Assembly: GCA_028715705.1 (NCBI GenBank)
Contig: JAQURJ010000004.1
Coordinates: forward strand, 1 to 55,851
Direction: 5' to 3'
Source: Phycisphaerae bacterium
GTDB taxonomy: Bacteria > Planctomycetota > Phycisphaerae > Sedimentisphaerales > Anaerobacaceae
Length of the DNA: 55,851 nucleotides
Shown in pieces: positions 1 to 55,851 of the stretch. Each line of letters opens with the position of its first letter. Position 1 is the first letter of the stretch. Both the position numbers and the translations under genes were made by a program. Under the pieces are notes generated by a model that searched no databases, was not told the DNA's origin, and saw nothing but the letters and a program-made list of their open reading frames with translations.

Positions 1-1
1 A

Positions 2-1222
2 GACGCTGATGACGACCAGCTTTTTGTCGAAGGGCTTTGCAAAAAATTGGCTGTCGATTTTGTCGCCGAAAAAGTCAATGTCACCTCATACGCCAAAGAA
101 AATAAAAAGTCTATCGAAACGGCTGCGAGAAATCTTCGCAAAGACGCCCTTATCAGGATAGCGAGGGAAAATCAATCCGATGTAATTGTCACTGCCCACC
201 ATAAAAACGATAACGCCGAAACGCTGATCCATCGCATTCTGCGGGGAACAGCTTTTCGCGGCCTGATAGGAATAAATCCAAAGATAACGTTTGACGGCAT
301 TCTATTTATTCGCCCGCTTTTATGTGTCGGGCGAAATGAAATACTTGGATATCTTAAAAAAAACAAACTCTCTTACCGCGACGACCACACCAACCTCGAT
401 ACTCGTTTCAAACGCAATTTCGTTCGTCACCGGCTTTTGCCGTTCATGCAGCAAAATTCAGAATCGGACCTCATCGAAACGCTTGATACTTTGAGCCGTA
501 GTTCGCATAAGCTTGCCGCAAAGATAGATGAAAAATTGCAGGACCTGCTGCCAACGGACAAGTCCAATAGCGGCAAAGCATCCATATCATTGTCGCTTTT
601 TGACCAGCAGCATCCTTTGATAAAAGTCGAGCTTATCCGCGCCGCTCTTGGGAAAATAAATTGCGGCGAACAGGGCTTTACTCAGGCCCATTATAAAAAG
701 ATCATGACACTGTCCAACTCACCGACACATCGCAGACTTGAACTCCCATCCGGATGCTGCGTTCGTCTGGATTATGATTCGCTGGTTTTTTATAGGGGTA
801 ACATTGAACCCAAACCTTCTGTGGCGGATTTCCCCGCTGAATTGAAAGTTCCCGGCATAACAGCACATGGGAATATACAGATAGAGGCAAGCGTTCTCGA
901 CGCTGCCGGCTGCGATATTGTCGCCTTTAGAAAAAACAAGGACGTTAATACCGAATGGTTCGATTATGACAAGTTGGATTCTCCTATAATTATCCGTCCC
1001 CGCCGCGAAGGTGACAAGTTCAGCCCTCTCGGCCTTAGAGGCGTCAGAAAAGTTGGAAAGGTTTTGACTGACGCGAAAATTTCGCCGTCACAGCGAGCGG
1101 CCGTGCGTGTCATCGAAGACTGCCGAAATATTATCTGGCTGTGGCCGCTGCGATGCTCCGACCTATCGAAAGTTAACGCCAGTACCCGCAAAATCCTGCA
1201 AATAAAAATTAAGCCAGTGTAA
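2..1222 (+). CDS. tilS: tRNA(Ile)-lysidine synthase, 5' truncated by window edge
   Basis: TilS ligates lysine to C34 of the CAU-anticodon tRNA-Ile so that it decodes AUA. The frame is open from base 2, so the start codon and the ATP-pyrophosphatase loop (SGGxDS) lie outside the window. What remains begins in the loop after that motif, shows HHKNDNAETLIHRILRG (the family's HHxDDQAET region) about 60 residues in, then RNFVRHRLLP and a long linker. It ends in a TilS C-terminal domain with IIIRPRREGDKFSPLGLRG and KVLTDAKISPSQR. The visible part is about 406 residues, long for the family once the missing N-terminus is added. It is followed after about 60 bp by a cation exchanger on the same strand. 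Confidence 0.9.
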   Translation, partial: DADDDQLFVEGLCKKLAVDFVAEKVNVTSYAKENKKSIETAARNLRKDALIRIARENQSDVIVTAHHKNDNAETLIHRILRGTAFRGLIGINPKITFDGILFIRPLLCVGRNEILGYLKKNKLSYRDDHTNLDTRFKRNFVRHRLLPFMQQNSESDLIETLDTLSRSSHKLAAKIDEKLQDLLPTDKSNSGKASISLSLFDQQHPLIKVELIRAALGKINCGEQGFTQAHYKKIMTLSNSPTHRRLELPSGCCVRLDYDSLVFYRGNIEPKPSVADFPAELKVPGITAHGNIQIEASVLDAAGCDIVAFRKNKDVNTEWFDYDKLDSPIIIRPRREGDKFSPLGLRGVRKVGKVLTDAKISPSQRAAVRVIEDCRNIIWLWPLRCSDLSKVNASTRKILQIKIKPV

Positions 1223-1285
1223 AACATTTGAAAAATTGGCTCTTCGGTGTTATCGTTCTTATTTATTTTCCTTATGGAATATGAT

Positions 1286-2275
1286 ATGCAGACTTTTTTG
1301 GCGATATTTCTTTTAATAGTCGGCTTGGCTATCCTCTGGAAAAGTGCCGACATCCTCGTCGCAGGAGCCGTCGGCCTTGCCGAGCGTTTCTCCGTCAGCC
1401 CTCTGATAGTCGGTTTAACTGTCGTCGCTTTCGGCACATCCGCCCCGGAAGCAGCCGCAAGCATCGCCGCTGCACTTCGCCATACCGGTGACATCGCCAT
1501 AGGAAACGTTTACGGTTCAAATATCGCCAACCTCGCGCTGATAGGCGGGATATGTGCGATCATCTCGCCTACAGCCATCCACCTGGCGGTGCTCAAACGC
1601 GAAATACCGATTCTGCTTGTAGCCACTCTAATTCTTGCTCCGCTTGTTTTTGGCGGGCTTATAACCCGCGGTGAGGGGGTAATACTTCTTATCGCTTTCG
1701 CGGCCTTTATAATTATCACTATTTATGCCGCTGCAAAAGAAGCGAAAAAAGAACCCCGGATAATCGCCCAGATACAGCAGGACATTCACCAGGAAGTAAA
1801 AACACAGCCTAAAAAGACAGGCATGAATGTAATTTTTGTAATTGCCGGACTCATCGGGCTGGCTGTCGGTGCGGATATCGCCATTCGCGGTGCGGTGTCT
1901 ATCGGCATGAAAATAGGCCTCAGCCAGGCCGTTATCGGCATGACCATTATCGCCCTCGGCACGAGCCTGCCGGAACTGGCTACCAGCGTCGCAGCCACTA
2001 TAAAGGGCCACGACGATATCTCCATCGGCAATCTCATCGGCAGCAACATTTTCAACACGCTTATGGTTGTCGGCGCCGCGAGCACCATCAGACCTTTGGA
2101 GATCAGCCACCGTCTTGCCGGAACGGACTATTGGATAATGGCCGCCGTAACAGCCGCATTTGTCGCCATGGCAGCATTAGGAAAAAAACTTAGCCGCCTC
2201 GACGGCGTTATTCTTGTAACCATCTATATCGCCTATATTGGCTATCTCTTCGGTTTCAACGCAATAGTCTTTTAA
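1286..2275 (+). CDS. CaCA-family Na+/Ca2+ antiporter (YrbG-like)
   Basis: Inner-membrane cation/Ca2+ exchanger of about 329 residues, with ten or so hydrophobic helices. The two signature alpha repeats are clear: VVAFGTSAPEAAAS with GNVYGSNIANL in the first half and IIALGTSLPELATS with GNLIGSNIFNTL in the second. Their acidic residues (the E of APE and LPE) and Asn residues coordinate the cation in this family. A charged cytoplasmic loop (EAKKEPRIIAQIQQD) separates the halves. I chose the ATG at 1286 because a GGA lies 9 bases upstream and the protein then starts directly with the first helix; in-frame starts at 1247 (GTG) and 1274 (ATG) are possible. Ion specificity cannot be read from sequence. 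Confidence 0.88.
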   Translation: MQTFLAIFLLIVGLAILWKSADILVAGAVGLAERFSVSPLIVGLTVVAFGTSAPEAAASIAAALRHTGDIAIGNVYGSNIANLALIGGICAIISPTAIHLAVLKREIPILLVATLILAPLVFGGLITRGEGVILLIAFAAFIIITIYAAAKEAKKEPRIIAQIQQDIHQEVKTQPKKTGMNVIFVIAGLIGLAVGADIAIRGAVSIGMKIGLSQAVIGMTIIALGTSLPELATSVAATIKGHDDISIGNLIGSNIFNTLMVVGAASTIRPLEISHRLAGTDYWIMAAVTAAFVAMAALGKKLSRLDGVILVTIYIAYIGYLFGFNAIVF

Positions 2276-2303
2276 TGTTCCGCCTTCTTTGCTTTTGGTT
2301 AAT

Positions 2304-2418
2304 CAGAACACCTCAGAACATACTCAGAGTCAATCAGAGCTACATCAGAGCAAATCACAACTACCTCAAAGCAAATCACAGCTATATCAGAACACATCAG
2401 AACACTATCAGAGCAAAT
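2304..2418 (+). repeat. Degenerate direct repeat with alternating 10- and 11-bp units
   Basis: Eleven consecutive units, each starting CAGA, CACA or CAAA, run without interruption. Their lengths alternate strictly 10, 11, 10, 11, 10, 11, 10, 11, 10, 11, 10, so the true period is 21 bp (two helical turns). The half-unit consensus is roughly CAGARCAMAT and CAGARCTAYAT. All three plus-strand frames stay open through it. One frame gives a seven-residue repeat of the type QSKSQLY ending at a stop at 2433-2435, but no ribosome binding site is seen. It lies 28 bp after the exchanger's stop codon. Confidence 0.85.
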
Positions 2419-2458
2419 CAATGATTTTGGGTTAAGTGTTTGCCAAAAAAGGAGTTAG

Positions 2459-3250
2459 CCACGAATGAACACGAATGAACACAGACTTTTTTAAAAAAGT
2501 CGAAATTCGAATATCGAAATCCGAAACAAATTCGAATGCCAAAAATTCAAATGACTAAAACAAGGCAACGCCTCAAGTGCCGATATTGAATTGTCAAATA
2601 GCGGGATAATTACAGGAAAGCATCCCAGATTAACCCTCCGTCTTGCGGCTGAAATGTTCAGCCGCAATGGGTAGGTATTATACCATAAATTTTAAAAAAT
2701 TCAAGAAGTTTTTTGGCGAAAATTAAAAAAATTCAACCGCGGATTGCGCTGATTAACGCGGATTTTTTGATTTACAATTTGCGATTTACGATTTACTATT
2801 GTGGGCGGCTGGGAAATTTGTTCATAGTTCTTGGTTCGTAGTTAGTTGACGAACAGCCGGAGAATTAAACGCTGATGACGCTGATTAAAAGGATTTTTTA
2901 AGGAAGATGCGGGATTCAAAGACAACGGCTGGTTGAAAACAAATACCGCCCTGCATAGGGAAATAGGATTTGAAATTTAAGATTTGAGAAAAAAAGACAG
3001 GAATTTGAGGTTTGAAATTTAAGGCAACCTCTAAAAATTGCATTTTCAAAGCCCCGACCGTGAGGGAGGGGGTCTAAAACACTATATTTGATTTCGGATG
3101 TCGAATTTTTAGAGGTTTCCTTAAGATTTGAAAAGCAGGCGGCATGGACGACAAATACGCAAAGGGAACAGGAAAAATTTGAATTTAAGGTGATATAAAA
3201 ACAGGATTTGAAATTTGAAATCTGAGATTTGAGATAGTAAAAGGGAACAA
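2459..3250. repeat. Long non-coding stretch made of interspersed short repeated words
   Basis: No gene is visible. The DNA is a patchwork of word-like motifs that recur elsewhere in the window. One is the duplicated ACGAATGAAC with GAAATTCGAATATCGAAATC (2463-2530). Another is 'GCTGATTAACGCGGATT'-type words at 2737-2770 and 2868-2900, with relatives at 6169-6196 and 6541-6571. A third is a 'TTCGTAGTT...GACGAACAGCCG' word at 2821-2860, inverted near 6857 and again near 36276. The last is a family of GATTTGAAATTTGAG words at 2967-3030 and 3176-3236. A short GC-rich segment around 2630-2665 could form a weak hairpin. The function is unknown. Confidence 0.6.
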
Positions 3251-3253
3251 TAA

Positions 3254-3757
3254 ATGAAATACGAGCGGTTTGAGGATTTGCCTGTGTGGAAGCTGGCGAT
3301 GGAGATAGCACATCGGATTTATATTCTGACACGGGACAAGTTCTTTTCGCAGCCGGGCGATTTGCGCAGTCAGTTGCGGCGGGCGGGGCTTTCTATTTCA
3401 AATAATATAGCCGAGGGTTTCGAACGCGGCAGTACGGCGGAATTGCTCGCATTTCTTTATATAGCAAGAGGGTCGGCTGGTGAGGTCAGGTCGATGCTTA
3501 TTTTTACAGAACGATTTAAGGAAGCCCAGCATTTGAGATCTGAGATTTCAGATTTGAAATTAAAGGCGGAAAGCTGTTCACGGCAGATACGGGGTTGGAC
3601 GGATAATTTGCAAAATAGCGATATCAAAGGGCAGCGGCATTTGAATGAGCACAGCCGGGAAATGTATGAGTCGGTCAAACGCAGGGACGCGTTTGAAAAG
3701 CAGCTTGAAGGCGTTATCCGCAAGGCCAGACCGCAGGATTATGAGGATGATAAATAA
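3254..3757 (+). CDS. Four-helix bundle protein (S23/TIGR02436-like)
   Basis: Small helical protein of 167 residues. It resembles the four-helix bundle family first noticed as ORFs inside 23S rRNA intervening sequences; no biochemical role is established. The hallmarks are the N-terminal YERFEDLPVWKLAMEIAHRIY, then QLRRAGLSISNNIAEGFERG and the FLYIARGSAGEVRSML helix. Family members are usually about 115-130 residues. The excess here is a middle insert around residues 93-105 encoded by repeat-like DNA (3531-3566) plus a charged C-terminal tail. Start ATG 3254 follows AAGGGAAC. It stands alone at the left edge of the accessory region, surrounded by repeats. Confidence 0.82.
   Translation: MKYERFEDLPVWKLAMEIAHRIYILTRDKFFSQPGDLRSQLRRAGLSISNNIAEGFERGSTAELLAFLYIARGSAGEVRSMLIFTERFKEAQHLRSEISDLKLKAESCSRQIRGWTDNLQNSDIKGQRHLNEHSREMYESVKRRDAFEKQLEGVIRKARPQDYEDDK
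3531..3566 (+). repeat. Intragenic copy of the GATTTGAAATTTGAG word family
   Basis: This segment inside the four-helix-bundle gene (encoding roughly HLRSEISDLKLK) has the same vocabulary as the intergenic DNA at 3203-3236: alternating ATTTGAGAT, CTGAGATTT and GATTTGAAAT. It stays in frame, adding residues to the protein without a stop. Confidence 0.6.
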
Positions 3758-3889
3758 ATAGATGCTGATGAAGCTGATTTAGTCGTGGATTTATGTGATT
3801 TGTTTTGCGATTATATGAGAAGGAAAATGAGTATTGGAAAAATTAATATGGTGGCACCGGATTTAGTGAAAATTAACAAGGAGAATAAA

Positions 3890-4177
3890 ATGCAGCTTAA
3901 ACAGAACGCCGAAAAAGCTTTGGATGCTTGGCTGGGGTGGAGTACTTGGTATACAAAGGATCTTCGCGACATGAACCGTTGGCATCATTTTGTTGACCAA
4001 TACCAAAGAGAACACGGCTTTACAATCGATGAGAGCGGATTACGCGAAATTATAGAAGATAAATTAACGAAAAACGCTGGTACACGTTTCGACAATGAAC
4101 CCCTTCGTAAAGTGATTCGCGAGCGTATCAGCCTTGCATATAACATTCTTGATTTCCTTGAGTATACTGGACGATGA
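3890..4177 (+). CDS. Small protein of unknown function
   Basis: I do not recognise this 95-residue protein. It is Trp-rich near its start (LDAWLGWSTWYTKDLRDMNRWHHF), then looks fully helical and charged, with no signal peptide, membrane segment or cysteine motif. I chose ATG 3890 because AAGGAG sits 6 bases upstream (3878-3883); the frame is open back to 3785 with weaker starts, one at 3827 preceded by GAAGGAAA. Codon use is A/T-richer than in the housekeeping block. It lies 63 bp before a membrane-anchored Mrr-like nuclease, so the two could be cotranscribed. Confidence 0.6.
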   Translation: MQLKQNAEKALDAWLGWSTWYTKDLRDMNRWHHFVDQYQREHGFTIDESGLREIIEDKLTKNAGTRFDNEPLRKVIRERISLAYNILDFLEYTGR

Positions 4178-4240
4178 GCAAAAACAATAAGTAAACAGGC
4201 AATCGTTAGAGCGATGCGGTGATGAGAGTAAGATATAGCT

Positions 4241-5038
4241 ATGAAAAAACCAGTACCTGAAGATTTTGGTTTAACAGCCGAAGAATATGAAAAAGCGGTC
4301 AAAAAAGGTTTTCCTACCCTTGCAGATTTTCCGGCGGAAAAAATTTCCAAATGGGCTAAATGTCCCGTTATAATTTCAAGTATTGTATGTGGTGTTATAA
4401 TTGGTCTTATCGTATGGCTACTTGCAGGCGATGCAGGAGTTAGCCCATTAGGTGTTGTTTTTGGGCCTCTAATAGGCCTTTATTTTGGGTCAATGATATG
4501 TGGCCGCCGGTTCGAGAGTTTGTCAAACGAAAAGGAATTGGCAAGTAATGAACGTTTTAGGCAAGCCGAAGAACTGTCAAGGCCGTTGCGTGAAAAAGTG
4601 GAAAACTACGAAAAAGCACAGCGAGATTATCAGCTAAGCCTTGAAAAAGCACAGCAAGACTACCAACGAAGACGTGAACAGTATTGGGAGGAGTCCTTAA
4701 GAGGAGTCGAATTTGAAGAAGAGTTGGCATGTTTATATTCCAAATTAGGGTATGCTGTTGAAGTTACGAAAGGTTCGGGTGATGATGGGGTTGATTTGTT
4801 TTTACGGAACGACGAAGAGGTAATAGTTGTGCAATGTAAAGGACATGGGAAGCCAATTGGTGTTGGTGCTATTCGAGACCTCTATGGTGCAATGATACAC
4901 TTTGAGGCAAATAGTGCTGTACTTGCTTGCCCCTCCGGCTTCACTGCCGGAGTCTTAAAATTTGCGGCAGATAAACCTATGCAGCTTATCTCAGCAACCG
5001 ACCTTGTTGAGATGATGGAGAGTATTGGTAATTGTTAA
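4241..5038 (+). CDS. Membrane-anchored Mrr-like restriction endonuclease-fold protein
   Basis: A 265-residue protein in three parts. Residues about 1-40 are a soluble head. Residues about 43-90 hold two hydrophobic helices (VIISSIVCGVIIGLIVWLL and a second Gly-rich one). Residues about 95-150 form a charged coiled coil with a repeated EKAQxDYQ. The C-terminal 110 residues match the Mrr/PF04471 nuclease core: GVEFEEELACLYSKLGY, then GSGDDGVDLFL, VIVVQCKG and VGVGAIRDLYGAM. The E of FEEE, the D of GVDLF and the QxK of VQCKG are the expected metal-binding and catalytic residues. Mrr-like enzymes cut DNA, often when methylated. Membrane tethering suggests attack on incoming DNA, which is inference. 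Confidence 0.75.
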   Translation: MKKPVPEDFGLTAEEYEKAVKKGFPTLADFPAEKISKWAKCPVIISSIVCGVIIGLIVWLLAGDAGVSPLGVVFGPLIGLYFGSMICGRRFESLSNEKELASNERFRQAEELSRPLREKVENYEKAQRDYQLSLEKAQQDYQRRREQYWEESLRGVEFEEELACLYSKLGYAVEVTKGSGDDGVDLFLRNDEEVIVVQCKGHGKPIGVGAIRDLYGAMIHFEANSAVLACPSGFTAGVLKFAADKPMQLISATDLVEMMESIGNC

Positions 5039-5087
5039 AATAGTGAAAAGAACTTAACTGTACGATGAAAGTGAACGAATTATATTT

Positions 5088-5783
5088 ATGAAATTGTGGA
5101 CGTGGCAAAACAAACATTTAAAATTAGACGATTCTAAACGAATGATTGATAACAGGACACATTCGTTTTATTTGAATGCGGATGAACTTGATTTTGAAAA
5201 AGTGAAACGTGAACGTTTAACAGAAGCATATAAGCGGGTATGGAAGATTCTTGGAACCAACCAAATTCTTTGGTGTTTTACAGATAAAGAAGTTGCAAAA
5301 GAAGCCAATGGACGCGATTGGACTGAAAATTGTGATCTTTTGGAAATCGATATTCCAGAGGAAAACGTAAAATTACATTGTGCTATGGCTTGGTGTTGGA
5401 TTTTAGATAGATGTGGAACTGATATGCCAGAAAAGTTTCATGCGCATTGGCGACGCTTAGAAAGTGATGGATGTAAAAAAGCTAAATCCTATGAAGAAGA
5501 ATTTAAAAATTATTGGCGAGATAAAGCCAAAGAAGAGCTTTGGAGTTTGTTTTTATTGCCCGATTTCGAGCCTAATTTGGTTAAAGTATGTGTTTTGGCG
5601 ATTATTGTTTTGCCTCTACCTGTAAACTGTAATGTAAAAAAGCTGACGCAAGACGAAATAAATTTTAGAAGAAGCAATAATTTGTGTAAAATTCCCTGTT
5701 TATCAGTGAAATCTTCACACTGCTCGGAATGCCTGAAGCAAGCTGGTGTGGCTATCTATGAAAATAGTGACGGGTACTTATAG
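5088..5783 (+). CDS. DUF3841-like protein of unknown function
   Basis: A 231-residue soluble protein. The N-terminal MKLWTWQ and the segment LLEIDIPEENVKLHCAMAWCWILD resemble DUF3841 proteins as I remember them (they begin LWTxQ and carry a (V/L)LE(V/I)xxPEExVxLxD core before a W-rich segment). No function is known to me. The C-terminus carries several cysteines (NLCKIPCLSVKSSHCSEC), including a possible CxxC, that could bind metal. It starts 49 bp after the Mrr-like gene's stop on the same strand, which suggests one transcript. The A/T-rich codon use matches its neighbours and differs from the housekeeping genes. Confidence 0.5.
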   Translation: MKLWTWQNKHLKLDDSKRMIDNRTHSFYLNADELDFEKVKRERLTEAYKRVWKILGTNQILWCFTDKEVAKEANGRDWTENCDLLEIDIPEENVKLHCAMAWCWILDRCGTDMPEKFHAHWRRLESDGCKKAKSYEEEFKNYWRDKAKEELWSLFLLPDFEPNLVKVCVLAIIVLPLPVNCNVKKLTQDEINFRRSNNLCKIPCLSVKSSHCSECLKQAGVAIYENSDGYL

Positions 5784-5891
5784 AACTTTTTTAGTTTCGT
5801 AAGGTGGACAATTTCTTGTCTATGCGGTTCTCTGATTTATAAATTGTACGGAATTGATATAATTCATAACTAACTAAATAGGAGAATTTAA

Positions 5892-6137
5892 ATGTCGTTA
5901 AACGATGATATAATCCATTTTGCTAAAAATAAGCCGATCGAATTACGTAATACTTTAATCGATAAAGATGTAGCCGATGCTCTTGGAAATATTGGCATTG
6001 TATTAAAAGAGCTGGAATTGCATGCGCCTTCGAGAAATGCTCGTAAAATAGACGGAGTAGGTCAGACTCTCTGTGGAATCAAAGGCACTCTTCATCAAAA
6101 TGTTACATGCAAACGGTGCCTTAAAAAATTAGGATAA
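5892..6137 (+). CDS. Small unknown protein with terminal CxxC
   Basis: An 81-residue protein starting at ATG 5892 with TAGGAG about 9 bases upstream. It is not recognised. The N-terminal half is charged and helical (MSLNDDIIHFAKNKPIELRN). The C-terminal end carries CGIKGTLHQNVTCKRCLKKLG, whose CKRC plus an earlier Cys and His could be a small metal site. About 110 bp of A/T-rich DNA separates it from the DUF3841-like gene. It is the last apparently intact gene of the accessory region before an HNH remnant. Confidence 0.5.
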   Translation: MSLNDDIIHFAKNKPIELRNTLIDKDVADALGNIGIVLKELELHAPSRNARKIDGVGQTLCGIKGTLHQNVTCKRCLKKLG

Positions 6138-6141
6138 ATAA

Positions 6142-6432
6142 AAATCGTCCGGTACATGTTTTTTAAAAATCAGCGGAATCAGCGGAATCAGCGGTTACCC
6201 ATATATTCTGACCGGTGATGAAAAATATCTTTCAATTCGGGCTTTTTCCGATGCGATGAAACAAAAAGTGTATGAAAAACAAAAGGGCGTCTGTGTGAAA
6301 TGCAGGAAGCGTTTTGCAATAGAAGAAATGGAAGCCGACCACATCAAACCGTGGCACGAAGGCGGACACACAACCGAAGATAATTGCCAGCTTTTATGCA
6401 AAGACGATAACAGAAGAAAATCGGGAAGATGA
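6142..6432 (+). pseudogene. 3' remnant of an HNH endonuclease (DUF262/GmrSD-like C-terminal part)
   Basis: The frame is open from 6142 to a TGA at 6430-6432 but has no credible start. From about 6199 it encodes YILTGDEKYLSIRAFSD, then CVKCRKRF, MEADHIKPWHEGG, NCQLLCKDDNRRKSG. This is the compact HNH module (CxxC, DHIxPxxxGG, N, LLC) found at the end of DUF262-type and related nucleases. The rest of the enzyme, several hundred residues, is missing. The fragment is fused at its 5' side to a triple ATCAGCGGA repeat (6169-6196), which in this frame reads ISGISGISG. I read it as a decayed gene truncated at the repeat. A short functional HNH protein is less likely, because no ribosome binding site or start is seen. 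Confidence 0.72.
6169..6196 (+). repeat. Triple tandem ATCAGCGGA
   Basis: Three copies of the 9-bp unit ATCAGCGGA (the last ending GGTT) abut the HNH remnant. Related 'ATCAGCGTAACCAGCGCAA' words occur at 6541-6571, and GCTGATTA-type words (their reverse complement) near 2737 and 2868. Confidence 0.75.
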
Positions 6433-6942
6433 AGAAGCAGGCTGGCAAGCGTCCAGCAGTCAGGTAGGATGGGCAAATTTGCCCATGCGGTCTTGTTTTT
6501 TCTATGAACTATGAACAAAAAAATATTAACTTTTTATCCAAAATCAGCGTAACCAGCGCAATCTGCGTTTAAACCGGCTGTTTTAACCAGTAACCAGTAC
6601 CAAGTAACCGGCAACTAAATTTGTATTCTCTGTGGCTCAACGGCTGTTCCTATTTTCTATGTACCCCATACCCTTAACCCTAAGCATTCCGTCTCTTATT
6701 TCTAATATCTGACCTTTTATATCTGCTTCTGTTAATCTGGATAACTTTTGTCCAACTGTACATTTTTTGCAGACTCGATGTACGTTTTTTGCAACCAATA
6801 AAAACTTCGCGTTCTCGGCGTTCTCAGCGATTATTACGGCGGCTGCTACAACCATAAACGACGAACAACGAACTAAGAACAGTTTTGCCCAGCAAAACCC
6901 GAAATAAAACGAAATAAAACGGTACGAAACGGCTTTTTCAGC

Positions 6943-6975
6943 AAAAAAAACCGGTCTGATTATTCATCAAACCGG
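6943..6975 (-). terminator. Rho-independent terminator-like hairpin facing left
   Basis: CCGGTCTGAT (6951-6960) pairs with ATCAAACCGG (6966-6975) with one mismatch and a 5-base loop. Read on the minus strand, the stem is followed directly by a run of eight T, the layout of an intrinsic terminator. No minus-strand gene is visible upstream of it, so a non-coding minus transcript from the 7000-7130 region is possible. Confidence 0.55.
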
Positions 6976-7077
6976 CCCAGGAGGAGGAAGCAAGAATAAC
7001 GTCCTTTACTACGCATTTAGACGCTTAAAGTTGGGTAAAAGTAACAGAAAATATTTTAATTACCGAATCAACGCCAT

Positions 7078-7091
7078 TTTCAGTACTGAAA
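7078..7091. promoter_or_regulatory. Perfect 14-bp palindrome TTTCAGTACTGAAA
   Basis: A perfect two-fold symmetric site in otherwise A/T-rich non-coding DNA, 272 bp upstream of tRNA-Gln. The size and symmetry fit the operator of a dimeric regulator, but no regulator gene lies next to it and chance is not excluded. Confidence 0.35.
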
Positions 7092-7349
7092 TCAAGGTTT
7101 TTTGCCGATAGTGAAAAAAGTGCTTGCTTTTTTATGGCAAATGGGTATAGTTCTGCTTCTTGGTTCTTTGAAATTTTGCTCTGTCGCACGGGGTTGTGTT
7201 ATTTTGGGGTCAGCAGTTCACGGTCGTGGCTGACTCAAGCCTCCGGCAGGGTCTATTCAGCCGAGTTTCGGCTACCGTGGCAAGCTGCGTATTCGCACGT
7301 CATGGATTTTGTTCTAAGTGTTGCTTTGGAATGATTTTATAGGATATTT

Positions 7350-7421
7350 TACCCGGTGGTGTAATCGGTAACACCTGGGTTTTTGGTACCCATATTCCAG
7401 GTTCGAGTCCTGGCCGGGTAG
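7350..7421 (+). tRNA. tRNA-Gln (anticodon UUG)
   Basis: A full cloverleaf can be drawn. The 7-bp acceptor stem is TACCCGG (7350-7356) with CCGGGTA (7414-7420) and discriminator G at 7421. The D arm is GTG/CAC with AATCGGTAA between. The 5-bp anticodon stem is TGGGT/ACCCA around the loop TTTTGGT, giving anticodon TTG at 7383-7385. The T stem is CCAGG/CCTGG around TTCGAGT. CCA is not encoded. It stands 49 bp ahead of glmU. Confidence 0.95.
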
Positions 7422-7470
7422 TTTGAAAATTAGAAATAGTAATTGGGTATAGGAATAGAAACAGCCGGAA

Positions 7471-8430
7471 ATGGCAGAACGAGTAGCGATAATACTGGCA
7501 GCGGGTATGAGTACCCGGATGAATACCAAGATGGCCAAGGTGCTGCACGAGGTTTGCGGTCGGCCCATGCTGGCTTACGTGCTCGATGCCTGCCGAAGTA
7601 TCGGCGTAAAAAGGATTTATGTCATTGTCGGCTATGGAGCCGAGCAGGTAAAAGAGCAGTTCAGCGCCAATGATGTCGAATGGGTTTTACAGGAAGAGCA
7701 AAAAGGAACAGCCCACGCTGTTCTTTGCTGCAAGGAAAAGCTCAAGGACTTCAACGGCGATACGCTGGTTTTGTGCGGCGATGGACCTCTAATTAGAACT
7801 GAAACACTGAATATCCTTATTGAAAAGCACGAATCGGAACATTCGGCTACGACTTTGGCCACGGCTGTGCTGGACGACCCAATCGGATACGGCAGGATCG
7901 TCCGCGACCAGTATGGAAATATCCAGGGGATAGTTGAACACGGCGACTGCACCAAAGAGCAGCTTGCAATAAAGGAAGTGAACCCAAGCTATTATCTATT
8001 CAATAATAAAATAATGTTCGATGCCCTTGAGCAGGTCAAGCCAAACAACGTCAAGGGTGAATACTATATAACAGACGCCCTGGCGATTATTTTAGCGGCT
8101 GGTCATAAGGTGGTTGCCGTTACGGCAGTACGGCCCGAAGAAGCGATAGGCATCAACAGCCGCCGACAATTGAGCGAAGCTGGCAAGATCATGCAACATC
8201 GTATTCAGCAGCAATTTATGGATAACGGCGTTACTATTATCGACCCGGATAATACGTGGATAGACGCCTGTGTGAAAATAGGTCAGGATACGGTCATCGA
8301 ACCGTTTACTTATATTCAGGGTGATGTCAAGATCGGCAAAAACTGCCGGATAGGACCATTTGTGTATATAAAACCACCATCAGTCATCGAAGATGGCGCG
8401 GCGGTTGAGGCATCAATATCCAGGAAATGA
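7471..8430 (+). CDS. glmU: GlmU-type UDP-GlcNAc pyrophosphorylase lacking the acetyltransferase domain
   Basis: The protein makes UDP-GlcNAc from UTP and GlcNAc-1-P for peptidoglycan and lipid A. It has 319 residues against about 455 for bifunctional GlmU. The uridylyltransferase half is complete: LAAGMSTRMNTKMAKVLHEV, QKGTAHAV, the metal-binding CGDGPLI (usually GDVPL), GYGRIVRD, KEVNPSYYLFN, KGEYYITD and AIGINSRRQL. After this only about 60 residues of left-handed beta-helix follow (VKIGQDTVIEPFTYIQGDV, IGPFVYIKPPSVIEDG) before the stop. The acetyl-CoA site and the catalytic His region are absent. prs starts 20 bp later, leaving no room for the missing domain in another frame. The order glmU-prs-ctc-pth is the same as in Bacillus. 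Confidence 0.87.
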   Translation: MAERVAIILAAGMSTRMNTKMAKVLHEVCGRPMLAYVLDACRSIGVKRIYVIVGYGAEQVKEQFSANDVEWVLQEEQKGTAHAVLCCKEKLKDFNGDTLVLCGDGPLIRTETLNILIEKHESEHSATTLATAVLDDPIGYGRIVRDQYGNIQGIVEHGDCTKEQLAIKEVNPSYYLFNNKIMFDALEQVKPNNVKGEYYITDALAIILAAGHKVVAVTAVRPEEAIGINSRRQLSEAGKIMQHRIQQQFMDNGVTIIDPDNTWIDACVKIGQDTVIEPFTYIQGDVKIGKNCRIGPFVYIKPPSVIEDGAAVEASISRK

Positions 8431-8449
8431 ATTTTCGGGAAGTAAAGAA

Positions 8450-9412
8450 ATGTTCTTAAACGAAAATATAAAGGTGTTTACAGGTAACAGTAACCCGGCT
8501 CTTGCTGTGGCGGTATGCAAATACCTGGATCTTCCTGTGGGCGGGGCTAAAGTAGAGCAATTTCCAGATGGCGAAAAGGTCATCAAGCTCGAAGACGACG
8601 TTCGCGGCAGAGATTGCTTTGTTATTCAATCGACCTGCCGGCCTGTCGATGAAAATCTTATGGAGCTATTGATATTCCTCGATTGTCTCCGCCGGGCAAG
8701 CGCACAACGCATCACAGCAGTGATACCGTATTTCGGCTATGCCCGACAGGACAGGAAAGACGAAGGGCGCGTGCCAATTACCGCCAAGTTAGTGGCGAAT
8801 CTAATTACAACGGCTGGTGCGAACAGGGTACTGGCAATCGATCTGCACGCGGCGCAGTTGCAAGGATTTTTCGATATCCCTGTCGATCATCTGACGGGTG
8901 AATTGGTTCTGAGCAAGTATTTCCGCCAGAAGAACATAGAGAATCTAACGATTTTGTCGCCGGACGTTGGCAATATCAAGACCGCGGCGAGATATGTGGC
9001 TCATCTGGGCGGAGAATTGGCCGTTGTACATAAGAGGCGGATTAGCGGAAGCGTGGTAAAGGCCGAAGAAATCATCGGAAACGTCGAAGGGCGAAATATT
9101 CTGATGTGTGATGATATTATCGCTACGGCAGGGACGGTTTGCAGCGCAGCGGCAATGGTTAAAAAGAAAGGTGCGAAAAAAGTCTATGTTGGGGCGACAC
9201 ACGGCGTTTTCGCGGGCGAAGCCCTCAAGAAGCTGGCAAGCTGCGGTATCGACGAGGTGGTGGTTACCGATACCATACCATTGAGCAGGGAAGCGAGCGA
9301 AAAAGGTTTGATCAAGGTTCTCAGCATTGCTGGAATGCTTGGCGAAGCTATAAAGAGAATTCACCGAAACGAATCGGTTAGCAGTTTGTTTAATAACGTG
9401 TTGAGTAAGTGA
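8450..9412 (+). CDS. prs: Ribose-phosphate pyrophosphokinase
   Basis: Makes PRPP from ribose-5-phosphate and ATP for nucleotide, His and Trp synthesis; a cytosolic enzyme. It has 320 residues, normal for class I enzymes. Visible motifs are KVEQFPDGEKVIKL, the ATP-binding PYFGYARQDRK, the metal site IDLHAAQLQGFFDIPVDH and the PRPP loop MCDDIIATAGT. ATG 8450 is used because GGAAG lies upstream and the family's N-terminus (IKVFTGNSNPALA) starts right there; the frame is open back to 8393 inside glmU. It is followed 7 bp later by rplY. Confidence 0.96.
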   Translation: MFLNENIKVFTGNSNPALAVAVCKYLDLPVGGAKVEQFPDGEKVIKLEDDVRGRDCFVIQSTCRPVDENLMELLIFLDCLRRASAQRITAVIPYFGYARQDRKDEGRVPITAKLVANLITTAGANRVLAIDLHAAQLQGFFDIPVDHLTGELVLSKYFRQKNIENLTILSPDVGNIKTAARYVAHLGGELAVVHKRRISGSVVKAEEIIGNVEGRNILMCDDIIATAGTVCSAAAMVKKKGAKKVYVGATHGVFAGEALKKLASCGIDEVVVTDTIPLSREASEKGLIKVLSIAGMLGEAIKRIHRNESVSSLFNNVLSK

Positions 9413-9419
9413 GGAAAAT

Positions 9420-10058
9420 ATGGAAAAAACACTGGTTTTAAAAGCCAATATTCGCGAGCACACTGGTTCGCACTCTAATAGGACATTGCGGAAAAAAGGC
9501 TTGATTCCGGCAATCGTTTACGGCCATAAGCAGGACGCTGTGTCTGTATCGCTGAACAGCCATGATTTTGTCGAAGGCCTTCATCACGGTCATCGGCTGA
9601 TGGAGATGGAAGTCGAAGGCAAGAAGCAAACAGTTCTTATTAAGGATATTCAGTATGATTATCTGGGCAAAGAGGTCATTCATGCCGACCTGATGCGGGT
9701 TGATGTCACCGAAACCGTTACTATCGAAGTTCAGATAGAATTGAAAGGTACGGCTGTTGGCACACAGCACGGTGGTATCATTGAAACGCATGCCGATCGT
9801 TTGGAAATCGAATGCCGCGTTACCGACATACCCGAATCTATCGCGATCAATATCAAGGCTATGGATGTCGGCTCTGCGATTCACGCCAAGGATATCGCTC
9901 TTCCGGCTAATGTAAAACTGATAAGCGAGCCTGATCTGCTGGTTTTGACCTGCCATGAGGTAGCTGCCGCCAAGAGTACTGAGGAATTGGAAACCGAGGC
10001 TCCAATCGCTCCTGAAATTATTGGCGCCAAGAAAGAGGAGGAGCAGGAAGAATCCTGA
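9420..10058 (+). CDS. rplY: 50S ribosomal protein bL25 (Ctc form)
   Basis: Binds 5S rRNA in the large subunit. At 212 residues it is the long general-stress (Ctc/TL5) type. The L25 domain is residues about 1-95 (RTLRKKGLIPAIVYGH, HADLMRVD), followed by the TL5/Ctc beta domain (GTAVGTQHGGIIETH, IPESIAINI, LPANVKLISEPD) and an acidic tail (KKEEEQEES). GAGGAAA precedes ATG 9420. It sits between prs and pth, as in Firmicutes. Confidence 0.93.
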   Translation: MEKTLVLKANIREHTGSHSNRTLRKKGLIPAIVYGHKQDAVSVSLNSHDFVEGLHHGHRLMEMEVEGKKQTVLIKDIQYDYLGKEVIHADLMRVDVTETVTIEVQIELKGTAVGTQHGGIIETHADRLEIECRVTDIPESIAINIKAMDVGSAIHAKDIALPANVKLISEPDLLVLTCHEVAAAKSTEELETEAPIAPEIIGAKKEEEQEES

Positions 10059-10081
10059 GAATACTAAAAAAAATATTTGGC

Positions 10082-10669
10082 TTGAACCGGGACCGGGATG
10101 TGGAAGGACAGGATACAAAGCTAATTGTTGGACTTGGAAATCCTGGAACGGAATACTGCCGGACAAGGCACAACGCTGGCTTCTGGGTTATCGATTCGGT
10201 TGCCGAAAAGCTGAATATAAAGTTGGATAAGAAAAAATTCGGCGCAGTTTTTGGTGCGTCGGATTACAAAGGTAAAAAGTTAATATTGGCAAAACCGCAG
10301 CTTTTTATGAACCGCAGCGGACAGAGCGTGGCGACGATCAGAGGTTTTTACAGAATAGCTCTCGAAAACATCCTGGTCATCAGTGATGATATGGCGATTG
10401 ATTGCGGGGCTATCCGGCTTCGTTCGAAAGGTTCTGCCGGCGGACAAAAGGGGCTTGGCGACATTATCGAAAAGCTCGGCAGCAATGAATTTGGCCGTCT
10501 TCGCGTGGGTATCGGTTCAAGCGGGCAGATAGGCGCTTATGACTATGTACTGGGAAAACCGGATGAACAGCAAAGGAAGAAACTTGACGAGGCGGTAGAA
10601 AAAGCCGTCGGAGCGGTTTTGGGCTGGGTCGAAGAAGGCATAGAAGCTGCGATGAACAAATTTAATTGA
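10082..10669 (+). CDS. pth: Peptidyl-tRNA hydrolase
   Basis: Recycles peptidyl-tRNA dropped from ribosomes. About 187 residues remain once the extra N-terminal residues are set aside. The motifs are GLGNPGTEYCRTRHNAGFWV with the catalytic His, PQLFMNRSGQSV, ISDDMAI and SAGGQKGL (most enzymes have GGHNGL, so the His here is Gln). The start is uncertain: TTG 10082 or GTG 10100 are the only ordinary codons near the expected N-terminus (KLIVGLGNPG). The frame is open further upstream, overlapping the rplY stop. It is probably translationally coupled to rplY. Confidence 0.92.
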   Translation: MNRDRDVEGQDTKLIVGLGNPGTEYCRTRHNAGFWVIDSVAEKLNIKLDKKKFGAVFGASDYKGKKLILAKPQLFMNRSGQSVATIRGFYRIALENILVISDDMAIDCGAIRLRSKGSAGGQKGLGDIIEKLGSNEFGRLRVGIGSSGQIGAYDYVLGKPDEQQRKKLDEAVEKAVGAVLGWVEEGIEAAMNKFN

Positions 10670-10698
10670 ATAGAAAGTTAGAAATTAGAAATAAAACT

Positions 10699-10722
10699 GG
10701 ATTCCCGCTTTCGCGGGAATGA
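10699..10722 (+). repeat. Hairpin repeat ATTCCCGC-TTTC-GCGGGAAT
   Basis: An 8-bp perfect stem (10701-10708 with 10713-10720) and 4-base loop, followed by GAC, in the pth-rpsF gap. The same 'TTCCCGC..GCGGGAATGAC' element is common between genes of many bacteria. There is no T tract, so a terminator role is doubtful; it could act as an mRNA-stabilising stem inside the operon. Confidence 0.6.
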
Positions 10723-10748
10723 CAAGAACATAAGTTAGGAGAATAAAG

Positions 10749-11219
10749 TTGGAAACGAATATTAAAACTTACGAGGCGATGTTCCTTGTGGACAGCGCTT
10801 TGGCAGCAAGCGACTGGAATGATGTCATCGGTGCGATAACTAATATAATGGAACGTGTCGGAGCCGAGGTGATCAGCCTACGCAAGTGGGATGAAAGGCG
10901 GCTGGCGTATCCTATTGAGAAAAAGGAACGCGGGACATATCTCCTGTGTTATTTCAAGGTCGATAGTCAGAAAATCACTCAGATCGAGCGTGAAGTTCAG
11001 CTCTCTGAGAAGCTGATGCGTGCGCTTATCCTGACCGCTGACCATGTAACTGCCGAAGATATGGGGAAAGAGACACCGGCTATGGCTGTTGAGCGCGCAA
11101 GCCAACTTTCTGAGTCGGCAGAGCCCGTGGTGGAGGATGCCGGTGGTGACACCAGTGGTAATGAGCAAATAGAAGAGCAGGAAATCCCTGTTATAGAAGA
11201 AATAGAGGAAGAAAAATAA
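10749..11219 (+). CDS. rpsF: 30S ribosomal protein bS6
   Basis: A small-subunit protein that pairs with bS18 on the platform. The S6 fold occupies residues about 1-100 (KTYEAMFLVDSAL, VISLRKWDERRLAYPIEKK, GTYLLCYFK). A 55-residue, strongly acidic C-terminal extension (EEQEIPVIEEIEEEK) makes it 156 residues, against the usual 95-135. The start is TTG 10749 with AGGAG 7 bases upstream. It begins the rpsF-ssb-rpsR-rplI-dnaB series. Confidence 0.93.
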   Translation: METNIKTYEAMFLVDSALAASDWNDVIGAITNIMERVGAEVISLRKWDERRLAYPIEKKERGTYLLCYFKVDSQKITQIEREVQLSEKLMRALILTADHVTAEDMGKETPAMAVERASQLSESAEPVVEDAGGDTSGNEQIEEQEIPVIEEIEEEK

Positions 11220-11231
11220 AGGAGGTCGGTT

Positions 11232-11645
11232 ATGGCTAACCTGAATAAGATGTTTCTTATTGGAAACCTTACTCGCGATCCACAGTTGAGCTATCTGCCC
11301 AGCCAGACAGCGGTTGTCGATTTCGGCCTTGCTACCAACAGAACCTGGACAGGCCAGGACGGGCAGAAAAAGGAGCAGGTTTGCTTTGTAGATTGCAGGG
11401 CCTTCGGCAAACAAGCCGAGACGCTCAACAAATACATGAACAAAGGAAAATCCATCTTTATCGAAGGGCGTCTGGATTTTGACCAATGGACAGCACAGGA
11501 CGGCTCAAAGCGAAGCAAGCATCGCGTGACCGTGGAGAATTTCCAATTCCTCGGCAGCCCTGGCGGCGCAGGTGGTTCAAGCAGCTCGCCGGACCAAGGC
11601 GCAAGCGATGAGGCAGAAAAACCTGATGACGATATACCGTTCTAA
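11232..11645 (+). CDS. ssb: Single-stranded DNA-binding protein
   Basis: Protects single-stranded DNA and recruits replication and repair enzymes. It has 137 residues. The OB fold is residues about 1-110 (NKMFLIGNLTRDPQLSYLP, ATNRTW, FVDCRAFGKQAE, IFIEGRLDFDQW), followed by a short Gly/Ser linker and the partner-binding acidic tip DDDIPF. AAAGGAGGT precedes ATG 11232 by 5-9 bases, a strong site. It lies between rpsF and rpsR, the common bacterial order. Confidence 0.96.
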   Translation: MANLNKMFLIGNLTRDPQLSYLPSQTAVVDFGLATNRTWTGQDGQKKEQVCFVDCRAFGKQAETLNKYMNKGKSIFIEGRLDFDQWTAQDGSKRSKHRVTVENFQFLGSPGGAGGSSSSPDQGASDEAEKPDDDIPF

Positions 11646-11713
11646 CGTTCATTGTTCAGAGTTTTTAGTTTTGAGTTGAAATAGAAATTTATTTTTGAGT
11701 TAGAGTAGGAAAA

Positions 11714-12001
11714 ATGGCATATATTGAAAAAAGACAGGCAGACAAAAGGCAAGTAGACAAAAGACAACCCGACAAAAGAAAGGCTTTAGCGGCTCCGAGA
11801 GAGCAAACGCAATGCAGATTCTGCCGCAGCAAGACCAAGCACATTGATTACAAGGACATACCAACTCTGGAGAAACTGCTGACCAATCGCGGCAAGATAT
11901 ATTCTCGCAAGAGGAGCGGCAATTGTGCCGGCTGCCAGCGAAAACTTAAAAAGGCCATAAAGCGGGCGCGTCACATGGCCCTTCTGCCTTTCACGGCGTA
12001 A
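11714..12001 (+). CDS. rpsR: 30S ribosomal protein bS18 with repetitive N-terminal extension
   Basis: Small-subunit protein, partner of bS6. The core is residues about 32-95 with CRFC and CAGC (a zinc-ribbon, C+ form), [20 protein letters not shown] and the C-terminal [12 protein letters not shown]. The first 22 residues consist of near repeats of a basic block ([18 protein letters not shown]), encoded by tandem DNA (11726-11781). The extension explains 95 residues against about 75 usually. The start ATG has TAGGA 6 bases upstream. Confidence 0.93.
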
Positions 12002-12128
12002 AGGTCTTTTAGAAAAGAGGTTATGCAAATGTTGTTTTTTGTGTTGCCCCAAAAAGATAATGTGGTAAATTTATGAAGTTGCTTTATTCGCCGTTGGTTT
12101 GGCGGATTATCAAAACGGAGAAAATCAG

Positions 12129-12677
12129 ATGAAGGTATTGCTTTGTGAAGATGTGGAAAATTTGGGTTGGCTGGGCGATGTTGTCGAAGTCAAAGATGGT
12201 TATGCAAGAAATTATCTGCTGCCGGAGGGTCTGGTACAGATTCCGACCGAAAATAATATAGCGGCATTGGCAGATGAAAAGGCCAAACGTGCCGAAATGA
12301 GACTAAAAGACAGGCAGCGGCTGGAAGCGGCGGCGGAAAAAGTCAACGGAGCGGAAGCCGTCATCGCGGCCAAAACCAACGAACTTGGACATTTGTTCGG
12401 TTCTGTTACCGCTGCGATGATCGCCGAAAACCTGCGAAGCCAGGGGTTGGCTGTTGCCGATGAAGTAGTCAAACTCGGCGACCATATCAAAGAGGTTGGA
12501 ACAAGTAAAGTCGCTCTGCGTTTCGCCTCCGATCTGCGAGTCGAAGTGAACGTTACAGTTGTTTCAGATGACCCTGAAATTCAGCAAAAAATCGCAGAGG
12601 CCAGGGCACAGGAAAAGAGCGAAGCACAGGCCGAAGAACAGGTCAGCGAATCCGAAACTGAATCGCAAAAAAATTGA
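12129..12677 (+). CDS. rplI: 50S ribosomal protein bL9
   Basis: A large-subunit protein near the L1 stalk. The N-terminal domain (MKVLLCEDVENLGWLGDVVEV, GYARNYLLPEGL) is followed by a long helix and the C-terminal domain (LFGSVTAAMIAENL, VKLGDHIKEVGTSKVAL). An acidic Glu/Gln-rich tail brings it to 182 residues, longer than the usual 150. I chose ATG 12129, with CGGAG upstream, because the family starts MKVILL. The frame is open back to 12099. Confidence 0.94.
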   Translation: MKVLLCEDVENLGWLGDVVEVKDGYARNYLLPEGLVQIPTENNIAALADEKAKRAEMRLKDRQRLEAAAEKVNGAEAVIAAKTNELGHLFGSVTAAMIAENLRSQGLAVADEVVKLGDHIKEVGTSKVALRFASDLRVEVNVTVVSDDPEIQQKIAEARAQEKSEAQAEEQVSESETESQKN

Positions 12678-12731
12678 TAATTGGTAAATGATAATTGCTA
12701 ATTGAATAAACTAAGCCATAAATTATCAATT
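12672..12731 (+). repeat. A/T-rich inverted repeat after rplI
   Basis: AATTGATAATT (12672-12682) and its exact complement AATTATCAATT (12721-12731) flank further ATGATAATTG/CAATGATCAAT words, so the whole 90-bp rplI-dnaB gap can fold back on itself. There is no T tract beyond it. It is probably one more of the genome's palindromic repeats. Confidence 0.5.
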
Positions 12732-12769
12732 GTCAATAATCAATGATCAATAATGGCAGGATGCTGTAA

Positions 12770-14191
12770 GTGAATCCACTGACCGGTACAAAAAAGAATG
12801 CTAAACAAACCCGCAGTGATTCGGGATCTGCTCATTTGCCGGAGATGGGCAAGGTTATGCCCGAGTCGAAAGCCGCGGAAGCGGCTGTGCTGGGTTCGAT
12901 GATAATCGACCCTGAATGCATCGGGGTTGTGGTGGAATCCCTAAAATCCGCCGACGCTTTCTATCGCATCGAACACCAGATGATATTCGATGCTCTGGTT
13001 TCCCTTTATGAAAAAAACCGAGCAGGCGGTCTGGATGGTGTTCTGCTTCGTGATGAACTGGAAAAACAAAAACAACTCGAGGAAGTAGGCGGGGTCGATT
13101 ACCTTGGTGCTATAGTCGATTCTGTACCCACGACAGCCAACCTCGAATACTATCTTGGCATTGTCAAGGAAAAACGGTTGATGCGAGAGATGATCTCGGC
13201 GGCAACTGAAATACTGCGAGAGTCTTATGATCAAAGCGGCGAAATCGGTGAAAAGCTGGATAAAGCCGAAGAGCTTATTTTCAAAGTTACCGAAAGTACT
13301 CTAAGCGGCGATGCGGCTCCTCTAAAAGACCTTGTCAGCCGTGCATACGAAATGATAGAAGAGCGTGACGGTACACTTGTTACCGGACTGGATACGCACT
13401 ATTCCGACCTGAATAACATGACATGCGGCCTTCAAAAGGGAGAAATGATAATCGTCGCGGGTAGACCGAGTATGGGTAAAACCGCACTGGCCGTAAATAT
13501 TGCCGAAAACATGGCTGTAAAATCAGGCATACCGGCAGCTATATTCTCAATGGAAATGAGCAAAGAACAGCTTACCGAGCGTATCTTGTGCAGTTACAGC
13601 CGTGTCGATTCACAATCCGTTCGCAGGGGATTGTTGAGCACTGAGCAATATCATGAACTTGCAGCAGCCTGTATGGAACTTGGCAAAGCTCCTATCTATA
13701 TTGACGATACCGCCGGACTGACGCCGCTGGAACTGCGGGCAAAGGCAAGAAGGCTTAAAAGCCGCCATAAAATAGAAGCTATATTCATTGATTATCTGCA
13801 ATTGATGAATATAGGGACAGGGCGCAGCGAGAGCCGTCAGCAGGAAATCACTACTATTTCACGATATATCAAGGCTCTGGCACGTGAACTGAATATACCG
13901 GTGGTGGTGCTAAGTCAGTTGAATCGTGCAGCCGAAAGTCGCGAGGGACACCGGCCTCGAATGAGCGACCTGCGGGAAAGCGGAAGTATCGAACAGGATG
14001 CCGACGTTATTATGCTGCTGCACCGTGAAGATTATTATCACAAGGATGAAGAAGGCTATGTGCAAAACGGTGTTGCAGAAGTGATTATCGCCAAACAGCG
14101 TAACGGCCCGACAGGAGCAGTCCAGATGCTCTTCCAGGATAAAATCACACGATTCGATTCGCTAAGCAGGCACACAGATGAATCTTTTTAG
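12770..14191 (+). CDS. dnaB: Replicative DNA helicase
   Basis: The hexameric helicase that opens the replication fork. It has 473 residues. The N-terminal primase-interacting domain (EAAVLGSMIIDPE, FYRIEHQMIFDAL) is followed by the RecA-like domain: Walker A GRPSMGKTAL, SMEMSKEQL, Walker B IFIDYLQLM, then SQLNRAAESR and SDLRESGSIEQDADVIMLLHR. The start is GTG 12770; the next in-frame ATG is 12845. It closes the rpsF-to-dnaB series. The bamA gene starts 10 bp after its stop, so replication and outer-membrane genes share a transcript. Confidence 0.95.
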   Translation: MNPLTGTKKNAKQTRSDSGSAHLPEMGKVMPESKAAEAAVLGSMIIDPECIGVVVESLKSADAFYRIEHQMIFDALVSLYEKNRAGGLDGVLLRDELEKQKQLEEVGGVDYLGAIVDSVPTTANLEYYLGIVKEKRLMREMISAATEILRESYDQSGEIGEKLDKAEELIFKVTESTLSGDAAPLKDLVSRAYEMIEERDGTLVTGLDTHYSDLNNMTCGLQKGEMIIVAGRPSMGKTALAVNIAENMAVKSGIPAAIFSMEMSKEQLTERILCSYSRVDSQSVRRGLLSTEQYHELAAACMELGKAPIYIDDTAGLTPLELRAKARRLKSRHKIEAIFIDYLQLMNIGTGRSESRQQEITTISRYIKALARELNIPVVVLSQLNRAAESREGHRPRMSDLRESGSIEQDADVIMLLHREDYYHKDEEGYVQNGVAEVIIAKQRNGPTGAVQMLFQDKITRFDSLSRHTDESF

Positions 14192-14201
14192 GAATACGTC
14201 T

Positions 14202-16544
14202 ATGAAAAAAATCTTGAGCAGATCGACTACTTTTCTCACTATTTACTTTTTAGCGATGGCAGGATTGGCGAATTCCATTTTGGCTGATGATGCCGGAATC
14301 GCAACCTATACCATAAGTGCCGTAAAAGTAACCGGCAATCGCATCGTCAGTGACGCAGCTATTTTAAGCAAAGTACAAAGCCGCGAAGGGCAGATCTTCG
14401 ATCAGCAGCGAGCCGGGGAGGATTCAAAACGCCTCGCCCAGATCGAAGGCGTAGAATACAGTTATTACAGCACTATTTTTGATAAAAACACCGTGGAGCT
14501 TACCTTCGTGGTGACCGAAAAGCAGCCGCTTCGCAGTATAGAGTTTGCGGGCAACAAAAAAATGAAAGATAGGACTCTCCGCAATAAATCCGGCCTTACG
14601 GTAGGTGATTATCTTGATCCTGTCTGGGCGCAGGCCGGAAGAGACGCCATCCTCGAACATTACAAGAAAAAAGGTTATGCCTTTGCCGAAGTCGAACTTG
14701 ATAAAGAAGCTCTGTCCAAAGGCAAGGCTGTATATACGATCACCGAAAGATCGCGGGTTAAAATAAAAGCTGTCAAGTTTCAAGGCAATAAAGCCATTAA
14801 GAGCGGCCAATTAGCTCAAGCCGTAAAAACCAAAAAACGCGGATTGCTGTTCTTGAAGGGCTATTACAATGAACTGAAAGTTAGCGGGGACGTTGAAAAG
14901 CTGCTGTCTATCTATGACAGGCAGGGCTATCTGAATGCCGCTATAAATGCCGATGTCAGATTTTCTTCAAATAACGATAAAGCGACAGTAATATTTGACA
15001 TAACCGAAGGGCCGCTTTATATGATCGAAGATGTCACCGTCAGCGGCAATAAATTTTTCACTGATACGCAGTTGCTGGAACAAATCGAACCTCATAGCGG
15101 TATGGTCTATAGTGAGTTGAAAGCCGAACATGCCCGAAAAGATATCCAGGGTCTTTGCCGCGAACAGGGCTTTATCAACGCCGAAGTGACAAAGGTAAGG
15201 AGTTTTGTCGGTGAAAATAAGGTTTCATTACGGTTTACGGTCAACGAGGGTGGTCAATTTCGAATCGGCAAAGTGGAAATAACCGGCAACGAACAGGCTC
15301 ATGATAAGGTTATCCGGCGGGTACTCGATGAATATGACTTCACGCCGGGCAGATGGTATAACGCTAATATCGCGCAAGGTAACGGTGAAGGAGAGCTTGA
15401 AACCGATCTTCGTCGAACGATCTATTCCGAATCGGCGATTATCACACCAGCCGGTGACGCCATGGATAAGCGAGACGCCCTTGTTAACGTTATTGAAGGT
15501 CAGACAGGTTCTGTTATGCTCGGTGCCGGTATTGGGAGTGACAGCGGCGTTGTCGGCCAGCTTGTTTATGAGCAGCGAAACTTCGACTTAGCTGATGAGC
15601 CGGAAAATTTTCACGATTTTATCACCGGCCAAGCATTCAAGGGGGCAGGACAAACTCTGCGAATATCACTTCAGCCCGGTACGGAAGTTTCTCAATACTC
15701 TGTAGGCTTCACCGAACCTTATTTTCAGGATAAGCCCGTCTCGATGGATATTGTCGGTTCGAGTTATTGGCGTGGACGGGAAAGTTATGACGAACAGCGG
15801 ACAAAAGGATTTCTGGGTTTTGAGAAGCGATATAAAAGCAAATGGCGCAACAGCATCGGTTTCCGTGCCGAGAATGTTGATGTGGACAGCATTGGTTTTG
15901 ATGCGCCGCAGGAGATCAAAGATGTAAGCGGCAATAATTTCCTTGCCGGAGTTCAGTTCGGTATCGGCAAAGACCTGACCAACAACCGTTTCAATCCCAG
16001 CGACGGACAAAATTATGCCGCAAGCTATGAACAGGTGGGCGGAGATTTTACCTTTGGGATATTAAGCGCAACGCACCGATGGTACTATACTTTAGGCGAG
16101 GATATTCTCGAACGCAAAACTATCCTGGCTACCAAGCTTCAGGCATCCACCATTGTCGGCAGCGCACCACCGTTCGAGAAATTTTACGCCGGCGGTCAGG
16201 GAAGCCTGCGAGGCTTTGAATACCGCGGCATCAGCCCAAGGGGACTTCAGACAAATGTCGCCAACCCCGAAAGAAAAGACCCTATCGGAAGCGATTGGCT
16301 TTTCCTGGCCAATGCCGAAATAACCGCCCCGCTTGTTGGTGAAAGTTTGCAGCAGTTATTCTTTATCGACAGCGGTATGGTGGAAACTGGTGGATATAGA
16401 GCCGCTGTTGGAACGGGCATCCAGATATTGATCCCGCAATGGTTTGGGCCGGTGCCGATGAGGTTTGAATTCGCTTTTCCAATAATGAAAGATGAGGATG
16501 ACAACACGCGAGTATTTAGTTTCTCGGTCGGAAAACTGTTTTAA
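14202..16544 (+). CDS. bamA: Outer membrane protein assembly factor BamA (Omp85 family)
   Basis: The barrel that folds and inserts outer-membrane proteins. It has 780 residues: a signal peptide (MKKILSRSTTFLTIYFLAMAGL), then five POTRA-like repeats over residues about 40-420 (for example ITEGPLYMIEDVTVSGNKFF, VNEGGQFRIGKVEITGN). The Omp85 barrel carries the lid-loop motif GGQGSLRGFEYRGISPRG (a VRGF/Y motif with L), and the last strand ends FSFSVGKLF with the terminal Phe typical of outer-membrane barrels. I chose ATG 14202, with AGGAA 7 bases upstream. An upstream in-frame ATG (14178) overlaps dnaB and would spoil the signal peptide. Confidence 0.93.
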   Translation: MKKILSRSTTFLTIYFLAMAGLANSILADDAGIATYTISAVKVTGNRIVSDAAILSKVQSREGQIFDQQRAGEDSKRLAQIEGVEYSYYSTIFDKNTVELTFVVTEKQPLRSIEFAGNKKMKDRTLRNKSGLTVGDYLDPVWAQAGRDAILEHYKKKGYAFAEVELDKEALSKGKAVYTITERSRVKIKAVKFQGNKAIKSGQLAQAVKTKKRGLLFLKGYYNELKVSGDVEKLLSIYDRQGYLNAAINADVRFSSNNDKATVIFDITEGPLYMIEDVTVSGNKFFTDTQLLEQIEPHSGMVYSELKAEHARKDIQGLCREQGFINAEVTKVRSFVGENKVSLRFTVNEGGQFRIGKVEITGNEQAHDKVIRRVLDEYDFTPGRWYNANIAQGNGEGELETDLRRTIYSESAIITPAGDAMDKRDALVNVIEGQTGSVMLGAGIGSDSGVVGQLVYEQRNFDLADEPENFHDFITGQAFKGAGQTLRISLQPGTEVSQYSVGFTEPYFQDKPVSMDIVGSSYWRGRESYDEQRTKGFLGFEKRYKSKWRNSIGFRAENVDVDSIGFDAPQEIKDVSGNNFLAGVQFGIGKDLTNNRFNPSDGQNYAASYEQVGGDFTFGILSATHRWYYTLGEDILERKTILATKLQASTIVGSAPPFEKFYAGGQGSLRGFEYRGISPRGLQTNVANPERKDPIGSDWLFLANAEITAPLVGESLQQLFFIDSGMVETGGYRAAVGTGIQILIPQWFGPVPMRFEFAFPIMKDEDDNTRVFSFSVGKLF

Positions 16545-16584
16545 ATAAAAAATAAAAAAATAAAAAGCAGAAATGAGGTATTTT

Positions 16585-17184
16585 ATGAAACGCAGGAATG
16601 TGGCATTAACTGGTATTATCAGCATAATAGTGCTTGCGATAGCTTTGGGAACAAACGGCGCAGAGGCCGAAAAACAGCAGGAGCAAAAAGGCTGTTTAAA
16701 AATCGGTGTGGTTAACATACGTTCCCTTTTTGAGAACAGCAAGCGTCACGAAAAATATCAAACAGAAGCGTCTGCCGAACAGAACAGGATCGTCGCCGAA
16801 CTTGAGCAGCTCGGTAAAGAGATCGATGCCGGAAAAACAGGCTTGAGGGCTTTTAAAGAAGGCAGCGACGATTATATGAACAGCGTCCGCGAGCTTCTTA
16901 ACAAGCAGGCTAAACTCGAAGCCGAGCAGGAATTCTACAAACAGCGGTTCAAGGAAAATGACAAGGCATGGACCGAAAATTTCTATATCGATATTATGAA
17001 GCAGGTCGAAGCGGTCGCAAGCAAAAAAGGCCTTGATCTGGTTCTGGAAAAAGATCAAATACAGCTTCCCGCTGAAAACGCAAATGATCTGATGCTGGCC
17101 ATCCGCACCCACAAGATTCTCTATTGCGGCGGGTGTATAGATATTACTGGTGACGTTTTGGCGGCATTGGACTCGATGGAGTAA
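16585..17184 (+). CDS. OmpH/Skp-like periplasmic chaperone
   Basis: Probably escorts unfolded outer-membrane proteins across the periplasm to BamA. About 199 residues: an N-terminal hydrophobic segment (ALTGIISIIVLAIALGTNGAEA) as signal peptide, then IGVVNIRSLFENSKRHEKYQ and a long charged coiled coil (residues about 55-140), returning to KGLDLVLEKDQ as in OmpH/Skp. The C-terminus has CGGCIDITGDVLAAL, an extra CxxC-like pair not usual in Skp. ATG 16585 has GAGG upstream; ATG 16573 is also possible. The order bamA-ompH-lpxD is conserved in Gram-negative bacteria. Confidence 0.85.
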   Translation: MKRRNVALTGIISIIVLAIALGTNGAEAEKQQEQKGCLKIGVVNIRSLFENSKRHEKYQTEASAEQNRIVAELEQLGKEIDAGKTGLRAFKEGSDDYMNSVRELLNKQAKLEAEQEFYKQRFKENDKAWTENFYIDIMKQVEAVASKKGLDLVLEKDQIQLPAENANDLMLAIRTHKILYCGGCIDITGDVLAALDSME

Positions 17185-17190
17185 CATTGG

Positions 17191-18222
17191 ATGCAAATGA
17201 CACTGGCACAACTTGCCCGGCACCTAAATGCTGAACTTAGCGGTGACGGTGCAATAACGGTTAGGGGTATAGGCCCGCTTGAAGCGGTTACGGCAGAGCA
17301 GGTCACGTTCGTTTCGGACCTGCAGCGTATCAAAGATATTGCGAAAACAAACGCTTGCGCATTGATCGTATCGGAATTTGTTCAAGACGATAAGGCACAG
17401 TTGAAAGTTAAGAATGTTTCAGCGGCTATGATCGAAACAATAAACCTTTTCTTTCCTGAACCCAAAGCCGAAGGCGGCATTGACCCAACCGCTAAGATAA
17501 GCGAAAAAGCGAGTATCGGTGAAGACGTTAGCATCGGTCCCAACGCGGTTATCGAGGATGGTGTCGAGATCGCAGCGTCAAGCTTCATCGGAGCCGGCTG
17601 CTTTATCGGCAAGAACACCAAAATAGGCAAATCTTGTCGAATCGACCATAATGTGGTAATCTATCATGGCTGTGAAATCGGCAGTTTTGTGATAATTCAG
17701 GCCAACAGCACCATAGGCGGCACGGGTTTCGGGTATGCTCCTGTTGACGGTATGCCGAAGCTGATTCCGCACGTCGGCAATGTAGTGCTGGATGATTATG
17801 TCGAAATTGGCGCAAATTGCTGTGTTGATCGTGCCAAATTTGGCCGGACCCATATCGGAGCCGGTACAAAGATGGATAATCTTGTGCAAATCGGCCACAA
17901 CGTGCAGATAGGCAAATGCTGTCTTATCGTCAGCGGTGTTGGTATCGGCGGAAGTGCTAAAGTAGGTAACGGCGTTGTGCTGGCCGGTCAAGTAGCCGTC
18001 AGCGACCATGTAACACTCGGCGACGGTGTGATGGCTGGAGCAAAGTCTTTGGTTATTCACGATGTCGTCGCCGGAACCGGTGTTTTCGGGATACCGGCTA
18101 TAGGAAAAAATGAAGCACTGCGGGTGTGGACGGCCAGCAGGAAATTGCCCAAAGTTATTGAGCAGTTACGGCAATTGGAAAGAAGACTAAAAAACCTTGA
18201 AGCAAAAAACGATAAAAAATGA
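17191..18222 (+). CDS. lpxD: UDP-3-O-acylglucosamine N-acyltransferase
   Basis: Third step of lipid A synthesis: it adds the N-linked acyl chain. It has 343 residues. The N-terminal uridine-binding domain has VTFVSDLQRIKDIAKTNACA. A left-handed parallel beta helix of hexapeptide repeats follows (IGPNAVIEDGVEI, IGKNTKIGKSCRIDHN), with the catalytic His in KMDNLVQIGHNVQIG and the family's GGTGFGYAPVDG. A C-terminal coiled helix (LPKVIEQLRQLERRLKNLE) completes it. It follows ompH by 6 bp and overlaps lpxC by 26 bp. Confidence 0.95.
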   Translation: MQMTLAQLARHLNAELSGDGAITVRGIGPLEAVTAEQVTFVSDLQRIKDIAKTNACALIVSEFVQDDKAQLKVKNVSAAMIETINLFFPEPKAEGGIDPTAKISEKASIGEDVSIGPNAVIEDGVEIAASSFIGAGCFIGKNTKIGKSCRIDHNVVIYHGCEIGSFVIIQANSTIGGTGFGYAPVDGMPKLIPHVGNVVLDDYVEIGANCCVDRAKFGRTHIGAGTKMDNLVQIGHNVQIGKCCLIVSGVGIGGSAKVGNGVVLAGQVAVSDHVTLGDGVMAGAKSLVIHDVVAGTGVFGIPAIGKNEALRVWTASRKLPKVIEQLRQLERRLKNLEAKNDKK

Positions 18223-19504
18223 AGCCCGGCTTTCGGGCAAAGGACTTTTCAGCGGAACCGATGCAAGACTTACTTTTAAGCCTGCTGCGGCAAACGCTGG
18301 AATCGTTTTTGTGCGAACCGACCTCGATAGTCCTGTTCGCATAGGGGCCCTGACCGAAAATATCATCGAACAGGATAGACGCACCGCGCTGCGGAAAGGC
18401 GATGTATCTGTTGGGACAGTAGAGCATTGTCTCGCCGCTGTTCGCGCCCTTGATATAGACAATATTATTATCGAAACCGATAGCGACGAAATACCCGGTA
18501 TGGATTGCAGCAGCGCCGAGTTTTTTCGCGTGCTTAAAAAAGCCAACACAATAGAACAGGACGCCGAGAAAAAACAGCTTGTCATCCGCGAACCTATAAC
18601 TATCAATAATGGTGATGCCGCGATTTACGCCCTACCTTATGACGGCGACGAAATGAGCATCACCTATGATCTCGATTACGGCGTTCACACCGGTATCGGA
18701 AGGCAGATTTTCACTTGCCGCGTAAATCCGGATGTTTTTGAAAAGCATCTGTCCGAAGCGAGGACATTCCTGCTCGAAGCGGAGGCGAAGGCGTTTCAGG
18801 CCAGAGGCATCGGGGCACATCTTGGCCCTCGTGACATTCTGGTTATAAATTCAGACGGTCCTATCAAGAACAGCTACCGCTATGAAAACGAATGTGTCCG
18901 TCATAAGATAGTTGACCTTATCGGTGATCTTGCGCTTGTGGGAAGAGATGTTGTGGGCCGCATTGTAGCGTATAAAAGCGGCCATGCTCTCAATCAGCAG
19001 CTTGCCAAAAAACTTCGCGAAACGGCGATTAAGCAGGAGCGTGTCTCAAAAACCGGTACCGATATTCTGCTCGATATCCGTCGGATCCAAAAAATACTTC
19101 CGCATCGCTATCCGTTTCTGCTTGTGGACAAGGTAATAGAGGTTGAAGGCGAACGGAGTATCACCGCTATAAAAAATGTCACCTTCAACGAACAATTCTT
19201 TCAGGGACATTTCCCCGGAACGCCCATTATGCCCGGTGTGCTTATTGTCGAGGCAATGGCACAGACTTCGGGCTTATTGTTTGCGCAAAAGCTGGAACAT
19301 ACGGGCAAACTGGCTCTTTTGCTTGGTATGGATAAAGTGAAACTGCGTAAAGCTGTTGTGCCGGGCGATCAGTTGACCCTCATAGCCGAAACAGTTCGGC
19401 AGCGTCCGCGAACCGCGGTATGTAAATGCAAAGCCATGGTCGGTGACATTATCGCCGCCGAGGCTGAAATTAGTTTCATGCTTGTTGACGATGAAAAAAT
19501 TTAA
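18197..19504 (+). CDS. lpxC/fabZ: Bifunctional LpxC deacetylase / FabZ dehydratase fusion
   Basis: Residues about 1-285 are LpxC, the zinc enzyme of the committed step of lipid A synthesis. They show TIKNEARLSGKGLFSG (the family usually has LHSG), the zinc His in VGTVEHCLAAVRALDID, CVRHKIVDLIGDLALVGR with the other ligands, and the active-site His in YKSGHALNQQL. Residues about 290-435 are FabZ, the 3-hydroxyacyl-ACP dehydratase, with ILPHRYPFLLVDKV and FFQGHFPGTPIMPGVLIVEA. Such fusions are known in Bacteroidetes and some other phyla. The TTG start at 18197 lies inside lpxD and is the only one that keeps the conserved LpxC N-terminus. Confidence 0.94.
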   Translation: MKQKTIKNEARLSGKGLFSGTDARLTFKPAAANAGIVFVRTDLDSPVRIGALTENIIEQDRRTALRKGDVSVGTVEHCLAAVRALDIDNIIIETDSDEIPGMDCSSAEFFRVLKKANTIEQDAEKKQLVIREPITINNGDAAIYALPYDGDEMSITYDLDYGVHTGIGRQIFTCRVNPDVFEKHLSEARTFLLEAEAKAFQARGIGAHLGPRDILVINSDGPIKNSYRYENECVRHKIVDLIGDLALVGRDVVGRIVAYKSGHALNQQLAKKLRETAIKQERVSKTGTDILLDIRRIQKILPHRYPFLLVDKVIEVEGERSITAIKNVTFNEQFFQGHFPGTPIMPGVLIVEAMAQTSGLLFAQKLEHTGKLALLLGMDKVKLRKAVVPGDQLTLIAETVRQRPRTAVCKCKAMVGDIIAAEAEISFMLVDDEKI

Positions 19505-19528
19505 ATATTTATTTTTTGAGATGAAGAT

Positions 19529-20332
19529 ATGATTCAGGTACATCCAACAGCCGTGGTGGACAGCAGTGTTCAGCTCGGAGAAGACGCGATAATAGGCCCT
19601 TTCTGTGTAATCGGAAAAGGGACGAAGATAGGAAATAATTGCCGCCTTCAATCCCATGTAACCATAGGTGAGAATATCCAGATAGGCGACAATAACACCT
19701 TTTATCCCAATGCCGTTATTGGCTGTACGCCGCAGGTACTCGGTATTGGTGATCGCAAGATCGGCGGACTGATAATCGGCAATAACAATATCTTTCGGGA
19801 AAATGTCACCGTACATACGAGTATGCATGAAAACGAAAACACTGTTATCGGTGATCAGAATCTGCTGATGATAGGCGTACATGTCGGGCACGACTGTATT
19901 CTTGAAAATAAGATAATTATGAGCAACTTCAGCCAGGTCAGTGGTCATGTCAAAGTCGAAGAAGGCGTGTGGCTCAGCGGTATGGTTCTTATCCACCAAT
20001 TCAGCACGATAGGCAAATGGTGTTATGCATCCGGCATGAGCGGGATCAATCACGATGTCCCGCCGTTCGTTATAATCAGCGGCCACTATCCGTCGCTTGT
20101 CAGAAGCGCTAATAAGCGAGGGCTGGTTCGCGCAGGGATGAACGAGCAGCAGCAGGCGAATGTCTTAAAGGCATATAGAAAACTGTGGCGAAATGAGGGG
20201 CCGCTGATAGAAAATGCCAGAAAACTTTCGCAGGAGGATTGGATCGACGAAAATGTGCGGTACCTTGTGGATTCATTGCTTCGCAGCGGGCAACAGCGAT
20301 ACGGACGATATCTCGAACAATTCAGACATTAA
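19529..20332 (+). CDS. lpxA: UDP-N-acetylglucosamine acyltransferase
   Basis: First acylation of lipid A synthesis. It has 267 residues, normal length. Hexapeptide-repeat helix from residue 1 (VHPTAVVDSSVQLGEDAIIG), GDRKIGGLIIGNNN, the catalytic His in MIGVHVGHDCIL, VSGHVKVEEGVWLSG and HQFSTIGK, then DVPPFVIISGHYP and a helical C-terminal bundle. By position, the residue aligned with E. coli Gly173 (YASGMSG) is still Gly, which favours UDP-GlcNAc over the 3-amino sugar. The next gene's ATG overlaps its stop (TAATG). Confidence 0.95.
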   Translation: MIQVHPTAVVDSSVQLGEDAIIGPFCVIGKGTKIGNNCRLQSHVTIGENIQIGDNNTFYPNAVIGCTPQVLGIGDRKIGGLIIGNNNIFRENVTVHTSMHENENTVIGDQNLLMIGVHVGHDCILENKIIMSNFSQVSGHVKVEEGVWLSGMVLIHQFSTIGKWCYASGMSGINHDVPPFVIISGHYPSLVRSANKRGLVRAGMNEQQQANVLKAYRKLWRNEGPLIENARKLSQEDWIDENVRYLVDSLLRSGQQRYGRYLEQFRH

Positions 20333-21348
20333 TGGAGAAAAAAGTGGCAAAGCTGCGTACAGCCGTTATCGGCGCCGGGAAAATGGGGTGCATACATTCC
20401 AAAGTTTACAGCCAGATACCTGAAAGCGATTTTGTCGGTGTTGCGGACTGCGATGCCGATGCCGCAAAGAAACTTGCAAAAAGTTTTAAGGTCGATGGTT
20501 TTGGCGATTACAAAGAACTTCTCGGAAAAGTCGATGTAGTCACCATATCGACCCCAACAATAACACACTGTGAAATCGCAGAATTTTTCATAACCAACGG
20601 CGTTGCCGTGCTGATAGAAAAACCTCTCGCCGCAAGCACCGAAGAAGGACGCCGAATAGTCCAGCTTGCAAAAGAAAATAATGTTGTCGTCGCCGTAGGA
20701 CATTCAGAACGCTGTAACCCCATTGTGCAGGCAATGAAACGGCTCGACATTGAACCAAAATTCATCGAAGCGCATCGCATCAGCCCATACCCTTTCCGCT
20801 CAATGGATATCGGAGTTGTGCTCGATGTGATGATCCACGATATTGATATTATTCTTTCGCTTGCGGGCGGTAAAGTTACGCGAGTCGAGGCCGTAGGCGT
20901 AAACGTCATTGAAGATAAGGAAGATATATGCAATGCTCGGATTTATTTTGATAACGGCTGTATAGCCAATGTCACCGCTTCGCGTCTTGCGATCAAGACC
21001 GAGCGAAAGGTACGAGTCTTCTCTCGACAGGCATATCTTAGTCTCGATTATTTCAAAAAGACAGGGACGGTCATAAAAGCCGATCCGAATATCGACCTCG
21101 TTGAAAAGATCAAAAAACTAAAGAACAGCAACAAGCTGAACCTCTTGACTACCAACTGGGCGGAAATGCTCCATATAGAAAAACTCGATATCGATGACAA
21201 AGAGCCTCTTCGAGTTGAGCAGGAATCGTTCCTGCAAGCCGTAATGGATAAGGCTAAACATCCAGAAGTTACTGCTCAGGACGGCCTTGCCGCGATGGAG
21301 TGCGCCGAGATGATAATCGAATCCATAAAACAGCATAAATGGGAATAA
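20332..21348 (+). CDS. Gfo/Idh/MocA-family oxidoreductase
   Basis: An NAD(P)-dependent sugar dehydrogenase-like enzyme of about 338 residues. Rossmann start TAVIGAGKMGCIHSKVY, the family's VLIEKPLAAS with the conserved Lys, VGHSERCNP, and the C-terminal domain with DVMIHDIDIIL, where Asp-x-x-x-His is the usual catalytic pair. ATG 20332 overlaps the lpxA stop by one base; GTG 20344, with GGAG upstream, is an alternative. In Acidithiobacillus and Leptospira a family member (GnnA) next to lpxA makes the precursor of UDP-GlcNAc3N. No aminotransferase partner (GnnB) is present here, so the substrate stays open. Confidence 0.85.
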   Translation: MEKKVAKLRTAVIGAGKMGCIHSKVYSQIPESDFVGVADCDADAAKKLAKSFKVDGFGDYKELLGKVDVVTISTPTITHCEIAEFFITNGVAVLIEKPLAASTEEGRRIVQLAKENNVVVAVGHSERCNPIVQAMKRLDIEPKFIEAHRISPYPFRSMDIGVVLDVMIHDIDIILSLAGGKVTRVEAVGVNVIEDKEDICNARIYFDNGCIANVTASRLAIKTERKVRVFSRQAYLSLDYFKKTGTVIKADPNIDLVEKIKKLKNSNKLNLLTTNWAEMLHIEKLDIDDKEPLRVEQESFLQAVMDKAKHPEVTAQDGLAAMECAEMIIESIKQHKWE

Positions 21349-21375
21349 TCTTTCCAGCATAGTGGGAGTTTTTTT

Positions 21376-22182
21376 ATGAGCAGGATAGGTTTTATAGGCG
21401 CCGGCAACATGGCCGAAGCTCTCATCCGGGGGATTATCAATTCCGGACTTGTCAAACCCGCCGATATTTTGATAAGCGATTTGCAAACCGAGCGGCTTGA
21501 TGAACTGTGTGCCAAATACAGTGTAAGTCGTACCGAAAACAACGGGCTGCTGGCTGGGCAAGTCGATACCCTAATCCTTAGCGTCAAACCGCAGAATTTT
21601 AGCGATGTGCTGAAAGAAATAGCCATCGCGATAAAGGAAGGGACGCTGCTTGTCAGTATCGCCGCTGGTATAAAAATTAAAAAAATTACCGATTCGCTCG
21701 GTAATGTGGCGGTGGTTCGCGTAATGCCGAATACACCGGCATTGATAGGTGAAGGGATGTCGGCCTTATTCGCAAACAAAAAGGCAAAAGAGAAGTTAGA
21801 CGGGGCGCAAAAGATATTTGACGCGGTTGGAAAGACAGTGATTGTTGAAAATGAAGAATTGATGGATGCCGTCACAGCGGTAAGCGGCAGTGGACCGGCA
21901 TATTTCTTTTTGATGGCCGAGGAGATGATTAAAGCTGGTATCGAACTTGGATTGACACCACAGCAGGCAGCCGAGCTTGTCCTGCAAACCGCTAAGGGAG
22001 CGGCAATGCTTGCCATAGAAAAAAAACAAACCGAATCTGTCGCGGATTTAAGAAAGAAAGTGACCTCCCCCGGCGGCACGACCGAAGCGGCTTTGAAGGT
22101 TTTGGAGGAGTGCGATTTTGGTAACGCAATGCGATCAGCTGTAAAAAAAGCCGCAGACAAAAGCAGAGAATTAAGCAGGTAG
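21376..22182 (+). CDS. proC: Pyrroline-5-carboxylate reductase
   Basis: Last step of proline synthesis, NAD(P)H-dependent. It has 268 residues. Rossmann start IGFIGAGNMAEALIRGI, then SVKPQNFSDVL, VVRVMPNTPALIGEG, the signature AVSGSGPAYFFLMAEEM and the C-terminal VTSPGGTTEAALKVLEE. It starts 27 bp after the oxidoreductase and seems to end the long plus-strand series; no terminator hairpin is clear after it. Confidence 0.95.
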   Translation: MSRIGFIGAGNMAEALIRGIINSGLVKPADILISDLQTERLDELCAKYSVSRTENNGLLAGQVDTLILSVKPQNFSDVLKEIAIAIKEGTLLVSIAAGIKIKKITDSLGNVAVVRVMPNTPALIGEGMSALFANKKAKEKLDGAQKIFDAVGKTVIVENEELMDAVTAVSGSGPAYFFLMAEEMIKAGIELGLTPQQAAELVLQTAKGAAMLAIEKKQTESVADLRKKVTSPGGTTEAALKVLEECDFGNAMRSAVKKAADKSRELSR

Positions 22183-22240
22183 GAAATTTAATCTGTTGAA
22201 AACTTTAGATGTAATTTAACGTAATAAAACATGAGATTTT

Positions 22241-22249
22241 TGTTATAAT
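22241..22249 (+). promoter_or_regulatory. Extended -10 promoter element for nfu
   Basis: TGTTATAAT is a perfect extended -10 (TGnTATAAT) 30 bp upstream of the nfu start codon. The -35 region (about 22221-22226, GTAATA) is poor, as is usual when the extended -10 carries recognition. It gives nfu its own promoter, separate from proC. Confidence 0.6.
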
Positions 22250-22278
22250 TGTGCCTGAACAATTTAGGAGATATGTGA

Positions 22279-22542
22279 ATGTGTGATAAATGCGGCTGCG
22301 GCCAGACGGAAAAGAATTTCGAGGAACAGGTAAGAGAGGTTATTGAGTCGGTTCGTCCGGCTTTGCAGGATCATGGTGGCGATGTCGAGTTGATTTCCAC
22401 CGATGATAAAAATAATGTGAACGTTCGGCTCCAAGGCGCCTGCAAGGGCTGTCCGGGCGCAAAAATGACGATGAAAATGGGCATCGAGCGGATTTTGAAA
22501 GAGAAAGTGCCGCAGGTCAACACTGTAACCGCAGTCGATTAG
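22279..22542 (+). CDS. NifU C-terminal-like Fe-S scaffold protein (Nfu)
   Basis: Carries or delivers Fe-S clusters. An 87-residue single NifU-like domain: VIESVRPALQDHGGDVELIS, then VNVRLQGACKGCPGAKMTMKM with the cluster-binding CxxC. The N-terminus MCDKCGCG adds three more cysteines, which is unusual and could bind a second metal. TAGGAGATATGTGA precedes ATG 22279. Its own promoter-like element lies upstream. It converges with mtnA, with only 23 bp between the stops. Confidence 0.92.
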   Translation: MCDKCGCGQTEKNFEEQVREVIESVRPALQDHGGDVELISTDDKNNVNVRLQGACKGCPGAKMTMKMGIERILKEKVPQVNTVTAVD

Positions 22543-22565
22543 TCGACTGTAAAAATTGCATAAGA

Positions 22566-23633
22566 TTATGATTTTCCCACATAAGATCGTATATTTTTCA
22601 AATATGGTTTTTGAATAACACTTTTTTCAGTAATTATCGCCGTAATCAAGTTGCCATCTGTTACATCGAATGCCGGATTATACGCCATCGTACCGGCTGG
22701 TGCAAGCGGCGTGCCCTTAACGGAAGTTATCTCGGCAGGGTCGCGCTGCTCGACCGGAATCTGTTCTCCGCTTTCTATCGAAAGGTCAAAGGTGCTCGAC
22801 GGCGCGGCGATATAGAATGGCAAACCATGTTCCTTCGCCAGTACCGCGAGCGGATAGGTCCCAATCTTATTGGCTGTGTCGCCATTAGCCGCAATGCGGT
22901 CGGCGCCGGTTAAACAAGCGTCAATCATCTTATTCTTCATCAGCCAGCCGGCCATATTATCACAAATAAGTATCGTCTCAATGCCTGCCTGCTGCAATTC
23001 CCATGCCGTCAGTCTCGCGCCCTGCAATAGCGGCCGCGTCTCATCGACATACACCTTAAATTTCCTGCCTTTTTTATGCGCTTCGTAAAGAACCGACAGC
23101 GCAGTCCCCTGCCCCGCTGTCGCAAGCGCGCCCGCGTTACAGTGCGTCAGTATCGCAGAACCGGCCTTTATAAAATGCTCACCGTTCTGGCCTATTTTTT
23201 TGCACATCTCGATATCTTCGGCACAGATTCTATCCGCTTCCTCAAGCAATGCTTTCCTTAAATCATTCAAAGCCGCGCCCAAATTTTGCGCAAGAAATTT
23301 TTCAGCGGCGTTTTTCATCCGGTCGAGTGCCCAAAATAGATTTACAGCTGTCGGCCTGCTTTTAGCCAGAGATTCGCAAGTTTCCTGTATCACTTTCCGC
23401 CATAAGGAGATGTCACTATCTTTTGAAATATGCCGCAGAGTAATAACTGGGCTGTATGCCGCCGCTACGCCGATAGCCGGAGCGCCGCGGACGGCGAGTG
23501 TCTTAATGGCATCGAATAGCTGCTCTATTTGAGTGACTTTAATAGTGACAAATTCGGCTGGCAGCTTCCTTTGGTCGATCAGTTCCAAAAATCCGTCTAT
23601 GCCGCCTTGCCATCTTACCGCTCTTATATTCAT
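22566..23633 (-). CDS. mtnA: S-methyl-5-thioribose-1-phosphate isomerase
   Basis: Isomerises methylthioribose-1-P to methylthioribulose-1-P in methionine salvage. It has 355 residues. Motifs: TLAVRGAPAIGVAAAY, RPTAVNLFWALDRM, the catalytic Cys in ILTHCNAGALATAGQGTAL, VYVDETRPLLQGARLTAWEL, the catalytic Asp in CLTGADRIAANGDTANKIGT. No other salvage gene is in the window. The related R15P isomerase differs by substrate and I prefer MtnA from the length and motifs. Its start codon is 2 bp after the uvrA stop, so the two are probably cotranscribed. Confidence 0.92.
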   Translation of the reverse strand: MNIRAVRWQGGIDGFLELIDQRKLPAEFVTIKVTQIEQLFDAIKTLAVRGAPAIGVAAAYSPVITLRHISKDSDISLWRKVIQETCESLAKSRPTAVNLFWALDRMKNAAEKFLAQNLGAALNDLRKALLEEADRICAEDIEMCKKIGQNGEHFIKAGSAILTHCNAGALATAGQGTALSVLYEAHKKGRKFKVYVDETRPLLQGARLTAWELQQAGIETILICDNMAGWLMKNKMIDACLTGADRIAANGDTANKIGTYPLAVLAKEHGLPFYIAAPSSTFDLSIESGEQIPVEQRDPAEITSVKGTPLAPAGTMAYNPAFDVTDGNLITAIITEKSVIQKPYLKNIRSYVGKS

Positions 23634-23635
23634 TA

Positions 23636-26518
23636 TTATGCCTTTTTGCGTTTGCGGGCAGTTTTTTTTGCCGGCTTCAGTTTATCTCCCAGTTTCACAC
23701 TAAGGTATTTGGCTGTATAGCTTTCTTCGTTTTCGATTATCTCTTCCGGAGAACCCGTGGCGACAATCCGTCCGCCGCCGTCGCCGCCTTCAGGACCAAG
23801 ATCGATTATATAATCAGCCATTTTGATAACATCGAGATTGTGCTCAATAACGATTACCGTATTGCCCATATCGACAAGCCGCTGCAAAACGTCCATAAGA
23901 TTGTGAATGTCGGCAAAGTGCAGGCCGGTGGTCGGCTCATCAAGCAGATAAAGCGTATGGCCGGTGGCGGCTTTGCCAAGTTCAGAGGCAAGCTTTACAC
24001 GCTGAGCCTCACCGCCGGACAGAGTGGTCGAGGCCTGCCCCAACTGCATATACCCCAAACCGACATCGCAAAGAGTTTTCAGGAATGCCACTATCTTTGG
24101 GAAATTCGCAAAGAACTTGACCGCCTCGGCGATCCTCATCTCCAATACGTCAGCAATGTTCTTTCCTTTATAAGTTACCTGAAGCGTTGCCGGGTTATAG
24201 CGTGTCCCCTTACACTGTTCACAGCGGACATAAACATCGGGCAAAAAGTGCATCTCGATCTTCTTTGTCCCCTGCCCGCTGCAGTATTCACAGCGTCCGC
24301 CCTTGACGTTAAAGCTGAATCGACCCGGCTTATAGCCGCGAATCTTGGCCTCGCGCGTCATGCTAAACAATTTTCTTATCAGATCAAAAACACCCGTATA
24401 AGTCGCCGGATTGCTTCGGGGAGTCTTGCCAATGGGACTTTGGTCTATCTCGATAACCTTGTCAACATGATGATATCCGAGTATCTTTTTGTACTTACCG
24501 GGGATGTCACGCGATTCGTAAAGCCGCCTTTTCAGCGCACGCAGGAGTATCATTGTCACCAGCGAACTTTTGCCGGAACCGGAAACGCCGGTTACGCAGG
24601 TAAAGACCCCTACTGGAAACTTGACGTCGATTTCCTTTAGATTATTTTCGGCTGCGCCTTTTATCTCGATGCAGTTTCGCAGATTATACTTGCGGCGGAT
24701 TTGTGGCAGAGCGATGGATTTTTTTCCTGAGAGATAATCGCCGGTAAGCGATCGCTCGCATTCCAATATGTCTTTTAATATACCCTGCGCGACAAGTTCG
24801 CCGCCATTTGCGCCTGCGGCTGGGCCGATATCGATGATGTGGTCAGCTGCGCGAATGATGTCTTCGTCATGCTCGACAACAAGAACGCTGTTGCCGATAG
24901 AAGTCAGCCGCTTGAGTATCCCCAATAGACGGTTATTGTCACGATTATGTAAACCAATTGTCGGTTCATCAAGAACATAGCAGACGCCGACAAGCCCGCT
25001 TCCAACCTGTGTCGCCAATCTTATCCGCTGCGCCTCGCCGCCCGAAAGCGTCCCGCTTTTCCTGTCGAGGGTAAGATAACCCAACCCGACATCGAACATA
25101 AATTTTAGACGAGCTTTTATCTCTTTGACGATCTGCTCGGCTATGATGGTTCTTTCCTTATTCAGCTTCAGTTGATCAAAGAAGGCCTGCGCCGCTTCTA
25201 TACTGAAAGCCGCAAGCTGTCTGATATTCATATCGCCGACGGTTACTGCAAGAGCCTCTTGGCGGAGTCTTCCCCCGCCGCATTCCTGACACGGCTGTTC
25301 GGAAAGATAGCTGTGCAGGCGAGCCTTGACAAATTCGCTGGTCGTGCTCTGCCATCGCCGCATTATGTTAGGAATAACTCCTTCGAAAGAAAGACCGTAT
25401 TTTGTTCCATCCTCTTCGGTTGTTCCGTACATCAGCACGCGGCGAACATCCTCGGGTATCTGCTCGAACGGAATACTTTTACTGATGCCCATATTGCGGC
25501 AGAAACGCTTGATAAGGCGGTTATAGAAGATATTCATCCTCTTGCCGCCCTTCCGCCATGCGCTGATGGCTCCGCTCTCAAGCGAAACAGTTTTATCCGG
25601 CACGATAAGGTCGGGGTCGAACTCAAGTATCGTTCCAAGCCCATCGCAGCTCTTGCACGCTCCGTAGGGACTATTGAAACTGAAAAGCCGCGGTGACAAT
25701 TCTTCAAGGCTCGCCTCCGGATGAACGGAGCACGCGAATCTTTCACTGTAAACCGCCTCCTGCCAGTCGCCATTGCCGCCGTTATTCTTGTCGCTGCCGG
25801 TATCCTGAAACAGGATAAGCACAACGCCGCCGGAAAGCTTCAAAGCCGTCTCAATTGAGTCACCGAGGCGAATGTGTATTTCGGGCTTTACTATGAGCCG
25901 ATCAACAACAGCGGCGATATCATGCTTTTTATTTTTATCCAGTTTCGGCGCGTTTCGAAGATCATAAATATGACCGTCGATACGGGCACGAACGAAACCT
26001 TCTCGCTGGATATGGGCAATAATATCCCTGTGTTCGCCTTTCTTGCCGCGTACCAAAGGCGCGCAAACCTGTATCTTTGTTTCTTCGGGAAACGCCATTA
26101 CCGATTCGACTATCTGTGAGGGATGTTGGCTGCTTATTTCTTTGCCGCATATCCAGCAGTGCGGCTGACCGGCACGGGCAAAGAGCAAACGAAGATAATC
26201 ATAAATCTCGGTTGTCGTCGCCACGGTCGAACGCGGATTGCTCGATGCGCTTCGCTGTTCGATAGCGATGGTCGGCGGCAGACCGGTTATCTCTCCCACA
26301 GCCGGTTTTTGCATCTGTTCGAGAAACTGGCGGGCATACGTGCTTAGCGATTCGACATACTTTCGCCGCCCTTCGGCGAAAATAGTGTCGAAAGCCAGCG
26401 AACTTTTGCCTGACCCGCTGATACCGGTTATGACGACCAGCTTGTCGCGAGGAATCGCAAGGTCGATATTCTTGAGGTTGTGCTCCGCAGCAGCGACTAT
26501 GTTAATGGTCTTTTCCAT
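23636..26518 (-). CDS. uvrA: Excinuclease ABC subunit A
   Basis: Damage-recognition ATPase of nucleotide excision repair. It has 960 residues, full length. First ATPase: Walker A ITGISGSGKSSLAFD, zinc site CWIC, TLSGGEAQRIRLATQ and VLDEPTIGLHNRDN. Second ATPase: VTGVSGSGKSSLVT, the zinc knuckle CEYCSGQGTKK...CEQCKGTRYN, TTLSGGEAQRVKLASEL and LLDEPTTGLHFAD. It ends in a Lys/Arg-rich tail (KKTARKRKKA). It starts alone on the minus strand with mtnA behind it. Confidence 0.97.
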   Translation of the reverse strand: MEKTINIVAAAEHNLKNIDLAIPRDKLVVITGISGSGKSSLAFDTIFAEGRRKYVESLSTYARQFLEQMQKPAVGEITGLPPTIAIEQRSASSNPRSTVATTTEIYDYLRLLFARAGQPHCWICGKEISSQHPSQIVESVMAFPEETKIQVCAPLVRGKKGEHRDIIAHIQREGFVRARIDGHIYDLRNAPKLDKNKKHDIAAVVDRLIVKPEIHIRLGDSIETALKLSGGVVLILFQDTGSDKNNGGNGDWQEAVYSERFACSVHPEASLEELSPRLFSFNSPYGACKSCDGLGTILEFDPDLIVPDKTVSLESGAISAWRKGGKRMNIFYNRLIKRFCRNMGISKSIPFEQIPEDVRRVLMYGTTEEDGTKYGLSFEGVIPNIMRRWQSTTSEFVKARLHSYLSEQPCQECGGGRLRQEALAVTVGDMNIRQLAAFSIEAAQAFFDQLKLNKERTIIAEQIVKEIKARLKFMFDVGLGYLTLDRKSGTLSGGEAQRIRLATQVGSGLVGVCYVLDEPTIGLHNRDNNRLLGILKRLTSIGNSVLVVEHDEDIIRAADHIIDIGPAAGANGGELVAQGILKDILECERSLTGDYLSGKKSIALPQIRRKYNLRNCIEIKGAAENNLKEIDVKFPVGVFTCVTGVSGSGKSSLVTMILLRALKRRLYESRDIPGKYKKILGYHHVDKVIEIDQSPIGKTPRSNPATYTGVFDLIRKLFSMTREAKIRGYKPGRFSFNVKGGRCEYCSGQGTKKIEMHFLPDVYVRCEQCKGTRYNPATLQVTYKGKNIADVLEMRIAEAVKFFANFPKIVAFLKTLCDVGLGYMQLGQASTTLSGGEAQRVKLASELGKAATGHTLYLLDEPTTGLHFADIHNLMDVLQRLVDMGNTVIVIEHNLDVIKMADYIIDLGPEGGDGGGRIVATGSPEEIIENEESYTAKYLSVKLGDKLKPAKKTARKRKKA

Positions 26519-26753
26519 CCCTTGCTTGCTCTATATTAAAGTATTACAGTTCAAAATTTCAACAAAAATCCAAACTTATCAGTTTAACATATAGCACCGG
26601 CAAAATAAAATGTTTTTAGGAATTGTTTATTGGTGGGGTTGAGCCCCCACCCGGCTGACTGGATACCCGCCTGCCGGAACCAACCCGGCAGGCACACATA
26701 TCCGTAAACAGCCTGAAGGCGAAAAAATATACCGAATAACCAAATGAGTAAAC

Positions 26754-26786
26754 AAAGCCCTCTTTTTTTATAAGAGGGCTTTATCT
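26754..26786 (-). terminator. Intrinsic terminator for the 609-residue secreted protein
   Basis: AAAGCCCTCTT (26754-26764) pairs perfectly with AAGAGGGCTTT (26772-26782) around a 7-base loop. It lies just past the stop of the minus-strand gene (26796). The arms carry A and T runs, so it could stop transcription from either side. A further GC-rich hairpin (GGTGGGG...CCCCCACC) lies at 26631-26652. Confidence 0.65.
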
Positions 26787-26795
26787 TTTGTTATT

Positions 26796-28625
26796 TTACT
26801 GGTTCGCGTCAGATGGCGCCGGGGCGGGAGTTGGCTGTTGTTGCTGATGCTGCATCATCATTTTCTGCTGGATTTGCATAACAGCGCCAAAAATTTCCAT
26901 CAGGTGCTGTTTTGGCAAAACGATTCTCGTTCCGATCTGTCCATCGGCTATTTTGCCGCCGATGGCTAAACTGCTTTGGGTCGGGTTATTTATGTCAGCG
27001 AATATATTCATCCGCATAGGCAGCGGATTTCCGTCGCAGTCGGTTAGCGTCGGCACCATTGCCTGCATCAATCCGATGAACCCGTTCATCAACTTGATGA
27101 TATTGACGCTGCAAACAAAATCATTGTAAGATGTGTTTCCCAACAGGTCGATGGCAGCTTTGGTTTCGCCCATTGGCACAGCGGAAGCGTCCTTATCGAT
27201 GAGAGCTTTTATTTCAACCTCGCTGTCGGGACCCATGACAACGTAGAATTTGTCCTCTGAAATAGCCGTCGTGTAAGTAAGATTGCCGCCGTACATTTTT
27301 TCCATCATCGCTTGCGTTGGGTCGTTGGGGTCGTCTGAAAGCGGAACAGACAATACCATCTTACCAATAGCTGCGTTTTTGTAGGTTGCGATATTAGGTT
27401 TGTATTCAACGTTCATCGGTATGCCCATGGCCGCATAAAAATCTTCAGCAAGGCCGATTGCCTCGTTCGTCGCTTCTTCAAGGGCAGTTTTGTCTTTTAT
27501 GGCAATGACTTCCTGAAACTTAAACGGGGGCGTCCCTTTGGCATAGGAGAATGAAAAAGCTACCTCATCGCCCATGGCCGGAAGCATTTTATTGGTCAGT
27601 TCCTTTATCTTTGTTATTTGCGGCGACAATGAATTGCTGTCTTTGCAATTTTCCATGATGTCGAACATTTTATCGTACATTTTGCTCATCGACGGATAAT
27701 CCATTTTCATCAATCCATTGACGGCATTGCTGTTATCCAGATAACCTGTATAGGCAAAGCCGTCTTTGGCATTCGGGTCAGCGACCAGCATCTGCGCCAG
27801 TTCGCAGCCGTCTTTGGCTCGCAATGTCGTGTCAATTGTAAGAGCCGTCATTTCAGGCGTTATCGCCACTGTCGCCGAATCCACGTCGCCGGCAAATTGC
27901 TTGAATGTTTCCATGTACATATTGATATAAAACGCGCCGAATTTCGCCATTGCGCCTCCCTTTGCTGTGGACATATCCTGCTTGGCTTTTTCCATTTGAG
28001 CCATAATCATCGGGCTGAATTTATCATACAGCAATGATAAATTAACGTACGCCCAAGCAGGAGCGGTAGCGGATTCAGCGGCCTGCGCAGCGTTGAGTTT
28101 TGCAGCCAACGAATTGGAATCGCTTACTGTCAAAGCGGTTTTCATACCAGCCAACTTGTCTTTTTCAGATTCCTTTACCGCCAGAGCATATTTGCCGCCG
28201 GCAAATTCGGTCATTGCGAAATGTGAACTGGGCGATGAAAGAATCGTGATCTCGCCTTCGGTTTTACTGAAGTTAGGACTGGTTTTGATGAAATCGGCAT
28301 AATTAGTTACCGGAATCAGCAGCCCCGCTGTCTGATCGGAAAACCCGACAATCAGGAACGTACCGTTCATTTCGACACCCTTCAGCATGGGATCGCCGGT
28401 AATGGCCATCAACTGCTGGTTTACCAGCATGGCGGTGCTGACGGGGGCGACACCGGTGAGATACTGGTCCATTTTGGTCAGCGAGCCGCCCAGATCATTG
28501 ACGCGGACACAAAATGTGCAATCACCCGGCAGCATTTTCATCAGCGCGTCATCGGCAGCGAAGGTCTTGCCTGTGAGACAAACCATGATAAGGATTGATA
28601 GAATGGTAGTTTTAAGAAGTTTCAT
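26796..28625 (-). CDS. Large secreted protein of unknown function
   Basis: A 609-residue exported protein with a clear signal peptide (MKLLKTTILSILIMVCLTGKTFA, cleavage near ADD). The mature start (LMKMLPGDCTFCVRVNDLGG) is like planctomycete proteins with a repeated 'LPxDCxxxVRVxD' start and a distant DUF3352 flavour. The body alternates strands and helices with few Cys. The C-terminus is Met/Gln-rich (QQKMMMQHQQQQPTPAPAP). I cannot assign a function. GAAAGGGAAAA precedes the ATG. Confidence 0.7.
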   Translation of the reverse strand: MKLLKTTILSILIMVCLTGKTFAADDALMKMLPGDCTFCVRVNDLGGSLTKMDQYLTGVAPVSTAMLVNQQLMAITGDPMLKGVEMNGTFLIVGFSDQTAGLLIPVTNYADFIKTSPNFSKTEGEITILSSPSSHFAMTEFAGGKYALAVKESEKDKLAGMKTALTVSDSNSLAAKLNAAQAAESATAPAWAYVNLSLLYDKFSPMIMAQMEKAKQDMSTAKGGAMAKFGAFYINMYMETFKQFAGDVDSATVAITPEMTALTIDTTLRAKDGCELAQMLVADPNAKDGFAYTGYLDNSNAVNGLMKMDYPSMSKMYDKMFDIMENCKDSNSLSPQITKIKELTNKMLPAMGDEVAFSFSYAKGTPPFKFQEVIAIKDKTALEEATNEAIGLAEDFYAAMGIPMNVEYKPNIATYKNAAIGKMVLSVPLSDDPNDPTQAMMEKMYGGNLTYTTAISEDKFYVVMGPDSEVEIKALIDKDASAVPMGETKAAIDLLGNTSYNDFVCSVNIIKLMNGFIGLMQAMVPTLTDCDGNPLPMRMNIFADINNPTQSSLAIGGKIADGQIGTRIVLPKQHLMEIFGAVMQIQQKMMMQHQQQQPTPAPAPSDANQ

Positions 28626-28974
28626 ACGTTTTCCCTTTCAAAATAGAGTCTTTTTTGTATAAGACGCGATTCACTATAAATTCGTTACAAATTTTTAACA
28701 AATAAATTTCAAAAAACCTTCTTTGCTCTTAAAGATTTTGCTGGACACAAAAACGTTTCAAAAAATAAACATTTTTTGTATAAATTTTTCATCCTATTTT
28801 TTGCTGGGGCACTGGTGTTAAAATGGGTAGTTTGGCCGCTGAAAAACCTGCAAATATGCCGCAAATAACGCTTTTTGGGCAATTTGACCCTGTGTAAAAC
28901 ACTTATTGGGGGCAAAAATTGGCCGAAAACCAGCACTTATAATGGCCAAAATCCCATGCGGCTGTTAAAATAGT

Positions 28975-29004
28975 TTGACAAAATTACCGAAAAAAGGGTA
29001 GAAT
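28975..29004 (+). promoter_or_regulatory. Sigma-70-like promoter for the prepilin gene
   Basis: TTGACA (28975-28980), an 18-bp spacer and TAGAAT (28999-29004), 55 bp ahead of the prepilin ATG. It is the best match to the vegetative consensus in the window. The rest of the 433-bp gap (28626-29058) is A/T-rich with no credible gene; the 75-residue minus frame at 28709-28936 has no family features. Confidence 0.75.
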
Positions 29005-29058
29005 TAAGTTAGCTGTTTTAACATTTTATTGTCATTATATATTTTAGGAAGTCGAAAA

Positions 29059-29952
29059 ATGAGAAAAACCCCAAAAAAACGAGCGTTTACCATTGTCGAA
29101 TTACTTGTCGTTATGAGCATTATTATGATCCTTATCAGCCTGCTGGTTCCGTCCCTCAACGCAATAAAACGCTACGCTAAAGGCGTCACCCAGATGGGTC
29201 AGTTCCACAACATCGAAAATGCCCTTGAAATGTTCCAGATCGACCATAGCCAATACCCCGATTCAGGTTACGAAGATAGCGATGGCGAACTATATTGTGG
29301 GGCAATGAAGTTGTGCGAAGCCCTTATGGGTCAGGATGGTCTGGGCTTCCATCCCGATTCAAAGTTTTATGCCAGTGGTAAGGACGGAACCGGAGCCGGT
29401 GCGGTTGACTTGTATTTACCCCAGAATGCCGATATGACTGATCCCGCCAATAGGGCAAACCTGCGAGAAAGGAAAAAATATCTTGAGTCAACAGAAGACA
29501 GAATGGAACTGCATAAAATTGATGAATATTTTGCCGCAGGATTCGCTAATAATTGTGCTGTTATAGCTGACGTTTTTAAGAGCAACACTAATTCTATCAA
29601 CGGCGAAAAAATCGGACTGCCCGTTCTCTATTACAGAGCGGATGCTTCAAATATGGAACATGATCCAAACGGCTTAAGTGCTGCAAGTTGGACAGCTCAT
29701 TCGAATATCTATGATATATATGACAATCAGGACCTCGTTAGCTTGTTTGAATCTGAAACTCCTGACGGCCTAACACAAATTGATAATCAACTATATAACC
29801 CCGATGTCTTTTACAAAGTAACTCTCGACAAAAAAGCAAACACTATCGATGGTTTTAATCAGCCTTACCGCAAGGATAGCTATATCCTCATCAGCGCAGG
29901 TTTCGATGGTTTATACGGCACACGGGATGATATCACCAATTTTAAGGACTAA
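29059..29952 (+). CDS. Prepilin-type N-terminal cleavage/methylation protein (GspG-like)
   Basis: A pseudopilin-like secreted protein of 297 residues. The N-terminus KKRAFTIVELLVVMSIIMIL is a type IV prepilin signal: a basic leader, cleavage before Phe, Glu at +5 and a long hydrophobic helix. The -1 residue is Ala where Gly is usual; Ala is tolerated by some prepilin peptidases. The C-terminus ISAGFDGLYGTRDDITNF matches the calcium loop of GspG pseudopilins. ATG 29059 has TAGGAAG 9 bases upstream and a consensus promoter in front. It converges on the M6 protease with 7 bp between the stops. Confidence 0.85.
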   Translation: MRKTPKKRAFTIVELLVVMSIIMILISLLVPSLNAIKRYAKGVTQMGQFHNIENALEMFQIDHSQYPDSGYEDSDGELYCGAMKLCEALMGQDGLGFHPDSKFYASGKDGTGAGAVDLYLPQNADMTDPANRANLRERKKYLESTEDRMELHKIDEYFAAGFANNCAVIADVFKSNTNSINGEKIGLPVLYYRADASNMEHDPNGLSAASWTAHSNIYDIYDNQDLVSLFESETPDGLTQIDNQLYNPDVFYKVTLDKKANTIDGFNQPYRKDSYILISAGFDGLYGTRDDITNFKD

Positions 29953-29959
29953 ACGCCTT

Positions 29960-32533
29960 TTATTGTGCCTCTATAGTTTTTAGCCAGTTCTGAGCGAAGA
30001 CCGCAAGATCGGCGAAATTGACGATATTATTCGGCATCAGATCGAAGGAGTCGTCCCATTCCGGCTGGCTTGAATCGGTCAGCCACACGGCAGTGAGTTG
30101 AGCCAAATCCAAACTATCCACTCGGCAGTCCAATCCGAAATCTCCTGCCATCGGTAGCAAACCAACGTCGCCGATAACCTCGATGTTATCAATGCCCCAA
30201 TACCATTCCCAATTAGCGTCATAATAATGCCAGCGAATACGAACGTTTGGCTGATCATTGACATCAACAAGGGAACTTATGTTCGCAATAACATTTCCGA
30301 ATGTCGGAATACCTGTGTATTGCAGTATTCTTTGCCAGTGACCGTTATTTACACTGACATCGACATCACATTTCTCCGTGCTGTATCGATTAAAATAATG
30401 GGAAAATTTAAGCTTAAGGTTCGAAACGCTGGTGCAATCAATCACCGGAGTAATAAGCACCTCATTCATATCAACCTGACCGGCCCAGTCGCTGTCAACG
30501 ATGCAAAACTTGCCAGTCCAATATGAACCTATAGGTCGGTTTTTTGGATTGTCAGTCATCCACGTCTTGCCGTCACCGTATCCATCTACTACGGTCCACT
30601 CAGCGGGTATCCCCCCTTCAAAGTCTTCGCTGAGCAGTGTTTGCGGTTCGGTTTGCGGCTCTACGGAAATGGTAACAGTTGCAATATTGGATGGTCCGCC
30701 TGCGGGCGGTGTTCCGCTGTCGTCGGCTGTGAACGTAAAAACGTCATTGCCGTCATAATATACACATGGCGTATAGACTACCGCGTCGGCGGCCAGTTCA
30801 TACGGTACGGCTTCGATGATACTGCCGGTATTGGCATCAGCAAGGCTGCCATGCAAGGGCAGCGATTCTATTATATAGGTAAGAAAGCCCGGCTGGTTGG
30901 GCAAGCCTTCATCTTCAGCTTCGAGTGTAATTGTCATCGGCGTATCCTGACTGGTCTGGACGTTTCCATCAAAAGCGGTCGGCGGAGTGGGGATAACAAC
31001 AACATCGAACGACATTGCTGCACCTGTACCGCTTATATCTTCTATAGATAATCCCGAAGAGCTGCCGTCCCACCAAAACGCATTCGGTGCGGTAATGTCA
31101 CTGAACGAGTTGTTATAAGCTTCACCAAACAGGTCGGTGCTGTCGCCATAATTACTGCCATTTTCGAGATCAAAATCGTTGTCCGCCTGTTCCAGCGAAA
31201 CCATATAATGCAAAGTTGGGGTCATCTGTTCATTGTCGTTGTCACCATCTTTATCAATGTGCCAGATAGCAAGCCCTTCGTCCGGACAGTAAGACCACCT
31301 GCCGGTACGTAAAATAGACTCTATCAAAAAAAACTCCCTGTCATTGCCCGAGTTTACATAGCGGTACATCTCAAAACCATTGGATACCGCGTTATATAAT
31401 CCGCCTATTCCGTAGATATCGATGGCTGTCTGCCAGCCGCAAAAATCTCTTAAATATGGATTGGGCGGAACTGGGTTTGTATTGCTGCCGCCCGATGACA
31501 TCAAGCAGAAATTTCCTAAACCTTTCGACTCATAGCCGTAGTCATACATATCCGGCCAATCGCAGATCATATGCCCATTTTCGTGACAGAATGCCCTTAG
31601 CCCCAGAGAAGTGCCTATGTTGGTGATTTGATAATCTCCACTTTTCACACCATCGGCTGTAAAGCTATACATGCTGCTCTTATGCGGCCACAGCCCCTCG
31701 GACCAGGCGTTATCTACCGCCCCTGCATAAAAAGCGTTTATAGCAAGTATGTAATTGCCGCTGTCAACGCTTAAGGTTGAAAAATCAAAACCGGACGCTT
31801 CCAGTGCATTCAGTGCTTCCAGTATCAGTTCGCGTGCTCTTACACCAATAGCGATATTCTCGTCTGTATAGTAATCTTTATTATGCAGAGCAGTATAATA
31901 GTCTGTGACATAGTTGGTGTATTCCAGATTTCCATTGGATATGTCATAAAAGAAGTCATACACGGAACCGTTATTGCTGTAACCGGTGTAACCGGGCTGA
32001 TTGACATAATTTTGGATTTCGCTTCTGGAAATTGTATTCGGCTCATCTGGAAAATCTATCAACAATGTCAAACCATATATTTGTGTATTTATTAAGACAG
32101 CGAGAAATTCGGCAAGTATTTGTGTTTCTGCGCCTGCTTCATCGCCGGGCATCGCAGCAGGCGGTTGTTCCAGCAACCGTTTTACTTTCAATGCTTTTTG
32201 TTTTCTTATATTCACTGGCAGCCGTATATGTTTTTGCCGTCCCTTGGGCTCTTTGTATTCAGCTTTATCGTGCTTGTAAATTTCACCTGTGGAAACAAGC
32301 TCGGTGCCGTCATTGGACAGACCGGCATAACAAATCCAGCGATTTTTTTTGTCGCGTACAAGGGTGTACCCCTCCAGGCTTTCGACATGTTGGAAATACT
32401 CATCCCCCCACACTCTTACGGTAACATGGGAACCATCTGGCTGTTTGAGTTCAAATTCATCACCCTTATAAGGTGCGGCAAATACGATTGCCGGCAATAA
32501 AAGGATGATAAGTAGATAAATACGGCTCCTCAT
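29960..32533 (-). CDS. Secreted M6-family metalloprotease with dockerin-like C-terminus
   Basis: An 857-residue exported protease. A signal peptide (MRSRIYLLIILLLPAIVFA) is followed by a propeptide-like region ending near residue 130. The catalytic domain has the zinc motif FCHENGHMICDWPDMYDYG (HExxH with a third ligand Asp, as in immune inhibitor A/M6). Then come a cadherin/Ig-like segment (residues about 525-630, PPTAFDGNVQTSQDTPMTI) and a jelly-roll domain (DFEGGIPAEWTVVDGYG, about 640-785). A dockerin-like pair follows (GDFGLDCRVDSLDLAQL and NNIVNFADLAVFAQNWL). Such tails are typical of Phycisphaerae secreted proteins. Substrate unknown. Confidence 0.88.
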   Translation of the reverse strand: MRSRIYLLIILLLPAIVFAAPYKGDEFELKQPDGSHVTVRVWGDEYFQHVESLEGYTLVRDKKNRWICYAGLSNDGTELVSTGEIYKHDKAEYKEPKGRQKHIRLPVNIRKQKALKVKRLLEQPPAAMPGDEAGAETQILAEFLAVLINTQIYGLTLLIDFPDEPNTISRSEIQNYVNQPGYTGYSNNGSVYDFFYDISNGNLEYTNYVTDYYTALHNKDYYTDENIAIGVRARELILEALNALEASGFDFSTLSVDSGNYILAINAFYAGAVDNAWSEGLWPHKSSMYSFTADGVKSGDYQITNIGTSLGLRAFCHENGHMICDWPDMYDYGYESKGLGNFCLMSSGGSNTNPVPPNPYLRDFCGWQTAIDIYGIGGLYNAVSNGFEMYRYVNSGNDREFFLIESILRTGRWSYCPDEGLAIWHIDKDGDNDNEQMTPTLHYMVSLEQADNDFDLENGSNYGDSTDLFGEAYNNSFSDITAPNAFWWDGSSSGLSIEDISGTGAAMSFDVVVIPTPPTAFDGNVQTSQDTPMTITLEAEDEGLPNQPGFLTYIIESLPLHGSLADANTGSIIEAVPYELAADAVVYTPCVYYDGNDVFTFTADDSGTPPAGGPSNIATVTISVEPQTEPQTLLSEDFEGGIPAEWTVVDGYGDGKTWMTDNPKNRPIGSYWTGKFCIVDSDWAGQVDMNEVLITPVIDCTSVSNLKLKFSHYFNRYSTEKCDVDVSVNNGHWQRILQYTGIPTFGNVIANISSLVDVNDQPNVRIRWHYYDANWEWYWGIDNIEVIGDVGLLPMAGDFGLDCRVDSLDLAQLTAVWLTDSSQPEWDDSFDLMPNNIVNFADLAVFAQNWLKTIEAQ

Positions 32534-32654
32534 TCTCCTCTCTTGCTAAATTTCAAATTCTAATTCTTTCGGCAGATACCTATCGATATTCGCCTAATCA
32601 TCTCCGATTTGACTATTTTGTCAACAAAATTTAGCTTTTATTGGGTCAATTTTT

Positions 32655-33446
32655 TTACTGCCCCAGCTTTCGCCGCTGGGAGGGAAGCAGTTTGGATGGG
32701 TCTATTTTTTCGATTCTTTCCTGCGGCTGGGGTGTTTTAGCAGCCAAAGCATCCTGTGCGGCTTGTCTCCTTTCCCGCACAGCGGTTCGCAGTTCCGCAA
32801 ATTCTGTTTCTCCGTAGCCGTAACGCGATAGAGTCTTTATTATCTGATCGTATTGTTCGATTGCAAGCTGCTCTTTTCCGGCTTCTGCGTTGGTGTCGGC
32901 TTCGGCGAGTTGGTCGGAAAGTTCATTTTTAAGCCGCGGGGCATACGTCTTTTTAATCATTTGAAAAGATAATTTCGCGTCCTTTATAGCCTCAGCGCGA
33001 AACTGGTTTTTAATCTCGTGTCCTTTTACAAGATTGAATAAATCATAATATATCTCCAGCGCCGCGGGGTATTGACTTGCCTGGACATACGCATCGGCCT
33101 CTCCGATCATCGAATTTATCTTCGCAGCGTTATCCTTCTCCCATGTATCGCGGGAGACGAACATATAAACCGCAATTACCGCCAGCGCCGCCAGCAGCAG
33201 GATAAGCACCGTAATCACAATTTTCTTAGTTATACCGACATGATCGGCTGCGTGTTTTTCTACATCTTCGCCTATCGGCTTCGGCTTAGGTTCGGCTGGT
33301 TTGATTATCCGGGGCTTTTTGACATCCTGACTTGCAGCGGGAACGACTGTCGCCTGTCCGCATTCAAAACATCGCACCTTTTTACCGGCCTCAGATTCGT
33401 CGGCCCTCATCACCTGTCCGCATTCATGGCATCGAAATTTTATCAT
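32655..33446 (-). CDS. Zinc-ribbon, single-pass membrane protein with helical repeats
   Basis: A 263-residue protein. The N-terminal zinc ribbon (FRCHECGQVMRADESEAGKKVRCFECG) has two CxxC pairs. Then come a Pro/Lys linker, one membrane helix (IVITVLILLLAALAVIAVYM, residues about 76-96) and a helical, TPR-like domain of about 150 residues (YPAALEIYYDLFNLVKG, QLAIEQYDQIIKTLSRYG). Planctomycetes have many proteins of this layout; the role is unknown. The ribbon is on the N-terminal, presumably cytoplasmic, side. Confidence 0.75.
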   Translation of the reverse strand: MIKFRCHECGQVMRADESEAGKKVRCFECGQATVVPAASQDVKKPRIIKPAEPKPKPIGEDVEKHAADHVGITKKIVITVLILLLAALAVIAVYMFVSRDTWEKDNAAKINSMIGEADAYVQASQYPAALEIYYDLFNLVKGHEIKNQFRAEAIKDAKLSFQMIKKTYAPRLKNELSDQLAEADTNAEAGKEQLAIEQYDQIIKTLSRYGYGETEFAELRTAVRERRQAAQDALAAKTPQPQERIEKIDPSKLLPSQRRKLGQ

Positions 33447-33597
33447 TTTATGATTCCTGTAAATCCCGCACTGTTAAAAAATAACCGTTTTTTAACCGCA
33501 GTTTGCATTATATAAATCCGGAAAACACCAACTACCAAAATAGCTCTGCTGTGTCAAGGGGAACCGTTAAATCGAACAGCCCCTCAAACACCAGAGT

Positions 33598-34368
33598 TTA
33601 ATCTTCTGGGTAGATAAGCTTTATGTTCTTTTCTTTGGCGATTTTGTGCCACAGAGCCGATGGCTTTGCGTTGGTGACAACATAATCGATCTGGTCGATA
33701 TCGGCTATCTTATATAACGCGGGATTGTCGAATTTGGTACTGTCTCCGACGAAGATAACCTGGCTGGCGCGATTGAGCACCAGCTTGGCAAAACCGACGG
33801 TAACGACATCGGCTCCGCTGATACCGGTATCAATAGTAATATCATCTGCACCGGTAAAGGCCTTGAAGCCGCCAAGCTGGCTAATGGCCTGCTCCGCAGC
33901 CGGCCCGACCGTATCCATTCGTTCAGGACGGTACTGGCCGCCGACGATAATTATCCTGTGGCCGCTAAACTCGGCAAGCCGCTGCATCAAATACAGCGAA
34001 TTTACGATAATGGTCAAATCCTTCTTTTCGGCAAGGTGCGGAATGATCTCATAGCAGGTTGAACCTGCTTCGAGATAAATAATGTCACCATCGTTGACAA
34101 GACCTGCCGCCAGCTTTCCGACAATTTTCTTAGCCTCTATCCTTCTGGTCTGGCGATAGCGAACCGAAACATTGACCTCGGGGGCGTTCATTATGGCTCC
34201 GCCGTAGGTCTTCTTGACTAGATCATGATTTTCCAGGAAACCCAGGTCGCGGCGGATAGTAATTTCTGTCACACCGAGATGATCGGCTGCTTCCTTGACA
34301 TAAATCCTGCCATTCGAACGGAGTTGGTCGAGGATATAGTTATGTCTTATCTCAGCGGCTACGCCCAT
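33598..34368 (-). CDS. DeoR/GlpR-family transcriptional regulator
   Basis: A 256-residue regulator. The N-terminal DeoR winged helix (HNYILDQLRSNGRIYVKEAADHL, VTEITIRRDLGFLEN, KKTYGGAI) is followed by a sugar-phosphate-sensing domain (DIIYLEAGSTCYEIIPHL, VNSLYLMQRLAEF, FVGDSTKFDNPALYKI, DYVVTNAKPS). It is divergent from the E1-remnant/E2 genes and could control them. The intergenic DNA has a run TTCTTTTTTGTTCGTTTCTG (34484-34503) of the type bound by DeoR-family proteins. The effector is unknown. Confidence 0.9.
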   Translation of the reverse strand: MGVAAEIRHNYILDQLRSNGRIYVKEAADHLGVTEITIRRDLGFLENHDLVKKTYGGAIMNAPEVNVSVRYRQTRRIEAKKIVGKLAAGLVNDGDIIYLEAGSTCYEIIPHLAEKKDLTIIVNSLYLMQRLAEFSGHRIIIVGGQYRPERMDTVGPAAEQAISQLGGFKAFTGADDITIDTGISGADVVTVGFAKLVLNRASQVIFVGDSTKFDNPALYKIADIDQIDYVVTNAKPSALWHKIAKEKNIKLIYPED

Positions 34369-34547
34369 TAGCTCTCAAATCCTAAACACTAATTTCTAAA
34401 TACGAAACAATATCGAACTTTCTAAATTCAAATGAACGAAATGATTATAGCTCTCGAATTGCAGTGTGGTCAATGGCAAAATGTTCTTTTTTGTTCGTTT
34501 CTGTTTGCATTGAGTCCAATTTAAGCCGATTAACCATCGGATAGTTA

Positions 34548-34576
34548 TTGTTTCAAACATGATTGTCTGGTATATT
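34548..34576 (+). promoter_or_regulatory. Candidate promoter ahead of the E1 remnant/E2 operon
   Basis: TTGTTT (34548-34553), a 17-bp spacer and TATATT (34571-34576), 63 bp before the ATG at 34639. A possible DeoR-type site with the repeated TTCTTTTTTGTTCG lies about 50 bp upstream (34484-34503). Confidence 0.45.
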
Positions 34577-34638
34577 ATGTCAAAACAGGTAAACAATAAT
34601 TGCGACGGTTTACCTAAGTCATTGACAAGAAAAAGTTT

Positions 34639-35010
34639 ATGGATTTTTGTATCGAAGATTTGAGAAAAAAGCCTGTCGCATCATTGAAGCAGTTGATCGA
34701 CGTCAAGATAATCACACTTGATCAGGCAAAAGACTGGCTGCGAACCATTTATGAGATTCGCTTTTTCGAGGAAAAGGTCTTTGACCTTCTCGGCCAGAAC
34801 ATTATAAAAGGTGCATCGCACCTTTACGCCGGCGAAGAAGCCGTGATGGATTACAAGTTCAGCGACGGCACGATAGGTTTTGATTATCTCGATGCAAAGC
34901 CGGTTTGCCTTGCGGCAGCGGATGTTCCCCCGCCAATGAGCGAACCGCTGGAGCTTGCAAGCATTCCAAGCGTGGAAACTATTGTACAAGCCGTAAAGTC
35001 AGTTATGTAA
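34639..35010 (+). pseudogene. Chimeric remnant: E1-alpha N-terminus joined to E1-beta C-terminus
   Basis: A 123-residue open frame. Residues about 28-70 (AKDWLRTIYEIRFFEEKVFD, GASHLYAGEEAV) are the N-terminus of a pyruvate/acetoin dehydrogenase E1 alpha chain. Residues about 80-123 (FDYLDAKPVCLAAADVP, PPMSEPLELASIPSVE, TIVQAVKSVM) match the last 45 residues of an E1 beta chain. Everything between is gone, including both halves of the thiamine-diphosphate site (GDG...N of alpha and the beta active-site loop). The missing DNA would be about 1.5-1.6 kb. The frame stays open and E2 follows 18 bp later. It cannot be catalytic. It is either a real in-frame deletion or an assembly join. Confidence 0.8.
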
Positions 35011-35028
35011 ACTTGAATAGGGAAAAAA

Positions 35029-36264
35029 ATGGCAACAGAAGTTAAATTACCCCAGCTTGGCCAGACCATGGAAGAAGGCACAATAGTTAACTGTCTGGTC
35101 AAAGTTGGTGACAAAATAAATAAAGGTACAGTAATCTTTGAGGTTGAGACCGACAAGGCGACGCTTGAAATGGAGTCACCAGCCGAAGGTTATGTAAAGG
35201 CGATACTTGCCGAAAACGGACAGACTCTGCCTGTCGGCGATCCGGTGATGATACTTGCCGATGAAAAAACCCAAATACCGCAGGATTACATCGATTCATT
35301 AAAAGGCGGCGCGACACCCCCTGCGGTTGTCACTGAAAAACCTGCTGCAACTCCTGCAAAGACGGCTGCCGCACCACAAGCTGCGGCACAGCCGGCTGCT
35401 CCTGCTGGGCGCGGGTTCGCGTCACCACGAGCTAAAAAACTGGCTGCCGAAAAAGGTGTTGACCTTGCCGCTGTCAAAGGCACAGGGCCAAACGGCCGGA
35501 TCGTGGAAAAAGATGTCGCTTCCGCAACAGCGGGCGGCGCGAAACCAGCCGCAAAGCCTGCGAAGGCCTTGCCGGAATCGCAGTACAAACTCGGTGACAT
35601 TGTCCCGATCAATCGCCTCCAGAGAATAACCGGCCAGAAAATGGTACAATCAAAACGCGAGATACCATGCTTCTATCTGAACGTCAGAGCCGATGTCACC
35701 GACCTGGTCGAGTTCATAACGCACCTGAACAAATCCGGCGGCGTCAAAGTTGCGTGCAACGATTTCCTTATCAAGGCTCTGGCGATGGGAATGGAACACT
35801 TCCCGATAATGGCGGGACAATTAGACGGTGACAATATCAAAGTCGCCGACAGCATCGGCATCGGCCTTGCTATTGCCGTACCCGATGGTCTTGTCATTCC
35901 GATAGTAAAGGGCATCGAGAAAAAGAACCTGCGCCAGGTCGCTATCGCCAGCCAGGAAATCATCGCGAAGACTAAAGCCGGTAAACTCGCCCCAGATGAC
36001 CTCAGCGGCGGTGTCACCACCTTAAGCAATCTCGGCTCGTTCGGGATAGAATCGTTTATTCCGATCGTTGTCCCCGGCCAGTGCAGCATCTTAGGCGTCG
36101 GCATGATAAGCGAAGAATGCATTCCTGAACGCGGGAATATTATGGTCAAGAAGATGATGAGCCTTACGCTTTCGGTTGACCACCGCATCGCCAACGGAGC
36201 CTATGCGGCGCAGTACCTTGAATCTGTGAAGGAATTTTTGCAAGACCCGACCAGTTTTGCTTAA
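35029..36264 (+). CDS. pdhC: Dihydrolipoamide acyltransferase E2 of a 2-oxoacid dehydrogenase
   Basis: E2 core of a pyruvate or acetoin dehydrogenase complex. It has 411 residues. The lipoyl domain (TEVKLPQLGQTMEEGTIV) has the lipoylated Lys in ETDKATLEMES. An Ala/Pro linker leads to the E1/E3-binding domain (ASPRAKKLAAEKGVDLAAV, GTGPNGRIVEKDV) and the catalytic domain, ending in SVDHRIANGAYAAQYL. The catalytic motif is DHRxxNG where many E2s have DHRxxDG; Asn is known in some pyruvate-type E2s. Its E1 partner upstream is only a remnant and no E3 gene follows. GGGAAAAAA precedes the ATG. Confidence 0.9.
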   Translation: MATEVKLPQLGQTMEEGTIVNCLVKVGDKINKGTVIFEVETDKATLEMESPAEGYVKAILAENGQTLPVGDPVMILADEKTQIPQDYIDSLKGGATPPAVVTEKPAATPAKTAAAPQAAAQPAAPAGRGFASPRAKKLAAEKGVDLAAVKGTGPNGRIVEKDVASATAGGAKPAAKPAKALPESQYKLGDIVPINRLQRITGQKMVQSKREIPCFYLNVRADVTDLVEFITHLNKSGGVKVACNDFLIKALAMGMEHFPIMAGQLDGDNIKVADSIGIGLAIAVPDGLVIPIVKGIEKKNLRQVAIASQEIIAKTKAGKLAPDDLSGGVTTLSNLGSFGIESFIPIVVPGQCSILGVGMISEECIPERGNIMVKKMMSLTLSVDHRIANGAYAAQYLESVKEFLQDPTSFA

Positions 36265-36356
36265 AGCAAAATCTGGAGTTTGTAGTTTATAGTTCGTTGT
36301 TCGTAGTAAACAGCCGAACAGCCATTTGGATACAGATTCCACTGAAAGCATAAAAC

Positions 36357-36396
36357 AACCGCTGTGGATTCAAACCCACGGCGGTTTTTCTTTTTC
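36357..36396 (+). terminator. Intrinsic terminator after E2
   Basis: AACCGCTGTGG (36357-36367) pairs with CCACGGCGGTT (36376-36386), with one G-T wobble and an 8-base loop, followed by TTTCTTTTT. It ends the E1 remnant/E2 transcript. Confidence 0.8.
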
Positions 36397-36524
36397 GACA
36401 TTTCGATAAAAATTATCAAAAAATTATCGAAAAAACACTTGATAAAAAGAGAGAGATGATTAGAATTCTTTTTGCTTCAGAAAAAGCTGGTAACTATTTT
36501 TAATCGGATAGTATGGAGGTGTTA

Positions 36525-36887
36525 ATGGTTAACTCAATACGAGTCAGGGTTATAAGCATCCTTTTTCTTTCGGGTTTTCTTGTTGGGTGCATGTCGGATG
36601 AGGCAAACCGTTTCTATTTAAAACAACAACTTCCTGCAAAAGAAGCTAGTGAAGTTGAAGTCTTACAAGCAGAACCATCCCAGCCGTATATTGTAATTGC
36701 AGATTTTCAAGCCAATAACGCAACTATTAGACATATGCAAAAAAGAGCCGCAGAAATAGGAGCGGATGCTGTAATAGTAGTACCTGTTGGCGGGTGGTAT
36801 TCACCCGACGAAGTTTGGGCAGGTCAGGATAGATATTCAAATACTTATACTCGTTTGATCGCAACAGCAATAAAATATAAAAATTAA
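36525..36887 (+). CDS. Small lipoprotein with GADAVI motif (pair member 1)
   Basis: A 120-residue predicted lipoprotein: hydrophobic signal ending in LFLSGFLVGC (lipobox Cys near residue 22). The mature part has IVIADFQANNATIRHMQKRA and EIGADAVIVVPVGGWYSPDE. The GADAVI segment reappears in the next gene. It resembles the YbjQ/UPF0145-like 'heavy-metal-binding' beta-alpha fold only loosely, and I do not assign a function. ATG 36525 has GGAGG 6 bases upstream. It is 17 bp from the next gene. Confidence 0.65.
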   Translation: MVNSIRVRVISILFLSGFLVGCMSDEANRFYLKQQLPAKEASEVEVLQAEPSQPYIVIADFQANNATIRHMQKRAAEIGADAVIVVPVGGWYSPDEVWAGQDRYSNTYTRLIATAIKYKN

Positions 36888-36904
36888 CTGAAGGAGAGGA
36901 ATTT

Positions 36905-37369
36905 ATGAGAACAATATTTTTGCTTGGTGTTTCGGTTTTTATTTTAATGTTACTTGGTTGTGCCTCTGTAACTGTAACAAAAACAGCGAAGGGGTATTAT
37001 CCTCCAGCAGATGCCGATGAGATTGAAATTTTAGTGACTGTTCCAGATCGTACAGTACGCGATTTTGTCGAATTGGCCACAGTTACTACCCAACATTGGT
37101 CTACAAAGGAAACTGCAAAAATGCACAATTCTTTAAGATCAAAATGTGCTCCTTTGGGAGCGGATGCTGTAATTCTTGGATCTTCTGGTATTGACTATGA
37201 TGGATACTATTGGGCTAACGGAGTTGCAATTCGCTATGTCGAGGGTATTCCAACCGAAAATAACTCTGCGAAACCAACAAGCGAAAATACTGGCAAAAAA
37301 ATCAAGGGTTATCAGACTGCTGGAAAAGACGCGAGCGGCAAGCCTATTGTTGTTCCGGTTTATGAATAA
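36905..37369 (+). CDS. Small lipoprotein with GADAVI motif (pair member 2)
   Basis: A 154-residue predicted lipoprotein: MRTIFLLGVSVFILMLLGCAS has a lipobox ending at Cys 19. The mature part has DEIEILVTVPDRTVRDFVEL, ATVTTQHWSTKETAK and LRSKCAPLGADAVILGSSG, and a charged, Pro/Gly-rich C-terminus. It shares the 'helix-GADAVI-strand' core with the gene just upstream, so the two look like diverged duplicates transcribed together. GGAGAGG precedes the ATG. Function unknown. Confidence 0.65.
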   Translation: MRTIFLLGVSVFILMLLGCASVTVTKTAKGYYPPADADEIEILVTVPDRTVRDFVELATVTTQHWSTKETAKMHNSLRSKCAPLGADAVILGSSGIDYDGYYWANGVAIRYVEGIPTENNSAKPTSENTGKKIKGYQTAGKDASGKPIVVPVYE

Positions 37370-37393
37370 GGCCTGAACATTTTCGTTGAAAAC

Positions 37394-37434
37394 AAACGGC
37401 GGTTGCGGAAAAATCCACAGCCGCCGTTTTTTTT
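37394..37434 (+). terminator. Intrinsic terminator after the lipoprotein pair
   Basis: AAACGGCGG (37394-37402) pairs perfectly with CCGCCGTTT (37421-37429), followed by a run of eight T (37427-37434). It stands between the plus-strand lipoprotein pair and the converging Ysc84-like gene. Confidence 0.85.
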
Positions 37435-37462
37435 ATTACTGTTTCATCAACGGTAAACTTCT

Positions 37463-38035
37463 TTAGTTCAGGTCGGCATCTTTCCAGTATTTCGCGCCTG
37501 TCACCGTAGCCTGCAATGCAAGCCCTGATTCCGTCATGGAATACACCTCAATATCAGTTCCTATGGCCCCTTCTGCTTCCAAAGCTCCGCCGGATTCGCC
37601 TGCCTTAGCCGCGGCATCGGCATGACCGCCGAACTCCCATCCGCTGGTGACAAATTGATTAAGGACATTGTCCGACTTAAAAATAAATACCTGCCTGTAA
37701 TCTTTCGCGCCTATCCCGAGCCCAAGACCGCCCAATCCCATTTTCATATAAGTCCTTTGACCGGTCGCGTTATTGACTACGACACCGTAGCCGCCGCCGA
37801 CGCTCGCGAAAATCACATTGACGTTACCATTGGCGAAGACTCCGTAACCGACTGCTTTTTCGACTTTAGCCTGTGCGGCTGAATCCTGCGCATAAAGTTT
37901 TTGAAGGGTTTCGGTTTCCATATCACCGATAAGTTTTTGTCTTTCGACAATCGAAAGCGATTTGTCCGGTCCGCATCCGGAAACGAAAACCAAAATCGTG
38001 AAAAGGCCCAGAATGGAAATAAGTGTTATCTTCAT
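37463..38035 (-). CDS. Ysc84/SYLF-domain lipoprotein
   Basis: A 190-residue predicted lipoprotein (lipobox FVSGC, Cys near residue 21) with the Ysc84/SYLF fold: KVEKAVGYGVFANGNV, GGGYGVVVNNATGQRTYM, MGLGGLGLGIGAKDYRQVF, and GALEAEGAIGTDIEVYS at the end. SYLF domains bind phospholipids in eukaryotes; the bacterial role is not known. It is a single gene with its own minus-strand upstream region, divergent from the LtaS-like sulfatase. Confidence 0.82.
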   Translation of the reverse strand: MKITLISILGLFTILVFVSGCGPDKSLSIVERQKLIGDMETETLQKLYAQDSAAQAKVEKAVGYGVFANGNVNVIFASVGGGYGVVVNNATGQRTYMKMGLGGLGLGIGAKDYRQVFIFKSDNVLNQFVTSGWEFGGHADAAAKAGESGGALEAEGAIGTDIEVYSMTESGLALQATVTGAKYWKDADLN

Positions 38036-38301
38036 TTTTGTTCCCCTTTAATCAACCAACATTTCTTTTATTAAACACATAGCTACACAGCCAAACTTTT
38101 AATTAGTCACATAATATCGAATTAATGGACAATTTCAATATATTTGCAATATAGGATTATCCCCTTTTTACCTTCAGCAAATTGCTCTGTAAAAATTACC
38201 TCGGTTGCATCGCAACAATTTCCGAAATGGCGTTAACTGATTTTTAGCTTTCAAAATTCCCTAAAAAATGTACAATTGCCCTCTTCATACTTCAAAGGAT
38301 A

Positions 38302-40257
38302 GTGGTTGGGGCAATAGTGAAAAAACTGATCGGCCATATTAGTTATGCAATGACAGCAAGAGCGTACAGCTTCCTGATGTTAGCGGCGCTGGTCTTTACC
38401 GTCGCGGTAAAACTTTACCACGCCCTGCGAACGAATATGCTTGCTGAATACCCAGCGTGGATACTATCGGACGTAGCATTCGTGTTAACTGTCGAGATGA
38501 TTATTGCTTTTATATACTGCCGCTGGCCGAGGCGCACGGCTTTTCGCATTGCCACATTAGCCGCTGCCCTGTTCTGCACATGGTCGATAATGAACGCTGG
38601 CTGGGTGATCCGCACCGGAACACAGATACTGCCAAGCGTCCTGCTGCCGCTGTTTCGCGACCCGGTAAACACACTGTCAATAATCGGAATAAACCTGGTC
38701 AAGATGCCGCTTGCCGCTGTATTGCTGCTCGCTCCGTCAGCGGTTCTATTGGGTTATTTTTTCTGGATACTAAGCCACGGAACATGCCCGCGATACGAGC
38801 ATAAAGCTTTTATGAAGAAAACCATCGTCGCGGTTATCATTATCGCTGTCGCCATCACAGGTAAAGGTATTGCCGCCATACTGCAAGCAGAACAGCGGAT
38901 AAACACCGCTATGCAGTTCAATGCTCAACTTGAAGCTATCCAGCACATGTTCTTTAACGGCGAAAGGAAATTTAACGATGATTTCACACCCGCAAGACAT
39001 TTGCCATATTATGATGAAATATCCATCAACGCCGAAAAAACAAAGCCGCTCAACCTTGTTATTATAGTTCTCGAAGGCATCCAATTTTCAAAAACATCTC
39101 TGGCTGAAGATAATGAAAACACACCCTTTATACAATATATGGCCGAAAACGGAATCAGCTTCACCCAGATGCGTTCGACCCTTACTCATACGACCAAAGC
39201 ACTCTTCGCCATGCTTACCGGCAAATACCCTTCCGTTTCGCAGGATATCGCCGAAACCGTCCCGGCGACAAAACCTTACGCCAGCCTGATAACCATCTTA
39301 AAACAAGCCCTCGGCGCAAGGACGGCATTCTTCCAGACGCCCAAAGGTTCTTTCGAGGCACGTCCGGGGCTGGTGCATAATCTGGGTTTCGATAAATTCT
39401 GGTCGCGGGAGGATATCAACGACCCGAATACGTTTGTCGGATATTTCAGTGCCGATGAATTCACCATGATAGAACCTGTCTTCGATTGGATAGACAGCGG
39501 GAAAGAACCGTTCGTTACGGTAATGATGTTATCGGTCAGCCACGACCCCTATGAAGTGCCGACGTGGTTTGCGCAGCCAGCGAAAGAGCCTCTGCAGAAA
39601 TACATCCAGACTATTAACTATACAGATTCTTTTCTTGCCGCGGTGGATGGGGAACTGGAAAAGCGAGGATTAAAGAAAAACACTGTTTTTTGCATTGTCG
39701 GCGACCATGGCGAGGCCTTTGGTGAACACGGTATGCTCGGCCACGAAAGGATATGTTTTGAAGAGACCCTGCGCATCCCCTGGATAATAACCGCACCGTC
39801 AATAACAGCCGGTCAGAAAATCGATACCTCTGTCAGTTCCATCGACTTTTGCCCAACGCTGCTCGCTCTTTTCGGCATTGACGTCAACAATCCGCTGTTT
39901 GACGGCTGGAACGTTCTTGATAATTCAGGGGAACGCAAGGTCTTTTTTTCCGGCTGGAATGAGCAAAGCCCCGCCGGTTTTATTGCCGCTGACAGCAAAT
40001 ATATTTATAATCCCACCATCCGTAAAGTCTGCTTTTACAACCTATTGCGCGACCCTGGTGAACTGAAGCCGGTCTTTTTAACCAATGCCGATGACAATAT
40101 TAAAAAACAGATAGAAGATTGGCGGCGGGCAAGTATATTCCATATTGACCAGCCTGAAAAAGGTCAGATGGTTCTCTTTGGGCAATGGCTCTGCGAATGG
40201 TCCAACCGAATTACCAGCGCAAAATACCAAACTGACGATAGGCAATTATCGGAATAG
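38302..40257 (+). CDS. LtaS-like membrane sulfatase (phosphoglycerol/phosphoethanolamine transferase type)
   Basis: About 651 residues with four or five N-terminal membrane helices (residues about 17-200), then an extracytoplasmic alkaline-phosphatase-fold domain. Sulfatase landmarks: LVIIVLEGIQFSKTS with the metal Glu, a Thr nucleophile region STLTHTTKALFAMLTGKYPS, VSHDPYEVP, and VGDHGEAFGEHGMLGHE with the metal Asp and His. The Thr in place of Cys/Ser and the membrane helices point to headgroup transfer rather than sulfate hydrolysis. The start is GTG 38302 or, with GGGG upstream, GTG 38317. Substrate unknown. Confidence 0.82.
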   Translation: MVGAIVKKLIGHISYAMTARAYSFLMLAALVFTVAVKLYHALRTNMLAEYPAWILSDVAFVLTVEMIIAFIYCRWPRRTAFRIATLAAALFCTWSIMNAGWVIRTGTQILPSVLLPLFRDPVNTLSIIGINLVKMPLAAVLLLAPSAVLLGYFFWILSHGTCPRYEHKAFMKKTIVAVIIIAVAITGKGIAAILQAEQRINTAMQFNAQLEAIQHMFFNGERKFNDDFTPARHLPYYDEISINAEKTKPLNLVIIVLEGIQFSKTSLAEDNENTPFIQYMAENGISFTQMRSTLTHTTKALFAMLTGKYPSVSQDIAETVPATKPYASLITILKQALGARTAFFQTPKGSFEARPGLVHNLGFDKFWSREDINDPNTFVGYFSADEFTMIEPVFDWIDSGKEPFVTVMMLSVSHDPYEVPTWFAQPAKEPLQKYIQTINYTDSFLAAVDGELEKRGLKKNTVFCIVGDHGEAFGEHGMLGHERICFEETLRIPWIITAPSITAGQKIDTSVSSIDFCPTLLALFGIDVNNPLFDGWNVLDNSGERKVFFSGWNEQSPAGFIAADSKYIYNPTIRKVCFYNLLRDPGELKPVFLTNADDNIKKQIEDWRRASIFHIDQPEKGQMVLFGQWLCEWSNRITSAKYQTDDRQLSE

Positions 40258-40505
40258 GCGATGTTTATTCTAAACACACGATGTTGTTTTTTTTCAACAT
40301 CAGCCAAAAGCTATTTCTATAAGGAAAATGCTTGATTTTCGCGGTTTTCAGTATTAAAAAGGCATCAGGCGTTTATCTGAATCAACACGCTGGTAAAATC
40401 CATAACTTTTGACAATAAATACACTTGTAATCCCCACGCCGCAAGCTTTTTATATTACCGGACTTACGAACCACTATGCCGCCGCTGCCAAAAGTTAATT
40501 TTATC

Positions 40506-40521
40506 TGGCACGCCCTTTGCT
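40506..40521 (+). promoter_or_regulatory. Sigma-54 promoter (perfect -24/-12 consensus)
   Basis: TGGCACGCCCTTTGCT matches TGGCACGNNNNTTGCW at every fixed position with the exact spacing between the GG and GC doublets. Transcription would begin near 40532, in front of a structured non-coding stretch. No activator-binding site is recognised upstream. Confidence 0.8.
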
Positions 40522-40531
40522 CATATGTATC

Positions 40532-40689
40532 ACACGCTCATAAAGGCGATCGGTTGGGCGGACGTCCTAACAATTACAATTGGAGGAGGATGGTTCCGCC
40601 CATGGACACTGCAAGGCCGCGTAGGGTCTTGTTAAATATAAAGAAAGAAGGAACCTGCCCGGAGGAGGGGTGGTTCCTTCTTTCGTTTT
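40532..40689 (+). ncRNA. Putative sigma-54-dependent small RNA with GGAGGA motifs
   Basis: About 155 nt between a perfect sigma-54 promoter and a strong hairpin terminator. Domain 1: GGGCGGA (40556-40562) pairs with TCCGCCC (40595-40601); inside it TCCT pairs with AGGA and CAAT with ATTG around loop TACA. A GGAGGA segment is partly paired there (40582-40590). Domain 2: a 13-bp terminator stem whose inner CCC/GGG helix shows GGAGGAG in its loop. A 33-codon frame from 40590 (MVPPMDTARPRR...) reads through the terminator stem, so a peptide is less likely than an RNA product. The GGA motifs would suit CsrA-type binding or Shine-Dalgarno mimicry; both are inference. Confidence 0.55.
40643..40689 (+). 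terminator. Terminator hairpin of the putative small RNA
   Basis: GAAAGAAGGAACC (40643-40655) pairs perfectly over 13 bp with GGTTCCTTCTTTC (40672-40684), followed by GTTTTA. An inner CCC/GGG helix (40658-40660 with 40668-40670) presents GGAGGAG in the apical loop. Confidence 0.8.
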
Positions 40690-40706
40690 AAATTCCAATT
40701 ATCGCA

Positions 40707-40736
40707 TTGGAAGCCCACGTCGCGAAAGTGTATAAT
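40707..40736 (+). promoter_or_regulatory. Promoter of thiE, close enough for a leaderless mRNA
   Basis: TTGGAA (40707-40712), an 18-bp spacer and a perfect TATAAT (40731-40736). The usual start point 7-8 bases downstream falls on or next to the ATG at 40744. Confidence 0.6.
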
Positions 40737-40743
40737 CCCCGGA

Positions 40744-41796
40744 ATGCAAAAGGATATCTACCGAATAATTGACGCTAATTTCAATCGGGCGAGGGAAGCG
40801 GCTCGTGTGATGGAGGAATTCTGCCGGTTTGTGCTCGATGATGGTCGGCTGTCTTCACGGGCGAAAGGGTTGCGCCATCGGCTGTGTGTGCTGGTAGGCA
40901 AGTTAAATTACGCAAATCTTGTCGCCAGCCGCGATACGGTCGGTGATGTCGGCGTTGGGCTTGAGATAAAAGAACAGCTTGGCCGTAAGGATACTTACGA
41001 CTGCTTTGTTGCGGCTGCGAGGCGGTTCGGGGAGGCTGTTCGTGTGCTGGCCGAAATGACGCAGATAGTTGAGCCAGCTATCAGCGGCCAGATAGAGCAG
41101 CTTCGCTATGAACTTTACACGCTGGAAAAGGACACCGCTGCGACAGCAAATACCCAGCAGCGATTTAAAACCGTCAGCCTGTATGTTCTTATCAGTTCAA
41201 GCAAGCCCGAAGAAGTTTTGGGGTTGGCCGAAGAATGTATCGCAGGGGGCGCGGATTGTCTTCAACTGCGGGCAAAGGATATTGACGACGCGAGCCTTTT
41301 GACGCTTGCGTGCGATTTTGCCAGCCTGTGCAGAAGCAAAAACGTGATAAGCATTATTAACGACCGAGCCGATATCGCCCTGCTTAGCGGAGCAGATGGC
41401 GTGCATTTGGGTCAGGGCGATTTGCCGCTGGCAGCGGTGGAGAATATCCAGTCACGTCCACTAATAACGGGTTTAAGCACTCATAACGCTGACGAACTCG
41501 AAGCGGCTTGCCTGTCGAGGCCAACTTATGCCGCGGCTGGTGCGGTTTTTGCCAGCCCGACAAAACCACAGGTTGAGACTGCAGGGCTTGAGTATCTTCG
41601 CCGGGCTGTCACCCGACTTAGGGAGAGCGGGGTTTACAGTGTCGCTATAGGAGGGGTAACTATTGAGAATGTAGAGAGTGTCGCCAATACAGGCGTTGAC
41701 GCGATAGCGGTGGGTTCGGCGATAACCAATCAGCCGCAGCAAAAATGCCAATCGCTGAAGAAAAATTTCCTGCGGGCAAAAAAAGCGGCTGACTGA
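40744..41796 (+). CDS. thiE: ThiD2-ThiE fusion, thiamine-phosphate synthase
   Basis: Couples HMP-PP and thiazole phosphate to thiamine phosphate. It has 350 residues. Residues about 1-125 are the ThiD2-like domain (YRIIDANFNRAREAARVMEE, FCRFVLDD, SRDTVGDVGVG), and residues about 145-345 are the ThiE TIM barrel (LQLRAKDIDDASLL, IINDRADIALLSGADGVHLG, GLSTHNADELEAA, GAVFASPTKP, VAIGGVTIENV). ThiE proteins with this N-terminal domain are known in several phyla, where it phosphorylates HMP-P. ATG 40744 follows a TATAAT by 7 bp and has no Shine-Dalgarno. No TPP riboswitch is visible. Confidence 0.9.
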   Translation: MQKDIYRIIDANFNRAREAARVMEEFCRFVLDDGRLSSRAKGLRHRLCVLVGKLNYANLVASRDTVGDVGVGLEIKEQLGRKDTYDCFVAAARRFGEAVRVLAEMTQIVEPAISGQIEQLRYELYTLEKDTAATANTQQRFKTVSLYVLISSSKPEEVLGLAEECIAGGADCLQLRAKDIDDASLLTLACDFASLCRSKNVISIINDRADIALLSGADGVHLGQGDLPLAAVENIQSRPLITGLSTHNADELEAACLSRPTYAAAGAVFASPTKPQVETAGLEYLRRAVTRLRESGVYSVAIGGVTIENVESVANTGVDAIAVGSAITNQPQQKCQSLKKNFLRAKKAAD

Positions 41797-41904
41797 TTTG
41801 GCAGTTGGCGGTTTTGATGTTAGACTTTTACTGGATGAGAAAAGATAAAAAAAGCTGACCAGAAAAATAAAATAAACTGACATTTTCTCTCTCCTCCTCA
41901 ACCG

Positions 41905-41961
41905 GGGAGACGCGAGGCCGATTGAACAAAATTCGGGGGGCCAGCGTCTCCCACTTTTTTT
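41905..41961 (+). terminator. Long-stem terminator-like element after thiE
   Basis: GGGAGACGC (41905-41913) pairs perfectly with GCGTCTCCC (41944-41952), and an inner GGCC/GGCC pair adds to the stem, with seven T following (41955-41961). It lies about 110 bp after the thiE stop. The same arms look like a dispersed palindromic repeat, so it may be a mobile-type repeat serving as terminator. Confidence 0.6.
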
Positions 41962-42074
41962 GCGCTGCGGCAAACACCCTATATCTTCCTATACGAAAAA
42001 TGCCGATAGCCTCTGTGCGCAAATAACCCTTTTTATAATCCCAAACGGAATTTCCGCGGTCTGTTATGTACGGC

Positions 42075-42083
42075 TTATCCACA
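42075..42083 (+). promoter_or_regulatory. Perfect DnaA box 1
   Basis: TTATCCACA, the exact high-affinity DnaA box. It lies 6 bp upstream of a TATAAT (42090-42095), so DnaA bound here could cover a promoter leading toward the MetF fusion. It sits in a 723-bp gene-free spacer (41797-42519) whose rest is A/T-rich, with a GCAAATT...AATTTGC inverted repeat near 42136-42181. Confidence 0.6.
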
Positions 42084-42343
42084 GGCTGATATAATTTCCA
42101 AGGGAAAATCTTTGTGGGCTTGATTGGGGCAATAAGCAAATTCCTCAAAACTCACACAGACCGGCAAAACACAATTTGCTTAAAAATTGCCCTAACTGCT
42201 TATAAAAACTGGTTTTATACAATTTACTCTGATGTTTTTGGCAATGTTAAACGCTCCGTTTGCTTGCCTGTACCGCGGCAATAGAACAAGACTTTTAAAG
42301 ATAAGAAAAGACCGTATCGCACCAACAGTGTGTTTTCAACAGG

Positions 42344-42352
42344 TTATCCACA
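42344..42352 (+). promoter_or_regulatory. Perfect DnaA box 2
   Basis: A second exact TTATCCACA, same orientation, 269 bp from the first and 168 bp before the MetF-fusion start. It is preceded by TTTTCAACAGG, a sequence often seen beside boxes in bacterial origins. Confidence 0.6.
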
Positions 42353-42519
42353 AAATAGGGATAAAAATGCAGCAGCAACATAGTGCAAAAAAAAGACTTC
42401 AGCGATGTATCTGGATTTCGCTAAAAGCATTATTATACAGATTGCCGCGGCCTAACGACAAGGCCTCGCAATAACCTGAAAAACGAGATTTTGCCGTCAC
42501 AGGCAGGAGAAAAAAATAA

Positions 42520-44967
42520 ATGCAGAATAAATTGAAGGCCAAACTACAGGATAAAACGAATTTTGTTGTCTTTGCCGAGCTTACCGGCGGGCCTGGATTC
42601 AACATCGCACCCATCAGTAAATTCTTCAAAGCCTATAAAGAAAATAAAAATGAGCTTCCGGCTGGCTTTGACTTTGCGGTCGTGACCGCACCGCAGAATC
42701 CCGGCGGCGTTGCCAATATCGAGCCGGTGGATATTCTTGTACAGGCAAAGCTTGAGGGATGGATGGATGGTTTGGATTTCGTTCCACACGTTAGCTGCAA
42801 GGATCATAACACCGATGCCATCGTCAGCAGTATGATGACTTTTAAGAGGCTGGGCGTAAATAGCGTTCTGGCATTGACGGGCGATAAACCGGCTGCGTCA
42901 AGGGGCGTCTTTGAGGTTGAATCGATCGGGTTGGTAAAGCTGATAAGTAATATGAACAACGCCGAATACATTAAGGCAAAGACCGATGCTCTCGACAAGG
43001 TTCATCAGTTCTTCATCGGCGCGGCTGTCAGCCCATTCAAATACACCGAAAGCTCGCAGATGCAGCAGTATTACAAGATGGAAAAGAAAATCAAAAGCGG
43101 TGCGGGCTTTTTGATAACACAGGTGGGATGGGACTGGAAAAAGTCACTGGAATTGTTCCGGTATATGAAGGGAAACAATATCGACGTGCCGGTTATCGGC
43201 AATGTGTATTTGCTGAGCACTATCACTCCGGCTCCGCGTCTGATGCACGATATCAAGCTGCCGGGCTGTTTTGTCAGCGATGAATTGCTTTCCAAGGTTT
43301 ATTCTGAAACTGTTGATGACCATATCGAGCGAGCCGCGCAGCAGGTGGCGATGTATAAGGCTATGGGCGCAGCGGGTGTCGATGTCGGCGGGGTGCACGA
43401 CTGGAAGATGTTCGTAAAACTGCTCAATCGCGCAGCGGAAATCGGTAAAGATTGGGACCAATTCAAAGATAACCTTTGCTGGCCAGCGAAAAATGCGTGG
43501 TATCTTTACGATGATGACGGCAAACGCACGCAGCTTTCGGAAAAGAAAAAGAACCTCCACCAGAAATGCTTCAACGCCTTCCACCGTTCGGTGCTCGATT
43601 CCGATTACAAAGGTTTCCACGCATTCAAAGCGGTTATGGGAGCTATGGGTGCGAAAAAAGGCAAGGGGTTTGTTTACAGTGGATTTAACGCCGGCGAAAA
43701 GGCGATGAAGTATCTTATGTTCGATTGCCAGGAGTGCGGCGATTGTTACTTGCCAGAGAACTTTAGTTACTGTACAATCGGCGGATGTGAGAAAGGGCTT
43801 GACAATGCACCTTGCGGCGATTCGACAGTTGACGGATATTGCGGCAATAATCTTGAGCGTGTCTGCATAGGCGAGTTTATCTATGACGCGGCGGCAGCCG
43901 AAAAAGGCGGGCTGGCGAAACTGAGAAGCACGATCAATAAGCCGCGAAAAGTTGCCCTTGAACATTCATCGTCGATTTTGAACTATTTATTTGCAAAGGA
44001 TCACACAATGAAAAACGCGATAATCAATATCGGCGAATCGGTACACGCCTCGATACCAAAGACCGGCATTATAATGAAGGAACTTGCAGATCTGGGCAAA
44101 GACGCTTACAGCAAGCCTTCGGCGCAGCTTGATTATGTAAAGGCCCTCATCGAATCGCAGGCAGCCGACGGAGCTGATTATATCGCTGTCAACCTCGACG
44201 CGTTCGGCGAGAGCAACTTGCAGCTTGCCGTAGATATGATGGTCGAATACACTAAAATGGTTCGCAAATGGGGCGGCGGCGTGCCTATCTGCGTTGACAG
44301 CAGTAATGACGATGTACTGAAAGCGGGACTGAAGGAATGGTACGATACCGATGAACCGGTCAAAAAGCCTCTGCTCAACTCGGTCAAGATACATACGATG
44401 GATAATATGTTCCCGCTCAAAAAGCATTTCGATTATTCGTTCATTGGACTTTTGGTAAGCGAGGATAAGCCCACAGGCCCAGGCGGTTCGCATTCAGTCG
44501 ATGAGCTTTATAACCTCGCACGAACCATATTCGATAAGGCGACTGAATACGGCTTCAAGCCCGACGAGATATTTTTCGACTCGACGGTGTTCCCGCTGGC
44601 GATTGATATGCCGATGGAACCGGGCGTACCGGGTTATACGTACAGAGCGTTTGAGACTATTAAGAAAATCAAGACCGACCCTGCAATGAAAGGCGTGCAT
44701 TGTTCGCTGGGCGTAAGCAACTGCGTGCGTGACCTGCCAGCGAGAAAGGTCGGCGTGTGCCGCGCTTATGTGGCCAAGGGTATGGAGTACGGACTTGACG
44801 CCGGTATCGTCAACAGCAGCCACCATTACGGTGAGGTCGAGCCGGATGCGGAACTTCTGAAGATGGTCGATGCCTTCGCAAAGATGGACGGCAGCAGCGA
44901 ACGATTGATGGAAGCAATGCAGCTGATGGGTGACTTCTGCCGAAAAAGCAAAAAACCGGCAAAGTAA
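42520..44967 (+). CDS. MetF / MetV-like / MeTr-like triple-domain fusion protein
   Basis: An 815-residue cytosolic protein. Residues about 1-300: methylenetetrahydrofolate reductase TIM barrel (VFAELTGGPGFN, HVSCKDHNTDAIV, LALTGDKP, VSPFKYTESS, ITQVGWDW). Residues about 385-470: a cysteine-rich MTHFR_C/MetV-like domain (FDCQECGDCYLPENFSYC, GGCEKGLDNAPCGDSTVDGYC). Residues about 490-800: a pterin-binding barrel of the dihydropteroate synthase / methyltetrahydrofolate-corrinoid methyltransferase kind (INIGESVHASIPKTG, GADYIAVNLDAFGE, CVDSSNDDVLKAGL, FIGLLVSEDKPTG). This would join reduction of methylene-THF to onward methyl transfer. MetF-MetV pairs occur in acetogens; the third part in one chain is the unusual point. 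CAGGAGA precedes the ATG. Confidence 0.85.
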   Translation: MQNKLKAKLQDKTNFVVFAELTGGPGFNIAPISKFFKAYKENKNELPAGFDFAVVTAPQNPGGVANIEPVDILVQAKLEGWMDGLDFVPHVSCKDHNTDAIVSSMMTFKRLGVNSVLALTGDKPAASRGVFEVESIGLVKLISNMNNAEYIKAKTDALDKVHQFFIGAAVSPFKYTESSQMQQYYKMEKKIKSGAGFLITQVGWDWKKSLELFRYMKGNNIDVPVIGNVYLLSTITPAPRLMHDIKLPGCFVSDELLSKVYSETVDDHIERAAQQVAMYKAMGAAGVDVGGVHDWKMFVKLLNRAAEIGKDWDQFKDNLCWPAKNAWYLYDDDGKRTQLSEKKKNLHQKCFNAFHRSVLDSDYKGFHAFKAVMGAMGAKKGKGFVYSGFNAGEKAMKYLMFDCQECGDCYLPENFSYCTIGGCEKGLDNAPCGDSTVDGYCGNNLERVCIGEFIYDAAAAEKGGLAKLRSTINKPRKVALEHSSSILNYLFAKDHTMKNAIINIGESVHASIPKTGIIMKELADLGKDAYSKPSAQLDYVKALIESQAADGADYIAVNLDAFGESNLQLAVDMMVEYTKMVRKWGGGVPICVDSSNDDVLKAGLKEWYDTDEPVKKPLLNSVKIHTMDNMFPLKKHFDYSFIGLLVSEDKPTGPGGSHSVDELYNLARTIFDKATEYGFKPDEIFFDSTVFPLAIDMPMEPGVPGYTYRAFETIKKIKTDPAMKGVHCSLGVSNCVRDLPARKVGVCRAYVAKGMEYGLDAGIVNSSHHYGEVEPDAELLKMVDAFAKMDGSSERLMEAMQLMGDFCRKSKKPAK

Positions 44968-44995
44968 AATATAAAATCTCTCTCCTCCTTAAAAC

Positions 44996-45028
44996 AAAAA
45001 AAGCCCGTGATTATCGCGGGCTTTTTTG
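44996..45028. terminator. Bidirectional terminator
   Basis: AAAAAAGCCCG (ending at 45007) pairs with CGGGCTTTTTT (45017-45027) around a 9-base loop. A and T runs on both sides let it serve both the MetF-fusion gene and the converging Myb-like gene. Confidence 0.85.
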
Positions 45029-45044
45029 TTGCGACATCCAGTGA

Positions 45045-45245
45045 TTATTTGGCCAGGCCGATATTTTTTAGATGTTTTTTTGATTTTTTCAGCATCAATT
45101 GAAACGCCTTGGAAGTGACAGCCTGCGGCTTTCTGTTCAATACTGCGGCAACGTCGGATGTGGTTGTATTCTTAAATACCTTCTTAAGATATTTGATCTC
45201 ATCTTTATTCCATCGGCCTATTACCAGTTTTTTCTTTTTTGCCAT
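45045..45245 (-). CDS. Small Myb/SANT-like DNA-binding protein
   Basis: A 66-residue basic protein. A Lys-rich start (MAKKKKLVIGRW) leads into one Myb/SANT-like three-helix unit: GRWNKDEIKYLKKVFKN, then TTTSDVAAVLNRKPQAVTSK with the recognition helix, then KAFQLMLKKSKKH. The pattern W...E...L...F / VA..LNR....V..KA is like small single-Myb proteins found in planctomycetes. I use the ATG at 45245 with AAAGGAG upstream; the frame is open to 45269. It probably binds DNA; targets are unknown. Confidence 0.7.
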   Translation of the reverse strand: MAKKKKLVIGRWNKDEIKYLKKVFKNTTTSDVAAVLNRKPQAVTSKAFQLMLKKSKKHLKNIGLAK

Positions 45246-45401
45246 AGTGACAGCTCCTTTCATTGTCATCTCAAATGAAAATAATTATTCGAAGGGTTGC
45301 TTTTATGAAATATCAAAGCTGATGTCAAGGGAGGAAATTAAAGAAAAACTCTGGTTCCTTGCTGTTGGTTAACCAGAAACAGGCAACCAGCAACAAGTTT
45401 G

Positions 45402-45518
45402 TCAATTCTTCGGCTCCCTGCACCACTTTTTCTCTTTTTCCTTTTTTTTATCTTTATGCGTCTTTTCAGGCGGAGGCATCTTGCCCCTGGGCAGCTTTGG
45501 TTTTTTCTTCTCAGGCAT
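45402..45518 (-). CDS. Lys-rich microprotein
   Basis: A 38-residue frame: MPEKKKPKLPRGKMPPPEKT, then HKDKKKEKEKKWCREPKN. AAAGGTGACATT precedes the ATG on the minus strand, a good ribosome binding site for so short a gene. It is about half Lys/Glu, probably unstructured, with a single Cys. It lies between the Myb-like gene and the RCK_C gene on the same strand. I do not know its family; a coding role rests on the start context and composition only. Confidence 0.45.
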   Translation of the reverse strand: MPEKKKPKLPRGKMPPPEKTHKDKKKEKEKKWCREPKN

Positions 45519-45549
45519 AATGTCACCTTTGATATCAAAGTAATACAGC

Positions 45550-46254
45550 TTAACTTTTCATCAGTTCCTGACGGATGGAGTCGAGTTTGCCGAAGCATAA
45601 AAGTTCGTCGCCGGTTTTGAATCCGGTGTCGGCTGGCGGGTTGGGCATGGTTTCATCATTCCGAATAACAGCAAGCACATTGATATTATGCTCGCGCAAT
45701 TTCGCTTCGGCGAGTTTTTTGCCCACTATCCAGCTATCTTCACTTACCGAGATACGCGTAACGCCAAAACCGCTGGTCGCAAGTACCAGCTCCTCGCAGC
45801 TTACCGGACGCATTATTTTCCTGCCAATGAATCTTTTACGCAGATAACCTGTAATTCGAGATGCGAAATGAATATTGTTTACTATGCGATAAAGGATATA
45901 AAGAGCCGTCACGATTATCAGAAGGTTCAGCAGCAGCAGCGCAAATTCCGGTATTTTAAAAGAAACGAACGGTATCTTGAAAGCTTTTGGGCGAAGGGAA
46001 TTGGCAAACGTGGCTACCATTGTCACCAGCCCGGCATGTCCCAGCACTATCAATACGGAGGCGATTTTCCGCCGCTGGGGATTGCCGGTTATCAGTTCGG
46101 CTTCTTTAGTGGTAAAACCGGTCGAAGTGAAGCAGCTAAGTGCCTGAAACTTGGCCAGCGTCCATTCAAGGCCGGTCATCTGAAACGCTATCGCTCCTAT
46201 GCGGACAACTATGAACGATATTACTAATACCGTAATAAAAAGTACAAGATTCAT
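45550..46254 (-). CDS. Minimal TrkH-pore-like membrane protein with C-terminal RCK_C domain
   Basis: A 234-residue protein. Residues about 1-130: membrane part with a first helix (FITVLVISFIVVRIGAIAF), a pore-like segment (ALSCFTSTGFTTKEAELIT, the TrkH/KtrB selectivity pattern TxxGFxT), a second helix and a third one (FALLLLNLLIIVTALYILY). Residues about 155-230: a TrkA-C/RCK_C domain (ISVSEDSWIVGKKLAEAKL, INVLAVIRNDETMPNP, GDELLCFGKLDSI). TrkH proteins have four pore repeats; this one has a single repeat fused to the ligand-gating half of TrkA. A potassium channel or transporter that works as an oligomer is the natural inference. It lies 38 bp after corA. Confidence 0.72.
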   Translation of the reverse strand: MNLVLFITVLVISFIVVRIGAIAFQMTGLEWTLAKFQALSCFTSTGFTTKEAELITGNPQRRKIASVLIVLGHAGLVTMVATFANSLRPKAFKIPFVSFKIPEFALLLLNLLIIVTALYILYRIVNNIHFASRITGYLRKRFIGRKIMRPVSCEELVLATSGFGVTRISVSEDSWIVGKKLAEAKLREHNINVLAVIRNDETMPNPPADTGFKTGDELLCFGKLDSIRQELMKS

Positions 46255-46292
46255 ATTCCATCCCTTAAAAACAATTCTGACGCAAAATCAAA

Positions 46293-47357
46293 TTATATCC
46301 ACTTTTTTCTGCGAAAAAACAGCAACATACCTATTGTTACGGCTGCCATTAATGCCAGCACCGCTGGGTAGCCCCATTTCTGGTGCAGCTCGGGCATATC
46401 GTCAAAGTTCATCCCGTAAACGCCGGCAATAAAAGTCAGCGGTATAAAAATCGTTGCGATAATCGTAAGCACCTTCATAATAGAGTTCATCCGGTTACTC
46501 ACAACCGACATATAAATATCAAGCATCCCGGTCAGAATATCCCGCATCGTCTCGATAGTATCGATCGTCTGTATTGTATGGTCGTAAAGGTCCCGCAGGA
46601 ACAGATTCGTCGTCTTGGTTATCATTTTCGATTCATTCTTCTGCATCGAATTTATCACTTCCCGCAAGGGCCACACGCTCTTTCGCAGCATTATAAGTTC
46701 GCGTTTAAGCAGGTAAATTCTGCGCTGTATATTATCGTCGGCAGCCTTGACGATTTGTTCTTCAACGGTTTCGATATTTTCGCCAAGCCGTTCGAGTATA
46801 GCGAAATAGTTGTCCACCACCGCATCGGTAAGGGCATACGCAAGGTAGTCGGCACCGAGTTTTCGTATCCGCCATTTGGTTTCCTTTATGCGGTAGCGAA
46901 TATTCTCAAAGACGTCGCCCTCGTGCTCCTGAAAGCTGATAACAAAATTTTTGCCCAGTACGAGGCTGAGGTGTTCGGCTTCGACAAGCTGCGTCTTTTC
47001 GTTGAATGTGAGCATTTTCAGAACCAAAAAAATACCGTTGTCGAATTCTTCATATTTGGGCCGCTGATTGGTATCGACGATATCCTCGAGCAAAAGCGGG
47101 TGCAGACCGAAAATCTCGCCTATCTTTTCTATCGTCTCAACGTGGCTGATACCGTCGATATTTATCCACGTCACAGCCGGATCGTCCCTGAATCTGGCAA
47201 GCTCTTCGACAGAAGTTATCTGTTCAAACTCGCACTTATCGGGATTATAGTTGAGCACGGTTATTTTTGGCGGCCTTACCTCTTTTTCACCAAGATAAAC
47301 AACCGTTCCAGGCGCTTTGCCGGATGTTTTAGATACCTGAAAATTGAATTTAGCCAT
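46293..47357 (-). CDS. corA: CorA-type Mg2+/Co2+ transporter
   Basis: A pentameric divalent-metal channel of the inner membrane. It has 354 residues. Cytoplasmic domain with VTWINIDGISHVETIEKIG, FGLHPLLLEDIVDTNQRPKY, then the long stalk helix (LLKRELIMLRKSVWPLREV). Two C-terminal helices flank the signature GMN (IATIFIPLTFIAGVYGMNF), with basic C-terminus FRRKKWI. It is transcribed together with the RCK_C gene downstream, a plausible ion-homeostasis pair. Confidence 0.95.
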   Translation of the reverse strand: MAKFNFQVSKTSGKAPGTVVYLGEKEVRPPKITVLNYNPDKCEFEQITSVEELARFRDDPAVTWINIDGISHVETIEKIGEIFGLHPLLLEDIVDTNQRPKYEEFDNGIFLVLKMLTFNEKTQLVEAEHLSLVLGKNFVISFQEHEGDVFENIRYRIKETKWRIRKLGADYLAYALTDAVVDNYFAILERLGENIETVEEQIVKAADDNIQRRIYLLKRELIMLRKSVWPLREVINSMQKNESKMITKTTNLFLRDLYDHTIQTIDTIETMRDILTGMLDIYMSVVSNRMNSIMKVLTIIATIFIPLTFIAGVYGMNFDDMPELHQKWGYPAVLALMAAVTIGMLLFFRRKKWI

Positions 47358-47401
47358 ATTTTGTCCTCGATTTTAATTTACAACAAATCTCAAAAAAGCA
47401 T

Positions 47402-47484
47402 TGTCATTGCGATCGCCGCGAAGCAATCTCTTGTTTTGAAGCAGTAATGAAGATTGCTTCGTCATTTCATTCCTCGCAATGACA
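47402..47484. repeat. Long imperfect palindromic repeat
   Basis: TGTCATTGCGA at 47402 is matched by TCGCAATGACA (47474-47484), and AAGCAATCT (47421-47429) by AGATTGCTT (47451-47459), giving a large hairpin. The vocabulary (TGTCATTGCGA, GAAGCAATCT) is that of a widespread bacterial interspersed palindrome. It lies in the 470-bp gap before the histidine kinase, whose remaining part holds no gene I can support. Confidence 0.75.
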
Positions 47485-47827
47485 TTTTATAGATAACCAA
47501 TGTTCTTATCGACATAAACGGTTTTATCGGTTCACTATTCATGCCGAAGTTCCAATAAAGACCGATAATATAAATGCCGTAATTAAAAAATTTACCGCAA
47601 TTTTGTGTCAATGCGGTTCTAACCACCCATAAAGCTTCATTTTATATCGCTTTTATTTGCAGCCCGCCAGTGGTTTGCCTGCGATGTACTGAGGATTTTG
47701 CTGGCATCAACAAGCATTATATTTCGCAGGTCAGCCGCCATGATTTATTGCCGAAAAACCGGTAAGGAAGTTATAGAGTAAAAATGATTATCGAAAACTT
47801 GCTTTATGGCAATGGTTGAAAAAAAAG

Positions 47828-50353
47828 ATGAAAATAAAACATAAACTGCTTCTGAGCTTTATAAGTATTACACTGCTTATAATTCTGGTAGAATATGTGG
47901 CATCGATATCCATTCGGAAGGTTCTGTACAAAAACATCGCCAATTCTTCAGTAGCGTTAGCCGCGGGGGCATTAGATAGTATCGACAGAAGTATCTATGG
48001 CAAAATAGAGGCTTTTGACAGATTCGCACACAGCTCGGAACTTCACAAAATCCTCACAGAATCGAACCTTGAACTTGAACAGATAGAAAATCCACAGGCT
48101 TATATTACAAAACAGGACAGCTTGTGGACATTGCCGCAAGTTCAGCCGATGACACCTTTTATACAAGATATTCTTACCAATAACCTTTCGCAAACCCTGA
48201 GAGATGAGCAGGACTTTTATAATAATAAATACAAATACAAAATGATCGGTGAAATTTTTATAACTAATAAATACGGCACAAATGTAGCCATGACCGAAAA
48301 AACCACCGATTATTACCAGGCTGACGAACAGTGGTGGCAGCTTGCCAAAGATAAAGATTTATATGTCGGAGACGTCGGTTACGATGAAAGCTCACAGGTT
48401 TACTCCATGACCATATGCATAAAAATAAACGACTCGAAGGATAATTTTATAGGTGTGTTGAAAGTCGGATTGAATATAACCGATGTACTCAGCGCCATCG
48501 ATGAAATAGTGTCAAGGGGAGAAACAGACTTTAAGTTGTTATCCAGGGACAATACCGTTATTTATTCAAACGACGAATATAAATTCGGAGAGGCGTTTCC
48601 ATCTGCGTTGCTGGAATTTTTAAATAACAGCCACGAGAGAGGATATAGCGACAATAATTACTTTATAGGCATCGACGATCCCAATGAAAAACGCCGTGAG
48701 CTTTTTGTTTACGCCGGCTCAAAGGGCTATAGAGATTATAAAGGTCTTGGATGGCATCTGGTCATCGAGCAGGATGAAACTATATTCGCTCCTGTGATAA
48801 AATTAAGGAACAATGTATTAAAGCTGTCGTTTATAGTCGCGACACTTGCTATCTTAATCGGATCATTTATTTCAAGATCAATATCGGATTCTCTCGTAAA
48901 ACTCAAAAACACGGCTATCCAGATCGGTAAAGGCAATTTCGATATACCTGTCGAAGTGACATCACATGACGAGGTCGGCAGTCTGGCCATCGTTTTAAGG
49001 AAAATGGTCCATGACCTCAAAAAAACAACCACTTCCGTCACACAGCTCAACAAAGAAATAGATCATCGTAAGAACGCCGAACAAAATCTTCTTTATAACA
49101 TCAAAACACAAAAGATATTTAACCGGCTGCTCAGTCTTTCACTGGATGATTTGCAGCTAAACGAAATTCTTGATATGAGCCTGACAACCATCCTGGATAT
49201 CCCCTGGCTCTATACCGAAAAGAAAGGTTGTATTTTCACCGTTGATGAACACGAAAAATTTCTCGTCATGCAGGTATCGCACGGTTTGGGCGATTCACAG
49301 AAAGAATTGTGCCGGAAAGTTCCATTTGGAAAGTGTATCTGCGGAATCGCTGCGGCAGAGGCCAGGATACAATTTGTTGCTCAAATTGACCATCAGCATC
49401 ACATTAGACCGAAAAACATGACGCCTCATGGTCACTACGCTGTGCCTTTGATATCCACCGACAAAATTCTTGGCGTACTTACGTTGTATCTTAAAGATGG
49501 AGCTACAAAAAATATCGAAAGGGAACAATTCCTGCAGTCTATCGCAAGTATTCTGGCCGGAATAATCACCAGAAAGAATTTCGAAAAGAATATTGCGAAT
49601 GTGAATAACAACCTCGAAAAAACCGTTGAAAAATTAACTTCGGCAAACCGCGAGCTTGCCGATTTCGCCCACATAACCGCCCATGACCTTAAAGCCCCCT
49701 TGCGAGCCGTCGGAAGTCTGGCGGGAATAATCGTATCGCAATATCGTGACAAACTCGATGACAAAGGTAGAGAATTGTTGGAGACTCTGTTGGGCCGGAC
49801 AAAACGAATAAACAACCAGATAAGCGGCATATTGCGATATTCAGAGATAGGCAAGATTCAATATTCCAGAAAACTTACAAACTTCAATATCGCGGTCGCC
49901 GAAGTCATAAAGAGCCTGGATATACCAGCTAATATCAATATAACGGTCGAAAACAAGCTGCCCACAGCCGTCTTTGAAAGAACGTATGTCACTCAGATAT
50001 TCAATTACCTGCTGGACAACGCGATAAAATATATGGATAAGCCGCATGGCCGAATAAGAATAAACTGCGTCGAAAAAGAAGACTGCTGGAAATTCAGCGT
50101 TTCGGATAACGGCCCCGGCATAGATCAAAAATATCATGACACGATATTCCAGATATTCCAGACGCTTTCCCGAAAGGATGAGCACGAAACGAACGGCATC
50201 GGGCTGTCGATGGTTAAAAAGATCGTGGAAACCTGCGGCGGCAGAACCTGGCTCACATCGCAAGTCGGCCTGGGCACAACTTTTTTCTTCACACTTCCAA
50301 AACAATCCGCCGACGTAAACAAAGAACAATTCGAGAATCACTCCGCCATCTAA
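47828..50353 (+). CDS. Membrane sensor histidine kinase (dCache-HAMP-GAF-HisKA-HATPase)
   Basis: A sensor kinase of 841 residues. First membrane helix (LLLSFISITLLIILVEYVASI), a periplasmic double-Cache-like sensor (residues about 35-330, with IGEIFITNKYGTNVAMTEKT and WWQLAKDKDLYVGDVGYDES), and a second helix (LSFIVATLAILIGSFISRSI). Then HAMP (LKNTAIQIGKGNFDIPVEV), a GAF domain with VPFGKCICGIAAAEARIQF, and HisKA with the phospho-His in FAHITAHDLKAPLRAV. The ATPase has NYLLDNAIKYMDK, VSDNGPGIDQK and TNGIGLSMVKKIVE. ATG 47828 is used; TTG 47816 is in frame. No response regulator is adjacent, so the output is unknown. Confidence 0.9.
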   Translation: MKIKHKLLLSFISITLLIILVEYVASISIRKVLYKNIANSSVALAAGALDSIDRSIYGKIEAFDRFAHSSELHKILTESNLELEQIENPQAYITKQDSLWTLPQVQPMTPFIQDILTNNLSQTLRDEQDFYNNKYKYKMIGEIFITNKYGTNVAMTEKTTDYYQADEQWWQLAKDKDLYVGDVGYDESSQVYSMTICIKINDSKDNFIGVLKVGLNITDVLSAIDEIVSRGETDFKLLSRDNTVIYSNDEYKFGEAFPSALLEFLNNSHERGYSDNNYFIGIDDPNEKRRELFVYAGSKGYRDYKGLGWHLVIEQDETIFAPVIKLRNNVLKLSFIVATLAILIGSFISRSISDSLVKLKNTAIQIGKGNFDIPVEVTSHDEVGSLAIVLRKMVHDLKKTTTSVTQLNKEIDHRKNAEQNLLYNIKTQKIFNRLLSLSLDDLQLNEILDMSLTTILDIPWLYTEKKGCIFTVDEHEKFLVMQVSHGLGDSQKELCRKVPFGKCICGIAAAEARIQFVAQIDHQHHIRPKNMTPHGHYAVPLISTDKILGVLTLYLKDGATKNIEREQFLQSIASILAGIITRKNFEKNIANVNNNLEKTVEKLTSANRELADFAHITAHDLKAPLRAVGSLAGIIVSQYRDKLDDKGRELLETLLGRTKRINNQISGILRYSEIGKIQYSRKLTNFNIAVAEVIKSLDIPANINITVENKLPTAVFERTYVTQIFNYLLDNAIKYMDKPHGRIRINCVEKEDCWKFSVSDNGPGIDQKYHDTIFQIFQTLSRKDEHETNGIGLSMVKKIVETCGGRTWLTSQVGLGTTFFFTLPKQSADVNKEQFENHSAI

Positions 50354-50405
50354 AATAGCGATTGCGCAGCAATCCACCTTGATGCCGCTGTTAATAGCAA
50401 ACCAG

Positions 50406-50522
50406 CTACTTCTTTGATTTACACGTGCAATCGGCAGCCTTCTTACCGCAGCCGGAGCAAACCTTATTCTCGATCGGTTTGCCGCATTTTTTGCATGGCG
50501 AGCATCCGCATGACTGGCACAT
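50406..50522 (-). CDS. Cys-rich microprotein (zinc or metal-binding)
   Basis: A 38-residue protein with nine cysteines: MCQSCGCSPCKKCGKPIEN, then KVCSGCGKKAADCTCKSKK. The paired CxxC knots suggest one or two zinc sites. AAGGGG lies 6 bases before the ATG on the minus strand. I recall similar short Cys-rich proteins in other bacteria, but no function. It is too short for most gene finders. It converges on the histidine kinase gene. Confidence 0.65.
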   Translation of the reverse strand: MCQSCGCSPCKKCGKPIENKVCSGCGKKAADCTCKSKK

Positions 50523-50832
50523 TGTTAACCCCTTTTTAAAAATTAAGGAACTTTTCTTTAACTCTTCCTATACCCTCTTTCTATACCCTGTAAAATAAGT
50601 AAATTCCTGATAATTGAGGGAGTTTTGCCTTAAACAAGTAACCAAAAACCAAGATACAAGGTGCAAAAGTCGTTGTCATTTCGAACGAATGTGAGAAACC
50701 TGTGTAAAAATCATCCAGCGCCAAAAAATTTCATACAAGAGCTTTGTGATGATATTAGGGTAAAACCTAAACAGGTACTCTTAGTGCTGGAATCCTCAAC
50801 TTTACGTTTTTCGCTTTTACTTTTACGCTCTT
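50523..50832. other. Gene-free stretch with a GTCATTTCGAACGAATGTGAG repeat word
   Basis: About 310 bp between the Cys-rich microprotein and the DUF2617-like gene. It holds a word at 50675-50699 (GTCATTTCGAACGAATG, then TGAGAAAC), a common interspersed motif in bacterial genomes, and an 'AACAAGTAACCAAAAACC' word. The short plus frame at 50661 starts inside the repeat and is not called. A probable minus-strand upstream region for the microprotein lies near 50523-50560. Confidence 0.5.
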
Positions 50833-51381
50833 CTATCCTGCCAGATCGAAAAGCGACTGCGTCTTGACCATCGTTATCTGGTCTGGATAAGCGGCGAAGG
50901 TATGAACATGCAATTCCTTGTCGCGAGCCTCGTAATCTATATAGCAGAAAGGCTCAAGATCACCTGTGCTCAATTGCGGAAAAGAAATGAAAAGCCCCCG
51001 TTTGCTGCCGAATTTCTGAAGGTCTTTATAACTTTGCCGATACAGGTTGGGGCTCATTCTTTCGACCTGAAAATCAGTGATATAGCTGACGTTTTTGCTC
51101 AGGGTGCATTTATGCGATTTTGGCCCGCGGAAACGGAACCGCTCTATAAGGCCGCGTTCGGGCAAATCCTGCCCCGGCCCGCTGATAAGCTCCGTAAGGC
51201 ACTGCCCGTCGCGAAACACACTTACAACATGCGTACAGCCCGTAACCCAGATATACGCTTCGTAGGTGCTGGTCTTCACATGGCGGCTGGAATAGATATG
51301 GAACAGTTCGGGATGCAGCGGCCTCTGGAAAAGACTGAAACACAATTCTTCGACGGCGACTTTTACTTGCGGCAGTTCCAT
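50833..51381 (-). CDS. DUF2617-like protein
   Basis: A 182-residue soluble protein. The N-terminal VEELCFSLFQRPLHPELFHI, the middle VTGCTHVVSVF and ERFRFRGPKSHKC, and FCYIDYEARDKELHVHTFAA with its strand-rich C-terminus fit what I remember of DUF2617, a family of planctomycetes and some actinobacteria without known role. I am moderately sure. GGAGATATT precedes the ATG. No membrane segment or signal. It stands alone between the microprotein and the ICMT-like gene. Confidence 0.6.
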   Translation of the reverse strand: MELPQVKVAVEELCFSLFQRPLHPELFHIYSSRHVKTSTYEAYIWVTGCTHVVSVFRDGQCLTELISGPGQDLPERGLIERFRFRGPKSHKCTLSKNVSYITDFQVERMSPNLYRQSYKDLQKFGSKRGLFISFPQLSTGDLEPFCYIDYEARDKELHVHTFAAYPDQITMVKTQSLFDLAG

Positions 51382-51609
51382 AATATCTCCTTATCTTTCT
51401 TTGCTGTCAGTATTATACCAAATTTATCCCATGCGATTCAAGGCGTTTATCAATACTGATAACTGCGTCAACCGTTCCTTATAGGACGGTAATCCTGCAA
51501 GTCCGCCGATTCCAACAACTAACAAACGCGAAAATTTTTTTAAATTTCGCCATTTTTATTAAAGTTTTTGAAAAGACCGGATAAACAGACAGATGTGGGC
51601 GTTTATTGT

Positions 51610-52212
51610 TTAAAAAGGAAAGTGCCATAAAACCGGAATGACTCCGTGTTCGTGTAAAAGTTCGAGCATGTCTTCGACATACGGAATGAACAGGATACCG
51701 GCTGTATCGAAAGCGATCCTTTTTATCGAGCGGACATTTACCGCGAGCGTTTCAGCGCTGGTATAGTTTGAAAATTTCGGCCAGAACCGCGGCACTTTTT
51801 GTTTGTACGTCCGATATTGGTCGCCAAAGATATTTTCAAGATTTGTTTCCTCCATTTTAGCGACAATAATATGAATTGGAACGATGATAGCCGGTACGAG
51901 CAGCACTATAAGCGAATTCTCAAAGCAAAGCCCGACACCTATCGCCAGAAAAAAAGTGCCGACATACAGTGGATTTCTGCATATCGAATAAGGACCTTCA
52001 GCGATAAGTTCTTTTGATTTGCGGCTGCCGATATAGAAGATGCACCATATTCTGATCACCAGGCCGGCCAAAAGGCACATATACCCGATCAGTTCCATTG
52101 TAAAACCCGCAGCCGATTCCATGGACCACGGCGGCCTTACAAATACGGCGACAAAAATGACCGGAATAAAAGCCAGCCTCAGCAAATGAATTCTTAGTTT
52201 GCGTAAATACAT
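51610..52212 (-). CDS. ICMT/PEMT-like membrane methyltransferase
   Basis: A 200-residue protein with four or five membrane helices and the isoprenylcysteine carboxyl methyltransferase-like end: LIAEGPYSICRNPLYVGTFF, then KMEETNLENIFGDQYRTYKQ and VPRFWPKF. The RNPxY and EExxLxxxFGxxYxxYxxxVPRF patterns form the SAM-binding region in this family. Bacterial members methylate unknown small molecules or lipids. The last 45 residues form a soluble tail. It is divergent from the YejM-like gene. Confidence 0.8.
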   Translation of the reverse strand: MYLRKLRIHLLRLAFIPVIFVAVFVRPPWSMESAAGFTMELIGYMCLLAGLVIRIWCIFYIGSRKSKELIAEGPYSICRNPLYVGTFFLAIGVGLCFENSLIVLLVPAIIVPIHIIVAKMEETNLENIFGDQYRTYKQKVPRFWPKFSNYTSAETLAVNVRSIKRIAFDTAGILFIPYVEDMLELLHEHGVIPVLWHFPF

Positions 52213-52255
52213 TTTTTCCTCAATTATGACTCAAAAAATAACGATGTCTTTGTTT

Positions 52256-52279
52256 AATCTATGCCATTTGGCATAGATT
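52256..52279. promoter_or_regulatory. Perfect 11-bp inverted repeat, operator-like
   Basis: AATCTATGCCA (52256-52266) and TGGCATAGATT (52269-52279) form a perfect 24-bp palindrome with a 2-bp spacer. It lies 44 bp upstream of the ICMT-like start and 172 bp upstream of the YejM-like start, in the 238-bp divergent gap. It has no T tract, and its size suits a dimeric regulator. Confidence 0.6.
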
Positions 52280-52450
52280 GGACGAAATTATGAGTTGTTT
52301 ATTATAAGGGTTTTAGTAAGAGTTTGCATGAAAAATTTTCTGGCTGCTGCTGTTTTTTAAAAGCGGGTCATTGACCTTATGAGCCGGTATCGCTATTATT
52401 TCAGGATACGATGCCGATGGGCGTCTAAACCACACTTTTCAGGGTAAAAT

Positions 52451-54352
52451 ATGAGTTCCATAAATCGCGGTAAGGTGCTTGGCTATTATTTTTGCCTCAC
52501 ATACATTGTCCTTCTGATAAATTCTGCAGGCTACCTTAAAACCATAAAATACACCAATACGACAACAGCCGTTTTCGCCGCTATGGTATATTTTAGCTAC
52601 TGTCTGTTTTATCTGCTGATTATGTTCCTTCCGGTTCACGTGCTCGACCGCATCCTGTCTATCGGCTTTGTCGAAAATCTTCTTCGCAAAATCCGCATCA
52701 ACAGCACCGCTGTCATTTACATCTTCTGTGCAGCCGCATTTTCCTTCCTACAGGTTTTTATCTTCGCCGACAGGTTCATCTATTCGATGTACGAGTTTCA
52801 CATCAACGGATTTGTATGGAACATCTTTTTAACTCCTGGCGGCCTCGATTCACTCGGAACCGGAAGACAGGCAACACTGGTTTTTGTTGTTATAATCGCC
52901 GGATTGATATTACTTCAGGTTATTCTGCTTTTACTGAGCAGCTTTTTGGCGAACAGGCCGCCATTTAAGTTCCGCTTTATTCGTCCAGCCATAATCACAG
53001 CGATAATACTTCTTATTCTTGCGGGCGGGTTTCAGGCTTTTGTTTATGGCGTCAGCAGCTTTGAGGGATATGTCCCTGTTCTTTCCGCTTCCAAGGCTTT
53101 TCCGCTGTATCAGCCTATAACGTTTCGCGGGCTGGCCAAATCACTCGGATTGAAAGCGAACGAGGATACTTCATTTAAGATGAAGGTAGGCGAATCGTTT
53201 TCGTTAAAGTATCCGTTGAATCCTATAGTTCGCGACCCAAATCACACACGGTATAATATAGTCTGCCTGGTGGCTGAATCTCTGCGAGGCGATATGCTTA
53301 CTTCCGAGATTATGCCGGCAAGCTGGAAATTTTCTCAGACAGCCGTACGCTGCACCGACCATTACAGCAGCGGCACCGGCACTCGAATGGGGCTTTTCGG
53401 TATGTTCTACGGCCTTTACGGAAATTATTGGTTCAGTTTTCTAAATGAACGCAAAGGCCCGCTTTTGATAGATATGCTTATTGAAGATAATTACCAGTTC
53501 TCGATGTACACAAGCGCAGCTTTCACTTATCCGGAATTCGATAAAACCATTTTTGCCCATATCGCCCCCGAGGACCTGCATCCCTTTGCCAGCGATCAGG
53601 GATGGAAAAGCGACCGCAAAAATGTCGCTGACCTTATAGATTTTATGGACAACCGGGATCGGTCGCGCCCGTTTATGACATTCATGTTTTTTGAATCGCC
53701 GCACGCACGCTACTATTTCCCGCCGGAAAATGCTATACGCAGCGAATACCTGAAGGAATTTAATTATGCTACGACAGATATTGAGAAAGATATCGAACTG
53801 ATAAAGAACAGGTATATAAATTCGTGTAATCATCTCGACAGTCAGCTTGCCCTGATAATAAACTATCTTAAAGAAAACAACCTTCTGGATTCGACAATAG
53901 TAATTATTACCGGCGACCACGGTGAAGAATTTATGGAAAAGGGCCACTGGGGACATAATTCCGATTTCACCGAAGAACAGACGATAACGCCGATGGTGCT
54001 GTGGATACCCGGCTGCGAACCGAAAATAATAAACTCTATTACAAGCCATCTGGATATCCCTCCTACATTGATGAAGCTATTGGGCGTAAAGAATCCGCCA
54101 GCCGATTATTGCCTCGGCTATGACATGCTGGGCGGCAAGGTGCGCGACTTTACGGTAATCAGCGACTGGGATAGTCTTGCTTATGTTGACAGCCAATTCA
54201 AGGCGGTCTTTCCCCTAAAAGTTTATGGTTTTGCCGGTCAAAATGTTACTACCCACGATGATGCCGAAGTTGCGAATACGGATGCTTTTTATAATAGCCA
54301 CAGAGACAAGCTGCTGAAAATACTTGATCAGGCGGGGCAATTCACCGACTGA
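52451..54352 (+). CDS. YejM/PbgA-like inner-membrane sulfatase-fold protein
   Basis: A 633-residue protein with five N-terminal membrane helices (residues about 12-205). It then has LSASKAFPLYQPITFRGLAKSLGL, the interfacial segment found in E. coli YejM, followed by the sulfatase fold: NIVCLVAESLRGDML, HYSSGTGTRMGLFGMFYGLY with the modified nucleophile region, ITGDHGEEFMEKGHWGH and HLDIPPTLMKLLG. In E. coli, YejM controls lipopolysaccharide synthesis through LapB and FtsH acting on LpxC. A similar role here would be inference. AGGGTAAAAT precedes ATG 52451. Confidence 0.8.
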   Translation: MSSINRGKVLGYYFCLTYIVLLINSAGYLKTIKYTNTTTAVFAAMVYFSYCLFYLLIMFLPVHVLDRILSIGFVENLLRKIRINSTAVIYIFCAAAFSFLQVFIFADRFIYSMYEFHINGFVWNIFLTPGGLDSLGTGRQATLVFVVIIAGLILLQVILLLLSSFLANRPPFKFRFIRPAIITAIILLILAGGFQAFVYGVSSFEGYVPVLSASKAFPLYQPITFRGLAKSLGLKANEDTSFKMKVGESFSLKYPLNPIVRDPNHTRYNIVCLVAESLRGDMLTSEIMPASWKFSQTAVRCTDHYSSGTGTRMGLFGMFYGLYGNYWFSFLNERKGPLLIDMLIEDNYQFSMYTSAAFTYPEFDKTIFAHIAPEDLHPFASDQGWKSDRKNVADLIDFMDNRDRSRPFMTFMFFESPHARYYFPPENAIRSEYLKEFNYATTDIEKDIELIKNRYINSCNHLDSQLALIINYLKENNLLDSTIVIITGDHGEEFMEKGHWGHNSDFTEEQTITPMVLWIPGCEPKIINSITSHLDIPPTLMKLLGVKNPPADYCLGYDMLGGKVRDFTVISDWDSLAYVDSQFKAVFPLKVYGFAGQNVTTHDDAEVANTDAFYNSHRDKLLKILDQAGQFTD

Positions 54353-54410
54353 ATTATATCTTGATTTAACGCCACAACGCCGCTACGATAAAACCAATAT
54401 GGAGAATAAT

Positions 54411-54887
54411 ATGGAAGGCAAAAAACCATCCGACAGCGCCGTCGAGAGCAGGTATCTTTTGATGCCTGATCAGGCTAATCCTTATGGAACCGCTTTTGGC
54501 GGAGTTATTGTGGCCTGGATAGATATGGTTGGGGCGATGGCTGCACAGAGGCATTGCGGCAAAGAGGTTGTTACCGCAAGTATCGATTCGATCTCGTTCA
54601 AAGAACCGATCCGTGTCGGCGACCATGTTGTGTTGAAGGCTTGTGTTAATTATATCGGCCATACTTCAATGGAAGTCGGCGTTCGGGTCGTTCGCGAGGA
54701 CCCGTACAGCGCAAAACAGGTTATAGCTACAACGGCTCATCTTACCTTTGTTGCGCTTGATAAAGATAAACACCCCTGTCCAGTGCCTCCGATATTACCC
54801 CAATCTACCGACGAAAAAAGACGATACGAAAACGCTAAACTCCGCGTCCAAGCCAGAAAAGATCTGCTAAGCAAAATCAAACGCTGA
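54411..54887 (+). CDS. Acyl-CoA thioesterase (YciA-like hotdog)
   Basis: Hydrolyses acyl-CoA to acid and CoA. About 158 residues in one hotdog domain: LLMPDQANPYGTAFGGVIVA with the helix-capping Asn/Gly region, WIDMVGAMAAQRHCG with the catalytic Asp, SIDSISFKEPIRVGDHVVLK and a charged C-terminal helix (KRRYENAKLRVQARKDLL). ATG 54411 has GGAG 6 bases upstream; ATG 54399 and an upstream frame to 54324 are less likely. It follows the YejM-like gene by 58 bp. Confidence 0.9.
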   Translation: MEGKKPSDSAVESRYLLMPDQANPYGTAFGGVIVAWIDMVGAMAAQRHCGKEVVTASIDSISFKEPIRVGDHVVLKACVNYIGHTSMEVGVRVVREDPYSAKQVIATTAHLTFVALDKDKHPCPVPPILPQSTDEKRRYENAKLRVQARKDLLSKIKR

Positions 54888-55033
54888 TATCGCCTCTGTA
54901 CTATAAAAATTAAACGGCAATCCGCTTTCGCAGCTTTATGTTTTTCGTTCTTCACTTTACACTTTCTATACATCCGCACTTTGACACTGTTTGGCTAGCA
55001 GTAATTTGTACCATTTTCAAATAATAATAGATG

Positions 55034-55062
55034 TTGACGGTAGATAGGGGATACTCTAAATT
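55034..55062 (+). promoter_or_regulatory. Weak promoter candidate for the TauE/SafE gene
   Basis: TTGACG (55034-55039), 17-bp spacer, TAAATT (55057-55062), 25 bp ahead of the start codon. Confidence 0.4.
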
Positions 55063-55086
55063 TTATATTTTCCCAAGGAAATGGTA

Positions 55087-55851
55087 ATGGAATTTACATG
55101 GATACAATATGCCAGCGGGACGATAATCGCCGTTTTTGTAGGCTTTTTGACTGGTATTTTCGGTGTTGGCGGCGGATTCTTGATGACACCGACCTTGATG
55201 ATATTAATTGGAGTGCCTGGTGAAATTGCAGTAGGAACGGGTTTGGCAACTATACTGGTCAGTTCAAGTGTGGGGCTGTGGAAACGGCGTGGAACTGGAA
55301 CGGTTGACGTAAAACTGGCGGTAATGCTTGGGGTGGGCAGCGTCGTGGGGGTAATAATAGGGATTTTGGCTATCAAGCGGCTAAAGACCATGAATAATAT
55401 AATCGTTTTCACAAGGGAACAAAATCCGATGCAGTTTATCCTGCTGTGCCTGTTCTTTTTGCTGCTAACCTTGATAACTGTGTTTCTGTTGTACGATATC
55501 CTGAAAAAAAGCAAAACAGAAAGGCACATAGGAATATTCACAAAGATAGCTACCCCACCGTTTATACATTTTGATTCACTTGATGAACCGAGGATTTCGA
55601 CTCTACCGATAGAGATATTAGGGCTGAGCGCTGGTATATTGACCGGCCTGCTGGGTATCGGAGGCGGAATCGTGGTTATACCTGCGCTGATCTATCTGGT
55701 GGGCCAGCGAGCGTCCAAAGCAGTGGGGACAAGTTTGCTTTTGGTGTGGATTTCATCGCTGGCAGGGGTCAGCTTACATTTACTGGACCATAATATAAAA
55801 TGGCTGCTTCTGGCTGGAATGGCAGCGGGCAGCACCGGCGGTGTATGGATA
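55087..55851 (+). CDS. TauE/SafE-family sulfite/organosulfonate exporter, 3' truncated by window edge
   Basis: A membrane permease of the TauE/SafE (DUF81) type, open to the last base, so the C-terminus is missing. From ATG 55087 (AAGGA 8 bases upstream; ATG 55081 also possible) it reads MEFTWIQYASGTIIAVFVGF with LTGIFGVGGGFLMTP, the Gly-rich family loop, then VGTGLATILVSSSVGLWKRR. A hydrophilic insert with IGIFTKIATPPFIHFDSLDE follows, and a second Gly-rich loop LLGIGGGIVVIPALIYLVG with KAVGTSLLLVWISSLAG. The two-fold symmetry is typical. The substrate is not readable. Confidence 0.88.
   Translation, partial: MEFTWIQYASGTIIAVFVGFLTGIFGVGGGFLMTPTLMILIGVPGEIAVGTGLATILVSSSVGLWKRRGTGTVDVKLAVMLGVGSVVGVIIGILAIKRLKTMNNIIVFTREQNPMQFILLCLFFLLLTLITVFLLYDILKKSKTERHIGIFTKIATPPFIHFDSLDEPRISTLPIEILGLSAGILTGLLGIGGGIVVIPALIYLVGQRASKAVGTSLLLVWISSLAGVSLHLLDHNIKWLLLAGMAAGSTGGVWI

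Follow-up and report, generated by a model that had tools for sequence, protein, structure and literature searches.

Split methionine synthases are already known. Phaeobacter inhibens has a three-part methionine synthase with separate PF02574, PF00809, and PF02607 plus PF02310 proteins, a DUF4445 reactivator, and no PF02965 domain (PMC5764234), while Ruegeria pomeroyi has a split methionine synthase composed of MtgC, MtgD, and MtgE (PMC12478193). MetVF-type methylene-THF reductases of acetogens have been described as types II-IV (PMC8760232), and an unfused pterin-binding protein appears in a gene-order figure for the HdrABC-MvhD-MetVF genes of Chloroflexi (PMC5736913). In the present study, it was found that a gene of a Phycisphaerae bacterium appears to combine, in a single chain, methylene-THF reductase with the folate half of methionine synthase, both of them known from textbooks on one-carbon metabolism. 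A literature search, in which subscription journals were thinly covered, found no published description of such a fusion, in agreement with what had been supposed when the gene was first noticed. Thus, it is the variant with the reductase fusion, not the splitting of methionine synthase, that appears to be new.

The window analysed here is a 55,851-nucleotide stretch of contig JAQURJ010000004.1, which belongs to a metagenome-assembled genome (G000; 95.7% complete, 6.6% estimated contamination). The gene occupies positions 42520-44967 of the forward strand as a single unbroken ORF of 815 codons, with an ATG start codon and a purine-rich, ribosome-binding-like AGGAG on its 5′ side. Three Pfam matches, each exceeding the curated cut-off, lie along the 815-residue protein: MTHFR (PF02219; residues 84-267, 1.1e-16), DUF5981 "MTHFR C terminal" (PF12225; residues 390-468, 7.4e-12), and Pterin_bind (PF00809; residues 541-735, 3.2e-9). 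The NCBIfam matches are all sub-threshold, namely PRK08645 with 93.5 bits (cut-off 453; the MTHFR part only, with no HcyMT domain) and PRK07535 with 87.8 bits (cut-off 259). Thus, no existing equivalog model covers the tri-domain protein. An AlphaFold model based on an alignment of 40 homologues has a mean pLDDT of 88 and a pTM of 0.88. Alignments of this model to whole MetH, with rmsd values of 17-23, were set aside as two-barrel coincidences.

Domain 1 (residues 1-310; 42520-43449, forward strand) is an MTHFR/MetF beta-alpha barrel, and model residues 3-307 match Thermus MetF with a Z of 24.4 (VIA-align). By alignment, H88, D120, and Q183 of E. coli MetF correspond to H90, D122, and Q201 of domain 1, and E28 is matched by motif to E20. 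I take their counterparts in E. coli MetF to be the flavin/folate residues; all four are kept in 57-58 of 58 full-length homologues. Domain 2 (residues 390-468; 43687-43923, forward strand) has eight cysteine residues, at positions 403, 406, 409, 418, 423, 432, 441, and 449, all of which are kept in 58/58 homologues and are presumed to be iron-sulfur ligands. Only the DUF5981 region is present, and the N-terminal 130 or so residues of stand-alone MetV are absent from the fusion. The 222-residue stand-alone MetV of a relative (L092) matches domain 2 at residues 132-184 only. Judging from these alignments, the middle domain is just the C-terminal, presumably cluster-binding half of MetV. A linker (residues 469-497; 43924-44010, forward strand) follows, and its motif SSSILNYLFAKDHTM persists 5′ of some stand-alone domain 3 genes in relatives (L093 and L100). 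Domain 3 (D3; residues 498-812; 44011-44955, forward strand) is a pterin-binding methyltransferase barrel. It has the complete D/N/D/N catalytic set, all on the forward strand: D593 (44296-44298), N620 (44377-44379), D687 (44578-44580), and N734 (44719-44721), equivalent to Asp75, Asn96, Asp160, and Asn199 of AcsE, respectively.

The best match to model residues 498-811 is the MetH pterin domain 3k13 (Z 29.1), and AcsE 2e7f has a Z of 27.8 covering residues 501-777 only; overall, MetH and AcsE are tied within 1-2 Z. The C-terminal extension to residue 811 is found in MetH pterin domains but not in AcsE. In the phylogenetic tree, fused and stand-alone D3 sequences form one clade (100/100) apart from the AcsE, Mtg-type, and MetH pterin domains, AcsE being a clade of its own (100/100), and the true AcsE of the relatives is encoded by a separate gene within ACS operons. 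D3 was thus ruled out as AcsE by its clade, the NCBIfam cut-offs, and the co-occurring separate AcsE genes. The first-pass annotation had read the chain as MetF, a MetV-like part, and a methyltransferase barrel in this order, and Pfam, the AlphaFold model, and the structure matches agree; its pterin-binding barrel is likewise confirmed by the Pfam match and by Z values of 27-29 to MetH and AcsE. Its cysteine-rich middle part is intact in the cysteines but represents only half of MetV, and its comparison of the barrel with AcsE-type proteins did not survive the phylogeny.

Is this architecture common? A scan for related loci in genome contigs retrieved 50 loci with 43-73% identity, most with the whole architecture and nearly all from planctomycete MAGs. 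In a near-relative set of 60 genomes, including G000, the fusion was found in 37. These numbers show that the fusion is neither a chance finding nor an assembly join. D3 itself is present in 54 of the 60 genomes, as an intact fusion in 34 and as a stand-alone gene in 23; among the latter 23, six also have a fusion, which is intact in three of them and degenerate in the other three. In a sample of the phylum, D3 was found in 7/294 genomes, all of one and the same order. In one relative (G030, L112:2047-5211), the fusion is a 1054-residue ORF with several in-frame insertions of about 30-90 codons between conserved blocks.

I next list the relevant gene content of G000. It has a 209-residue corrinoid protein with both B12-binding domains PF02607 and PF02310 (G000:C130; L086), a 301-residue homocysteine S-methyltransferase (HcyMT; PF02574; G000:C40; L106), a 621-residue HcyMT-MTHFR protein (G000:C38; L087:8627-10492; PRK08645, 720 bits against the cut-off of 453), and a RACo/RamA-type reactivator (PF14574, DUF4445; G000:C57; E 4.1e-76). 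The homocysteine, pterin, and corrinoid modules are thus separate proteins, the pterin module being fused to the reductase only, and the genes for the fusion, HcyMT, corrinoid protein, and RACo sit on different contigs. The genome search detected no MetH reactivation domain (PF02965), no MetE (no PF01717), no MttB, and no CdhD/AcsCD homologue (no PF03599). On the last result, acetogenesis was rejected for G000. The corrinoid acceptor that the first-pass annotation had suggested is therefore present and the CODH/ACS that it had considered is not; its pairing of the reduction with methyl transfer to a corrinoid protein is upheld by the co-occurrence and linkage of the partner genes, and its acetogen setting is not supported, since intact fusions are found without the Wood-Ljungdahl pathway in 32/34 cases. 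The end product is likely methionine and not acetyl-CoA.

Very probably, the gene specifies the front half of a cobalamin-dependent methionine synthase that is split, its remaining parts being made as separate proteins. This reading is built on the three domains, the catalytic residues, the co-occurrence and linkage of the partner genes, the lack of detected MetH, MetE, and CODH/ACS, and the natural separation of the two halves, and from these I infer the reactions themselves and the net direction of the pathway. Electrons would reach the flavin in domain 1 by way of the iron-sulfur domain 2, and domain 1 would reduce methylene-THF to methyl-THF. By analogy with MetVF (PMC8760232), the electron donor is likely to be reduced ferredoxin. 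D3 would then methylate the Co(I) of the separate corrinoid protein of about 209 residues, with methyl-THF as the donor, and the 301-residue HcyMT would pass the methyl group on to homocysteine. The HcyMT domain of the 621-residue HcyMT-MTHFR perhaps methylates homocysteine as well. The RamA/RACo-like protein would repair the oxidised corrinoid in place of the MetH reactivation domain. Since HcyMT-MTHFR is a second MTHFR in G000, the fusion need not be the sole source of methyl-THF. The scatter of the parts of G000 over separate contigs, in a MAG with 6.6% estimated contamination, also counts against this reading, as does the absence of a nearby SAM or cobalamin riboswitch.

The distribution of MetH supports this reading. 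In the 60-genome set, a real MetH with PF02965 was found in G039 alone (L105), and this genome has neither D3, nor the separate corrinoid protein, nor the RACo/RamA-type protein, the last of which is present in 55 of the 60. In the phylum sample, PF02965 was found in none of the 7 D3 genomes but in every one of the other 15 genomes of the class, among them G039. MetE and MetH are both absent in 49/54 D3 genomes. The D3 system stands in for MetH almost one for one, which could explain how a planctomycete order without MetH, and mostly without MetE, makes methionine. In 11/54 D3 genomes one or more partners were missing, plausibly due to incompleteness. Every genome has matches to the B12-binding domains, many of them in proteins of about 500 residues; the domain count is thus uninformative, and the specific corrinoid protein was used as the query instead. 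The clearest case is G009 (96% complete), in which the fusion is the only MetF homologue detected and the only D3/AcsE-like barrel, accompanied by one HcyMT, one corrinoid protein of the 209-residue family, and one RACo. No MetE, MetH, MttB, or CdhD was detected in the search of this genome. Thus, methionine synthesis in G009 would depend on the fusion.

The partner genes are linked in some relatives. L052 has an HcyMT gene (54% identical to that of G000); divergently from it follow the genes for the corrinoid protein (70%), Fhs, and FolD and, at the contig edge, the first part of the fusion gene (62% over 268 residues). In L090 and L091, a stand-alone D3 gene lies 11 nucleotides 5′ of the HcyMT-MTHFR gene. 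The order in L092 is HdrA-MvhD-HdrC-HdrB-MetV-MetF-D3, and that in L099 is Fhs-FolD-hydrogenase-MetV-MetF-corrinoid protein (76%), where the hydrogenase genes were identified by visual inspection alone. In L097, the tail of a corrinoid gene (82% over 49 residues) precedes D3 on the same stretch, past an assembly gap. The L097 genome (G010) is a one-contig assembly with runs of exactly 100 N every 2.5 kb or so, one of which conceals most of a corrinoid gene.

The same genes could in principle run in the catabolic direction, from a methyl donor via the corrinoid protein and D3 to THF, the MetF/MetV part oxidising methyl-THF to methylene-THF. The chemistry is reversible, and the corrinoid protein resembles MtgC and MtbC, its top models being methylotrophic (TIGR02370, MtgC, and MtbC), although all are below the cut-off. 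In Ruegeria, the homologues MtgC and MtgD act in methionine synthesis as well as in betaine demethylation, and metF2 lies downstream of mtgD (PMC12478193). Moreover, G013 has two consecutive mttB genes followed by the 209-residue corrinoid gene (L142; G013:C108). However, MttB, the methyl-donor family surveyed, is absent from G000 and from 38/54 D3 genomes, and neither the nearly one-for-one replacement of MetH, with MetE also missing in the 49 genomes above, nor the presence of Fhs, FolD, and HcyMT in the clusters is what a catabolic enzyme would lead one to expect. Thus, demethylation is an unlikely main role of the fusion. The reverse direction may be a second role in species whose corrinoid gene is linked to mttB, as in G013; there the corrinoid protein may serve demethylation as well, and the gene order suggests a methyl carrier common to demethylation and methionine synthesis. 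Separately, L127:3828-7502 (G034:C162) has an AcsE/MtgA-like gene of its own, a second corrinoid protein, and a 220-residue protein with a weak match to the reactivation domain of MetH; this is probably a methylotrophic operon.

Returning to the fusion, its two halves have been separated in nature. Fused and stand-alone D3 sequences are intermixed in the tree, which forces at least three changes. In some relatives with the Wood-Ljungdahl pathway, the stand-alone gene still carries traces of the fusion. In L100, the N-terminal 36 codons are followed, in a different reading frame, by the sequence from residue 465 on; this scar, with residues from about 38 to 464 gone, indicates that the reductase was removed by an internal deletion. 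The stand-alone D3 of L093 retains the fusion linker. In 14 of the 16 Wood-Ljungdahl genomes with D3, the intact D3 stands apart from the reductase, as opposed to 6 of the 38 others (Fisher 1e-6, a value that, like the one below, overstates certainty because the surveyed genomes are related and not independent). Conversely, just 2/34 intact fusions occur in genomes with the Wood-Ljungdahl pathway.

At least one catalytic residue of D3 has been lost in 12/58 fusions examined, which could mean that D3 binds pterin in a structural or regulatory capacity only, the MetF/MetV part being the sole enzyme. This is very unlikely. Among the surveyed genomes, the fused D3 is degenerate in three (G017, G035, and G052), and each of them has a second, intact D3, whereas the fused D3 is intact in 31/31 genomes where it is the sole copy (Fisher 0.003; the 31 include G056, in which the contig ends ahead of the fourth catalytic residue). 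In addition, the stand-alone D3 genes retain the D/N/D/N set, as does the window copy. Together, the detachment pattern and the degeneration pattern suggest that each half is retained in genomes that need the reaction it carries out.

The loci L042 (290-11634) and L043 have the order AcsD-AcsE-Fhs-fusion. Such a minority of fusions in Wood-Ljungdahl operons, together with the AcsE-like fold and residues of D3, could mean that the protein is MetVF and AcsE as one chain feeding CODH/ACS. I consider this extremely improbable, because three of the four catalytic residues of the fused D3 are gone in these very loci, AcsE has its own gene and forms its own clade, CdhD is missing from G000, and the co-occurrence of intact fusions with Wood-Ljungdahl genes is as rare as described above. 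The degeneration in L042 and L043 implies that only the reductase half likely serves the Wood-Ljungdahl pathway there, to which it appears to have been recruited. In L042, NADH- and molybdopterin-type oxidoreductase genes follow the fusion.

Joining the reductase and D3 in a single chain might have a further consequence. Low-potential electrons would make methyl-THF, which would be passed unreleased from barrel to barrel, and such a channelled unit would replace free MetF plus MetH order-wide and would have been repeatedly dismantled where the Wood-Ljungdahl pathway supplies methyl-THF. This is a speculative extension and on balance doubtful, for which the naturally detached halves offer ready-made tests of the channelling of a folate intermediate.

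How does the fusion compare with the described systems? Like the split synthases of Phaeobacter and Ruegeria, G000 has separate HcyMT, pterin, and corrinoid proteins, no PF02965, and a RamA-like reactivator; there, however, the pterin protein has no fusion partner and at most a metF2 gene as its neighbour, while in G000 a MetF barrel and a MetV cluster domain are attached to it. D3 is closest in structure, by a narrow margin over AcsE, to the folate module of MetH, and the corrinoid and HcyMT partners would correspond to the other modules, but these modules are separate proteins, the reactivation domain is missing, and the folate module is fused to a reductase. The MetF barrel and the cysteine-rich cluster domain resemble MetVF, and by this analogy the fusion is likely not driven by NAD(P)H on its own. 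It differs from MetVF in being a single chain, in having half of MetV and an added methyltransferase barrel, and in having no adjacent RnfC2 or HdrABC. From AcsE, with which D3 shares the fold and the four catalytic residues, it differs by its clade, by its PRK07535 score, and by the lack of CFeSP in G000. HcyMT-MTHFR (PRK08645/YitJ), also present in G000, is likewise an MTHFR fused to a part of methionine synthase; unlike the fusion described here, it joins MTHFR to the homocysteine module and not to the pterin module, and it has no MetV domain. Automated annotation would label the fusion as MetF or AcsE, so that methionine synthesis would wrongly seem to have a gap or acetogenesis would wrongly be suspected.

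In the window, a same-strand ThiD2-ThiE fusion gene (40744-41796, forward strand; Pfam) neighbours the tri-domain gene. This arrangement recurs in 13/50 fusion loci, and ThiD2-ThiE was also found near stand-alone D3 genes in L093, L102, and L136. It is probably not a functional partner; the synteny is conserved and indicates that fused D3 genes and some of the stand-alone ones occupy orthologous loci. The Rfam search found no SAM or cobalamin riboswitch near the tri-domain gene, and over 11 loci of relatives it detected tRNAs and one TPP element only, the latter being a TPP riboswitch near the ThiD2-ThiE/fusion locus of one relative (L013:4867-4987). In many genomes, the corrinoid gene is followed by a gene for a protein of about 567 residues that contains an HTH region as well as sigma-70 regions 2 and 4 (L086, L074-L078, and L109), which is possibly a regulator. 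In three genomes, the HcyMT gene is adjoined by two small genes (L106:8337-9671, L108:5181-6588, and L110:7753-9139) encoding a protein of about 162-170 residues and one of about 280-320 residues, the latter apparently a lipoprotein.
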